Shown one piece after another: positions 1 to 64,000 of a stretch of 64,000 nt of DNA. Where the stretch lies: positions 124,001-188,000 of the forward strand of contig JAUTDP010000013.1 of the NCBI GenBank assembly GCA_033439795.1. Direction: 5' to 3'. Every line of letters starts with the position of its first letter. Position 1 is the stretch's first letter. Source of the stretch: Sordaria brevicollis. Taxonomy: Eukaryota > Ascomycota > Sordariomycetes > Sordariales > Sordariaceae. The position numbers and the translations under genes were made by a program. Below the pieces are notes generated by a model. That model made no database searches and was not told the origin of the DNA. It saw only the letters and a program-made list of their open reading frames with translations.

Positions 1-2505
1 CTGCTGGTAGCCGTTGTCGTTGTAAATACCGTCGTGAGTTGGGCTCATGACTCCAAGACCGATGTGAGGAGAGCTGGGGCTGCCCGGTCGGGCACGGTTC
101 GCGTGGCGTAGTTGATCCTCGGTGTGGCTCAGAGCTCGCTTGAGTCTGTCGAGCTCACGGCGCAAGCGATCGTTGGTCTGTTCAGCGGCTTCGAAATCGC
201 TGCGGGCCCTAACCAGCTGGGTCTCCTTGGCTTTGATCGAGAGCACGTCCCTGGTATGGTCCTCAATCAGAGAAGCGTTCTGGTTCTTCAGTTCCTGAAT
301 CTCTGACAAGAGCTTTGAACGGTCGTGACGAGCATCCTCGAGTTGCTTCAGAAGACGGTCGTTGGCATCTCGGAGCTCTTCAAGCTCAGCACGCTCAATG
401 TGGGAAAGACCTGAAGGTGGGGGTGGCATTGGGGGAGTAGGGGTGTAATCCATGGGCACCGGCTTGGCCAGTGACCGCCCAGCAAGACCACCTGGCTGGA
501 GACCGCCACGTCCGAGCCCCATGCGTGGTGGCGCCGGCCGTTGCTCCTCGGGGGAAGGCGGATCATCAAGGTCCATAGGCTCTGGCTCCGGCTCCGGCTC
601 CGCGCGTCGAGGAGATGGCGGCGCAGCAAACGCCGACCGCTTTACCGGGGCCTTGATGCCGCCACCAAGGCCACCACCGGCAGCAGGAGCGCCGCCGGGT
701 TTTGGTACACCAAGCTTGTTACCAAGGCCACCCATACGCGGGGGTGCGGCCGCAGCAGGAGCAGCTGCTGGAGCTGCCTGGGCAGGAGGCGCCGCTCCGA
801 AGCCTGCTGGCTTCTTGGCACCAACTGGGGCCTTCTTCACGGGGCCCTTCTTTGCAGGACCCGGAGGCGGCGCTCGAGCTGCTGGCGGGGGCGGCTTTGG
901 CTTATCCTTTGCCTTGACCTCGGCAGCCTCATAGAACTCCTTGATCTTGTTCTTTCGGATATCGTCCAAGCCTTCGAGATGTGGGTTCATGGCTCTTTCG
1001 CCAATGATCTTCATGATCGTACCCAGAATTTCGGCACCACCAGAACGAAGACCTTCACTGCTCTCGGAAAGAAGCTTCTTTGCGCACTCAACCATGGTCG
1101 CGATCTCTTGTTTGCTGGGGACATCCTTTGTTGTGCGCAGGCACCTGACCAGGAACTTCATGGTACCTTCCTTAACTTGAGGGTTCTTGTGCTTGAGGAA
1201 TTCTGTGATATCCTCCATGTTTTCCGTTAGATCAGTGGACAGGAAGACGGCATCCAGGGCAGCACCCAGGGCATCCGCCACAGTCTGCTTCTTTTCCTTG
1301 AGACGCTCGAGGATAGGTTGCATGACGGTAGGGCGGTACTTGGCAAAGCCCTTGCGCAGACCCTTTGCGAGAAGCTCGATACATTGTGCTGCTTGCGTGA
1401 CGACGGCAACGTTGGCGTCCTTCATACATTTTGCCAAGCAACGCGTGATTTCGTTGTAGTCTCCTTCCTTGATTCTTGGGACGTTCACAGCAGCGTATAG
1501 GGCCTCGGTTGCCTCCTTTCTCTCCTTCCACTTTGACGAGTTGATGTTGTCGAAGAATTCCTTTGGTACTTTGCTGAGAATATCCTGCGGTTCTGCCAAA
1601 TCGAATGCGTCGATCTCACCAACATCCTCTTCCTCGGGCGCATCTGCCATTTCCTCATCTTCGTCTCCGCCTCCTACAGGGGCCGCGGCCTGCGCAGCTT
1701 GCTGTGATCGAAGAAGACGCTCCTGCTTGGGGGCACCTTCGGCCTTGGCCTTTTCGAATTGTGCTTCGAGATCGTTTTGTTGAGTCGGCTTAAGCTCGGC
1801 CCAGAACATGGGTTTCATGGCGTCGCGCAACCACCTGTAAAACTCGACGGTAAGATTAGTAGCCTCGGCTCTTACATTCTTGTCGGCGTGGCCAAAGACC
1901 TTGGGCAAGAATTTGAGCACGGGCTTGGGGTCGGCCGTCTTGCAACCATAGTTGTGGAAAATGGCGGTTAGCGCAGCAAGCGCAGCCGCGACAACCTTGG
2001 GCACCTTGTTGGAGAGAACGGGAAGGATTTCTTCAATAACAGGCCCAGGAACATCGAGTTCGATATAAAGGAGAAGCGCTTCGAGGGAGTTGGCCTTGAT
2101 GGCAGGTCTGGTGGATGGTAGACCCTTTTCAACAATGGATGTGACGGTGTGTTGTCTCGATCGAACAGCGCCTTCGCGACCACCAAACTTTAGAAACGCG
2201 CAAAGAGCAGCCATACCCTCTTGTTGCGCGGCCACGTTGGAATCTGCCACAGCGCCCTTCCACAAGCTAGGATCCTGAACGAACGGTCGGAATGCGGGAT
2301 CATATTCGTCGGGTGTCTTTTCGAATGCCTGAGCAGCCTCTTCGTATGCTGCCTTGCGCACTTTCCATACCTAGCCAATGTCGTTAACAAGGATTATTCT
2401 GGGACCGGTAAGCGCAACAAGAGGACCAAGTCTTGAAGTGAAACGCACCTTGTGTACCCAGCGGTCGGTAAGGGGCAAGGAGCTGAAGTCCTCTTCGTCA
2501 CCCAT
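1..2505 (-). CDS. XMAP215/Dis1-family TOG-domain microtubule polymerase (Stu2/Alp14/AlpA type), 5' part, runs off left edge
   Basis: Exon 1 is 2449-2505 (19 codons, starts MGDEEDFSS), then a 78-bp intron 2371-2448 (donor GTGCGT, acceptor CTAG), then exon 2 from 2370 open to base 1: 809 residues, no stop in the window. Two TOG arrays are recognisable, about residues 20-235 (begins VWKVRKAAYEEA) and 280-505, joined by an acidic linker (about 250-270, DEDEEMADAPEEED). A basic Pro/Ala/Lys-rich microtubule-binding linker follows (about 505-665), then a coiled coil (about 673-775, rich in E, L, R). Fungal members have two TOGs plus a dimerising coiled coil, as here; they bind tubulin and speed plus-end growth at spindle poles and cytoplasmic microtubules. 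The frame is also open upstream to an ATG at 2847, but the family normally starts at the MGDEED-type sequence, so 2505 is chosen. Divergent from the LIS1 gene. Confidence 0.93.
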
Positions 2506-5163
2506 GGTTGCGGTTTTTGGTGATGCTGTGGGTGTTTTCGGCCAGAGTTTGGTCCGAGATCTTTCAGGTTCGATCTGCGATAACTCGGGATTCGATGGAT
2601 AGCGTGATTCGGAAGACAGCCGAGGATATCGTTTCGACGGGTCGGGAAGTAAGGGAAGGCTGGAAGTGCTCTGGCTGGCGGGAGATGATGTGTGTTTGGT
2701 CTTGTCGTCGTCGAACGAGGGTGGGCGACCTAAGGAGGAAACTCGCTTGATTAGTCTCTGAAGCGAAAGGGGTTTTCTCGAGCCGACCATAGTGGAAGTG
2801 AGAGTGAGAGGAGCATTGGGAGGGGCGAGTAGGATGTATGCCGTCACGGTGTCTGTGGTGGTGGTGGTGGGTGGCCTCTTGTGTCGACACCATGTTCGTT
2901 CAAGCCAAACTATGGAGGACAGGGAGCACCTACAGAACCTAAGCTATCGAAAGCAAGAAGTGAGGAGCAAAAAGAAGCTGCGACTTGAATAGAGCGTCAA
3001 GCAGCTGTTGTCAAGTTGTTCGTTTGCTGTCTTGCGACTGGTAACAATGGAAGAGTCGCGGGTGCGCAAAGGAAGGGAAGATATATGTTTTAGGTAGGAC
3101 GGATGTTGCAGCGGGGAATCCGGTCGTCGGTTCTCGATTATTACTGAGTGCCGCGCTGTGATTGCGTAGGTAGTGACCAGGTACCTCTAGGTGGGCAACT
3201 GAATGTAAAGATCGACCTAAGAAGGGACAAACAAGTCAATCGTTGCCGTGTGTTCCTTCTGCTCGACTGCCCTCGTGAGGTGAGATCCGCTACGGGAAGC
3301 GTATTCGCAAAGTACTGCGATATACAGCTGTGCGGTCGAGGTGTTGGTATGTATTGGAGAAGGTGTAGATTTGTTGACGGTGACAGGAGTCAGTCAGTCC
3401 ACACGCCGCCCACGGTTGGTAATTTGTTGTTCGTGCTTCCCGTTTCGCGACAGGCTCTGGTTGGCGGGACAAGTGCGGACCTGGGACCAAAAGCAAGTGG
3501 GCGCCGGGACGGGCAGCGACAGAGCGGTTCGAAGTTCCCGTCCCTCGTTTCCCCCTGTTCCCCATGTTGAACCCTGACGCCTTGTGAACGCCCAGCAATG
3601 TCCTATGCCGTACCCCAGCAATAACCCTTGCCTGTCATACCAGCCTCTTGTGGCTTGATAGAAAATATGTGGCTGGTCTGTCCAATCATTTGACAGCCTC
3701 GTCGACTGACCGCTACCTGATGTCAAGCAACCCCTCCTCGATCTGCGCCTACAATACTGGCCCGTCACAGTCCGCCAGGGGCAGCGCCTATCTTGCCAGC
3801 TGTCCGATAAGGGTCCTCGACTCCGTCCTCGGTACCTGCCCGCTTGGTCCTCCCTGACAACCCTGACAAGCCTCCCTAGCAACAACCCTGACCGCCCAAC
3901 CGCGAGCCCAAGCCTGTGACAACCCTGAAGAACTGAAGCTTCCCTGATGCGTTGTTTCTCTTGCCCCGCCAAAATCAAGACAATCCGGCCGCTGGAGAGA
4001 GCCTGAACCAACGAATTGCTACAGTGGGTTGGCAGTCAGTCTTTGTTCGCCGCGGTTTCTTTGGTCTGCATTCAATTGCATGCCGGTGCGGCATCGGATC
4101 GCAACTGAACCACAACAACACATTGGAGACAAGACACATTAGATTGAAGGCACTGCATCTTGAACAACATCATTGAAGTTGATGACCATACAGACAAATA
4201 CCCAAGTCTTGGACACAACCACTACCCGGCTGGTTTTTACGAATATTCGAAATGCCATCAGCAACTTCATTCTGCCTCGACTAGACTCGATTTCCGACCT
4301 CACCAAGAGCCCAAAAAGAACCAACCAAAAAGGCCACCAACGCAGAGCGCAGAGAGCAGAGCGCAGGGCAAGCTAGAAGCTACAACACTAGAGACAGCGA
4401 CAACTAAGAAGTCCAGGGACAAGGGGTCCACTTTTAGGCGAACTCCTCACCGTTTGGGTTTGGGATTTGGGATCTGGATCCGGGATCAAAGAGGGAAGAC
4501 CTGAGAGAGAAAGAAGTCAGAAAGAGGACCTAGACACGGACAACTGGCAAAGCACATGCAACAACCAGGACCACGACAACACTACCTCTAGGTATACATC
4601 AACAACACAGCAACCTGACCATCATCGCAACAACAACAACATAACAGCACCATAACCCACCACCGCCACCTCCACCGTCTCTCACCGGGAGATCAGCACA
4701 AAGAGAGAAGAAGAAGAAGCTCTTGCTTTCCCCGGCGTCAACTACCCAGCGCTCAGGCTCAGACAACCTACCTAGCAGTACAGGAAGCTTGGAGTGCCCG
4801 TGGTGCTGGCCAGCTCCCGTTCCTCTCTGCATCCCCCATCCCATCCCGCTACCTGACCGAAAGGAACCGGGCCTCCACCGAGATGGAGTATAAAGTCCTG
4901 ATCTGCCAAACCATTCCGTCACACTAAGGCACGCATTGCGATCACGATTTCCTCGTAAACAAACCGACTGTACATACCCTTCGGGCGACGCGGCAGGTGG
5001 GCCACGACACGGACACGGACAAGTACCATAGTCCTGGCGAACGATCCCGAACCGACGACACCGATCCCGACCCCGCGAACACAACCAAAACACCACCTCT
5101 TCTCCGTATCCTCCCAAGACGCGCCCCTTTTAGCTGACCCGCCTCCTCGGCTGGCAAGCAACC
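2506..5163. other. divergent intergenic region between TOG gene and LIS1 gene
   Basis: About 2.7 kb with no convincing gene. It must hold both promoters and 5' leaders. There are low-complexity purine and CA tracts near 4300-4720 and two copies of the TACCT-N2-AGGTA-like palindrome near 3180-3192 and 4583-4594. Short open frames here show no family features. Confidence 0.6.
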
Positions 5164-6702
5164 ATGTCCCAAATATTGACCTCTCGGCAGGCTGATGAGC
5201 TGTAGGTTTGCTGCTACTTACTTGTCTGTACATGGTCGGGACGAGACAATGGCTAACCTTGTTGCCCGCCACTTTACAGACACCGAGCCCTCATCGCATA
5301 CCTAACTGCCGCCAACCTTCCCAACACCGCTGCCGCGCTCCGAGAAGAACTGAACCTAAGCGAAGAGGTTTTTGAACCGGCAACGGCAAAGAAATATGAG
5401 GGCCTGCTAGAAAAGAAATGGACCAGTGTTGTCCGACTTCAGAAAAAGGTGCGCATCCTAACCACCCCCCTGTTCGACCGCCAAATAAACTTTCCCCCAC
5501 CCTACTCCCACCCCTTACCAGCCCGCTTACCCCCTTGTTGCATACAGATTATGGATCTTGAGGCGCGAAATGCTGCTCTACAGCATGAGCTTAACAACAC
5601 GACACCTACATCGCGACAAAACAAAGACCCCGTTTCATGGCTGCCCCGAGCACCTCCTCGACACACGCTCCAATCGCACAGAGATCCCATTACCTGTGTC
5701 GCATTCCACCCCGTTTTCTCATCTCTAGCTTCCGGGTCGGAGGACCAGACCATCAAGATCTGGGATTGGGAACTGGGCGAGCTAGAAAGGACGATCAAGG
5801 GCCACACAAAGGCTGTTCTCGACGTCGACTATGGCGGGCCCCGCGGAAACACCTTGTTAGCTTCGTGCAGCTCCGATCTAACAATCAAGCTTTGGGACCC
5901 CCTAGACTCGTACAAAAACATTCGGACTCTACCCGGCCACGATCACAGCGTCAGCGCCGTACGGTTCATCCCTGGGTCAGGCAACCTCTTGGTCAGCGCA
6001 AGTCGCGACAAAACACTAAGGATATGGGACGTCAGCACGGGATACTGCGTCAAGACATTGCGCGGCCATGCTGAGTGGGTGCGCGACGTATGCCCATCCC
6101 TTGACGGGAAATATATACTCTCCACCAGCGACGATTATACGAGTAGGCTATGGGATGTCACGGTAACGAACCCGGAGCCCAAGGTCACCCTCATCGGCCA
6201 CGAACATGTCGTGCTATGTTGCGCCATCGCACCTCCGGCCGCATACAAGAATCTTGCCGCCATGGCCGGTATCAAGGCACCTCCTGCGACAAGCTCGGCT
6301 GAGTTCATGGCCACCGGTTCCCGAGACAAGTCGATCCGGTTATGGGATGCGCGCGGGACATGCATCAGGACCTTGGTCGGCCACGACAACTGGGTGCGGG
6401 GGTTGGTGTTTCATCCGGGCGGAAAATACCTCTTGTCCGTATCCGACGACAAGACGCTTCGGTGCTGGGATCTTACGCAAGAAGGCAAATGCGTCAAGAC
6501 GATCGGGGATGCGCATGGCCATTTCGTGCAGTGCATCAGATGGGCCCCGTCGGTTATCAAGGATGTGTCGGTCAATGGTGACAGTGGAGAAGCAAACGGG
6601 ACGCCAAAGAAGGCGGGAGTGGCTGTCACCCCAGACTCTCAGATCCGCTGCGTTATTGCGACAGGAAGCGTCGACTTGAACGTCAGGATCTTTGCCAATT
6701 GA
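5164..6702 (+). CDS. nudF: LIS1/NudF/Pac1 dynein regulator (LisH + WD40)
   Basis: Three exons: 5164-5201, 5280-5448, 5548-6702, giving 453 residues. Introns are 5202-5279 (GTAGGT...TTACAG) and 5449-5547 (GTGCGC...TACAG); the phases join cleanly. The N-terminus is a LisH dimerisation motif (about residues 8-40), then a coiled coil ending in the [12 protein letters not shown] stretch. Seven WD repeats follow, visible as GH...WD pairs ([97 protein letters not shown], then the closing [16 protein letters not shown]). LIS1 binds dynein and NudE and is needed for nuclear migration and dynein start-up at microtubule plus ends. Length fits fungal LIS1. Neurospora has two LIS1 paralogs; which one this is cannot be settled here. 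Confidence 0.96.
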
Positions 6703-9152
6703 TGCATGCTTCTGGTTTAAGAGCGTTTGAAGCAGAAGAGAGAGCCACTTGCACCGAAGGCCCAGATGCGGGTTATTGCTCAGCGAACCCCTTGCTGATA
6801 CCTTGCCCACTACTTCCCGAGAGCTATTTCTTGGACGGCAGGCCGTGGTGCCACACCACTTGTCCCGAAGAACAACCAATGCTGTTTTCTTGGAACGGGG
6901 GCTTGCCAACCGCAGCCCTTGGACGAGGCTCGAAGGACTGAACAAAAGAAGAAAAAGAAAGGAAGACTTCTCGGCGGGCACCTCACGGGCGTCACGACTT
7001 TCGCACCCTCTTTAACAAAGCAAGGGGAGGGAGGGCATAGAGTGATGAACGCAGACAAGCATTTTTGAGTGCATTTGTCTTCTCCCCGTGAGACCCATCA
7101 AATGATAATGCTGCGTCTGATGGCTGATGACTGATGAGATGATCTTTTTTTTAGAAAGTTAAAGACAAACGGTAGAGGGAGAGGAAAGAAAGGAACGGGA
7201 ACGGAAACGGAAACGCGCGCAAGACAAGAGAGGGTTTGTAGATATGAACAGAATTCACAATAGATACCCCAAATTTTGGACGAGTTATACACGAGTGTCC
7301 GGTTCTTGTCTACTCTCAAGTTCCTCATAGATTGGGAACCAACGTCGACACTCTGTGACTAACCTTGCCTCAACAAACCTTCACATTGCTCTCCTACAGA
7401 GAACGTACAATGTAGCATAATTTCCTAAAGCCGCTACTGCCCGACAGCTCCTACAAAGGTTCCACCCAATACCATCACCGCTAACTCGTGGCAGTACATT
7501 GGCCTCCTTAATCCGTTACACAACACAAGCCAAGGCCCATCTCGCAGAACCATTTCAACCCGACTTCAATATCAGACCAGGAACACAGCTGCAATACTGC
7601 GGGCACTCGTTCCATACGCTACATCCCCTATCCCCTTCCCGAACCCTGAACCGAGAACAGAAAGGGAACAAGGCACATCAAACAAACCACTTTCATCAGC
7701 CGCAATTACCTTCACAAATTGGGTTAGACATGCATACGTTCACAAGCTACAGCGTGTTTACAACAGCGTACGTCCTGCAGAAGGATGAACGGTATTAGGT
7801 AAGTTGTATCACCGAGCGAGCGGCGGAAATTGCGGGATGAAGCACAAAGGACGGACGGGACGGGACGATGGGGAATTTTGGTTCACCGTGGGGGTTCAAG
7901 TTGTTGTGTGGGTTTTGGTCTCGACTTTTGGAAACTCGAGGAATACCATACTACACGGAGATGATGCTGGATCAGTGGTAGGTATGACATCTTATGGTAG
8001 CGGTGTACAACAGAACCATAAGGGTTCTTAGGCGGCATCTTCCAGATTTGGAATATTGTTTCCTTTCCTTGATGGTATCTAGTCATGGTTAAGGAATGAC
8101 CAAGGTATTTTGCCTTGACGAAATTGCGTCGAGAGAGTTGTTCCGCCTCCCCCTCTCGAAGGTTTGGTTCTTTTGTCTACTATACCCTTTGCTAACGTGT
8201 TCCAGGTTCAGGTAAGTCTACTTGAGGATTTCCCGGTCGAGTCGCTCTTGCCAATTCATCTTATGATGCTTCGGACGTTCCTTCTTCTTACATCTAGAAA
8301 AGGCGCCCTCACTACCTCTAGGTACCCCCGTCTACCTTCAGTCGCCACTCCCGTCTTTTGTGCGCCTACCTCTAAATGTACACATGCATGCCTTGGCGCG
8401 GAAGGCGCCGTGTTTTTCTTTTCCTCCTTCGATCCTGCCCTTGTCTGCGCATACCTGATCGACACTAGAGGTACCTCTAGGTAGGAACGGTCTCGGGGAC
8501 GGGAAGATCAGTTACCCGTACATACCCGACGACGGGAACGACGGAGCTTACTCCGATCGATACAAACACCATCTACACAAATACATATCGCCGAGCGGTC
8601 ATGTCTCCATCCTCTCAAAAGGTGGGGATGTACCTAGTCGTCGTCGTATATGCCGATCAACATGCAAGCTCCCACCAGACCACAACGTAACGGGGTTCAT
8701 GAGCACGGTGCCCCCCTCCTGAGTAATACTATTACTAGATGTAAACTGATCTCCCCGCGCCAGGTTGGGCTTCAAGAAAGTCAAGGGTGAAACTGGTGAC
8801 AGTGACACTGCTGCGGGAGGATTCAAACAACGAATCCGTTTTGGTCGAAGAGTTACGTCGACACAAGTTTCTCATCAGGGGTCAGGATGGCGTCAAGATT
8901 GGGGGTTCCGACAAGAGAGAGGGGGGAAGTACAGCCAAAGAAGATGTATGTCCAAAAGCTCTGCGGCTCGTTCCATAGCCTACGAGGGTGGAGCAAGGCT
9001 TAGGTTGGGAGCAAGACACTACCTCGTCACTTCAAACGTGGACAAGAGGAGAAAGAGGTAGCGTCACCTAGGATTTGGATCAACACGGAGGGAAGTCAGT
9101 TCCTCTTCTTGACTTGATACTTGCGAGTCCTCTCACCGAAGGGTAAAAGAGG
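6703..9152. other. intergenic region, no gene seen
   Basis: About 2.4 kb between LIS1 and the APP-like gene. It holds the LIS1 3' UTR and only short frames without family features or codon structure. Palindromic TACCT..AGGTA sites occur near 8313-8324 and 8470-8483. Confidence 0.55.
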
Positions 9153-9160
9153 TATAAGTA
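9153..9160 (+). promoter_or_regulatory. candidate TATA box (TATAAGTA) of APP-like gene
   Basis: TATAAGTA lies 165-172 bp upstream of the ATG at 9325. The leader between them is C/A-rich, ending in runs of CCCA and CCA. Position and composition fit a strongly expressed fungal gene, but no transcription start is known. Confidence 0.4.
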
Positions 9161-9324
9161 TCTCGCCATCCACCCCCATCCCAGCCAGCTTTTGGTTCTT
9201 CTTCTTCAGCAACACATCAAACATTCACATCTACACAGACAAGACACAAGCCTCACACAAGACACATATCTCAATTCCTCACACAACTCACCCACCCACC
9301 CACCCCCAACCACCACCACCCAAA

Positions 9325-9951
9325 ATGGCCCCCTCAGTCGACCCCAACTCGGCCGTCTTCTACCAACAAAAGGACTTCTCCGGCCCGGGCGACTCCTACC
9401 CCATCAGCCCGGAGTCTGTCTCCGTGCCCGGCTCCCTCAACGACAAATACCTCTCCGTCGCCGTCGGCGCCTCCGCCAAGGTGATCGCCTGGCAGCACTA
9501 CAACGAAATGGGCCACTACCGCGAATGGACGGACTCGCAGCCCGACATCTCGGACATTGAGGGTCTCTCGCGGTTCCGCGTCGTCGACGACGACACGCGC
9601 GCCATCTCGTTCATCTTCAAGGATAGCACCGGCGGGGAGAGTAAGCGGTATTCCCTGAAGGTGGACGCGAGGGATGTGGGCGCTGTGACGTTGTATAGCA
9701 ATGATGGGGATGAGTATGCCCTTGTGGGCATCCTGCCGGCGGGCGGGCCACCCGTTACGACGGCGGTTTATGTGAGGGATGAGAAGAGCGGGGGGTATAT
9801 CGCTGTTGGGTCGGTGTATTTCCAGTGGAATGAAAGCACGGGTGAGGTGGATGTGGTGGAGAATGATAATTGGCCGAAGCAGCTTGATGCTAAGAGGACG
9901 GGGAAGAGTGCGTTTGAGGTTACGTTGGTTGATAATAAGCCTAGTGAGTAG
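9325..9951 (+). CDS. app: abundant perithecial protein (APP)-like, beta/gamma-crystallin-type fold
   Basis: Intronless, 208 residues, ATG in good context (CAAAATGGCC). No signal peptide or membrane segment. The N-terminal half resembles beta/gamma-crystallin-like domains: an aromatic F-Y-Q-Q-K-D-F-S-G-P-G-D-S-Y start (residues about 11-24), then a SLNDKYLSVAVG stretch and a Trp-rich turn (WQHYNEMGHYREW). From memory, Neurospora/Sordaria APP is a very abundant fruiting-body protein described as a functional analogue of eye-lens crystallins; composition, length and location here suit that, but the assignment rests on recall. The frame extends upstream to 9121, but through a CCACC-rich leader with protein-like composition absent, so 9325 is the start. 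Probable role: dense cytosolic structural or storage protein in perithecia. Confidence 0.7.
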   Translation: MAPSVDPNSAVFYQQKDFSGPGDSYPISPESVSVPGSLNDKYLSVAVGASAKVIAWQHYNEMGHYREWTDSQPDISDIEGLSRFRVVDDDTRAISFIFKDSTGGESKRYSLKVDARDVGAVTLYSNDGDEYALVGILPAGGPPVTTAVYVRDEKSGGYIAVGSVYFQWNESTGEVDVVENDNWPKQLDAKRTGKSAFEVTLVDNKPSE

Positions 9952-10179
9952 GGAGGGTGAGAGATGTGAAGGGCTGGGAAGGAAGAACGGGGGGTGGGGG
10001 ATAGGGGGTATGGGACGAGGTTAGGGACGATATCGTGATGGATAGTGTGAGGTTTTGGCTGTGGTTTAGGTTCGGAATTTGTTCTGGGTTTGAGAAGGAT
10101 ATCGGATCTGTGTGCGTTCATGCTATGCTATAGTCGCTCGTTAAATACAATGCAATGCTCTCAAGAGAGCCCATTATGT
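9952..10179. other. convergent 3' UTR region
   Basis: Short gap between the APP-like gene (plus) and the phosphoesterase-like gene (minus), which converge. G-rich on the plus strand. No further feature seen. Confidence 0.5.
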
Positions 10180-10712
10180 TTATACACTAGTCGCGTTGAG
10201 CGTAGCAGCCCATATTACTTCACCACTCTCCAATCGAATATGCGTCCTGATCTCGAAATCCTTGAGCTCTTCTTGATCGATAATGATCTGACGGGCACCT
10301 CTAGAGCCAGCATGCTGTCCAAAGCAGAGGTTCAATCCTCGTCTGTGTCCTTCTTCCACTTCTCCTTCATTTCCATCCGCAGTAGCCATGACAACCTGTC
10401 CCTGCTGTCCCTGATATTTTGGTGCACTCCTACCCTGACCAGAAGAGATTCGGTTTTCATCCCACTTATAACACCCATCATCCTCAGCGTGTCCTTCCGA
10501 AGCTGAAAAAAGGGCGATAAACCCGGGAGTAGAAGAAAGGGCCTGCATGAATAATACGTCTCCTTCTTCTTTGCCGTCATAGGAGTTGTTGGTCGGGATG
10601 CGACTAACGAATCCCATCGATGGAATTGTCCTCCCACCAGCTTGCGAAGCAATCGAAGCGCTGGTAGTCTTGAACCATTTCAAAACCGAAGGATGAACCT
10701 TCCCCTTTGCCG

Positions 10713-10748
<36 letters not shown>

Positions 10749-11655
10749 CGAAGAACCAGAGGATCAAGGCCGGGATATCACACTCTGTGTCGCTCGCCAT
10801 CTGCATGTCTTGGTTCCGGTTGATGACCATATTCCATACCCGTTGATACCACTTCTTCCTCTCCTCCTTCTCCTGCCCCCTCTTCCTCTTCCATTCCCCT
10901 GTGCCGCAGCCCGCCGCGTACACCGGTAGGTAATAATTCGTCACCCCCACCCCATCTCCCTCTACCATCGTTTTCGTTCTCGAACTTAACCACAACTTCT
11001 CCCTTTCGAATAGAGTCTCTTTGGTCGACGACGGACTTGAGGAGTTCTCGCCGCAACTTCCGTACGTGCTGGCCCATGTTAACTTCCTTCGCACCATCGG
11101 TTCGACGATCTGGCCGAGGTAAGCTGTTATGTCGTTTTCTTTCTCGGAAGGTGGGGTGAGGCCGTTGAGGATGACTAGGTCTGTTTTCTGGGGTTCGGAG
11201 TTGAGGATGTTCTTCATTATCCGGACGGTGGTGGAGGAGGGGTCATCTTGTTTGCCTGGGGCATTATGGGTAAAGTTGAGGTCTTGGAAGATTGATATTT
11301 GGAAGGTCTTGCTATGAGAGGTACTGTCACCAGGAGAGAATGTGAGTGGTGGGATTAGGAATTCCGCAGCTGCGGAGTAGGAATAGTCATGGCGATGGGT
11401 TTGGCTTTGGTCGGCGGGCAGAGTGGTGAGGAGCAACAACGTGGAAGCGGCGACCAATGACCCTCCGGTGATGATTTTTCGCCAGAACTGCGAACGGCGC
11501 TGTTGTTGTTGAATCCTGGGTGGTTGATGTTGATGGTTGATGTGATGAGGGGATTCTGCGTTCAAGAACTTCAAATCTCGAAGATCATCTTTTCGATCCT
11601 TGTAGTAGTAAGGAGAGGCCATTTTGTTGTTGGCAGCACTCGGTTTTCGTAGCAT
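10180..11655 (-). CDS. membrane-anchored calcineurin-like (Dcr2/purple-acid type) phosphoesterase homolog with lost metal ligands
   Basis: Single exon, 491 residues, starting MLRKPSAANN at 11655. A membrane anchor is visible at about residues 61-80 (IITGGSLVAASTLLLLTTLP) after a His/Gln/Arg-rich cytosolic tail, so a type II membrane topology is likely. The following domain resembles fungal Dcr2-like metallophosphoesterases: QISIFQDLNF (about 119-128), DLVILNGL (159-166), TWASTYGSCGEN (193-204), SASEGHAEDDG, and the family end FGQHAGSRGARQI. The usual ligands are gone: DLH is DLN, GD is GL, GNHD is GSCG, GHDH is GHAE. It is therefore probably catalytically inactive, though the frame is intact. 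An 11-Ser tract interrupts the domain. Function unknown. Confidence 0.75.
10714..10746 (-). repeat. (AGC)11 trinucleotide microsatellite coding for 11 Ser
   Basis: Eleven perfect GCT units on the plus strand, read as AGC on the minus strand, inside the phosphoesterase-like gene. Perfect repeats of this length are usually length-variable among strains. Confidence 0.95.
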
Positions 11656-11704
11656 CACGGTGTAGAGAGGGTTGCCCTAGGAGGGGCACAGGGTGGGCAT
11701 TCAA

Positions 11705-11714
11705 CTTTATATAA
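11705..11714 (-). promoter_or_regulatory. candidate TATA box of the phosphoesterase-like gene
   Basis: On the minus strand the sequence reads TTATATAAAG, about 50 bp upstream of the start codon at 11655. That would give a very short leader. Confidence 0.45.
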
Positions 11715-12050
11715 CATCTGCAACTTGAGAATGAATGTCGGGATCGAATAATGTCATGCGGCGGCTGAAAGATGGTGGAAATGAAGATGATCGGAAGCGA
11801 TGCGGTGAATATTGGCCTTCGCTAAATACCCGACGTGGCGGATGATCTGTCAAAAGCAACGCCATTGCCCCCGGTTAAAGGAACGACGCTCTTTTCCACC
11901 GATCAACCGATGTGCGTGAATGTGAAACTGCCATTTTGTGCATCACCACTACAGAGTGCAGGAGTGTGATTAGATTTTTCATATGTATGTGTTAAAAATG
12001 CATGTAATATGGTGTAATTAAACAAAAAGGCAAACGGAAAGGAAATTGGC
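11715..12050. other. intergenic region, no gene seen
   Basis: About 340 bp between the phosphoesterase-like gene and the tRNA-Val. It becomes moderately AT-rich towards 12,000. Nothing recognisable. Confidence 0.5.
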
Positions 12051-12055
12051 AAAAA
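12051..12055 (-). terminator. Pol III terminator (T5) of tRNA-Val
   Basis: Five A on the plus strand, so five T on the tRNA strand, 12 nt past the discriminator base. Confidence 0.7.
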
Positions 12056-12067
12056 GAGAATAACTTG

Positions 12068-12141
12068 TGATCCGACCCAGGCTCGATCTGGGGACCTTCA
12101 GTGTGTTAGACTGACGTGATAACCAACTACACCATCGGACC
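12068..12141 (-). tRNA. tRNA-Val (anticodon AAC)
   Basis: 74 nt, no intron. Acceptor GGTCCGA pairs with TCGGATC (one G-U), discriminator A. The D arm contains GTAGTTGGTTATC. Anticodon arm TCAGT-CTAACAC-ACTGA gives AAC. The T arm shows the B-box-like GATCGAGCC loop. All stems close, so the gene looks functional. Confidence 0.95.
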
Positions 12142-15000
12142 CATTGTCGGAATGTTGGCTTTCAGTATGGCTTGATATTCCCTCACATCCTGACTCCCAT
12201 TTTTCTTTCCGATTTTCCTCGTGGACTCGACAGATTTGAAGTGGGGATTATGGGACAAATTTAGGGGTCCGTTCAGGGGTCCAGGGGCGTTTGGCAGTGG
12301 AGTCTGCGTGTTCTCGCTTCGCTTACCGGCGCTTCAGGGGACAAGGACTCCCCGGGATACTTTTTGCCGACGGACACGAGGAGACGATGATCTTTTGATC
12401 TCTGGCCAAGCTCACGACGCTCCCTCCGGTAATGGCCCGGGGCGGTACGGATCGGTGCGAGGTGCGCCTCGGTGGGATTGTACTCATGTGCTAGGTAAGG
12501 CTGAGTTCGGTTGTATGTGGCGTACCTATAGAGGAACCATTTACACAGTACCTTTGTGTGTGTGACTGTGGCGGACCGAGCCCCAAGGAGTGTCTCTGGA
12601 GTCAGGATGATAGAGTGAGGCATGGCCATGTGTTACCGACCTGTCTGCTTTGTAATGCCTACTGGATCTCGAATACACTCAGAATTGGGGACAGGTGAGT
12701 GAGCCCTGACTTTTGATGACCAGGCAGACGAGATGGTCAAGGGTCACACATGGAAGCCTTCAAGGGGTACCCTACCTACCGTTCAAGAACTCCGAGTCGA
12801 TGACGGGAAGCGAGGAATGAGAGACACCAATACGCGAGACGATATTAGTTGCAGTAGTAGTTGCCGTGGACGGGTCACTCTTGTTGGTCAACAAGCGCGG
12901 AACCAACAGCTCGTCCAACTGGCAGATTTGACAAAGCCCGCGGTGGTTGTTGGGTGATTCAAGGCCGAACCCATACAAGAGTGTTTGCTCCGTCACACTG
13001 CATTCCGTGCCAACTTGACAAGTTGCGCGAACGGGGCCGACAAACCGCCGACGGATGGTTTTGAGAGAATTAGAGGACTATAAGAGCACTCTCAAGATCG
13101 GACACCGGGAGATCCGGGAGCGTGGAGGTACAAGACTTTCTGTTGCTGGACGGCAGTGAATGTCGCTGTTGTACAACGGCTTCAGGGACAATGTCAGCAA
13201 CATGTCTAATACTATATGCCGCCGAAACTACGATTCTTTTGGGCCATTTCCAGTCTGGTAGTATTTGGAAGGCCAGCTGTCTCTGTGAAGATCTAAAGCA
13301 GAGTATAGGCAATAAAGACGGCACTGCCACAGGATAGGTATACTGGGAGTCGGCCGAATAGTTTGATACTTGGAGGCTTGAATGCAACATTCCGCGATAT
13401 AAATAAGGCTGTGATGATGCACATCAGCCGCCAACGTATGGGGATAAGATGCTCAGCCTCCGTGCGTGTCTGAATCTGAGCCAGATGGAAGTCTAGAGTA
13501 TGATCGGGGCTGCTGTCCATGTCGTTATGATGTCCAAATTTCAAGGATATTGTAAGGTAAACGAGAGGAATGCCTCTTACTCTCGTAATATTTCAAGAAT
13601 GGGAACGGCAAGTGGGAGTCGGAAAAGGAAGGGCCGCGCGGGTCTCGCTCTTTAGTCGGAAGTTGTCCCGCTCAAGTGCCACCTGCGGACCTCTAATGAA
13701 CGTGCTTACAGGGCAAAGCATTGCCGGTGTTTTAGTCGCGATATGTAACGGGAGTGATTGTTGATAAGCAACCTAGGTGCGCCTCGTCGGTCTCGATGAT
13801 CGCCTCTAGATGAGGATTCCCGTTGAAGATTCATTGTTTGCTCGTCACAGCAATGAATTGGAGGGGCATCTCGCTGAAATCAAAAAGAAACAAGTCCGGG
13901 CATGATCTTGCCCCTCCGTGGTCTAGCTCCAGGGCACTGCCAGTTGATCGACACAGGGTCCCAGCTGTGAGCACCCAAGAGTGGATCCAACAACAGCTGT
14001 CCGAGTATTTTGATTGGCTGCCCCTGGAAGTGCACTAACAATTTCCCATGTCACGTTTTCTCACCATCCACACTTTGACACGCACCGGTTCCCTTCCCGA
14101 TTGCCGACCCCCGAACCTCAAACCTCAAGCCATCCCGTCATTCCACTTCTTCAGCAACACCAATCACCCACCACCACTCGGGCGGCTTTGGGCTCCCGTC
14201 CTTTTTGCGCCTCCTTGTGATTCCCACCAGGGCCACCACCGTCTCCGGAGTATCGTGGAGCATGTATCTCGTTGCCTTGGGACCAGGAATGGCATGCTAG
14301 ATGCTAGGCATGGATTACCTCTTCTCTCCCACTCTGCAACCCTGCGGCTGGTTAGACTACTGGTAGGTAACTACTGAGGCCGATACATGTTGGCGTCGAT
14401 CCCCGCCTCTCTTCGTCTCTCTTGGACTACCTAGGTAAGTGGAAGACTGGAGTCCCGTCTTACATACCGAGAGTTCGTCTTCCCGTCTTGTCGTCTTTCC
14501 ATTTTCCTCGCTTCTTCCCTTTTCCCCGGGCATATGTCGTGTTTGCTCCCGACAACAACCCTCCTCCCAATCTACATCCCTCTCCTGTTTCACGTCGACG
14601 ACATCGGACGCTTTAATATCGCCAAGTGGAATGACCTCGCGTCACACCCACACCCCAACTTTGAAGCCTTGAGAGCAGCCTTGTCTTCCGTTGTGTGTGT
14701 TCGACTCGTGGAGACTTTCCAGTCGTGGACAAGCCAACAGCCAACACCGTGCGATGCCAACTTAGCGCCTGATATCATTCCCGTCCTCGACCTCTCTGCC
14801 GACAAAACAACCAACAGCTCTTCTACTTCTCCATTTGTTTGTCCTTCGTTTCGTTAGGTCCAGTGCTAATGGTACCCGGGGTACTGTTACCTGCCTACCT
14901 CTACCTTCCATCATTGTGCTCCGAGGTTCTTCGTCATCCGAGACACCGTCCTTCCCCTTCGTCAATGATATCCTCTCCCCTTGTTGTATGCTCTTAGTTT
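12142..15000. other. intergenic region upstream of the NRPS-like gene, no gene seen
   Basis: About 2.9 kb. Several frames of 60-115 codons exist on both strands, but none shows a domain, a splice-consistent structure or biased codon use. Contains further TACCT/AGGTA motifs (about 12775, 13770, 14427-14436, 14893). The last 60 bp before the NRPS ATG are strongly pyrimidine-rich. Confidence 0.55.
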
Positions 15001-15008
15001 AATATATA
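15001..15008 (+). promoter_or_regulatory. candidate TATA element (AATATATA) of the NRPS-like gene
   Basis: AATATATA lies about 40 bp before the ATG at 15045 and is followed by a CT-rich tract that runs up to the start codon, a common fungal core promoter layout. Confidence 0.4.
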
Positions 15009-15044
15009 CTTCCTCTTTTCTCTTCCCTTTCTTCCTCTCTCGCC

Positions 15045-18000
15045 ATGAAAGCCCCTTCGTCACAAAGGGTCTCCGGCATTCCGCGCATAGACACGACTTC
15101 GACCTGGACACAGCGTGAGGAGGAAGCTTCCGAAAATAGGCTACTATCGGTCATTGCGCAGATCCTCGACATCCCGAGAGAAAACATCCAGCTCCATGAA
15201 TCCTTCAGAGACTTGGGCGGTGACGACAGGTCCGCCGTGGCCTTGAGAGCCGAGTGCTTGGAGGTTGGCATTGACATCAAGGTTTCCGATATTCTTCGCT
15301 GCCCGACCCTCGCCGAACTCCAGACCTGTATCATACCCAAGTACGAGCACCCCGACGCCCGCCGCAAAATGTCCGACAATAATATCGAACCTCTTCAAAT
15401 ACAAAGGCCCGGGAGGCTGTCCGTTACCGCCGATGTAAAGGCGACTGCGACGATGAAACACTCGCGCAACTCGAGCCAGGCCAGCTCCGGCTCGCAAACT
15501 ACAGCCATGACAGAAATCGAAAAGGCATTAGGAATACAAAAGGAAATATCTAGGATAGCAACTGTGCGACCAAAGGCGGGCATTCTGGAAGGGAAACTCG
15601 TTGCCCTCTTCACTCTCTCCACCACTCAGTCATCCCGAGCCAGTTCATCCGATGTTAGCCTAATATCCCAGTCGAACTCCATCTTCGCCGGCACCCAAGT
15701 CACCTTTCTTCGCGAGGTCGCCAAAACCCTTCTTCCACCGGCAAGCCTACCTGATATATGGATCGTCTTGGAAAGCATGCCTCTCACCGAAGCTGGCCAT
15801 GTAGATACTCGACGATTGCGAACTTGGGTTCAGAATATGAATCAGCAGCTTTACTATCAGGTGTCCAATCTCCAGTCCCAGGTACCGTTGGAGGAGCCCA
15901 AAACGACCATGGAACGCTCCTTGCAGAGGCTGGTAAGCAAGGTGCTGGGTCTTTCTCAGGCTCAGATTGGTGTCAACCTTTCATTTTGCCAGCTAGGAGG
16001 CGACGAGACGACTGCCATGGAACTTGTAGCCCGGTGCAAAAACGAGACCATCTACGTCAACCCTTTGGAGGTGCTTGGATCCAATACGCTGTCGGAATTG
16101 GCCTCCATTGCCGAGTCTAGGAGTATCCAGGAAAACCAATGGGAGGAGGAAACTCGCGATTACTTCGACCTATCCCCCATGCAGCATTTGTATTTCGAGT
16201 CTTCCATGGGTGGTGACCTGAATCGCAGAGCTGCCGGCGATGGGACTTACCGCTTCAACCTAAGCCTCTTTCTGCGCTTCAAAAAGGATGTTTGCTATGA
16301 GGATGTCGCGGCAGCGCTAGAAGCTGTGGTTGCCCATCATCCAATGCTTCGATCGCGCTACAGTCGAGGGCCCGAAGGTTGGATGCAGCTTATACTGCCT
16401 GATGTTTCATCATCGTACAGCCTGCGCCGCCACTCGATATGCTCTGATCAGGAACTTGATACCGTTATCGGTCGAACCCAGCTCTCCATCGACATCGAGA
16501 AAGGGCCGGTCTTCGCCGCCGACTACTTTACCACCCACGACGGACAACAGTTGATATATCTTGCTGCGCACCATCTGGCTGTTGATCTCCCCTCATGGCG
16601 CATCATCATTCACGATCTTGACGAACTGCTGGACTCTGGAAGCTTCATGTCCCAAAGATCGATGCCCTTTCACAAATGGGTTGAGCTACAAAAACACGAT
16701 GTTCGAGGCAAAGATCCAAAGGAGTTCGTGCCCTTCAAGGTCCAACCGGGAGACTATACCTTTTGGGGCCTGCGAGAAATCCCAAACGCATACGGCGATA
16801 CCCAGGACATCAGTTTCGCTCTCAGCTCGGAGTTGACGACAATCTTGCAAAGTTCTTGCAACCAAGTCTTCAAGACTGATACCGTCGACATCTACCTCGC
16901 AGCGCTTATGCTTTCATTTGCACAAACGTTTCCCGAGCGGTCTGTGCCTGTGGTTTGGAATCAAGAGCACGGTAGGGACATGTGGAGGTCTGATATTGAC
17001 ATATCCGAGACAGTAGGGTGGTTTACAGCTTTGTGCCCAATAAGCCAAAAGGTAGAAGGGTCGGACGACTTCATCGAGGTCCTCCGACATCTCAAAGACA
17101 CGCGCCGGTCCATACCGGCTCATGGATCCAAGTATTTCGCGTCACGTTTCTACAACAACGCCGGGCCAGACACCGTGCGCCCCGACTGGCCGTTCGAAGT
17201 CATGTTCACCTACGCCGGGTCGCTGCAACAACTAGAGCGCACAAACGGCGTGATGGAACAGTTACCCCTGACGAGCAGATCTTTTGACTCCCCGACATCG
17301 GATATTGGGTCGAAGGTGGGCCGCGTAGCGTTGTTCGAGATCAGCGCCATGCTTGACAAAGGTATCGCCAAGGTGTCGTTTACGTATAGCAAGTACTGCA
17401 AAGACCAAACTCGCATCGCGCAATGGGCCCATAACTACGAGCACCTGCTTCTCGAGGCAATTGGCAGACTGAGGTACCACCCTCATGAGCTGACGCTGGC
17501 TGATGTTCCACATCTGGATGTCACATATGAAGGATTGACGAGATTCAACAAACAGCGGGTAGCGGGTCTGAAACTGGCAAGCGTGCAAGACGTCGAAACC
17601 ATCTACCCGGTGACTGCCGTACACCAGGCCATTTTGATCAGTCAAGCTCAGCGTCCAGATTCGTGCTATTTGCATGCGATATACGAGTTTGCATCACCAC
17701 ATGGCGACTCGATCGATATTGCCAGACTATGCAATGCGTGGCAGCATGTATGCATTCGACATCCAGCCCTAAGGACTATCTTTACCGAGAGTGTCAGCGA
17801 GACTGGGTTGTGGGATATGGTGATCCTTCGTCGGGCTTCGCCGGATATGCTGTTCATTGATACAGCCCCCGCCGAGGACCCTGTGTACGAGCTCGACAAT
17901 CTGCCACATCTCAGAACGATAGACAACAAACCGCTTCATCGCTTGACGGTGTGCAGAGCTCCGACTAGGACGTTCATCAAGCTGGATATTAGCACCGCGC

Positions 18001-21000
18001 TTTGCGATGTAAGTCTCTACTCCCGGGATTCTGCCGTGCACCTGTGCTTACGAATTACAGTCTGTCAGCATACACCTCATCTTGCACGATCTACGAAGAG
18101 CCTACGTCACCGAAAAGGCCATTCCCGAACCTGCCCACTTTGGCTATCCTCATTACATGCAGTTTCTGAGCGGGATACGTCGCGGATCCAGCGTTGACTT
18201 TTGGCGTGAAAGGCTTTCCGACGTTGCAACATGCATGTTCCCCAGACTTACCGTATCTCCTGACGAGCAGCGCTTCGTCAACTCATTTCTTAACCTGGAG
18301 GTCACGTCCTACGAACTGTCCGGGTTTACAAGATCTCACGCGACTACCGTCGATGCGATTGTCCGTTTGGCATGGAGTCTTGTGCTGCGCTGTTTCACCG
18401 GGTCAAATGCTGTGTGCTTCGGTTACCAAACAAGCGGCCGCGACACCTCGGTTCCTGAGCTACAAAATGCCGTGGGCTCATTTGCCAACATGGTGGCCTG
18501 CAATCACGAACTTACGTCGTACACACCCCTCAAGATGGCGCTGGAGGCCATTGAGGATCAACTCACGGCTAGCTTGCCGCATCAACACTTTACCATGGCC
18601 GAGTTGGAACATGCTATGGGAATGAAGGGCGGCGAGCACCTCTTCAACTCGTGCCTCACATTTACCGAGGAGCCCGCAGGACTGAACAGCAAGTTCACGA
18701 CCAGGACCAGCTTTGAGCTCAAGTCACTTTCGCTCAAGCAGACGTCGGATGTGGACGTACTCGTCAACACGCGGTTTGCGGGAGGGAAGCTGGTGGTCGA
18801 TATCGGACAACGGGTCATGTCCGAAGAGCAAGCCCTCAACGTGGCCAACACGTTTGGAAAAGCGATTCGCACCATTCTTTCCGCGCCACATAGTTCCATT
18901 GGAACGGTTGACCTATTCAGCGACCGCGATTATGCCCAGCTGTTGGCTTGGGGCGCTGATTCGCCGTCTGGTGATAGCACACGGGTTGAAAGCCTTGTTC
19001 ACGAACTAGTAAGCAAGCAGGCCAGCGCCCAGCCAAACTCTCAAGCTGTTTGCGCATGGGATGGAACTTTTACATACCAGAAGCTGGATGAGGAGGCAAC
19101 AGTTCTGGCACATCATCTGGTGGAGATTGGCGTTGGCCCTCATTCGGTTGTGCCTGTGGTTATGGAGAAGAGTCGGCTTGCTATTGTGGCGATTCTCGCT
19201 GTTCTCAAAGCCGGCGGTGCGTTTGTCCCTATTGATGCCCTAGAACTGGGCCTGATCCAGCCCATCTTTGAAAGGCTTAATTTCTCGAGGGTGGCGGTCG
19301 CCTCGGAGCGCGCTGCTGTAGTCCTTGGAAACCTTTTCGACGACGTTGTCACTTTGAACAACAACCTGATGGAGAGCCTTCCCCGAGATCGAAGATCGCT
19401 TACTTCAATGGCCACGTCTTCGGACCCAGCCTGTATTCTGTTTTCTCGTGTGTCCTCAGGGGAGGCACGTGGAGTTTCCTTCAGCCATACCGCTCTATCT
19501 ACAGCACTCTTGGGCCAGGGCCCCGCTGCAAAGATTGGACCATTGAGTCGTGTCATGCAACTCTCGTCTTTCAACGTTGACATCTGCGTTTCGGAGATCC
19601 TCACCACACTTGCTTATGGAGGATGTGTGTGTGTGCCGTCTGCGAACGAGCGGCTCAAGGACTTTGCAGGCGCTGTGAACCGGATGCAGGTCAACTGGAC
19701 TTACATGACACCACACCTCTCCCGTAAGGTCGACCCATCAAAGGTGCCGACTTTGAAGGCGGTGTGCTTTCGGACTCAGAACTTGGACGAGGACACATAT
19801 AGTGCATGGCATGGTAAAGTCAATGTGATTCTGGCTTATGGGCCGCATGATGTCTGTCCGCTGGGTATCTCCTTTCTCGAGGTCGTTGGGGCCAGTCAAC
19901 TTCGTAGTGTCGGTCGCCCGTTCTGCGGTAGCTTCATGGTCGTCAATCCCGACGACCGTAAGAATTTGGTTCCTGTTGGCGCCGTCGGAGAGCTGGTGGT
20001 AGAAGGGCCAACCTTGGGCTGCCATTACCCCAACCGGGAGTCTACCTTGGGCCCCATGTCGCCACTTGGACCGTCTGCGGGCAACACGTCGCGGTACTAT
20101 AAGACTGGACACCGTGTTCGATATACGGACGGCGGGTTGATGGAGTTTATCTCCCATAAACACGACGAAATTGTTAGCAAGGGGAGGCCAGTGGATACAG
20201 CGCAGATAGAACAATATCTTCGACGTTGCCTTGGACAAGGGGTTGATGTGCTGGTAGACAAACTGCCTTTTCGAACGGCGGATGACACGCCAGTGCTGGC
20301 GGCCTTCATCGAGTTTGGGGATAGTATCCTCGACGGCGAAGACGATCTGGCCTCGCTGGGCACAACAGCTAAGGAGCAACTGTTCATTGCCAGGCAGCTT
20401 GTCGAAATCGGATTGCGAAGCAATGCCGCGCCGGCGGGCATCCCGTCAATCTTCATTCCGGTCAAGCATCTTCCGATCACACCTTCATTAAAGGTCAACA
20501 AACGTCGTCTCCAAAAGATGATCAGCGGGTTGTCTAAAGAGCAACTCATCGCACTGTGCGCTGCCTCAACGTCCAACGACGGGAGGCTCACGTCCATCAA
20601 ACCTCTTCCGTTAACAGACAACGAAGAGCGCATGAGAGCCATCTGGGCAAAGGTTCTGGGTATAGAGGAAGCACGTATCCGAGCTTGCGACGGCTTCTTT
20701 GGCGTTGGAGGTGACCACGTGCTTGCTGCTCAACTGGTTACCGCCTGTCGGCATGAGGGTATATCGATCTCGATTGCCGACGTCCTTCAGAATGTCACCC
20801 TCGCTGAGCTGTGCAGGATGATGTCCTCCGTTGAGCCGCTGCAGTCTGACAGTGCAGTTGTATTGCCGGTCATAAACGCTTCGCCCACTGCAACCGACCA
20901 CAATGCAGTTAAGCAAGTCCTCGTGAAGAAAGTCATTGCGCCCAAAGTTGGTGTCGATGCCCACGGCATCAAAGACGCTGCCGAAGCAACCTCGACACAA

Positions 21001-23964
21001 ATTCGCCATATGGAGACCGGGATGCTCCGCGGTCGTGCAAATATCAACTACTTTACCTTCATGTTCACCGGCGCCGTCGACGCTAAGAAGCTGGAAGATG
21101 CGTGTCTGACACTTGTCACCATCCATCCCATCCTCCGCACCGCTCTTGTTCCACACAATCGAAAGGTGTACCAAGCCGTGATTAAGTCGGCTAATGTTGA
21201 GTTCAAGAGGCATACTTGCCCCGCCTGGAGGCTGAACACCGTCATGGAAAAGTCGATTCGGAAAGACCAAGCCTCACCGGTGGCGTTTTGCTCCCCGATG
21301 ACCAAGTTTATCTTTATCGACGGAGGGAAGCAGTCGATTCTCATTCTTCGACTGTCCAAGGCCCAATACGATGACCTGTCCATGGCGCTGTTTGTCAAGG
21401 ATCTCAAGAAGCTGTATGATGGAACGCAGAATCCACCTCGTCGTCCAACATACTGCGAGTTTGTCCGGTCTGTGCAGCTGGCTAACTCGCAAGGGGCCGA
21501 GGAGTACTGGAAGAAACTGCTTGAAGGAAGCACGGTCACCCAGGTAGTCGAACATTCGTTGCCGTACCGAGTATCGGCAAATACCAAGACTCTGCGCCAT
21601 GTGATGCCTCTTGGTTCCTTGTCCAGTCTCGGAATTTCGTACGAGACTATCCTGAAGAGTGCATGGGCGATGGTTCTTGCCAGTCTCTCAGCCTCTTCCG
21701 ATGTCGTCTTTGGCGAGCTTGTTGACGGTCGCCATGTCACACTCTCTGGCAATCAGTCGGTGATGGGAGTCATGGGGCCGACAATCAACCAGATTCCCGT
21801 CCGGGTGCAGTTCCCAGACACGCCTCTCACACCGTTGGGCCTGCTCCAGTATGTCCAGACGCAGCGGATTTCCAGCATACCCTTCGAGAACCTGGGAACG
21901 CTGAATATCGTGGAGAAATGCACGCCGTGGCCGTACTGGACGCGCTTTAGCACGCTGATCCAGCACCAATACGAGGATACGGCCATCGTCCCTGCGGAGC
22001 CCAAGTCGTTCCATCTCGGTGCTGCCTCGTGCAAGTTCACCGTTGTTGAATCCAGGGCGCAGGATGTTCCTGATCTGTTCATCAGGTCAATCACACGCGA
22101 GAACAATCGCGTCGAGTTGTCCGTTACTTTCTGCGTCGATCGGGTCCCTGAAACTTTTGCCGATGATGCGCTGCGGATGGTCTGCGCCACTATCAACCTT
22201 CTTACCAGCGTTAACATCATGCAACCACTTATTCCATCGGGCTACCAATACAAGAACATGGAGAAGAGGATACCGCTCCCGCTTAGAGATTTGCTGGACG
22301 CCTGTACAGCTCATAGCAATGCCGGTCGGTCAGATGCTGTTAAGGCGCTGACCAAGGATCAAGAAAAGGGCATTCAGGCCGTCATCTCCAAAGCGTGGAC
22401 TTCGGTTATTAACCCTAAGGCGCTGGGTGTCCCGGAGGCGCAAGTGCACATTGCTGCCTTCTTTGATCTATGGGGCAGTCTCATCCCCGCCGCCCAGCTA
22501 ACCACGCAGCTGAACCGTGAACTTCCCAAGGCCGGCATCCCAGGTGTTGATGCCACCATCACTGTTACCATGGAGGAGATTGTTGAAAACCCTACGATGG
22601 TCAAACAGTTCGAGCTGATTGCAGTCAAGGTGAAGAACAAATCATCCAACGGCGGCAGTGCCAGCCCTTTACCATCTCCTTTACCAAAGGGTGGCAAGGA
22701 TAAAGACAAAGAAAAGGGTAAAGACAAAGACCTTCATCTAGAAAACAACAACAAGCAGTCTGCAATGCCAGCAGACAGCACCCGCCTTGCCCCAATTCAA
22801 GCCGCCGTCCGTAGGAAACCGAGCATCAACCTCGCCGTAGCCAGCGTCAAGGGGACTTTCCGCCGATTCGCCTCCACCGTCGGCCGCTCAGGTTCGGAGT
22901 CCTCATCGTCCGCCAAAACCTCGTCATCATCTTCCGGTTCTGGGTCTGGAAACCAACAATCCACCACCATGGCCATTGGCATTGCCTCAGCGATGGTCGC
23001 CGAGCTTGTCTCGCCTTTTTCGCCAAATGTCGTGAGCGCGAATATTAATGCCCGTCTTGACGTTCCTGGTCGTCAACAGAATCAAGAGCAGCAGTCCCAA
23101 CAAAAACCTACCACTCAGCAACCGTTACGTACGGTTGATATACACCCCGGCCAACCCGCTTTTGATTTTAACGTCATCGACAGTCCCATCGGTCCGGTAG
23201 AGAAGGATGCCACCGAAGAGCTCTTTGAACCAGGGCTGCAGTTACTACCAGGAGCAGGCGTCGAACTTCCTTCATCGTCAACTGGACCATCAGGTCTGGC
23301 AGGAGGGAGAAGAGGAACAGAACACACCCTCGGCTCCTCAACCTCGGGAAGAACGAGCTTTACGGACGATGGCGGCGGTGGTAGTGCGCGAAGTAGTCGC
23401 TACAGCACCGAGGATGTGCGAGCCGGATACGGTGATGCTGACCTGCCTATTGGGTCGGCAAGTTCTACTTCCTTAGGTTACGGGTCGTTGAGAACCAGCA
23501 CTAGCGGGACCAATGGACACACCCACGGAGGAAATATCCCAGCTACAATCGACACAGCAGCAGCCAACGGCTCATGGCGGAGACGTGTCGCTGACCGAAC
23601 ACTCGCTAATGAAGCAGATGACTTGGTTTCTCCGTTGACGGCCGTTAGTCCTGGTCCGGGGAAGTATACCTCCTCTTCTAGTACTGGGAGGTTATTCTTT
23701 GGTAGTGCTGCCACTTCTGCTACCGGCACCGGGCTAGAGAATGGGAATGGGAATGGGAATGGGATGAAAAGTGGTGGAAATGGTGGGTTGATGGTTAAGG
23801 TGTCACCTGTTACTACGCCGAGTAGTCCAGCGGGAGGGGTGATGGCGGAGGCGATGAAGCAGGGACATGCAAATGGACAGGGACAGGCACATAGACGGAC
23901 GGTGAGCAGTGGGGGGTTGTCGTTGATGAAGAAGAAGATGGGGATGTCAAGCGTTGTTGAGTAA
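15045..23964 (+). CDS. NRPS-derived multidomain protein with all carrier sites lost (pseudo-NRPS)
   Basis: Exons 15045-18008 and 18061-23964, intron 52 bp (GTAAGT...TTACAG): 2,955 residues. Order: carrier T1 (about 30-100); isolated C-terminal adenylation subdomain (155-262); T2 (285-360); epimerization-type domain (372-830; HHLAVD at 509-514, TVGWFT at 656-661); C domain (850-1285); A domain (1298-1810); T3 (about 1830-1905); C domain (1966-2400); T4 (about 2425-2500); disordered tail to 2955. The carrier Ser of GGDS is Asp61, Glu321, His1874 and Leu2462. The C-domain His is Thr984 and Lys2088. In the A domain the A3 loop reads SRVSSGEARG, A5 AYGPHD, and A7 TGH in place of TGD; A10 Lys1799 remains. 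The frame has no internal stop. Normal peptide assembly looks impossible; a scaffold, binding or regulatory role is inference. Confidence 0.85.
23739..23764 (+). repeat. GGGAAT hexanucleotide run in NRPS-like tail
   Basis: About four GGGAAT units coding Gly-Asn repeats inside the low-complexity tail of the NRPS-like protein. Confidence 0.85.
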
Positions 23965-24369
23965 AGTAGTTGAAGGCTTGGGATGGTTTGAGTGGTCGGA
24001 TGGCCTGGATGGCCTAAAAGATGGCCGTGATTTGATTTGCTTGTAACTCGGTAGCGAGGTGTTTGGCGTTTGTTATTCAGCCCGAGTCTTGATGAACTTT
24101 TAAGTGTTTCACAAACCACTTGATGTTGTTCAAGACTGCTTGATTCCATAATGCGATGCGATCCGATCCGATAACCCATTCTGGTCCGGCTATATGAAAA
24201 AGATACGATCACCATGAACATCAACTGTTCATCTGATGAGACGAAAGAAATATGTCACTAGCGTAAGACACCTCAAGTCAATGAGGGAAGGAAGAAAGGA
24301 CAAAAAGTAGAAAAAGACGAAAAAGAGAAACACCATCACCCGAGCTCGGTGATGATGATGGGATGTTAA
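23965..24369. other. 3' flank of NRPS-like gene
   Basis: About 400 bp with the expected 3' UTR and A-rich runs (24299-24333) that give T-runs on the tRNA-Leu strand, likely its Pol III terminator. No gene. Confidence 0.5.
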
Positions 24370-24481
24370 TGACAAGAGTGGGATTCGAACCCACGCCCTT
24401 TCGGACCACGGAACTATCTCTGATAGAGAAGATTAAGGGTTAACCTTAACGTGGCGCCTTAGACCGCTCGGCCATCTTGCC
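24370..24481 (-). tRNA. tRNA-Leu (anticodon AAG) with intron
   Basis: 112 nt. Acceptor GGCAAGA pairs with TCTTGTC (one G-U), discriminator A. Anticodon stem CCACG/CGTGG with loop TTAAGG places anticodon AAG. An intron of about 32 nt begins one base after the anticodon (starts TTAACCCTTAATC), and its CTTAA can pair with the anticodon, as usual for nuclear tRNA introns. A long class II variable arm (TCCGAAAGGGC) and T loop GGTTCGAATCC confirm Leu. Confidence 0.95.
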
Positions 24482-26190
24482 TTTTCGTTGTTATTCTTTG
24501 AGTCGTTTGTGTGGGTTATGAGGAGTGGTGGTGAAGGGGTGGGTGAAGAAAATTTTCTTATGCTGGTCCTGGTCCGAAAGTGGAAAGTTGCTGTCGGTGT
24601 GGGGTCTCGGGGTGGATTCGGTGCGGGGCAAGGTAGGGCCCGAGAAAGTGGGGAACTCGGGTGCTGGGGACCGGGGCGGCGGTTGGATGCGGCTTTGTTT
24701 TGTACCGGTCCGGGATGAGGAACCGGTGCCGTCAAGAGCAAGTACATTAGAGCGTTCGGAATTGGGGAATCGGGGATGTGGCCTAACCGGACAGGTTTAC
24801 AATATGCGAGCGCCAGTAGGTAAAGGCACTATATGATACGCATGTTAGCGCCGCCAACGCAACGGTCATCGAACGTGAACAGGTCCAGCCAGACCATTGA
24901 AAGACGATGTGACTGTTTACTTACCTCGATGCTATTCTGATGATTGTTTTTAGCAGCTTCGCTTCTTGGGAACTTGGGAGAAGAGGGGAAAGGAAGGACT
25001 ATTCAGGTCTTTAGGAGGCTCTAGTGCCGGATACGGTCCGTCCCGATTGTTGACCCCGGATCGAATCCTTGATGTTCGGTGATACGGAGTAACGGCAATC
25101 CAAGTAGTTTAGCATTGATACTGAAGCATAGCTCCTTGACTAATTGTGATCTGATAAAAGGGAAGGTTTGTTTGTTGCTTTTCTTGTAGAGACACTTTCT
25201 TGTTGGTAGTTGGGACCGTGTACTTCAGTGCATGATGTTGTAGATGTAGTATGCGATTAAGCCGTATGAACAGTCAGTTAGACCCCATGGGATATGGTTT
25301 AGATGCATAATTCTCTGGGTATAGTAAAAGCTGCCCTACAAGCCCCCAAAGTTCCAACCAACACCTCGCTTCGGGCCTCATGCCATATCTTGCGTAGCTT
25401 TTAGTGAGCAAACACAAGACCCACTTGACTATTGATTTCACTGTAGCATTCTCGGGCTCATCGTGTCATTTCAGGTTGAATTACGGAAATGAATGCAGCT
25501 TTAGTAAGTAATCTCCAATATGCCAACTTTTAACCGCCAGCTCTGGACTATTGGCTTCGGTGTGCAACTCTTCACCAACTGACATTCAATAATTGCAGCG
25601 AATAGTATTACCACTTGAGGTGGTGGACGAAAATCCCGAAAGGCGTGGCGAGTGGAAAGCAGCCGCAGTGGCTTGAGCTCCATGGCTTGCGGTGGCACAT
25701 TGACATGACATGACGCCCGACGATAGTCTCTTCCACAGAACCTCCTCCACGGCGCTCAGCGGACCCACCCCACAAAATGTGGGTCTTCTCTACCGCAGGA
25801 AAGGGGGGGTGGGGTTCGGAGGTTAGTGGGTCTGAGAACTGAGACTAGCCCGACGAGTGGTGGTTCTAAAACTCGGAACAAATTGCGGGGAAGTTGCGGG
25901 ATCAAGCCCAGAACTGACTGCGGCAAGTACTGTACGCATATTTAGAACATGTGTTGATTTCTTTTTCCTCCCGGTGTCTGACGGGAGTTCGACCCTTCGG
26001 GTGCGAGAGATGGAGATAACGGGCGGGCGTCAGGGACTGGCTCAGGCACGCTTAGGCACGCTTAGCTGGCTAGGTGTGTTGTTGCTTCTACCCAACCTAT
26101 AGCTAAAGGAACCTGAAATTGCCCGTGGCGTTTTTCCTTTTGCGTGGCGGCCGTGTGTGTGTTGTACTGCCATAGCGCGCATACGGTATC
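24482..26190. other. intergenic flank leading to the AT-rich domain
   Basis: About 1.7 kb of normal base composition with no gene I can support. Composition changes abruptly near 26,190. Confidence 0.55.
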
Positions 26191-26973
26191 TGTAAAAATC
26201 ATCCCATGTATAATTTTACAGTTATTAAATATAGGAATTATAAAATCATTATACGATGATATTATGTAAACGACGTATTGTAAAATAAATGAACATACAC
26301 TATATACATCAAATTGGCTTAAAATACCTGTTAACTATAAATATTTCGTTACACGTCGATTTCGCTCAAGGGGCCATCCCTTAGCCACATTCAACCTTTA
26401 GCACAAGGATAACATTATAATTAAAACTATTATTCATTTTACAATTATTTTTATACACATTTCATTTTCGAAAATAGAGCCCGTTTCGCTCTACTATTCG
26501 ATTTTTTATATTATAATTTTCATTTTCAATATAAATTTCATTCTTAATATTAATTGTAAAAAGAATTACACTTCCCAAATATATAATTATTAATTAATAT
26601 ACTTTTCAAAATAAATAAATTTACGACCATTCGAATTATTTCAATTCAAATATTAATTATAAAAAATTATAACCTTCAATTATAAACCTTCCTTTAATTT
26701 TTTAATACTAAATCGTCTTTATAATTTTCTTTAACTAATTATACTCTTATAAAAGTTAACCGGTTTTTTTATTTCGTTACTACTTTAAGTCGAAAATTAT
26801 ATATAAGGTAAATAACTTTTTTTATAATAAATTCGTTTCAATGCATTATTATTACCAATTTCTAAATTAACGTTTAAATCGAAAAGTAAATACTTATACT
26901 ATTAATTTTTTTATAATAAATTCATCTCAACCTAGGATTATTTATAGTTAGAAATTACTCCTTATTAATAAAA
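26190..26973. repeat. AT-rich RIPed sequence outside the Helitron end, unassigned
   Basis: About 780 bp, AT-rich, with less complete CpA loss than further right (for example 26,345-26,500). No element recognised. Confidence 0.5.
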
Positions 26974-26985
26974 CTAGTATTCGGC

Positions 26986-27009
26986 GGGAGGACAACTCGT
27001 TGTCCTCCC
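26986..27009 (-). repeat. perfect 10-bp hairpin, candidate Helitron 3' hairpin
   Basis: GGGAGGACAA, a 4-nt loop, then TTGTCCTCCC. It is GC-rich inside AT-rich DNA and sits 8 nt before CTAG on the minus strand. Confidence 0.7.
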
Positions 27010-28789
27010 CCCTTCCCCGGCTCTCAAATTACGTGCTCCTATTAACTAGATAGGCTACGTACTCCTATTAGTTGTAAAAAGTAATTTACTAGTCCGTGTA
27101 TAAATCCTTCTATATAAATGAATTTAGCGAAAATTTTATGCCCCGCTTCCTCCTTTTCCCTTTCTCCCCTCAACTATTACCGCCCAACCCTTACGCCCTA
27201 TTATTTTCGCCTTCCTACCCCGTTTTTATATCCCCGGGTATAATAATTACTAAATTATAAATATTTATAAATACTTCGTATATGCGTGCGTATTTTTCGG
27301 GTTATTTTTGGAATATTTTCGGCTAACGTTTACTTTCTTTTTAAATTAATATAATTCCTCCCGCTAAACCCCCGAGCGAAATAAAATAATTTAAAATTAA
27401 AAATATAAAATTCTATAATAATATTGCCAACCCCTTCGGCAACCCCCCGCAAATTTTTATTAATTTATAAACCCCGGGCGGTAATTTTATTTAACCTCCG
27501 AACGACCCGCCCCCGTCCCTTAAAAAAAATCCGTCCCCGGCGCCCCCGCTTCCACTTTCCTCGTTTATATCGCCTTAACCCCCGCCTTATTTAAAAATAA
27601 ATACTAAAAAAGTTTTATAAATTAAATTATTAAATATAAAATTAAGTAATTTAATTATCGATAATAACGATTTTATAGCGTAATTTAAAATTAATTATAT
27701 TAATAGTAAGAACCTTCCCGCTTTATACGTAATTATAAATAAAATACCGGTAAATAATTAATAATATACTTTTTATATTTATTTATACCCTATTAATTAT
27801 TATAAAAAGTCCTTTATAATTTAATTTTTAAAGAGTCCGTTAACGATAATTAATAAAAGGAAATATATAATACTTATACGGCGCGTTATAAGGCTTAATT
27901 TATTATTATCGTTAATTAAAAGATATAAAATTACGGCTATATTACGTAGCGCGGTATTTTTATAATTTATACTATTATATAAAGTATTATAAAAGGTACG
28001 TATTATAATTATTATATAAATTCGGGTAGTACGGCGTATATATATTATATAAATTATAATATTAATAATTTATATACATATAAAATTAAAAAGGTTAAAG
28101 AGTTTATTAATAATATTAGAATATATTTATAATATAAATAATAATAAATATAAATGTAAATTCTTTTTTCTTTTCTTTTCTTTTCCTTCCTTTTATTCCT
28201 TTCTTTCGTTTATTTAATTTATATAAATTATATTAATTTATAATTTTCGTATAATTTACCCGAAGTCGCGGCCTTTATGGATTATTAATAAGTTTTATAT
28301 ATATAACCGCCCTTAATTACGTTCGGCCTACCGTTTCTTTTACCGCTTATCCCCCTTAATATAAATTTTAAAGCGTTAAAAATTATAGGCAATTAATTTA
28401 TAACTTTAAGTATAATTTACCTTAAGGCTATAAAGGTTAAACGGGCTTAAGAGAATACTATATATTAAATTTTCGGCTATAGTTTTCGGCCCCGAGAATA
28501 GTTTTTTAATAATTTTCATACTTATTTACTATTAATCTATATTATACCTTCTCTATTTAATAATTTTTACCTAAATATATAACCTATATAATATAAATTA
28601 TTCGATTAAAAATGTAATAATATATAAATAGATAATAATAAAGTAAATATAATAAATAAAATAATAAGTTTTTAAAAAATTTTCAAAAGGTTCTTAAAAG
28701 GAGGTTATATAATATTAATAATAATAGGTATATAAAGTAAAAAATAAATAAAAATAGTAAAAGAAATATATTAAATAACCTATATAATA

Positions 28790-30870
28790 ATATTTATATT
28801 AACGCTTTTAACCAAACCTTATTACGTAAACGTTTATCTACCTTAAATTTAGCCCTTTGTAGAAATATATAAACGTTATTTATAGCCGTAATTCCATTTA
28901 TAATTACATAAAATTAATTATAATTAAAAACGTAATTATATAAATTAACGCCAACGTATTTAAAAGATTACCTTTAATTCTTATTAATAATTATAGAAAA
29001 GTAAAATTAAATTGGAAATTATATACGTTTTAATTTATACGTTTAATTACCTTCCGTAATAAATAAAGTAATACGTAGAATTAAATATAATTCCTTAATA
29101 AAAATTCCTCTTAAAATCCTTACTTCAATTATATTCCTCTTTAATTTTACGACTATTAATTTTATATTATTATATATACCACTTTTAAAATATAAATTCC
29201 ATAATAATAGGATAAGCGTACTTTTTTTCAAAATTAAATAATTAAGCGGAAACCTCGTAAAGCTTAAGGATTGAAAATATTTTAGTATAAACGCTAAAGC
29301 CCGAAGCTCGTCCTTAAATAAATTAACTATATTTATAATTAGGTAATTTATATTTTCACCTTTTATACGGGATAGAATCTCGTTATTTACATCCTTAATA
29401 ATTATATTACGGGTATAAAGAATAATTCTATCCGTAAGAATAAAATAGTCCGTAAGGGCTACGGTAAGAAGGGACGTAAAATAAATATATTATAAAAATA
29501 CCTTTTTTATAATAATAATAAACGTTATTAAAAAAGGCTAAATTTAACCTATTTAATAATAAAGAAGGTAATGAAATAAATCGTATAATTATTATATAAA
29601 TAAACGGGTTTATTTAATACCCTTATAAATATATATATTTTTTATAAAGTATAAGATTTTTACGTCTTCCTAAATAGGAAAAAATTTAAAATAGGCCGAA
29701 ATAATATCCATACGATTACCTTTTTTCTTTATAAATAAAATTTAAACGAAATCCCCTCCGAAAATTATAAAGATATTTCTAAAACGTATTCTTAAATAAT
29801 TTAGAAAATCCTATAAAGAATAATTTATAATTTTTATATACTTACGGTCTTATATAGGAACTTCGTTTTAAATAATTAAGAAAATTTATTTAATAAGCTT
29901 ATATAAATTAGTATTCTTTTTAATATTATAATAAATAGGATTAAAAACGTCGAAAGGGATTTTGAAACGGGAGTATATAATCTTACTATTATTTAATAAT
30001 AAAGTTATAATACCTAAAAAAATTACGTATAAAATTACTTTACCTTAAGTACGAAAGTATAAATATAGATTTCAATAAATAAAAATCTTATTAATACTTC
30101 TTAATCCTTAAATAAAGAAAAGTATACTTTCGAGACTATTTTCGAATATTTTAATAATTTTATTAAAAGCTATAATTTATTTAAAATTAAATTAAAATTA
30201 TATAGCCTTATACGAATATTATTACTTAATATAATCGTAATATAATTCCTACCGTAAAAAGGGGTTTCCGTTTAACGTTTCCTAGTTAAAAATAAATTTA
30301 AAAAAGTATATAGAGGAAAGAATTTAATTTAATTATATAAAGTATTAGCCGATAAAGTATAAATTATAATTAAAATAAAGGTTTTTTAAATTTAAAAAAA
30401 CGCTAATTATAGCCGTAACCTTATAAAGTAAATTATTATAAAATAAATACGTAAATTTATCCTAAATAATTTATAATTATATAATAATATTTCTATTCGT
30501 TAAATAAATAGCGAAAAAATACTATAATTAGCGCCTAATTTATTAAATATTAATTTCTTCGAATAAAGCCTCTTAACGAAAATCGTCTTCTAATAGCCTA
30601 TAACGTATATAAACCTCCCTAAACGTAATATATATTACACTATTTATAATATGTAAATCTTCGAAAAAGGTTAAACTAAATATAATTATTAATAATAAAT
30701 ATAAATAAAACCGTTCGCTTATAGAAAGGAATATATAAAAAATATACTTAATGATTTTAGACCGTTAATATAATTTTTAAATTTTATTTTTTATATCCTA
30801 CGTAAACCGGGAAGGAAAATTTCCGTAAAGAAATTATTAACCGTTTATATATTATATATTATATTTAAAA
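28790..30870 (-). pseudogene. Helitron PIF1-like helicase relic
   Basis: Reading the minus strand with stops ignored gives the helicase motifs in order: a degraded Walker A region near 30,050; SRFKIP then a Walker B-like region (29.9-29.8 kb); FGGDF near 29,750; LTDYFILTDRIILYTRN near 29,430-29,380; LLLWNLYFKSGIYN (29.2 kb), matching the Helitron LLRNL.P..G.CNG motif; and a closing KLKR...INK region near 29,000. Stops sit at codons expected to be Gln or Trp. A 62-codon open piece survives at 29043-29231. Dead copy. Confidence 0.8.
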
Positions 30871-30879
30871 AAAGTTATA

Positions 30880-33400
30880 AATTTTATTTACCTAGTATTT
30901 TCGGCTTTTTTTCATACTTCTTCTAAATTTAAACCGGCCCGAAAGGTAATAAGAGGATTATCTTCTAAATATAAAAATAAAGAGGTTATTAATAAATACT
31001 CTTCGTAAATAACGTATTCTATAGAATAAATAAAGGCTTTTACTAAATTTATATATTGTATAAATATATACGATTTAATTTCGTCCGGGTTTATAAATTT
31101 TAAAATAATTTTATCTATATTTTTATAAATATATTTATAAATATATTTTATAATATTAATAATCGAATAAATCTCTATCTTAATATAATAATTATATTTA
31201 AGGATTAAATACGGATTATATAATATAATTATATTATTACGTATAATAATATCCCTCCTAACTACCTTTTTAATAATATAAATACTATTATTATAACGCT
31301 TATAAAAAGGGTAACCGGAATTATTAATTATTATTTCGTTAATAAAAGGTTTTAGGAAGCCCTTTCTATATTTACGTACGCTATTCTTATTCTTTTCGTC
31401 TATAATTATATATAGGGCGTTCGGGTTATTTAAACTACAAAATCTATAAATTAATATACTACCTACTAAACGAATAAACCGTCTATTAAAATCTTTCTCA
31501 AATAAAAGGAATTTTACACAGATAATATAATTTATAATTTAAAACTCTAAATATACGTTTTAAAAATCCTTATTTAAAAATACTAAAAAATAATAATACG
31601 GAAAATTACGTTTCTAAAATTCTAAAATCTATATAATATTTATACACTTCCCGAAAAGACTATTCTTAATTTCTTTAACGATTATATTTACTTTTATATT
31701 AAAAACCCGATTAATAATATTTAAATAATTTATAATTTTTTAATTATTTAATATAATTATAACCTTTAACTAGCTCGGATTTACTATTATAATAATAAAG
31801 AAAATAAACTTTCCGAATTTACAGGTTATAATTATAGAATTCTAGTAATACTTTACTTTATAACGGGCACTTCTAATATATAATATAAATATAATCAATT
31901 TCTAACCGATATTTAACGTAATTTCCTAACTATTTATAATATAAATCCAATCTAATAAATATTAATAAAACTCTATATAAATTTCCTTTTAATACTATTA
32001 TAATTAATTTAATTTATATTAATCGTTAAAAATATAATAATTTATTAATTATTATTAAAAGAGCCTTCTAAACCGAAAAAGAATTAAAAGGTTTATATAT
32101 AAATATAAATAAAACCGAACCTACTTATTCTATTTAATTATTTTATCCTTACGGGTATTTAAATTAATACGGAATAAAGCTTTATAAAAATTATAATTAC
32201 TATTCGGGAATATAAACGGGTATATTAGAGGAAAATATATTTTATAAATAACGGGAATACGTTTAAAAAAATTAGAACCCTATTTATTAAAGATAATAAA
32301 CCGTATAAAATTAACCGTACTATCCTTATATATTTTATTTTATTTATTAAATACGTCCGGAAGGATTATAACTACTTTATTAACCGTAAGAAAGTTTTCG
32401 CGCCTCCGATTAACCCCTTCTTTAATTACTAATTATAAATATATTTAAATATTAATTTCTATTTAAATATCATTATATAAATATATATCCAAACGTTCCT
32501 TTATAGTATTATATTACCTTATATACGGGTTTTCGTAATATAAAAAGGACGTAAAGTCTTCTATAAATTTAGGATTTAGGTCCCCGAACGCTTTTAATCG
32601 ATAATTAATTTATATTTACGTAATATTTAATATAAATGGATTATAAATATATAATTATACGTATATAGGTTATTTACTAATTTTACATTTTAAAGGCCCG
32701 TATAAATAATATAAAGTACTTTATATTTAAAAATCTTTTAGTCCTTAACCGCTACTAGTATATAACTTTTCTATATATTATATAGAAGTAAACGCAAAAG
32801 CGTTATTATAATACTGTATATTATTACAGAAGTTTTATACCTATTAATTATCCCTTATAAAGAATTTACGCAAAAAATATAATAAAAATTTCTATAGCGG
32901 AAAGGAAATTTAACTTCTCGAATAATAATTATTAAATTTATTATTTATATTTTATAATTTATATATATATTAATAAAATATAATATAAAAAACCCGTAAA
33001 GTATTTATTTAAAATTATTCGTCTTTTTAATATAAAATTCCGTAATATTTTAAATTAGCGTAAAGGGTAATCGGGATACCGTTTAAAAAATTTAAATATT
33101 AGGTTCGCTAAAGTGTAAACCCTATTTATTTATAAGTACGAATATTAATAATCTTTAATTAATTATATTATATATAATTTCCCGGAAAGTATTTATTTAA
33201 GCCTTTTACTATTCGTTTTATACGTTATATAATCGGGTACGGTTAAATTTATTAACGATTTTATATATTTCGTACATCCTATATAATTAATTATATAAAT
33301 TAAAAATAAAATTAAATAGGGGTTTATTTATTTAGTAAATAATATAATAAAACGTTTACGAATTAAATATTTAATAGTTTTTATTACGTATAACCGTTTA
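30880..33400 (-). pseudogene. Helitron Rep (rolling-circle replication) region relic
   Basis: The minus strand from about 31,500 down to 30,900 reads as the Helitron-like conserved block: KGFLKPF, NNSGYPFYKR, a YNPYL..KYN stretch, IIKYIYKYIYK, then LEDNPLITFRAGLNL. This block lies between Rep and helicase in eukaryotic Helitrons. I could not place the HUH and two-Tyr motifs with confidence. Many RIP-type stops. The upper limit is approximate. Confidence 0.7.
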
Positions 33401-33694
33401 TTTCGGACGTTTATTATAATAGATAAGAAGGGGGTTTGCGGAAGTAGCGGCGCGGCGGCGAAACATTTTCGGAAGTTCGTACGGAATAGGATAATTTGCA
33501 GAATAATAATAAATACGCGTTCGTCCGGAATATTTAGGAAACGTATATATAGGAGTACTAATAAAAGGAATAGAGTTTTTAACTAGGTTTAATAATTTTT
33601 TTGCGGGTGAAAAGTGTAGTTTTCGTCCGTGCGATAATAGTTTATTAGTGCTTACGTAGCTCAGTATGGGAACCGCCCGTAAAAACGCTAACAA
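33398..33694 (-). pseudogene. open fragment of 98 codons, possible Helitron N-terminal part
   Basis: Longest open frame in this stretch (starts MLAFLRAVPILSY, contains RRRAATSANP). Its CpA content is less depleted than the neighbours. No domain recognised. Its strand and position upstream of Rep suggest it belongs to the Helitron, but it could be independent. Confidence 0.35.
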
Positions 33695-33871
33695 CCTTAC
33701 CCGTGACTTTTAGCGTGCTAGGAACTATTAGTAAAGTAGAGATTAAATGCAATTCGAAATTATTCTAGTCTAAAAAAATAAATCTAGCGGAAAAAGCATT
33801 AGGCGGATTCAAAAGTATAGTACGAAAAAAAATTAAATTAAATACTCTAATCTAGGTACTTAAATATAACG
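33695..33871. other. less-RIPed stretch, unassigned
   Basis: Contains CpA/TpG at near normal level (for example around 33,700-33,760). No feature recognised. Confidence 0.4.
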
Positions 33872-33951
33872 CCCGGCCGCCCTATTCCCGGCCGCCCTAC
33901 TCCCGGCCACCCCACTCCCGGCCGCCCCACTCCCGGCCACCCCACTCCCGG
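33872..33951. repeat. GC-rich 15-bp minisatellite, five units
   Basis: Five tandem units of CCCGGCC[G/A]CCC[T/C]A[T/C]T plus CCCGG. The differences between units (G/A, C/T) are transitions of the RIP kind. It stands out sharply from the AT-rich surroundings. Confidence 0.95.
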
Positions 33952-36900
33952 TTTCTTAATTCGGGCTACTCCTACTAGCCCGGATAATTTAAAGTTCTCC
34001 TCCTCTTCTTCCTCCTCTTCTTCCTCTCCTTCCTATATCGCTATACTACTAATCCCGCTAACTACCTTTACGTAACCATTATTAATTATAATAAATCGAT
34101 TATTAAAATCACTTAACCACTACTATTTACGATTTTAATTAATAAAAAGAATATTAATAAGGTTAATTATTTAATTTATTAATTAACGGTTATGTATAAA
34201 TTTTTGGGGGGAAATTTAACTTTCTCTTACTTTAATTTCGGGGATATCGCCTTAATTCCCCGCAGTATATTGCGGTATTCTATAATAAAAGGTATTCGAA
34301 TTATAGAATAAATTAATTAATTATAAAAAATAATATAGGTAAAGGATATTATTTACCGAAAGAGAAGGTATTTAATAACGAAACGGAATATATATAGCCT
34401 AATTAAAACGGGACCTATATAATAATATTAATTATTAATAAAATAAATACGGAGGGAATAAAACGAGAGATAATGAAAATTAAGCAAAGAGTAAATTATT
34501 AGAATAACGTTAATAATTAGTAATTAAAGCGTAATTAAATACAGTATTAAATAATAGAGGGGTAGAGAATTAAATAAAACTCCTATTATAATTATAAAAT
34601 ATTAGCGGGATAAATTAAAAAATTTAATATTTAAATTAATTTACTAAAAGTAATACAAAGTATAAAAAGAAGGTTATTCGCTATTAAAATCCTATTATTA
34701 TTATTAATACTATATACGGTTAAAATAAAAAAAGAGAAGTTAAAACGTCGGGATTTTATTCGCCTTAGTATTTATATTATAATATTTTTATAATTATTAT
34801 TAAATTAAAAGCGGTTAGTTCGGAGGTTTTATTAGGGAATATAGGGTAAGGATATTTATAAAAGAAAAGTTAGACGATTTATTAATTAATAAAATTTAAT
34901 TAAAGGGATTTAAAAGTATTTTAAAGTTAATTTCTTTCTATAATTATTAAATAGAAATAATTAATTGAGTACGATATTCGGTCTATAGAAATATTATTTC
35001 GTAATATTATTTACAATTATATTATAATATTAATAACCGAAATTAAATTTTTAGAGTAATTAATTTCCCTATTTAGAATTTAATAATCTATATTAATAAT
35101 AGCCGGTCGGAGGATTTAACGGTAAATTAAAGGTAAAAGATATTAATAAAAATAATAGATTTTAAGGTATTATAAACGTATTAGCGGTAGGGCTAATAAT
35201 ATTAAGAATATTACTATAGAGAATTGGTTATAATTAATATTTAAGGGTCGGAATTCGAAGCTATTAAAGGGTCTTAATAATAGGAAAATCTTAGGAAACG
35301 AAAATATTACCGATTAAGAGTAATCGGGTAATAATAATAAAAATATAATAAAGAATAGAATATTAATAATATAATTTTAAGTAATAAAAATAGAAGAACT
35401 TAAATATTAGAAATAGTAGAAATTTAATAATCCGAAATAGTATTTTTAAACGGTAGGGCGGATAAATTTAAAAATTGCCCGCTAGCCCTACGGCTATTTA
35501 TTCGACGGTATAAATACTTTCTATTTTTATATTATAGAATAGTATAAAATATATTACTTTTATAAATCTTTAAATTTTTCTATTTAATTTTTATTATTTA
35601 TAAATATAAATAAATATAATTAATTAATTTTAATAAATATTGTATAATTTTAATTCCAACGATAAATAAAGGTTATATATTATATAATTATAAAAATTTA
35701 ATTACCTTCGAGAGATATAAAATATATTTTGACGCCCGAATTTTCGTTTCGGAATAATTATATTAATATTGGGCATAAGTATATAATAATAAGAACTTCC
35801 ACTTTCTTTATATCTTTTACATAAAGTAAATATTATAATTAATATAAAAGAAATTTCTATTTCCTTTAATTATTATTTATATTTAATCGGTTAAAATACT
35901 AAATAATTCGATAATTTTCCTTATAGTAGTAAATTCGTAAATTAAATATTCGAAAATAAATTTATACGTAGGAAATTTAATTTTAGGTTAAACAATAATA
36001 ATTATAATAAATATATATATTTACAAAGTTTATTTAAAGGTAAAAATACCGTTAAAATACGTAAATAAAATATTAATATAATTTTCGTTTAATATCCGAA
36101 TAAAAATTCTAGTTTTAAAGACCCGTTTTATCGAACGTTTTTAAAATATAAATAAAACCTTTTTTACTTACTAAAGTTTTTTAATTCTTTAGAATACGAA
36201 TAGTCGATTATAGTCGATTTTGAACGTATTTTTAAATTTTATTATAAAATCCGAATATTCGTCTTCGGCCTCTTCGCAAGGATTAATTATATATAGTAGC
36301 GGATTATTTTATTATTATATTTATTTTAAATTTAAACCGTATATTATAAGGGGATTATTATAATTATAATCCGGGCGAATTTTTACTATTAATATTTTTT
36401 CTTTTAAATAAAATCCTTCGCTATTAAAATATAAATTATATAAGGCGGTAAATCCTATATAAGAATTTTTAAATTCGGTAAATATTTTATAAATAATAGG
36501 ATAATTTTATTCGATATATTTAACGAATATAAAAAATATAAATCGCCGTTCATTTGTACGTTCGATTAATATAAATATAGTATTCCAGTAATTAGTAGCG
36601 AATATATTTTATATAAATTCTTTAATAATAATTAATAAATATTTAATAATATATTGGATTAAGATCCGAATTTAATTAAGAAGGGAAGAATTTACTAATA
36701 TTCGTTTTCTCTTTAAAATATTAATATTAAATTATAAGAATTATATTTATTTATAATATTTTTTATATATAACCCTGTATAAATATTCGGTAAGTTTTAT
36801 CGATTTAATATTTTATTACCCTTTTGGTTTAGTATTTTCGGGGTCCGTTTTAAAGTAAAAATTTTAACCGAATTAATTGGAGTTCCAATTAAATTAATTA

Positions 36901-37116
36901 GAATTCCAATAGAATTCGGTATAATTACTTTATTTTTTATTACTGTTTTTATTAATATAAAATTACGCGTATTACCTTTTCCGATACCCCTTTTTTTATT
37001 ACCCCTTCTGGTACCCCTATTTAATATTATTCCTCTATTTAATAATATTCTTCTATTCCTAATTATAATTATATTTCTATTAAAGTTAGACCGATTAAGT
37101 TTTTCATTCGTATTAG
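33952..37116. repeat. RIPed DNA, element not identified
   Basis: About 3.2 kb. Starts with a CT-only tract of some 40 bp (about 33,993-34,033). Both strands can be read as stop-ridden protein-like stretches (for example plus strand 35,200-35,480), but I recognise no family. Near 36,870-36,925 there are two adjacent near-palindromes around TTGGAGTTCCAA and TAGAATTCCAA. Confidence 0.5.
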
Positions 37117-37121
37117 CATTT

Positions 37122-37531
37122 TGTTACGGGACGGATTCCCCACTAGGATAGGGTATACTAGGGTGACCTAACGAATTCGTTAAATTAGCTTAACGGATCC
37201 GTTTAGGGAATCCCGATATAGCCTTGTATAGTACTCGATAGTAACGGACGGATCCGTCTCCCTCGGGGACGGATTTTTCCCTCGATTAAATTAATTATTA
37301 TTTACCACTAGAAATTCTTATTCAGTAATTTATTTATTAACCTAAATCCTAGGTGGTAATTGTCCGTATTTTAACGAATCCGTTATTTGAAAGTAACGAC
37401 GTCGCTATATATTAATCCTATTAACGAATCCGTTATTAATAATTCAAAGGCCTTATTACGAATCTATTAGTTAATAATTTTATTAATAGGTTAGAATAAT
37501 AATTACGAATCCAATTGCCAAATTTATAGTA
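37122..37531 (+). repeat. left LTR of element A
   Basis: 410 bp, begins TGTTACGGGA and ends in TA (CA before RIP). Differs from the right LTR mainly by C/T and G/A changes. It carries several palindromic CG-containing sites (37169-37182, 37192-37203, 37247-37258, 37371-37385, 37421-37435). Confidence 0.93.
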
Positions 37532-37649
37532 AATAGTTTTTATAATTTTAGAATTAAATTTACTTTTACTTTATTTTTCTTACTTCGTAATATTTATTTA
37601 CGTATTTATCTTTTCGTCCCCCGGGAATTGCGTTCGTAATAGCTTTGCC

Positions 37650-40520
37650 CGTTATTTAGACGATTAACGATATTAAAATCGTAAATAATTTATATCGATT
37701 ATTTAAAAGATATTAGGACTATTTATTTTAGGAATTTTGCAATATTTATAATTTAATTACTCTTAATAAATATTAAAGAATTAAAATTAAATTAGGAGAA
37801 TATAATTTATTTATTACCGATGGCGAATTTTATAACGATAGCGACGAATTTATTCGTTTCGAATATTAGATTTCCGATTTTATTTAAATTTATAAGCGTT
37901 ATTAATTAATTTTATTTAAATTTAACGAATTCGTTAAAAATAAATAAATTAATTAAACTTTTACAATTTAAGAAATAAAAGAGAAGATATTAAGCGCAAT
38001 TTCTTCGGGGATTACTTTAACCCTATATATTATTAAACCCTCTAATATATTAATTTTTTCGGATATTAGGGTTATTTCGTTTATAATAATACGGTTTAAT
38101 AACCTTAGGGATAAAAATAAAGATTTTAATATTAATATAGAGACCGAGCGTACTTAAATTAGTATTTATCTTTTATTTAAGAATAATCTTATTTAATTAA
38201 ATACGGAAGAGAAATTCGTTTTCGACCTCTATTACGCTTATTAACTATTATATATAATTTATACGGATATTTTAAAGATTAAAGGGAATATTAATATTAT
38301 AAAGATAATTAAGAGACGTTTTTTTAAATTAGGATATAAATTAGACGAAGATAACGGTTTTTCGATTTCGCTAAAATTTAATTTACCGCCGAATTACGGT
38401 TTTTAACTATATTTATTAATTACGTCCTTAAATCCTATTTTAGCATTTATATTAACGTTTCGTTCGTTAGGAATTATTACCCTAACGAAGTATTTATTAC
38501 CCTTTAAAGCCGTTAATTCTATTTTAATCCCCTTTTAATCTTACTTTATTAATTTAAAGGAAAATTAGCGGCGCGTTATTTAAATAAAAATTAACGAAAT
38601 TATAATTAAGACGTCTCTTTTACTCTTTTTATATAGAAGTATTTTTATTTATATTCTTTTATTATTAATAATATTAAAAATTCTTAAAATTTTAGTTTTT
38701 AAATTTCTATTAGTATATTATCGATTAATTATTAAAGCTCTTTTTTAGGAAGCCGAAATATATTCGAAATCTAATTCGGATATTTCTATACTTAATATAA
38801 AGAAGAGTAATTTTAATATTAATATAAAAGATATATCCTTTAATAATTCTACTATTATAAATAAATTTATTAATATTTTTAATAAAATAATTATCGGATA
38901 TAATATTATAATTAGCCCTTTAACGGATTTATTAATTAAGACCGAATTAGGTAGAATTGCCAAAACCGGCCCTATTTTTCCGGTTTATAATAAAACCGCT
39001 ATACCGATTATTTATAGTAACGGCCCGGCCCCCACTCCCGGTATAATACTTAGCGGGTATTATTCGCCGTATTCTATAGTTGCGGCTACTTCTCTACGAC
39101 CGTTATCGGGATTTTTATTTATTATGCCTCTTATTAAATATTTTCCCGGTTTCCCGACGGGATATTTTTAAATAGCTAACGGTGGAATAGGAATTAATTA
39201 TCTTTATAATTTTAATATTATACTATATTTTAATTATTTTAATTATTACGGGGTTAAATAAATTATACCGCTTTTTAGCTATTATAATTATAAAGCCCCC
39301 GCTACTTTATTCGCTCTTATTATAACTCCGGCTAATAGAAGTATTTATCCGCCCCTTCCTCCTCTATTTTAAATAATATTAGGCGCCCTAAGTATTTTTA
39401 ATAACCTTAATAATTTTATTAGCTTAAAAGGCGGCGGTAGCCGACCGCCCGGTCCGTTTTTTTACCCTTTAGGGCTTTTTGGTAGAAGATTATTTAAAAG
39501 TCCTCCCGACCCTTTTCGTTCTTTCGCAGCTTTATTTAATAATAAATTACTTTATAACGATAATTAAAAGGCTTAAGAGGTTAATATATTTTAATTTAAT
39601 ATTATTTATAATAAATATTATAATTATATATCTTTCTATATTAGGAAAGTTTTATATTATTATAATTTTTTTAATTAAAAAAATAGCGTACGTTTTAATT
39701 TTGAGGGATTCGATTATTATATTTAATCTTTCTTTACCTATTTTTTTAATTTCCTTAAGGGTAATATATTAATATAATAGAACGCCGAATTATTTTGCGA
39801 AGAAAGATTTTATTATATTAAGTCTTTTATTTATTTTATAGATAAAATAGACGTCCGCTTTAAAATTTAACCTTAAGAGGTTACTAAATAATTTATATAG
39901 AATTTATTTACTATAGTTTGTAACGTTAAGGAGGAGTTTATTAAGACTTTCGTAGGATAATTCTTTTATTATATTCGAAAATAGGGTAATATTATTAATT
40001 TTTAATAATTAGTCTAATTATATATTAGTTTACATTTAATATTATAAAGATTCGTCGAAGAATTTATTATTTACAATTCCTATAAGGCGTATTTATATCG
40101 TTTAAATAAAAAGATTAAAATTTAATAAAAGCGTTTAAAAGGTAAAACCTTTAAATCGGTATATTATAAGGATTCCGAATAGAAAAATAAGGAGTAGGAA
40201 GAAGAATAAGTATATTAAAGTAAATAACGGTTAAATAATAATTAATAGAATTATCGTAGATAATCTTCCTTTAGGGGTAGGGGCCGGGGTTATTATAGCC
40301 GAAGTTTTAATAATCGCTATTAATAGTCCGAAAGGAAGGATAAAGGTAATTATAAATTTATTTTTAGCCGAAGACGAAATCGTCGCTATAAATATTACTA
40401 ATAATATAAATTTAATAAGGAAGGGAATATTTATTTTTTAAATAAATATATTTATTTTTATAAGGATGAATAGGGTATTGAAAATAAATTTAAAAATTTC
40501 TATAAAATAGGTTATTTTAT
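37650..40520 (+). pseudogene. element A first ORF (gag-like) relic
   Basis: One frame can be followed from about 37,650 to 40,500 with stops only at RIP-type codons. A Pro/Gly-rich middle (about 38,990-39,480) and a basic Arg/Gly-rich segment (FRGRGRGYYSR, near 40,270) fit the end of a gag protein. Open pieces of 70-97 codons on either strand within it (38745-38963, 39479-39772) are fragments or chance. Confidence 0.55.
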
Positions 40521-40799
40521 AATTAATAAAGGTAAAGAGGAGGAAAATAATTAAAAGGGGTATTATTATATAAGCGGGGTTAAAGAATTTAATTCGGAAT
40601 TGGACGATAATTCCGTTAAATTTACGTAATTTATTAATTAAGTTAAATATTATACGGTATTTATTATATAAACCGAATCGACGGCTCCTTTTAGCAATAA
40701 TAATAATAGTATTAAAAATTCCGAATAATCCGAAATAAACGAAGATAAAAATCCTTTATTTCTCGAAGAAGTTAAATCCGTTAATTTAACCTTTTAAGA

Positions 40800-43463
40800 A
40801 GGATAAGTAATAGAAATTAATATTATTTTCGTAAATAAACTTATACGTATCCTTTATAAAACGATATATTTAATAGTTCCGATTAATTACGATTTTAATA
40901 GGCCTGAAGTTAACGTTTATATAAATTTTAACGCTTTAAAAATCTTCGTTAATTATATTTTCGTTAAAAAATTTATTAAAAACCCCCGCTTTTTTATAAT
41001 TAACCTTTTCGCGGTTAATAATATATTAAGGAGTGAATTTGTAATTAAGTAAATAGAATTTAACTTCTATATACGAAATTATATTTATAATATATAAATT
41101 AATAAATATTTTCTAGTCCGCGTTAACGTAGTAATTAAATTCGCTCCGAAATTATTTTTAGGTATTAAATTCCTAATTAATTATAATATTACTTTAAATT
41201 TTACTTTTGGCGAAATTCGTATAAAATCCGCCTATAATATAAAAGTAAAGGGGTAAATATTCTAGAAGATATATATTTAATATAATACTTAAATTTACGG
41301 TAAATTTACTTTTAATTAAACCGAATTATATTTTATTATTTTATATAAAGTTATATTAGCGAAGAAAATTATTATATTAGCCTTTATATATATAAATATT
41401 TTAGTCCGATATTATAATTTCTTTAAAAACCCCCGGAAATTCGATTTAAAAATTTATTATTTCCGATTTAATTATAATAGTATTTTCGATTATACTGTTA
41501 TTTATAGAATTATTAAATAAGTCTTTATCCTAAACTGCGTTATATACCCGCTAGTAATTAAAGTATATAAAATAATCGGTTATATTTATAATTTTATTGG
41601 TAACGAATTCGGTATATTTATAGATAGTAGCGATTTCGATTATTTATTACCTATTATTAAAATTAGTTTTACTCTTAAGTAGTACGCTATATTCCTGGAT
41701 GAGGAGGACCGTTAATACGTATTATTAGCCTAGGACGCTAAAGAGAATAATTCGAAGCCTTTTAGGAAGTTGGGTTTTTTTAAATTATTAATTTAGGGAT
41801 TGAATAAATTAAATAATATCTTTAAAGCGAAATTATTAATAGGAATTAATATTTATTATAATAAATTAAATTTTGCCGAGAAATTTATTAAATTGGTTAA
41901 TAGTTTCGATATTTTTTATAATTGTAGTATAGTACCGATAATAGAAGATAAGAAGATAAGAATTAATTTCGTTAATAGATAGTAGAATTAGCGGCGTTAG
42001 GTCCGAATATACCCTTTAAGATATAAGAATTGGATATTCTTAAATGAAATTTATAATAAATTATACGTATAGGGTAGGATGAATTTTATAAAATAATTTA
42101 CCCTTTTAATTTATCCGGTATTTATTATTTAGAGAAAGGGTGTTAAAGGCGATAAAGGTTATATAATATTAAATTTACGCCCTTTAAACGAAGTAGCTAT
42201 CCCCGATATATATTTATTATTAAATTAATAAAATATTATAAATAATATAATAGGGTGTATTATTTTTTTTATTTTTAATATATTTAGTTTCTTCTATTAA
42301 TTATTAGTATATTTTAAATATAAGGATTATATAATTATTATTAACCTACGAGGTTTGGAGTAATTTAATATAGTGTTTATAGGTTTTAAGAATGCTTTAA
42401 TTTTCGTATAATATTTTATAAATCGTTGTTTCTTCGAATATTATTATTTTATATACGTTTATATTAACGATATTATTATATTTAGTAAATCCGAAGAGGA
42501 GTATTTAATTTATTTATAAATTATATTTAGTATTATTAATAAGTACTATATATATATTAACGCCGATAAATCGTTTATTAGGTACCTTTTCGTAAAATTT
42601 TTTAAGTATATAATCGATAGAGAAGGAATTATTAAAATAAATAATCGGATTATAGCTTTTAAATAAATTAAATTCTTTAATATTTTAAATGCTTTAGAAA
42701 TTTATATTAGTATAGCGGAATTATTACGTTTTAGGGTAATATAATTCTAAATTAAGTACGCTCTATTAAAAAAGCGAAAGATTAAATTTTTCTACTAGGG
42801 ATACGAATTTGGCGAATTATTAATTAAGGCTTTTAAGAACGCGTATAAGGCGTATATTATTTATATTAAATTTATACTTATAATAGAGGAGATTTGCGCT
42901 TTTAAGATTATATAAGAGGATTTATATATTTAGATTAAATTGTAATATTATAATTATAAACGGCTATTATTCTTTAAAATAAATATTTATAAGTTTGGTT
43001 TTGGGGTAGTAGCCTTTTAATTTATAAACGAATAGTATAATTAATTACTTTAGGGTTAGGAAATTACTATTTTTAACCGTAATATCCCGATTAAATATAT
43101 TCGATTAATTGCTTTTATTTTTAGAGAGATTACGCTAATTGAGAAATTATACGGGTTTACGGAAGTTGAAATCGCCGTTATTATTTAAACGTTAAAGAAA
43201 TGGCGTAAAATAGCCTAATTAAACGAATAGCCTTTATAGATTTTTATTAATTATTTTCTAATAAAGGGTATTCTAAACTATATTTCGTTTATTATTATAA
43301 ATTTAATTAAAGTGAATTTTAAATTCGCGAACGCTATAAATTAGGTTTTATAATTCCGTTTTTACGTATATTATATCCTTAGGAAATTTAACGTCGTTTT
43401 TAATATTCTATTACAATTTTTTATATTAATAGATTAATATATAAATCGGGACGATATTAATTT
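40800..43463 (+). pseudogene. element A pol relic, first part: protease region, RT, RNase H
   Basis: RT is clear from about 42,125: LRPLNEVAIPD, then GFKNA, then YINDIIIFS near 42,460 (YIDD before G to A change), then NADKSF. RNase H runs about 42,950-43,450 with FGFGAVAF and an EKLYG stretch. The protease should lie near 40.9-41.6 kb but its DSG motif is not certain. The frame is cut at 43,463 by the island and resumes at 44,468. Confidence 0.8.
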
Positions 43464-43711
43464 GAAGCGGAGCTTCAACATTGAGAAGTGTTGAAAAAAC
43501 ACGGAGCAAAGCGTTGAGCGTAGCTTCTTCTATAATACGGTGACCCCCCTGCGTCGATCCCAAAAATCTTCCCGAAGTTTACCCGTCTACCCGAGATTAC
43601 AATCCCTATTTCTCGACCTGCAATTAGTTCAATTAAACTTTTACCAAGGCGCTAAAGATGGGACAAGGCTTGGCGTTTTAAAGTGGGTCCTACCAAGGCA
43701 AAGTGGGTACT

Positions 43712-43983
43712 AAAATGATGAGTAAGCCGAGACGAGTATAATGGTGCCACTCACGTGACTGTAGCTAGCCTTCCGGCCGAGAAAAACGGCTTTGAAAAAA
43801 TCCGACGGATATATAAAAAAAATTCTAAAAGGCTTATCAATAAGGGTAAGGTATCTATAGAAAAAATAGGTATGAAAATGATGAGTGAGCTAAGGCGAGT
43901 AGTTTGGTACTACTCACGTGACCGTAGCTAGCTTGCCGGCCGAGAAAAACGGCTTTGAAAAAATCCAACGGATATATAAAAAG
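43712..43983. repeat. two direct repeats of about 105 bp, 163 bp apart
   Basis: First copy about 43712-43815, second about 43875-43983, both ending in GGATATATAAAAA. They share CCGGCCGAGAAAAACGGCTT and are roughly 85 percent alike by eye. CACGTGAC sits in both. Confidence 0.85.
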
Positions 43984-44009
43984 AAAAAATAATTTTATTT
44001 TTAAAATAA

Positions 44010-44102
44010 AACGTCGTAGCTAACCTAGCAAGTGTGCGGTTATAATATATACCCTTTAGCGGTCGGTTCGATTCCCGGCCGAAGTAAAAATAAAATCTTT
44101 TT
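44010..44102 (+). ncRNA. tRNA-like Pol III promoter unit (SINE-like)
   Basis: A-box-like TAGCTAACCTAG (44017-44028), perfect B box GGTTCGATTCC (44065-44075) and a T5 run at 44098-44102. Spacing fits a tRNA-type gene, and the T-arm hairpin forms with a bulge. The acceptor ends do not pair, so it is not a working tRNA; more likely a tRNA-derived SINE head. Confidence 0.5.
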
Positions 44103-44365
44103 AATAATATTTAAATAATATATGAAAAATAATCAATAAATAATAATAATTAAATAAATAATGATAATTAAATAAATAATAATAATTAAATAAATTATAA
44201 AAAATAAATAAATAACAAGAACTAAATAAATAATAGTAAATAAATAAAGAATAATAAATAAATAAATAATAATAAATAAATGAAAAATACCAAATAAAGA
44301 ATAATAAATAAATAAATAATAATAATAGAAAAAACTTAATAAAAATATAATAAAAAATAGAAGAA
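44103..44365. repeat. AT-rich TAAA/ATAATA low-complexity tract
   Basis: Irregular tandem array of TAAATAAATAATAATAATTA-like units. The 95-codon open frame on the minus strand (Tyr/Phe/Leu only) is a by-product. Confidence 0.85.
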
Positions 44366-44410
44366 GTAAATGTTAAGCTCCGCTTCAAGTAAATTTCTGC
44401 CCACCTGTAT

Positions 44411-44433
44411 AAAATTTGCCGAAGGCAAATTTT
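44411..44433. repeat. perfect hairpin with 10-bp stem and 3-nt loop
   Basis: AAAATTTGCC-GAA-GGCAAATTTT, next to a G-rich stretch (44434-44456) that forms a second small hairpin GGGC-GGCA-GCCC. This kind of paired hairpin is typical of dispersed organelle repeats. Confidence 0.9.
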
Positions 44434-44467
44434 GCGGGGGTACGGGGGCGGCAGCCCTCGTTAATTT

Positions 44468-46330
44468 AAAGACGTTTAAATAAATTGGGTAAAAAGCGAG
44501 TAATTTAACCTTCGGTCGATTATTTTTATTTTAATATTTTAATTCCGTAAACGTATTATATAAAATTATATAAAGGAATTTCGGTATTAGAACGTTATTA
44601 ATATAATTTAAGCGGCCAATTAAATTTTAATAGATTCGTTAAGGCTTTAATTAATGTTTAGGCCGAAATAGGCCGATTATCGTAGTAAATTCCCTACCGG
44701 TCCTTTCGAATTGCGTAATAGTCTTTTTTTCTATATAGATTATAATAATAAAAAGAGTTTTTATTTATTTACTTTTTATATATAGGATATATTCGCATTA
44801 ATATATAACGAAAAGTATTATATTAGAATTAATTATATAATATTGGAATTAAATTACGTTTATTTTTATAAAAAAATATAGAAAGTATAATTATACGTCC
44901 GTTATTACTACGTATATTAAAAATATTAAACCGATAAATACTTTCTTTTTAATTAATTATAGCTTATATAATCTTTATTTTAACCGTTCTATATAATTAT
45001 TATTAATTTCGTTACGGATATACTTAAGGTCGAATTTAAAAGGACTTTTTAGGTTTTCTCCGGTTACGAATTCTTAAACGTATTATATACCGATATTTAT
45101 AAATTTAGTAAGAAGGTACTATTAATTATAGGGTACTATTTATATAATATTAAAGAATAGGCTATTATAAAATTATACGTTTAATATTATATAGATTAAA
45201 GAATTCTATAATATATTATTAGCGATTATAATATTAAATTCACTTTATAATTATAAAAGGAAGTTTTTAAGGCTTATAGTACGAAATTGCTATATTTTAT
45301 AGCTTATTATTTTTAAATAAATAATTAATCCGAATATATAAATTAAACGGTCGAAACCGCTATTCGGTTTTATTACGCTATTTTAAACGATCCTTAAATT
45401 AATATTTTACTAATTATTTAATATTTATTAAATAATTCCCTTTATTTTATTTTCGGTATAAGCCCTAACGAAATAGTATATAATTTTAAACTTTAGATAT
45501 TAATAAATATTTTAATTACTTTAGAGGATCGTAAGGAATTTAATATCGAAACGTTAGGAATTATCCGTTAAAGTTTATAGGAGGAGGTAATATAATTAAT
45601 TAATAAAGCCGGTATAATAATTAAATACTACTACGATTTTAAATATACGCCGATTTTATTTTAGGTTAATAAGGAAGTATTTATTCATTTGGGTAATAGA
45701 TACGAATTATTTAGAAAGCCGAAAAGGAAGTAATTAATATTGCGTTTAAATTTATATTATATTATTAGAAGAATTAGATATTTCGCTTATAAATTGGATT
45801 TTCTTAAGGATAAGAGGCTTTATTTTATAGTTTTTATAATTTAATTATATTACGCTATTTAAAGCTTTAATCTATTTAAGCGTATTGAAGACTTTTTAAT
45901 ATTAATAGAATAGGACGATCGGCTTCCTTTCGTTTTTAATAAAATTACGGATTAACGAATAAAGGTATTAAAATATAAAAGGGAGGTAATCGAATTTTTA
46001 ATAATAGTAAAAGGTTAATTTAATATAAATGTGAAATAGGTATAATAATTTATTTTGATAAATATTAATAAGAAATTGGTTTGTAATTACGAATAGAAAT
46101 ACCCGTTCAATTAGTAGAAGGAAAGGGAACGTTTTAAATACGTCCCGTTAGAATAGAAATTAGTTAAAAAGATTCTTAGGATTAACGTTATTATTACTTT
46201 ATTATTTAAAGCGTTAAGCGGAATACTAATAGAAAGAACGTAATTTATATTTACTACCCTTAGAAATGGGACGAATTCGTTACTTTAGTAATAATTAACG
46301 AATTTATTATTTATATTTAAATTTAGGCGG
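44468..46330 (+). pseudogene. element A pol relic, second part: integrase
   Basis: Continues the frame broken at 43,463. The integrase signature SEYIN.TVETAIRFYYAI lies near 45,330-45,390 (the Ty3/gypsy DGQ-E-N motif with RIP changes), followed by LGISPNE-like and basic C-terminal sequence. RIP stops throughout. A 17-T run lies just downstream near 46,541-46,558. Confidence 0.75.
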
Positions 46331-46689
46331 ATTCGTCGGTTATTTCGCTATTTATAAAAGGCGCTATACGGGCTTTAATATAATTTCTTTTATTCGTTTA
46401 CTTTATATTTATTTCTTTATTATATAGAATTTTCCTTTAATATTTTCTCTTCTTTTCCTTCTTTATTATAATTATCCTTTATATTTTTCCTTTATTTGCC
46501 GATATTATTTTTTCGCGACGGGGAGTTTGCGGATCGCTATTTTTTTTTTTTTTTTTTCGCCTTTTTCCCCTTTTAAGCGTTAATTATTTTTTTTTCTCTT
46601 TCTTTCAATTTTCCTTTATTATTTCGCTATCCCTTTTAGTAATAAAAATCGTTCGTATCTTTTTAATTCTCTTCTTTATTATTAATAGA

Positions 46690-49140
46690 TTTATTAAATT
46701 AATTTTAAAATAATTAAAATTATAGTAAATTATTTCTTTTTAACCGAATTAAATTAGTATTTATACGTTATAAACGGTTATTAAATTATTTACGCTATAT
46801 TTAGAACGTTACGCGAATAATTAATTACTTATAATAAAGAATTTATTAAATTCGCGCGGATAATATTTTAAAACCTTATTAAGAACGGAAATAGCGAAAT
46901 TATTTTTAATATTTATATTTATATAAAGGAGATTACGTAAGAATATATAATATTAAACTTTGGAAATAAAATTTTTATTTAGGTTTTTCGCGGAATTATT
47001 AATTTAATTACTATTTTTATTAATTTATATTTTAAAATCCTTTAATCTTTTTAATATATAATTTATTGTTAGGTTTAGGTTTAATTTTAAGATTTTTACG
47101 TCCGGGCTATTTACGTTGCGATTATTAACGATTTCGTCTATTTTTATAAATTGACCTTTATTTTATACGATTAACGTTTAGACGTAATTAAATAGATTAT
47201 TTAATATATTTCGTTAAAGTATTATTTCCTTTTTATAATAGAAATTTATTTAACTTTTATTATAAAAATTAAAGACGGTATTTCGAAGGTTTATTTAATT
47301 TTATTATTAATTTTAGCGGGTTCGTTAATTATTATCGATATTTTATTTATTATTATATTTAAAAACGTCTTTTCCTTTATTCTAGTAATTATATTTAATT
47401 TATTATTTAATTTATATTTTAACCCGAAAAGGATTAGGGTAAATTGGTAGGTTTAGTTTACCGAGCTTTTTAGAAGGATTGAAACGTATACGGGTCTTTA
47501 TTATATTAATATAAATAATTATATCGATTATTCTATTATAATCGTTATACGTAATAATAAGACGATTTAAACGGAATATAACCCGTTTATTTATTTATTA
47601 GAAACTATTTATATTATCGCTATTATTATTAATAGTACGGATTTCGTTAGTAAATCCCCGTTTATTTTTATTTTCGGCGTTATTATATATATAATAAATA
47701 ATTGCGCCAATTTCGTCAATAATTTATAAGAAGCGGTTAAAAAAATAATTCGCGATTTAAAATTTATTTATAAGGAGTTTATTTAATATAACGCTCCGTT
47801 TATTACTTATAACGATTTCGTTAATTTTATAGAAAATAATTAAGAGCGCTTATTAGGCATTAACGAATCCGATTTTGTAGGAGGTAATTTAATTAATTAT
47901 ACTATAACCTTTTGCTATTTAAGGAATAAATTACGTAAATTCGCCGACGAATTCGATAACGAAATTACTACGTTATATAAAGATATTAAAGAAGAATTCG
48001 GTCGTTTTTACGAATAAATAAAATACGTATATAATTATTATATTTATAAAGTAATTTATTCCGAACTCCCTATAATTAAGGCTATTTATAATTAAATTAT
48101 TAAAATTATTAATATATAGAAAGAGTAGGGTATTTCTTCCGATTAGAAGATTTATTTACTTTTTTGCGCTAAATTTTTAATTTATTATATAGCGAATACG
48201 TTTAATAATTTGCCCGAATAGGTTATTAATTATTTATTCCGCTTAAATATAGTTTATTTCGCTATTATATCCGTTAATAAATTCGATAGCTCCGATATTA
48301 TTAATGCCGATAAAATTTATAAAATTATTTGGGATGAATTTAGTTTTTATATCGATTTTATATTAAAGAACGTTACCGAAAAGAATACCCGCCTATTAAA
48401 TTTTTAATTACGTTATTTATTACAATTTAAATAGGAAATGGAGCGTTTTAATTAAAAGTAATCCGTTATTAATATTAACGCTTTAACTATTTATATTAAT
48501 AATTTAGCTCTATTAATTAACGAAATCGCTAATTAAGTAAATAAAATACCCGCGTATTATTAAAACGAATCTACTATTACCGTTTCTCGTTCCCGCAATC
48601 GCCCTACCGCTAAAGGAATATTTTTCGGACGTTTATTACCTATAAAGAATTTAATTGGCTTTATTCGTCGTCTCCGTTTTAATAATATAATTATACCCGG
48701 TAAAAATAATCGTTAAACCCACTTTTATTAAACGTTCGACGATAAATTTAAGGAGGATAAGGATTTTAATTATTCGCTAATTATTAATCGTTAGAATCGG
48801 TGTAAATATTTTCGTTACGGTATTATTAATAATATTATAAGAAATTTATTCGGATTAAACGGAACCGCCGCTTAAAATAAGCCGTTATCCATCTATATTA
48901 AAAAGTTTATTAAAAGATTTAATAAATAAAATAAAGCTTCTTTAATATTTCGTTCGTTTTATTCCTTTAATTATATAACCGAATATTCTTTAAAAATAAT
49001 ATAAAAATAAAGTAGAAAATTCGGGTAGAATTTAGGAAGGTTATAATAAATAGGGAAAGGAAGGCGTCGGAAGAAATAATAAAACCTTAGTAAAAAGGAA
49101 GAAATTTTAAATCGTTTTATTATTTATTTAATTCCAATTA
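46690..49140 (+). pseudogene. element A third ORF relic, gag-like with zinc knuckle
   Basis: A single frame is followed from at least 47,400 to 49,110 with only RIP-type stops. It reads as a mainly helical acidic protein (for example NKLRKFADEFDNEITTLYKD near 47,940), then a basic part, then a degraded CCHC-like knuckle near 48,795-48,850 (NRCKYFRYG...). It lies between integrase and right LTR, where Ty3/gypsy elements usually code nothing or env. It could also be a piece of another element. Confidence 0.5.
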
Positions 49141-49231
49141 TTATTAAAGGTATTTAATATATATATATAAATAAGGATAAATATAATAATTTTAGGACCG
49201 TCCTATTATTATCTCCTATACCCCTAGGAGA

Positions 49232-49630
49232 TATTATAGGACGGATTCCCTACTAGAATAAAATATATTAAAGTAATTTAACGAATTCGTTAAATTAATT
49301 TAACGGATCCGTTTAGGGAATCCCGATATAGCTTTGTATAGTACTCGATAGTAACGGACGGATCCGTTTCCCTCGGGGACGGATTTTTCCCTCGATTAAA
49401 TTAATTATTATTTACTATTAAAAGTTCTTATTTAGTAATTTATTTATTAACCTAAGTCTTAGGTAGTAATTGTCCGTATTTTAACGAATCCGTTACTTAA
49501 GAATAACGACGTCGCTACGCATTAATCCTATTAACGAATCCGTTACTAGTGGTTTAAAGGCCTTATTGCGAACTTACTAGTTAACGACTTCGTTAATAGG
49601 TTAGAATAGTAATTACGAATCCGACTGCCG
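49232..49630 (+). repeat. right LTR of element A, first 399 bp
   Basis: Matches 37122-37520. Interrupted at TGCCG (49626-49630) by element B; the last 11 bp are at 60636-60646. The sum is 410 bp, equal to the left LTR. Confidence 0.92.
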
Positions 49631-49912
49631 TATTACAGGATTAAACCTATGCCATACCTAGTATACGCACTAACCGCCTTTACAGGTACCCAGCTCCCTA
49701 ACGGCCATTCACGACTATAGTATATATACTATAGTATAATATAACCTAGATTTGGTTATTAGTAATCACGTACAATATTACGTAGGCGTATACGGGCTAG
49801 GGTATAGGCTCGCGCCTATATATCTAACCCTCTACGTATACTTCCCATTTCCTTTCCTTCGTACTTTAATATATATCTTAACTTATATTTAATATATATT
49901 TAGCCTATAATA
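49631..49912 (+). repeat. left LTR of element B
   Basis: 282 bp, begins TATTACAGGA (TG before RIP) and ends ATA. Aligned by eye, almost all differences from the right copy are C/T and G/A changes, the left copy being more mutated. Confidence 0.92.
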
Positions 49913-49989
49913 ATTTAAAGTATTAAACTATTGCGCTACGCGCGTATATTAAGGAAAATTACAATTATTATATTCTAATTTTAAAATAT

Positions 49990-51980
49990 TAAAGATTCGA
50001 TTACTAAACGATTATAATAATCGCGTACCGGTCTTACGTACGTCGAATTAAATAAAATACTAAAACGAATATTATTATCGAATTGTTCGTACCCTTTTTC
50101 TTTACCTTATATTTATTAAATACGTTAATTTAAACAATTAATATCTTTTTTAAATTAATAATTTTCGGTTCCCCCTACTACGAATAATTTTATTATTATT
50201 ATTATTATTAGTATTCTTATAATCGTATTCCCGGATAACCTTATTTATTTAAATTTAGTAAATACTTTATCCGTTTTCGATTTTATTATATTCTTTACTA
50301 CCGTTATTATTAATTAAATTTTCGACTTTACCTTAAACCCTACTTTTTAATTAATATTAATAATTCTTATTAAATTTATTTATTTTAATATTATCGAAAC
50401 GGGTATTAAGGTATATAATTTCGAAATCGAATTCTAATAAATTAAGTCCGACCTTTAGAATTTAAAAAGCGCCCGCGCTACGCTCTAAATTAAATACGAT
50501 TTTTAATTCTAAAATATTATAGCCGACCGTTAGTGCGCTATTTCCGACTTCGAAATTAAATTATCTAATTTTAGGAATAATTTCTATTAGGCCCTAAAAT
50601 ATTAAACCGAAAAATATTAAAAAACGATTACTAATCTTCATTAATATATTATTTAAGCCTAATTAATTTAAGAAAATTCGTTCGATATAACCGCTAATAA
50701 TAAAATAATTACCCTTATTCCCCCCGCTAGTAACCCTATTAATAGTAGCGGCTATAAATCGGTATTATAAATAATAATTATATTTACTTTTAATAGTATT
50801 AATAATTCGGTTAAATGCGCCGTTAAATTTCGTTATTAAAATATTAATATTTAATTCGCTTAAAAGGATAACCCGACTTTATTTAATATTATACGTATTA
50901 AGTATTTTTTAATCGCCTATTCCCTAATTAATAAACCCTTTAAAATTATCGAACCCGAATTCCTTAAAATTCTATTAAAAGAGGACCCTAAATAGCCTAT
51001 AATCGAAGATTTATTTAAATAAATAAATAAAAAATATGATAACGTCGATACTATTATTTAATCCCGCCGCGAATTCGAAGAATTAAAGTTTAATAAAATA
51101 AAATAATTTAATTTCGAGGATAAATTCGTTACTTTAATCGATTATTATAATTTCGACGATAATATAAAGGTTTATTACTTCTACGCCTATTTTAACGACC
51201 GTTTACGTAATATTATTATTTTATAGCGCCCTTAACTTAATAATAATAAATTCGATGAATAATTTATAATAGCCCGCGATTTAATTAAATAATTAGAAGA
51301 AAAGAATTAGTATAATAAGGTTGCTAACGGTTCTCGCCTTATTATTAATATTAATACTAGTACGTCCGCCTCCGGTTTAGGCTCCGCTTTTAATATTATT
51401 TCTATTCCCGAGCTTATTACTAATTAAAGTAACTCCGTTATAAATTTCGATTCTATATCCTTTATTAATATTTAAATATTTTATATAATCGATAAAGATA
51501 TTTTCGAATAACGTATAAAATTTAGCGTTTATACCCGTTACGGCCGTAAAAACTATTTTATTATTAAATATAAATTTCGTATTAATTTTAGTAAAAACCC
51601 GTTTATTAACCGTTAAAAGAAGGATAAAGAGGCGAAGGATAAAAAGAATAAAAATAAGGGTAATAATAATAATTCCGGTAATAATAATATTAATAGATAA
51701 TAGTAATATCCCGTTTAAGATTAATACGGCTACGGCTAATTTAGTTAATATAACGTTAATATTATAAGTACGGACGGCGCTTTAATTTATTATAGTACCC
51801 TAACCCCAGGTAACTATTATATACCCTCCGTTTATTACCCTAACCCTATATACTTTTACAGCTTTATAGGCCCGGTTATAAGCGATAAGAATAGTTTTAT
51901 TAACAATTAGGGAAATATATAATTTCCTATTTAAATTGTAATTAAAAGCTACTATTTATTAAGTATAAAAATAAATAATA
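49990..51980 (+). pseudogene. element B gag relic
   Basis: The plus-strand frame reads as a coiled-coil and capsid-like protein (about 50,420-51,330), a Ser/Thr/Asn linker, then a CCHC knuckle reduced to YTRYGRKNYFIIKY near 51,530 (Cys to Tyr and His to Tyr by RIP), then a Lys/Asn-rich tail. Confidence 0.7.
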
Positions 51981-52240
51981 GAGGAATATCCTTATAAAGC
52001 TAAATATTATAAAAATTTATTAATTTTTTATAAATAATTATTATAAATACCCTAATTTATTAAATTTTTCTATTTATTTATTTTATAGACCGCGTAAAAT
52101 ATATTATACCGCTTTTATTAATAATAAATATACTACTTTCGGTTTTATTAATCGTCGTTTTATTATTCGTAATAATTTTCTTTTATTCCTTTTTTAAATC
52201 CTTAAATTATTATATTTAACCGACGGTTAGGTTAAAAGTA

Positions 52241-55200
52241 GAGAAACTCTATTTGTACGGACATGAAAATCTATTTATACGGATACCCACTTTTTTCCCC
52301 CATATATAACCCGAACCCTGGCTATCGGCTATGGTCGCGTACCATTCTAGCTCGTACCGCGCCCGTTAAGCCCCTAAATTTCAACCTATTATACGTTCAA
52401 ACCCGTACAATCGTACTATATTAACCACCTAAATTAACCACCTAAATTAATGCCTAGACTGGCCAACCTAACTAAAACTACTATCGTATATATTATTACC
52501 CTTATTAATCTACTATATTATATATTATTAGATATTATTATTAAAATAACGTTATTAGTATTTATCGATAGTAAATAACGATTTATTATTTTTTTCTATA
52601 TATTTCCCTAATTAATTGTAATATAAATAATAGATGTAGCGTCCTAATAGCCGTCGGCTAATTGCGATTATAACCCGCCCGCTAACCCCGCAATTCCCGA
52701 TAATTTAATCGATTCCTTACTTTTCGTATTTAATACCTCCTAAATTAGTATTATTATTACTAATACCTAAGTCCCTTTTATTTTCGAACCTACTTCGGCG
52801 TAGTTAGAGCCTTAGCTAATAAATATTACCCTACCCGATAATAATAACACTCTCGATAAAAAAACCTAAAACCCTCCCCTCTATAAAGTTTTTACGGTAT
52901 AATATAATACCTTTAATAAAATAATTATAATAATTAAAAATTAGGGTAAGGAATTTGGTTAATAGTTCGTTATATTTAAAATTAATAATACCGTTAATAA
53001 AGAATTTAGTCCGATTAGAATTAATTTTGAGTATAACCGTAGTAAAATATATAGAAGTAAAATAATTAATTGTAATACGGTAACGTTAAGAATAGGTTGC
53101 CTTTAGAGGGGGATTGCTAAAGCGTTAGCGACGAACGATAAAAGGTAGACCTTTAAAGTTAAAAATGGTTATAATTATTATATTTATATTTTTAGTAAAA
53201 AGGTATAAATTTAGGGTATTTTTAAAGTAGAATATAGGGCCTTTATCGTATAGTATTTATACCGATCCGATATTAGGAATTGTTATATTATAGATTAATT
53301 ACGTAATTAGTTCTTAGAGTTTTATTTTATTAATAAGTAATTAATTAACTTTTAGTATAAATTTAAGAGGGAATTTAATATAGGTTATAATTTATTCCAA
53401 TTTATAATAAAGCTCTTTAAAAAAAGGAAATCTACTTTAAAATTAATTAGGATAATATTAATATTATTAATAATAATAATAAACCGATTATACTATTTTA
53501 GAATAATCCTTAAGGAAAGGAAATATAGTACTAATATTCTAATGTATAAATATATAATAATATGTATAAAATTAATAATAAGGGTTTAGTATTTTTTTAA
53601 ATTATTAATATAATTAATATTAAATATGCTTTTAATTACGGTTTTAGCTTTATTAATAACGAGAGATAGGAGGGTTTTAATTAGTTAATAGATTAAATTA
53701 ACGTTCGTTATTAAAATATTAGCGCTATTAAACCGAAGGTTATTATTATAAATTACGACTTAGTAATAAAGAATATAATTGCTCGAATTTATTTAGAAGT
53801 AAAGCCTTAAATTTATATCTTTTATATTAATAAAAACGTAATATTAAATATTAAATGTAAGTGGGATAAAAAGGCCGCCGAATAAATTACCCAAATTTAT
53901 TCTAATATTATTATTATTTAAATATAGTAAAAAATATCGGTATTAATAAGAATATAACCCTAGTTAACCTTATTTAATAATACGATTACCTTTAATAAGT
54001 TTAATAAAGAAAATTGCGGCGTTATTATTCGTATAAACGAATTAGCTATTAGATTAATTTAATTAAACGTTCTTCCTAATATTATAGAGTATTTATACTC
54101 TAATTTATATAATTTTTAAAAGTATATATATTACGCGTATATTAAAAAAGTATTTAACGCTATTTAAAAGAAATTTTATAATTTCTTTACGTAATAGACT
54201 ATAATTATCGAATATTTAAAGGATATATATATTTTGGTTAAAGAGTAGTAGGCTATTTATTATATTAACGAACGCTTTAATTTTAATTACCGTACTATAT
54301 TACTAATCGAATTAATTAATCGAAATTTAAAGAATTTTATTATTAGCGGTAATTATCCTCTTCCTCCTAATTTATAACTTTATTCAATTTTCTTAGCCAT
54401 ATTTAACCTTATATATTATATATTAAATTAATTATCCTTCTATACGTAAATAATAATCCTATTATTAGCGCCGTTATATAAAACTTCTATTTATTCGATG
54501 CGATAAAGAATAAAATCGAAGAAAAAGAAGAATCCGAAACTAAATTTATATAATTAAATTACTTCAATATATAATAATTAAAAGAGATTCCGTATTGGGT
54601 TTGCTAGCGCGCGTTCGAATTGGTTACGAAGTAATACCGTATAGTAAAGGGTATTATTATAATGCTAAAAAATTTAGATCCCGTCGAATTAGAACTATAT
54701 ACGGGCAAATTTATTAAATAATTTAATTTATTATATTCGTATTAATTACTCCCTAACTTTAAAATTAAACCGCCGTTATTAAAATTTAGTAAATTAAATT
54801 TTTATCCCTATTAATAATTTTCTAAAAGTTTTATTAATAATAATAAATATCTTAAATATTACGACTTTAACCGTATTAATAATCTACGTAGTCGATTACG
54901 TAATAGCTAACCCTTTATTCGAAACCTTAACGCTCCCTAATTTATTATACTAATTAATATTTAAATTCTAATTCCCCGATTAATTGCGTTAATTATTATT
55001 TAAACTCTTCCTCTTTCAATTATACTAATTATAATATTACGACCTCAAGGAAAGCTTCCTTTATAGCCTACTTATAGAAGATTCCAGCTTACTTAAAGTT
55101 GTAGCCCTATATAAAATTAGAACTTTATTCCCTCGATATATATAGCGCCGTCTATTTAACGGGACGCGTTTATTTAAGAGGGCGTTAATTTAAAAATAAA

Positions 55201-55805
55201 AGATATAACCGATCGCTCTTAGCTTAACGTTATATAATTTAAGAAGAGGGGCCGCCCGCTTAATAGTAAGAATAAACCTAAGTAGGGAAGAAATATAAAA
55301 GGAAGTAAAATTTTATAGGGTAATAGAAATAATAAAAGTAATAAAAGAGGAATAGCGCTATTTAATATTACGTTAGTGTAAATAAGGCTTTAGAGGGTAT
55401 ATTAGTAGAAACGTTAATTATATAAATAAAATAATAATATATAGATTAATATAAATTAGAATTCTATTAAACTTGATTGGGCTATTTAATCGAGCGATTT
55501 TAATTGACTGCAATATACAAAAATGCGACTATAACGCTAAATGCCCTATAAGACTACTATAGGAATACCCTATAAAAATTGCATTTAAGTAGTACGTACG
55601 CTATAGTTTAGGGTTTATAATTTGGGGTCTGGGTTGCCTTAGTATAATTAAACTTTAAAATAATATAATGCCTAAATTTTGGGCTAAAATTTATAAAAGA
55701 ATACATAGGCGATATAGCCGATGGCTAAGGTTCGGGTTATATATAGGGGAAAAAAGTGGGTATCCGTACAAATAGATTTTCATGTCCGTGCAAATAGACA
55801 TTCTC
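52241..55805 (+). mobile_element. Mutator-like element (MULE), 3,565 bp, RIPed interior
   Basis: Long terminal inverted repeats (52241-52337 and 55707-55805) that start GAGAA. The 8-bp duplication TAAAAGTA lies at 52233-52240 and 55806-55813. Eight-base or longer duplications and long TIRs are typical of MULEs, and a MULE/FAR1-like transposase relic lies inside. Each TIR carries two copies of TCTATTTGTACGGA-like sequence 22 bp apart, likely transposase sites. The ends keep CpA/TpG, the interior does not. Confidence 0.88.
53000..54560 (+). pseudogene. MULE transposase relic
   Basis: The plus-strand frame near 53,570-54,420 gives KGLVFF, NNERQEGFN, then VIIINYDLVIKN (second catalytic Asp region), IYIFYINKNV (the C..H motif, Cys and His changed to Tyr by RIP) and KCKWDKKA. 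This is the MULE DDE block in order. Stops are RIP-type. Confidence 0.75.
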
Positions 55806-57189
55806 TAAAAGTAATATTACGTATTTTAGTAAATTAATTATAAACGTTAATATTTATTATAAAATTATTAACTTCCTAATTTACAATTTAACCGACGATA
55901 ACCTAATAATTCTTAATTATTTATAATTAATTTACTATATTTTTAATATCGATTAATTTAATAATCGCTTTACTTTCGGCTAATTTTATAAACGCTATAA
56001 TTATTTCTTATAAAGAGCGTTTCTCTATCTTCGCTATATACTTCTATTTTATAAATATTAATAAATCCCCTTCGTTACGCTATTAATTACCCCCCCTAGA
56101 ATTATCCTTAGTATAAGGCTTATATATTAAAAGCCTTTAATAGAAGATATTCCTAATAAGAGCGAATTAGATATTCCCTTCCTAACGGAATCCGTTCGTA
56201 GGATTTTAATCTTTATAATAATATAATGCGCCGTCCGTTAAAAGTTTAATAAATTTAAATAAAGAATAACTAATTATATAGGTATTATACCTATAAATAT
56301 AATTATTGGCGGATAAGCCTTTATATTTATAATTATAACGTATTATTTTCTCCCGCCGCTACCTTATATAGTATTTATATTTTATAAATTCGCTAAAAAA
56401 GTCCGTACTTTATTCCCTAATTATTATACTCTAGTCCGCCTTTATTATATTTTTAAAAGCCCCTTCGATTTAAATAATATTAAGGAGTTATTAGTAATTA
56501 TATTTAATTAATTCGCCAAGAAATATAAATTCTAAATTATCCGAACGATACGAATAAATATAACGAAGGATATTTAATATATATTCGATAAAAATAAAAT
56601 AATAGAAGAGAAGGGCGCCCTAATATTTAATATAATTAGCGAATCTTTTATAATTAATATAATTAAGGACATTATAGACGGTAAAGTATATTATTATAAG
56701 AAATTCTTCGGTAATAATTATTATATTTAAATCGACGTTCTTTATAATATTAATATTAAAAAAGTAATTAAAATAATTAAAGTATCCGCGTTTATAATAC
56801 TTATAAGATACGCCTCCGATTTTAAAATATACGAAAATATTATTAATAATTACTTTGCCGCTAATAATATTAATATTAGTAAAATTATTTTTAAAAATAT
56901 TATAAAATTCTATAAAAAAGCCGATAAGCCTTTTAAGACCGACGTTTAAATTTAAATTAAATTCCCCCGCTAATATTAATAATAGACGAATAATTTTAAA
57001 TAAAAAATAGCCGATATACTTCCTCCAAATAAATTATACAATTTTAAATTCGAATTTAAATTTAGCGCTATATTATTTATATCTTATAACTATATTTTTA
57101 ATTTAAAAGAATTTAACGTTATTAAAAAATAAATCGATAATAATTTTAAGAAAAAATTTATTTAACTATTATAATCGGAAACTTCCACT

Positions 57190-58240
57190 CCTATCCTCTT
57201 AATTAAAAAACCGGGCGGCGGAGTTTATATTTATATTAATTATTAGGGTATTAATAATATTATTTTTAAATCCCGTTACCCGCTCCCCTTAATTAAAGAA
57301 ACCTTCGACGCGATTTATTACGCTAAAATCTTTACGAAGTTCAATATTATTACCACTTTTAACCGTATCCGTATTAAGGAAGGATACAAATAATTTATTA
57401 TATTTATAATATAATTCGGGCTATTTAAATCCTTAATAATACTTTTTAATCTTTAGGGCGCGTTAAACGCCTTTTAAAATTATATTAACGATCTCTTATA
57501 TAATATCTTCGATATTTACGCGACTATTTACTTTAATAATATCCTTATTTACTCCGATAATAAAAAAGATTATAAACGTTATATTAACGATATTTTCGAA
57601 CGTTTTATTAAAATAGGCCTTAATATTAGTATCGATAAATACGAATTTTATACGAAATATACGAAATATTTCGGTCTTATTATAATATTAGGTAATATCG
57701 AAATAGATTTAAATAAAGTTAAAATAGTTTTCGAATAGGTACCGCTATAATTTAAAAAGTCCCTATAATAATTCTTCGATTTTGTAAATTTCTACTACTA
57801 ATTTATAAAGAATTTCTCAATAATAGTTTCGCTTTTATACGAATTAATAAAGAAAAATACACTATAATTTTAGTCCGACCGTTATTAATCCGTATTTAAA
57901 ACTTTAAAATAGGCTTTTACTACCGGACCCGTTTTAAGGATTTATAATTAAATTAAAAAAATAATTATTGAAATTAATATTTCAAATTAAATAGTAAGCG
58001 GTATATTCTTATAGTATAGAAACGACGGCGTATTATACCCCGTTACGTACTTTTCTACGAAATATTCTACTTAAGAATATAATTATAATATTTATAATAA
58101 AGAATTCCTAGCTATTATTAAAGTATTTAAAGAATAATAACCGGAATTCGAAGGCGTATAATAACTTTTCGATATCTTTACGGATTATAAAAATTTAAAG
58201 ATATTTATAATTAATAAATAATTAATATAATATTATATAT
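57190..58240 (+). pseudogene. element B reverse transcriptase and RNase H relic
   Basis: IKKPGGGVYIYINYRGINN, SRYPLPLIKE and IFTKFNIITTFNRIRIKEG follow the chromovirus RT order. The catalytic YLDD is YFNN (about 57,530). After DIFERFIKIGLNI and YFGLII comes the RNase H connection (about 57,850-58,200). Confidence 0.85.
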
Positions 58241-58599
58241 AGTAATTTTAATTTCTATCCCGCTTTAATTTTTAAATTTAATATACCCCCGGTTTTAAGA
58301 ATTTACGTCCGAACGTATTTAATTGCAAACTTAATAATATTTTTATTAAGGCCGAAAATAAATATTTAACTACCCATTAATATATATTATTATAACCTTT
58401 ATAATTCGTAAACGAATATTTTAACGATTTTACGGTATATTTTTCCTTATCCTTTATAAACGATTACGAAAATAAATTTATTGACAATATTATTTTAAAT
58501 AATTACGAAAATTCTATATTCCTTTAGGAAATTATTTCCGCTTTAAATAACTTAAACGCCCGTAATTAATTAATTTCCGTCCATAAAGTCCTATATAAA

Positions 58600-59990
58600 A
58601 CTTTTAATAAATATTAAATTATTTTTAATAATATAATGAAATAGCGAGGCTATATTATTATTAATTTTTATAATAAAAAACTCTAATTCTAATTAATTAA
58701 CCGCTAATATAATTCACTTAACGCGGGTTACTTTAAGCGTAATATTACGTACGAATTACTATCCTATAAATTTTATTAGGAAAGGATAATTAATAATGTA
58801 TATATTTTTTATAAAATTTATTTTCTATATATAAAAACTAAATTCTTTAAACGAAATTATATTAAACTTTTTAAAATAATTTTAATCGCTATAACGTTAT
58901 AGATTATTATTTTAATCGATTATATTACCCCGCTACCGGGTAATTTATATTTTAATTAAGAATTTAAATATATTTACGTTATTATAGACCGTTTAATTAA
59001 AATATATTATTTTATTCCGACGGTTATATTATCCGCCGAGGAATTAATAAAAAGGTTTATCGACCGAATTTATTACTTTTACGGGCTTTTAAATTCTATC
59101 TTCTCTAATTGTAATATTTAATTCGTATTCCGTTTTTAAACTTCCTTTTATTAACGATTAGGAATAATACGTAAATTTACCTCTATTTTCTACCCGTAAA
59201 TTAACGCCTAAATAAAATATATTAACGTTAAAATAGAATAATACTTCCGCTTATATATTAATTAATTTTGAACGAATTAGGCTAAATAATTACCCTTTAT
59301 TAAATTTATAAGAAATAACGCCGTTTCTTCCTTAATAAAATTATCCCCCTTCTTTATTAATTATAGGTATTACCCTTATATAAGTACCGAATTTCGTAAC
59401 CCGCCGCTTCCTACCCTATTATTTATATAATTAAAGGAGTATTATAAAATTAACGAATTCGCTAATTAATTTAAGAAGATTTAGGACTTCGCGGTTTAAT
59501 AAATTAAACGGATTTAAAACCGGTACGAGGAGAACGCTAATAAATATTATATTCATTTAATAAAATATAAATTTAGGGATATAATATTATTCAATACTTT
59601 TAATCTCTTTAACGGCCGCTTATACGCTAAATTCTTTCCCCGTTAGGAGGGCCCGTTTATAATCCTCTAATCCGATATTTATACTATTAAATTAAAATTC
59701 CCCGATAATATAAAATATTTATTTACCTTTTACGTTTCTATAATATAACGCTAATTCGGTTAGGGCTTTCCCGGCTAAGTAATTAATTCTAACGTTCGCG
59801 TTAATAAAAGTAGAATAATAATCTATACCGATAATTACGAAGAATATATAAAATAAAATTTCGATAAATTTTTAAACGTCGAATAAAGAGGAAAGAATTA
59901 TTATTAATATTATTTAATTAAATAAGAAGGTAATTATAACCTAATTTAAGAAAAGGTTAATAACGTTATTAATTACGAAATACGATTTTA
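58600..59990 (+). pseudogene. element B integrase and chromodomain relic
   Basis: YVIIDRLIKIYYFIPT (start of the integrase core near 58,980), FIDRIYYFYGLLNSI, the LSPFFINY motif near 59,340, GPF near 59,650, then a chromodomain-like NYNLI*EKVNNVINYE end near 59,930-59,975. A chromodomain places B in the chromoviruses, which target heterochromatin. Confidence 0.8.
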
Positions 59991-60334
59991 AAATTTTTAC
60001 CGTAATTATTTAAATAAACTTATATTACCCCGCATTTACAACCTCTTCGACTAGATTAATTAATAAAATAACCCTCCTACTTAAAACGAACCCTTACGCC
60101 GCCATTCCGCTTAATTAGTATAATAATTCATTACTTTAAAAACGGAAATATTATTAATAAAAAAGGAGGAGGAGGAAGGTTTAATAAAAATAATAATAAG
60201 GATTATACGATTTTTAATAGATAAATAGTTTAAAATACGGTTAATATTACGTTTAGAAGTATTTAACGAACTATTAAAGGATTTTGGGATATAATTATAC
60301 GTATATATAGATTTTTCAATTTTACGAGCTTCTT

Positions 60335-60348
60335 TTGAGGAAGGATAG
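60335..60348 (+). promoter_or_regulatory. polypurine tract of element B
   Basis: GAGGAAGGATAG directly before the right LTR, as expected for plus-strand priming. Confidence 0.6.
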
Positions 60349-60630
60349 TATTATAGGATTAGACCTATACTATACCTAATATATATACTAACCGCCTTTA
60401 TAAGTACCTAACTCCCTAGCGGCTATTTACGATTATAATATATATACTATAATATAATATAGCCCAAATTTGGTCACTAGTAGTTACGTATAGTATTATG
60501 TAGGCGTATACGGGCTAGGGTATAGGCTCGCGCCTATATATCTAGCCCTCTACGTATACTTCCCATTTCCTCTCCTTCGTACTTTAACACATATCCTAAC
60601 CCATACCTAACGTGCACTCAGCCCGTGATA
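60349..60630 (+). repeat. right LTR of element B
   Basis: 282 bp, less RIPed than the left copy over its last 60 bp. Followed by TGCCG and the 11-bp remainder of the right LTR of A. Confidence 0.92.
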
Positions 60631-60635
60631 TGCCG

Positions 60636-60646
60636 GGTTCGTAGCA
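60636..60646 (+). repeat. last 11 bp of right LTR of element A
   Basis: GGTTCGTAGCA matches the end of the left LTR (AATTTATAGTA) through RIP-type changes only. Next is the flank copy CGTTT. Confidence 0.85.
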
Positions 60647-60651
60647 CGTTT

Positions 60652-61300
60652 ATTTTCCCATTATTTAGAATAAAATATATATATTAAAAAGCTTTTTTTC
60701 CATTTATAATTCTATAATTAAATTATTCCGCCGTTAAAATACCATTACGTATAAAAATAATTAGAATAAATTATATAAACTTTTAAAAAGTTAAAATTAA
60801 TTATTCCCGGTATATATAATTCTCGGGCCGGATAATTTAATAATTTAAATCGGATATATTAAGGAATCGGGGACCTTCGGAGATAAAGAGATTTTGAAAA
60901 TGTAATAAAATATAATCCGTTTTAAATTAAATAAATAAAAATATAAGTAGAATAATAATTAATTAACTATTATTCTTTTATACGGAATAAATTATAATAT
61001 ATTTTAGGGTTTTATATTTGTGCCTAATTAAAAAGGAACTATATTTCTTAGAGTATAAAAGTAGCCTCTTTCCGAAACCTTTTATATAAAAACTTTTCGT
61101 TTTTAAATATATAATTAATTAAAATTCGAATTAGCTTTATAAATTCCGAATGAATAATATTATAAAGCCGAGTACGTATATAATTTAATATTAGAAATAC
61201 GTTTTTTAATATACGGATTAGGTATTTTTCTCCGTATATTTTAAATTTTGTATAAATTATAATTTTATTTCCCGGAGTTTTAAATTATTCGATATATAAT
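60652..61300. other. AT-rich sequence between element A and the copia relic
   Basis: About 650 bp with no recognised feature. It may contain the copia LTR or leader, but its partner LTR is outside the window. Confidence 0.4.
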
Positions 61301-62040
61301 ATATTATTAAAATATTAATAATAATATTTACTATAGCGTATAATATTGTAATCGAAATGAAATCTAATTTTATTTATAATAAAATAAAATTTGTATAGTT
61401 AGTTTATATTATAAGATTTACTTCCGAATTCCTTATTATAAAGGAATTTTTTGAGACTATTCCTAATTCTTTTAAAAATATAGAATTCTATTTTAATAAA
61501 ATTAAGGCTATTATAAATAAATTAAAATTTAGGGAAATAGAATTATTTAATTAGGTAGTAATTTCCTAGATTTTATTCAATTTAGGGGATAGTTACAAAG
61601 GCTTCGTTTCTTCTATAATTTAGGACTTTAGAAAGGATTCTAAGGCCTATACCCTTGAAATTATTTCTTTATTTATTATAAATAAATTAAAAAGAAAGGA
61701 TTTAAATTAGAATAATATTCTTTTTATTAATAATAATAAGAATAATTCTAAAAATAAGAATTTTAATAAGAATTTTAATAATAAATTTATTAAAAATTTT
61801 AATAAAAATTCTAATAAAATACCTTTCTAAAATTCTAAACCTTATAAAGGAAAGAAACCCTGGAAAGTAGTTAAAAAGGCTATTTACTATACTTATTGTA
61901 AAAAGTTTGGCTATAAGTATATAGAATATGCTTTTTTATACTTAGAAAAGGCTCTAAAATATTAGAAAATAAGGCTAGAAAATCTAGGAAAGAAAGAAAG
62001 GGAAGAAAATATTAATATTCTTATTAAGAATACTCCCTTA
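61300..62040 (+). pseudogene. copia gag relic
   Basis: NLGDSYKGFVSS and an Asn/Lys-rich linker precede a CCHC knuckle reduced to YYTYCKKFGYKYIEYAF (about 61,885-61,935); the first Cys pair is partly kept, His and the last Cys are Tyr. Confidence 0.7.
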
Positions 62041-62043
62041 GAA

Positions 62044-64000
62044 TTGTTGGAAGAAGAAGAAGATTATATAGATTTTTCTATATTAGAAAAATCTAATAAT
62101 AATTCGAATAATAATAATTCGAATAATAATTCGAATAATAATTCGAATAATTCTTCTAGAATTTCTAAAATTTTCGATTCCGATGAGGAAGATAATATAA
62201 TTTTCGAAGATATTAAAATGGTAAATATAATTACCCCTAATACCCTTAATATTATTAAAAATAATAATATTAAAAATATTATTAAAAATAATAATATTAA
62301 AAATATTATTAAAAATAATAATATTAAAAATCCTTATATTAAATTAGAAGTTAATTATAATAAAATTTTAGGATTGGGAATAAAACGGTTATTTAATAAC
62401 CTTCCTAAATTATATTATTCTGCTTCGTTTAATAAAAATGATAAAAATAATTATAAAAATAATTTTATTATCGATTTTAGATTAGTAATTTACGTTATTT
62501 CTAATAAGGATTTTTTCTATACTTTTAAAGAAACGAATAAAGTAGTTTCTTAGGGAAAGGCTACCAAACGGTTTATATTGGGTATTAGAAATGTATTTAT
62601 ATATTTTAAAGATTTTAATAAAAGAATACTTTTAAAAAACTGTTATTATATGCTAGAATTAGGTATAAATATTATAAGTAATTCTACTTTAGAAGGTAAT
62701 TATTATAATATAATTAATAAATATAATATTTATTTAAGAAACGGTTTAAATATTATAAATATTAGCGAGCAAATAAATAATTTATATTTTTTACTAATTG
62801 AAATTTTAAAACCTAAAAAACGGTTATATATTGGTGATATTAATACTATAAGTATTAATATAATAAGAAATAAGAAGAAATTAAATAATATTAAAAATAC
62901 GAATAATAATAAGAATATTAATAAAAATATTAATAATAATAATATTAATAAAAATATTAATAAAAATAATATTAATAAAAATAATATTAATGAAAATAAT
63001 ATTAATAAAGATAATATTAATATTAATAATAATAAATCGATAGATTTAAATATACTACATTAGCGGTTTATTTACTATAGTAATAATAATATTCGTAATA
63101 TTCTTAAAAATACGATTTCTTCTTATAAATATAATAATAATTTAGAAAAAGATTGCCCTATTTGCTACTAAGCTAAAATAACGAATAAAAAGAATAAAAA
63201 TATTAATAAAAATATTATTAATATAAAATATAATAATTATATAGATAAAATTAGTAGTGATCTATATAGTCCATTTACTAATAAAATGTATAATAATTAT
63301 AAATATTTTATAACTTTTATAAATAAGGCTACTCGTTATTTAGAAATATCTTTATTAAAGGATAAAGAAGAAGTATTCGAATTTATTAATAATTTTATTA
63401 CTAAAAATGAAAATATTAATAATAAAAGAATAAAAATATTCTAATTAGATAATAGAATGGAATATATTAATAAAAGAATAAAAATTTTATTTAATAATAA
63501 AGGAATTATTTATTAATTAAATGCTCCTTATATTAAAAAATAAAACGGTTTCTTAGAAAGGATTAATAGAACCTTATTAGAAAAGGTTAAATCCTTATTA
63601 ATAAACGCTAAATTACCGTTATATTTATAAGGAGAAGCCTTAGAAACGGCTATATATTTATATAATAAAACCCCCTATAGTTCTATAGGGTATAAAACCC
63701 CTTACGAATTAAAATATAATGAAAAACCTAATATTGATAATATTAGAATATTCGGTTCAACCGTTTTTTATAAATTAAAAGGACCTAATATTTCGAAATT
63801 AGGACTCTAAGCCGAAAGGGCTATATTAGTAGGCTTCGGGGAAAATAATAATAATAATTATAAAATATATAATTTCTAGAAAAGAAAGGCTTTCTGGGTT
63901 CGAGATTTAAAAATATTAGAAGGTATTTATTATATTAATAATAATAATAATACTTTATATAAATCCACCTTAAATAATATTGAAAATAATATTATTAAAA
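62044..64000 (+). pseudogene. copia protease, pre-integrase and integrase relic
   Basis: A single frame passes through stops at 62,551 and 63,061, both TAG where Trp is expected. It has an Asn-rich N-terminal part, then a protease-like IIDFRLVIYVISNKDFFYTF (Asp-Ser-Gly lost, near 62,470), GINIISNSTLEG, a second Asn/Lys/Ile repeat linker (about 62,880-63,040), the pre-integrase CPICY (63,153) and integrase core SSDLYSPFTNKMYN, NGFLERINRTLLEKV, GEALETAIYLYNKTPY, and KPNIDNIRIFGS. The order is typical of copia. Confidence 0.85.

What the first reader, a model, noticed from the sequence alone, without database searches (positions are those of the whole stretch)
15045..23964. A 2,955-residue NRPS-derived protein with every carrier serine replaced
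Four carrier domains are recognisable, and in each the phosphopantetheine Ser is gone: Asp61 (LGGDD), Glu321 (LGGDE), His1874 (VGGDH) and Leu2462 (LWGSL). The replacements differ and are not simple RIP changes. Yet the gene is one clean frame with one canonical intron, a TATA element and no stops. That pattern suggests selection for a non-catalytic function: a pseudo-NRPS. A fungal NRPS scaffold with zero working carriers would be a new kind of protein role.
Basis: partly seen in the sequence, partly recalled or inferred. Interest (0 to 1): 0.88.

Follow-up and report, generated by a model that had tools for sequence, protein, structure and literature searches.

The report
Conserved dead peptide-assembly megaprotein of fungi
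A huge fungal protein built like a peptide-making assembly line has lost key catalytic residues in its working parts, yet relatives in many fungi of one large class have kept it, so it probably does a different, non-enzymatic job.

Summary
Window 15045-23964 (Sordaria brevicollis) encodes a 2,955-aa NRPS-derived protein with one 52-nt intron and Asp61, Glu321, His1874 and Leu2462 at the four carrier-Ser sites. It is not recent decay. I assigned 177 listed homologs to its family; in an A-domain tree 22 members form one clade apart from 46 other NRPS A domains. Carrier Ser occurs in 0/122 (T1), 16/123 (T2), 4/176 (T3) and 0/173 (T4) members. Catalytic His: terminal C-like domain 0/176, inner C domain 11/142 (all Colletotrichum). 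Epimerase Glu 0/147. A7 Asp 4/176, mostly His. In 15 species pairs within or near Sordariales the protein is as conserved as the genome's NPS6-like NRPS (mean difference +0.5 points); in 7 deeper pairs it is less so (-12.9). That NRPS keeps its carrier Ser, catalytic His and A7 Asp in 119-120 of 120 homologs. The modelled domains are predicted folded. The dead A domain's amino-acid pocket is unusually conserved while its ATP motifs drift. Best reading: a pseudo-NRPS kept for a non-catalytic role, possibly a ligand-binding scaffold. dN/dS, expression and activity were not tested.

The parts
15045..18008 (+). Exon 1 (aa 1-988)
18009..18060 (+). Intron, GTAAGT...TTACAG, 52 nt, phase 0
18061..23964 (+). 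Exon 2 (aa 989-2955 plus stop)
15126..15344 (+). T1 carrier-like domain; Ser site is Asp61 (15225-15227)
15522..15860 (+). Remnant of an A domain: C-terminal subdomain only
15897..16118 (+). T2 carrier-like domain; Ser site is Glu321 (16005-16007)
16152..17510 (+). Epimerisation-like (E) domain; HHxxxD kept, catalytic Glu position is Gln640 (16962-16964)
17562..18966 (+). Condensation (C) domain interrupted by the intron; catalytic second His position is Thr984 (17994-17996)
18982..20556 (+). Adenylation (A) domain; A7 Asp position is His1672 (20110-20112); pocket residues Asp1495 (19579-19581), Cys1557 (19765-19767) and Arg1559 (19771-19773)
20608..20832 (+). T3 carrier-like domain; Ser site is His1874 (20716-20718)
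20929..22266 (+). Terminal condensation-like (CT) domain; SHxxxD reads SKAQYD, Lys2088 (21358-21360)
22354..22632 (+). T4 carrier-like domain; Ser site is Leu2462 (22480-22482)
22633..23961 (+). Low-complexity, fast-changing C-terminal tail

Best explanation
This is a pseudo-NRPS: a whole NRPS that lost most or all catalysis in, or before, the ancestor of the sampled Sordariomycetes and has been kept for a non-catalytic role. Shown: shared loss of catalytic residues, one clade in an A-domain tree, strong protein conservation in the closer orders, predicted intact folds. Inferred: it makes no peptide and acts as a multidomain scaffold or regulator. Most likely mechanism (inferred): the A domain, which keeps its amino-acid pocket but has lost ATP-binding motifs, binds an amino-acid-like ligand without activating it; the carrier-like and condensation-fold domains serve as docking surfaces; the variable tail is a place for regulation. 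I put about 0.8 on a selected, non-catalytic protein and about 0.3 on the ligand-binding detail.
For: Site counts over 178 members, gaps excluded: Ser T1 0/122, T2 16/123, T3 4/176, T4 0/173; CT catalytic His 0/176 (Lys 80, Arg 72); C catalytic second His 11/142; E catalytic Glu 0/147 (Gln 134); A7 Asp 4/176 (His 143). The structural Asp of the same condensation motifs is kept: E 148/148, C 143/143, CT 163/176, so fold positions stay while catalytic ones go. Controls: 120 NPS6-like proteins have T Ser 120/120 and 119/119, C HH 120/120, CT His 119/119, A7 Asp 120/120; six multimodular NRPSs nearest by profile score carry a GGDS/GGNS carrier motif in 23 of 24 T domains and their four matched E-domain Glu motifs in 3 of 3 E domains seen. 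A-domain tree, 22 family and 46 other A domains: family on one side of a branch, SH-aLRT 100. Matched identities for 22 species: +0.5 points on average for 15 pairs within or near Sordariales. To Copromyces and N. intermedia the domains are 84-97% identical, the A-remnant linker 83-85%, the tail 67-69%. AlphaFold mean pLDDT 82.1 (aa 1-827) and 83.5 (aa 1301-2495); best PDB matches are PCP-E didomains and LgrA, the A domain at TM 0.80 to 1amu. Nine pocket positions average 0.81 conservation against 0.58 for the A domain, reached by 0.2% of random sets; 26 ATP-motif positions average 0.46, as low in 0.6%.
Against: T2 Ser, in good LGGDS context, is in 16 members, so one carrier may be loadable there. 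The 11 Colletotrichum C domains read SHALCD, the same form (SHxxxD) as the C domains behind E in two multimodular relatives, so that domain may be competent; three of these 11 also have Ser at T3. E-like HH is kept in 136/148, and a Glu lies one residue after the lost Glu in 133/147, so a shifted Glu cannot be excluded. A10 Lys is kept in 112/174. Over all 22 pairs the mean difference to the control is -3.8 points, and -12.9 in the 7 deeper ones. The pocket test does not control for burial, and positions 330/331 rest on an ungapped reading where HMMER places a gap. The C domain (aa 828-1300) was not modelled. One T domain of a multimodular relative, the terminal T4-like one of P0185, also lacks the motif, so T4 may have been degenerate before the family. 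Inactivity is read from residues, not measured; no ligand, partner, expression or phenotype is known to me.
Confidence: 0.8

Rival explanations
1. Residual catalysis without its own carriers: the E-like domain, which keeps HHxxxD, acts on free or trans-delivered substrates, as other enzymes of the condensation fold do (recalled).
For: HH kept in 136/148 and Asp in 148/148 E-like domains; a Glu one residue after the lost catalytic one in 133/147. The domain is predicted well folded.
Against: The Glu aligned with EGHGR is Gln in 134/147 and Glu in 0/147. On the tree the second His is missing in 5 of 79 representatives, needing 5 changes.
Confidence: 0.1
2. Some lineages still run a minimal reaction through T2 (Xylariomycetidae) or through C and T3 (Colletotrichum), and the family is a slow, uneven decay of an enzyme.
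For: T2 Ser 16/123, T3 Ser 4/176, C second His 11/142; faster divergence than the control in 7 deeper pairs.
Against: CT His is 0/176, and no member has both E His and E Glu. The four members with A7 Asp have Glu instead of the A10 Lys. T2 Ser needs 6 changes on the tree, in 6 of 61 scored representatives.
Confidence: 0.06
3. A gene in recent decay, or a prediction artefact, in this species.
For: The tail is poorly conserved.
Against: Open frame, GC3 0.58-0.70 in the domains against 0.52 in the tail and GC 0.50 in the noncoding flank, no RIP signature, conserved homologs.
Confidence: 0.03

Closest known systems
Multimodular fungal NRPSs with E domains (P0182 Aspergillus avenaceus; unnamed metagenomic P0144)
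   Same: P0182 ends in A-T-E-C-A-T-CT and P0144 holds A-T-E-C-A-T, the order of which this protein is a reduced copy
   Different: Their T domains carry GGDS (7 of 7), their A domains lie outside the family branch, and their E domains carry the Glu motif in 3 of 3
NPS6/SidD-like NRPS of the same genome (G000 C26, P0235; type recalled from its A-T-C-dA-T-C order)
   Same: NRPS domains, homologs in many of the same species
   Different: Keeps carrier Ser, C HH, CT His and A7 Asp; A domain outside the family branch
TqaA terminal condensation domain
   Same: Sequence match to the CT region
   Different: Family CT lacks the second His in 176/176
GrsA and TycA PCP-E didomains
   Same: Top structural matches of the N-terminal model
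   Different: Carrier Ser and epimerase Glu absent here
Fusarium NRPS12 / ChNPS12 subfamily
   Same: Two records in the family are named 'Nonribosomal peptide synthetase 12' (P0120, P0174)
   Different: ChNPS12 is described as one A domain plus a ferric-reductase-like domain (passage of PMC2823734); Pfam found no such domain here. Whether Fusarium NRPS12 of the papers is this gene I could not verify

Membership tests
Functional NRPS | Modular A, T, C-type domains and folds | tested here: met
   (folds by prediction; C domain by sequence only)
Functional NRPS | Phosphopantetheine Ser in carrier domains | tested here: not met
   0 of 4 in this protein; family counts
Functional NRPS | Catalytic (second) His of the C and CT domains | tested here: not met
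   Thr984 and Lys2088 here; family C 11/142, CT 0/176
Functional NRPS | Epimerase HH plus Glu | tested here: not met
   HH kept, Glu position is Gln; both together in 0 of 178
Functional NRPS | A-domain ATP motifs A3, A5, A7, A8 | tested here: not met
   A7 His; A3, A5 and A8 degenerate; A10 Lys is kept here
Functional NRPS | Adenylation and carrier loading activity | not testable with these tools
   needs protein
Pseudoenzyme | Homologous to an enzyme family | tested here: met
Pseudoenzyme | Catalytic residues lost, fold kept | tested here: met
   (fold by prediction)
Pseudoenzyme | Kept by purifying selection | tested here: inconclusive
   Protein conservation matches an NRPS control in 15 closer pairs but not in 7 deeper ones; dN/dS not possible
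NPS6/SidD-like NRPS | A domain in the same clade | tested here: not met
ChNPS12 subfamily | Single A domain plus ferric-reductase-like domain | tested here: not met
   definition from passages

The most novel reading that the evidence does not exclude
A complete assembly-line synthetase has been exapted as a non-catalytic receptor-scaffold in Sordariomycetes: the dead A domain senses an amino-acid-like ligand through a near-invariant Asp-Cys-Arg-Pro-Leu pocket, and the unloadable carriers, acidic at T2 in 46 of 46 scored members of Sordariales and allies, mimic a charged, loaded state and dock partners.
Probability: 0.2. Interest if true: 0.92.

Novelty: new variant of a known kind. Interest (0 to 1): 0.8.

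Why it matters
Single dead domains inside NRPSs are known (for example the degenerate second A domain of NPS6, passage of PMC2823734), but my searches found no paper on a whole NRPS kept without catalysis (open-licence PubMed Central only; one search lists 12 of 951). If right, inventories that count these proteins as NRPSs overstate peptide-making capacity, and a very large protein shared by laboratory fungi such as Neurospora and Sordaria has an unknown, testable, non-biosynthetic role.

Tried and rejected
Rejected: RIP as cause of the Ser losses; recent decay; a one-residue shift making Ser2461 the T4 carrier Ser (that column is Ser in 123/173, Ala in 46); acidic carriers as a family-wide rule (T1 and T3 vary widely elsewhere); filing as ChNPS12 or NPS6 (membership table). 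On re-checking I dropped the first His of the C motif as evidence: it is 0/142 in the family, but C domains behind E in multimodular relatives also read SHxxxD, so only the second His counts. Alignment dependence: the whole-protein alignment shows 2 T1 and 3 T2 Ser rows among 112; the T1 rows (P0114, P0115) and two T2 rows (P0092, P0096) are low-complexity stretches without a recognisable carrier motif, the third is P0086, which one search counts.

Led nowhere: the Neurospora crassa gene number; function of Fusarium NRPS12/13; a biosynthetic cluster (Pfam on 10 neighbouring ORFs gave hits for 2, a WD40 and a crystallin/membrane-bind protein; the ORFs were not all scanned).

Limits and dropped rows: the tool shows only the best 120 of 777, 611 and 2337 hits. 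From, 9 multimodular proteins were left out by hand, leaving 111, 66 new proteins in P0121-P0192 were kept, 6 multimodular left out, and P0193-P0234 not taken. Many members are partial or unnamed, so members lacking T1 or T2 also count among the 159 of 178 without carrier Ser. The 22 species pairs were picked by eye from species named in both lists. 'Sordariales and allies' was picked by row number. Trees used 22 members and 79 of 147 full rows.

Full report
Observation. The frame 15045-23964 is one gene of two exons and 2,955 aa. From Pfam, PDB matches and family HMMs its order is T1 - A remnant - T2 - E - C - A - T3 - CT - T4 - tail. The four carrier sites read Asp, Glu, His and Leu. An AT-rich, RIP-like region begins about 2.3 kb downstream, but the gene itself has no RIP signature.

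More than carriers. In this protein the catalytic His of the C domain is Thr984 and that of CT is Lys2088, the epimerase Glu is Gln640, the A7 Asp is His1672, and A3, A5 and A8 are degenerate. The structural Asp of the condensation motifs and the A10 Lys remain.

Relatives. One search (exon 2, residues 1-1450) lists 120 of 777 hits, search 2 (profile of 14 members) 120 of 611. I assigned 177 listed proteins to the family by length, identity and score. The names shown belong, by recall, to Sordariales, Chaetosphaeriales, Coniochaetales, Magnaporthales, Diaporthales, Glomerellales, Microascales, Hypocreales, Xylariales and Amphisphaeriales, all Sordariomycetes; I looked up three lineages, the window's species among them, and unnamed or cut-off names are unplaced. 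Exactly the full domain order is found in 97 of 178; others are partial or lack a detectable T1 or T2. The host is Sordaria brevicollis: a protein named from that species is 100% identical to the C26 locus and lies on a contig of the same length, 3,362,729.

Shared loss (gaps excluded). Ser: T1 0/122, T2 16/123, T3 4/176, T4 0/173. CT His 0/176; C second His 11/142; E Glu 0/147; A7 Asp 4/176. At least one carrier Ser is seen in 19 of 178. Exceptions matter. Fifteen of the 16 T2-Ser members bear names of Xylariomycetidae (recalled) and the unnamed one (P0179) groups with them. T3 Ser is in three Colletotrichum and in Pseudomassariella. The 11 C-domain His members are all Colletotrichum. On a tree of 79 representatives CT His and E Glu are absent throughout, T2 Ser needs 6 changes, the C His 1. 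So loss at CT, T1, T4 and the epimerase Glu probably predates the sampled radiation; T2 was lost repeatedly or regained, and the Colletotrichum C His looks like a regain on this tree.

Controls. NPS6-like proteins keep T Ser (120/120, 119/119), C HH (120/120), CT His (119/119) and A7 Asp (120/120); the first CT motif residue is Ser in 116 and His in 3. In six multimodular relatives 23 of 24 T domains carry GGDS or GGNS and 3 of 3 E domains the EGHGR or ESHGR motif. Nine other multimodular proteins have Ser 9/9 at the T3 column.

One clade. In the A-domain tree the family is one side of a branch with SH-aLRT 100 and a stem of 0.91; its inner order resembles the taxonomy I recall. The age of the radiation is recalled as hundreds of millions of years.

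Selection. dN/dS could not be computed. For 22 species I compared identity to S. brevicollis of this protein's core and of the NPS6-like NRPS: mean difference +0.5 points for 15 pairs within or near Sordariales, -12.9 for 7 deeper pairs, -3.8 overall. Within the gene, domains are 84-97% and the tail 67-69% identical to Copromyces and N. intermedia.

Structure. Predicted folds are confident for aa 1-827 (pLDDT 82.1) and aa 1301-2495 (83.5), with low linkers; aa 828-1300 and the tail were not modelled. Foldseek ranks PCP-E didomains first for the former and LgrA for the latter, the A domain matching 1amu at TM 0.80. pTM is 0.60 and 0.50, so domain placement is not to be trusted.

Mechanism. The residues at the amino-acid code positions are D I S T C R A P L K. 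Asp 175/175, Cys 176/176, Arg 174/176, Pro 169/176 and Leu 173/176 are nearly fixed. Over 78 representatives nine pocket positions average 0.81 against 0.58 for the domain, reached by 0.2% of random sets; 26 ATP-motif positions average 0.46. Burial was not controlled. This is why I favour a ligand-binding, non-adenylating A domain within a scaffold, at modest confidence.

Literature. I saw passages, not whole papers, of PMC2823734, PMC6480918, PMC5675463, PMC6737921, PMC10455376, PMC9239088, PMC6563098 and PMC3694855; other papers only as listings. No passage that I saw describes this family as catalytically dead. Pseudo-NRPS wording gave 3 papers on other subjects by title and abstract start; pseudoenzyme with nonribosomal peptide synthetase and fungi gave none.

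Effect of the re-check.

Noticed in passing
window 26250-64000: About 37 kb of AT-rich sequence (GC mostly 0.17-0.29) with RIP-like dinucleotides starts about 2.3 kb after the gene; possibly centromeric or other heterochromatin.
   Followed up: partly
window 22861-22878: Tail motif RRFAST (RRLAST in several Sordariales rows) resembles a basophilic kinase site (consensus recalled).
   Followed up: no
window 9121-9951: ORF with a beta/gamma-crystallin and a membrane-binding Pfam domain.
   Followed up: no
window 16005-16007: The T2 Ser site is acidic in 46 of 46 scored members of Sordariales and allies; reason unknown.
   Followed up: partly
window 12067-12141: tRNA-Val (AAC) gene on the minus strand.
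   Followed up: no
family members P0162, P0068, P0120, P0174: Public names such as plasma membrane permease, atnA and Nonribosomal peptide synthetase 12 are attached to members and look unreliable.
   Followed up: no
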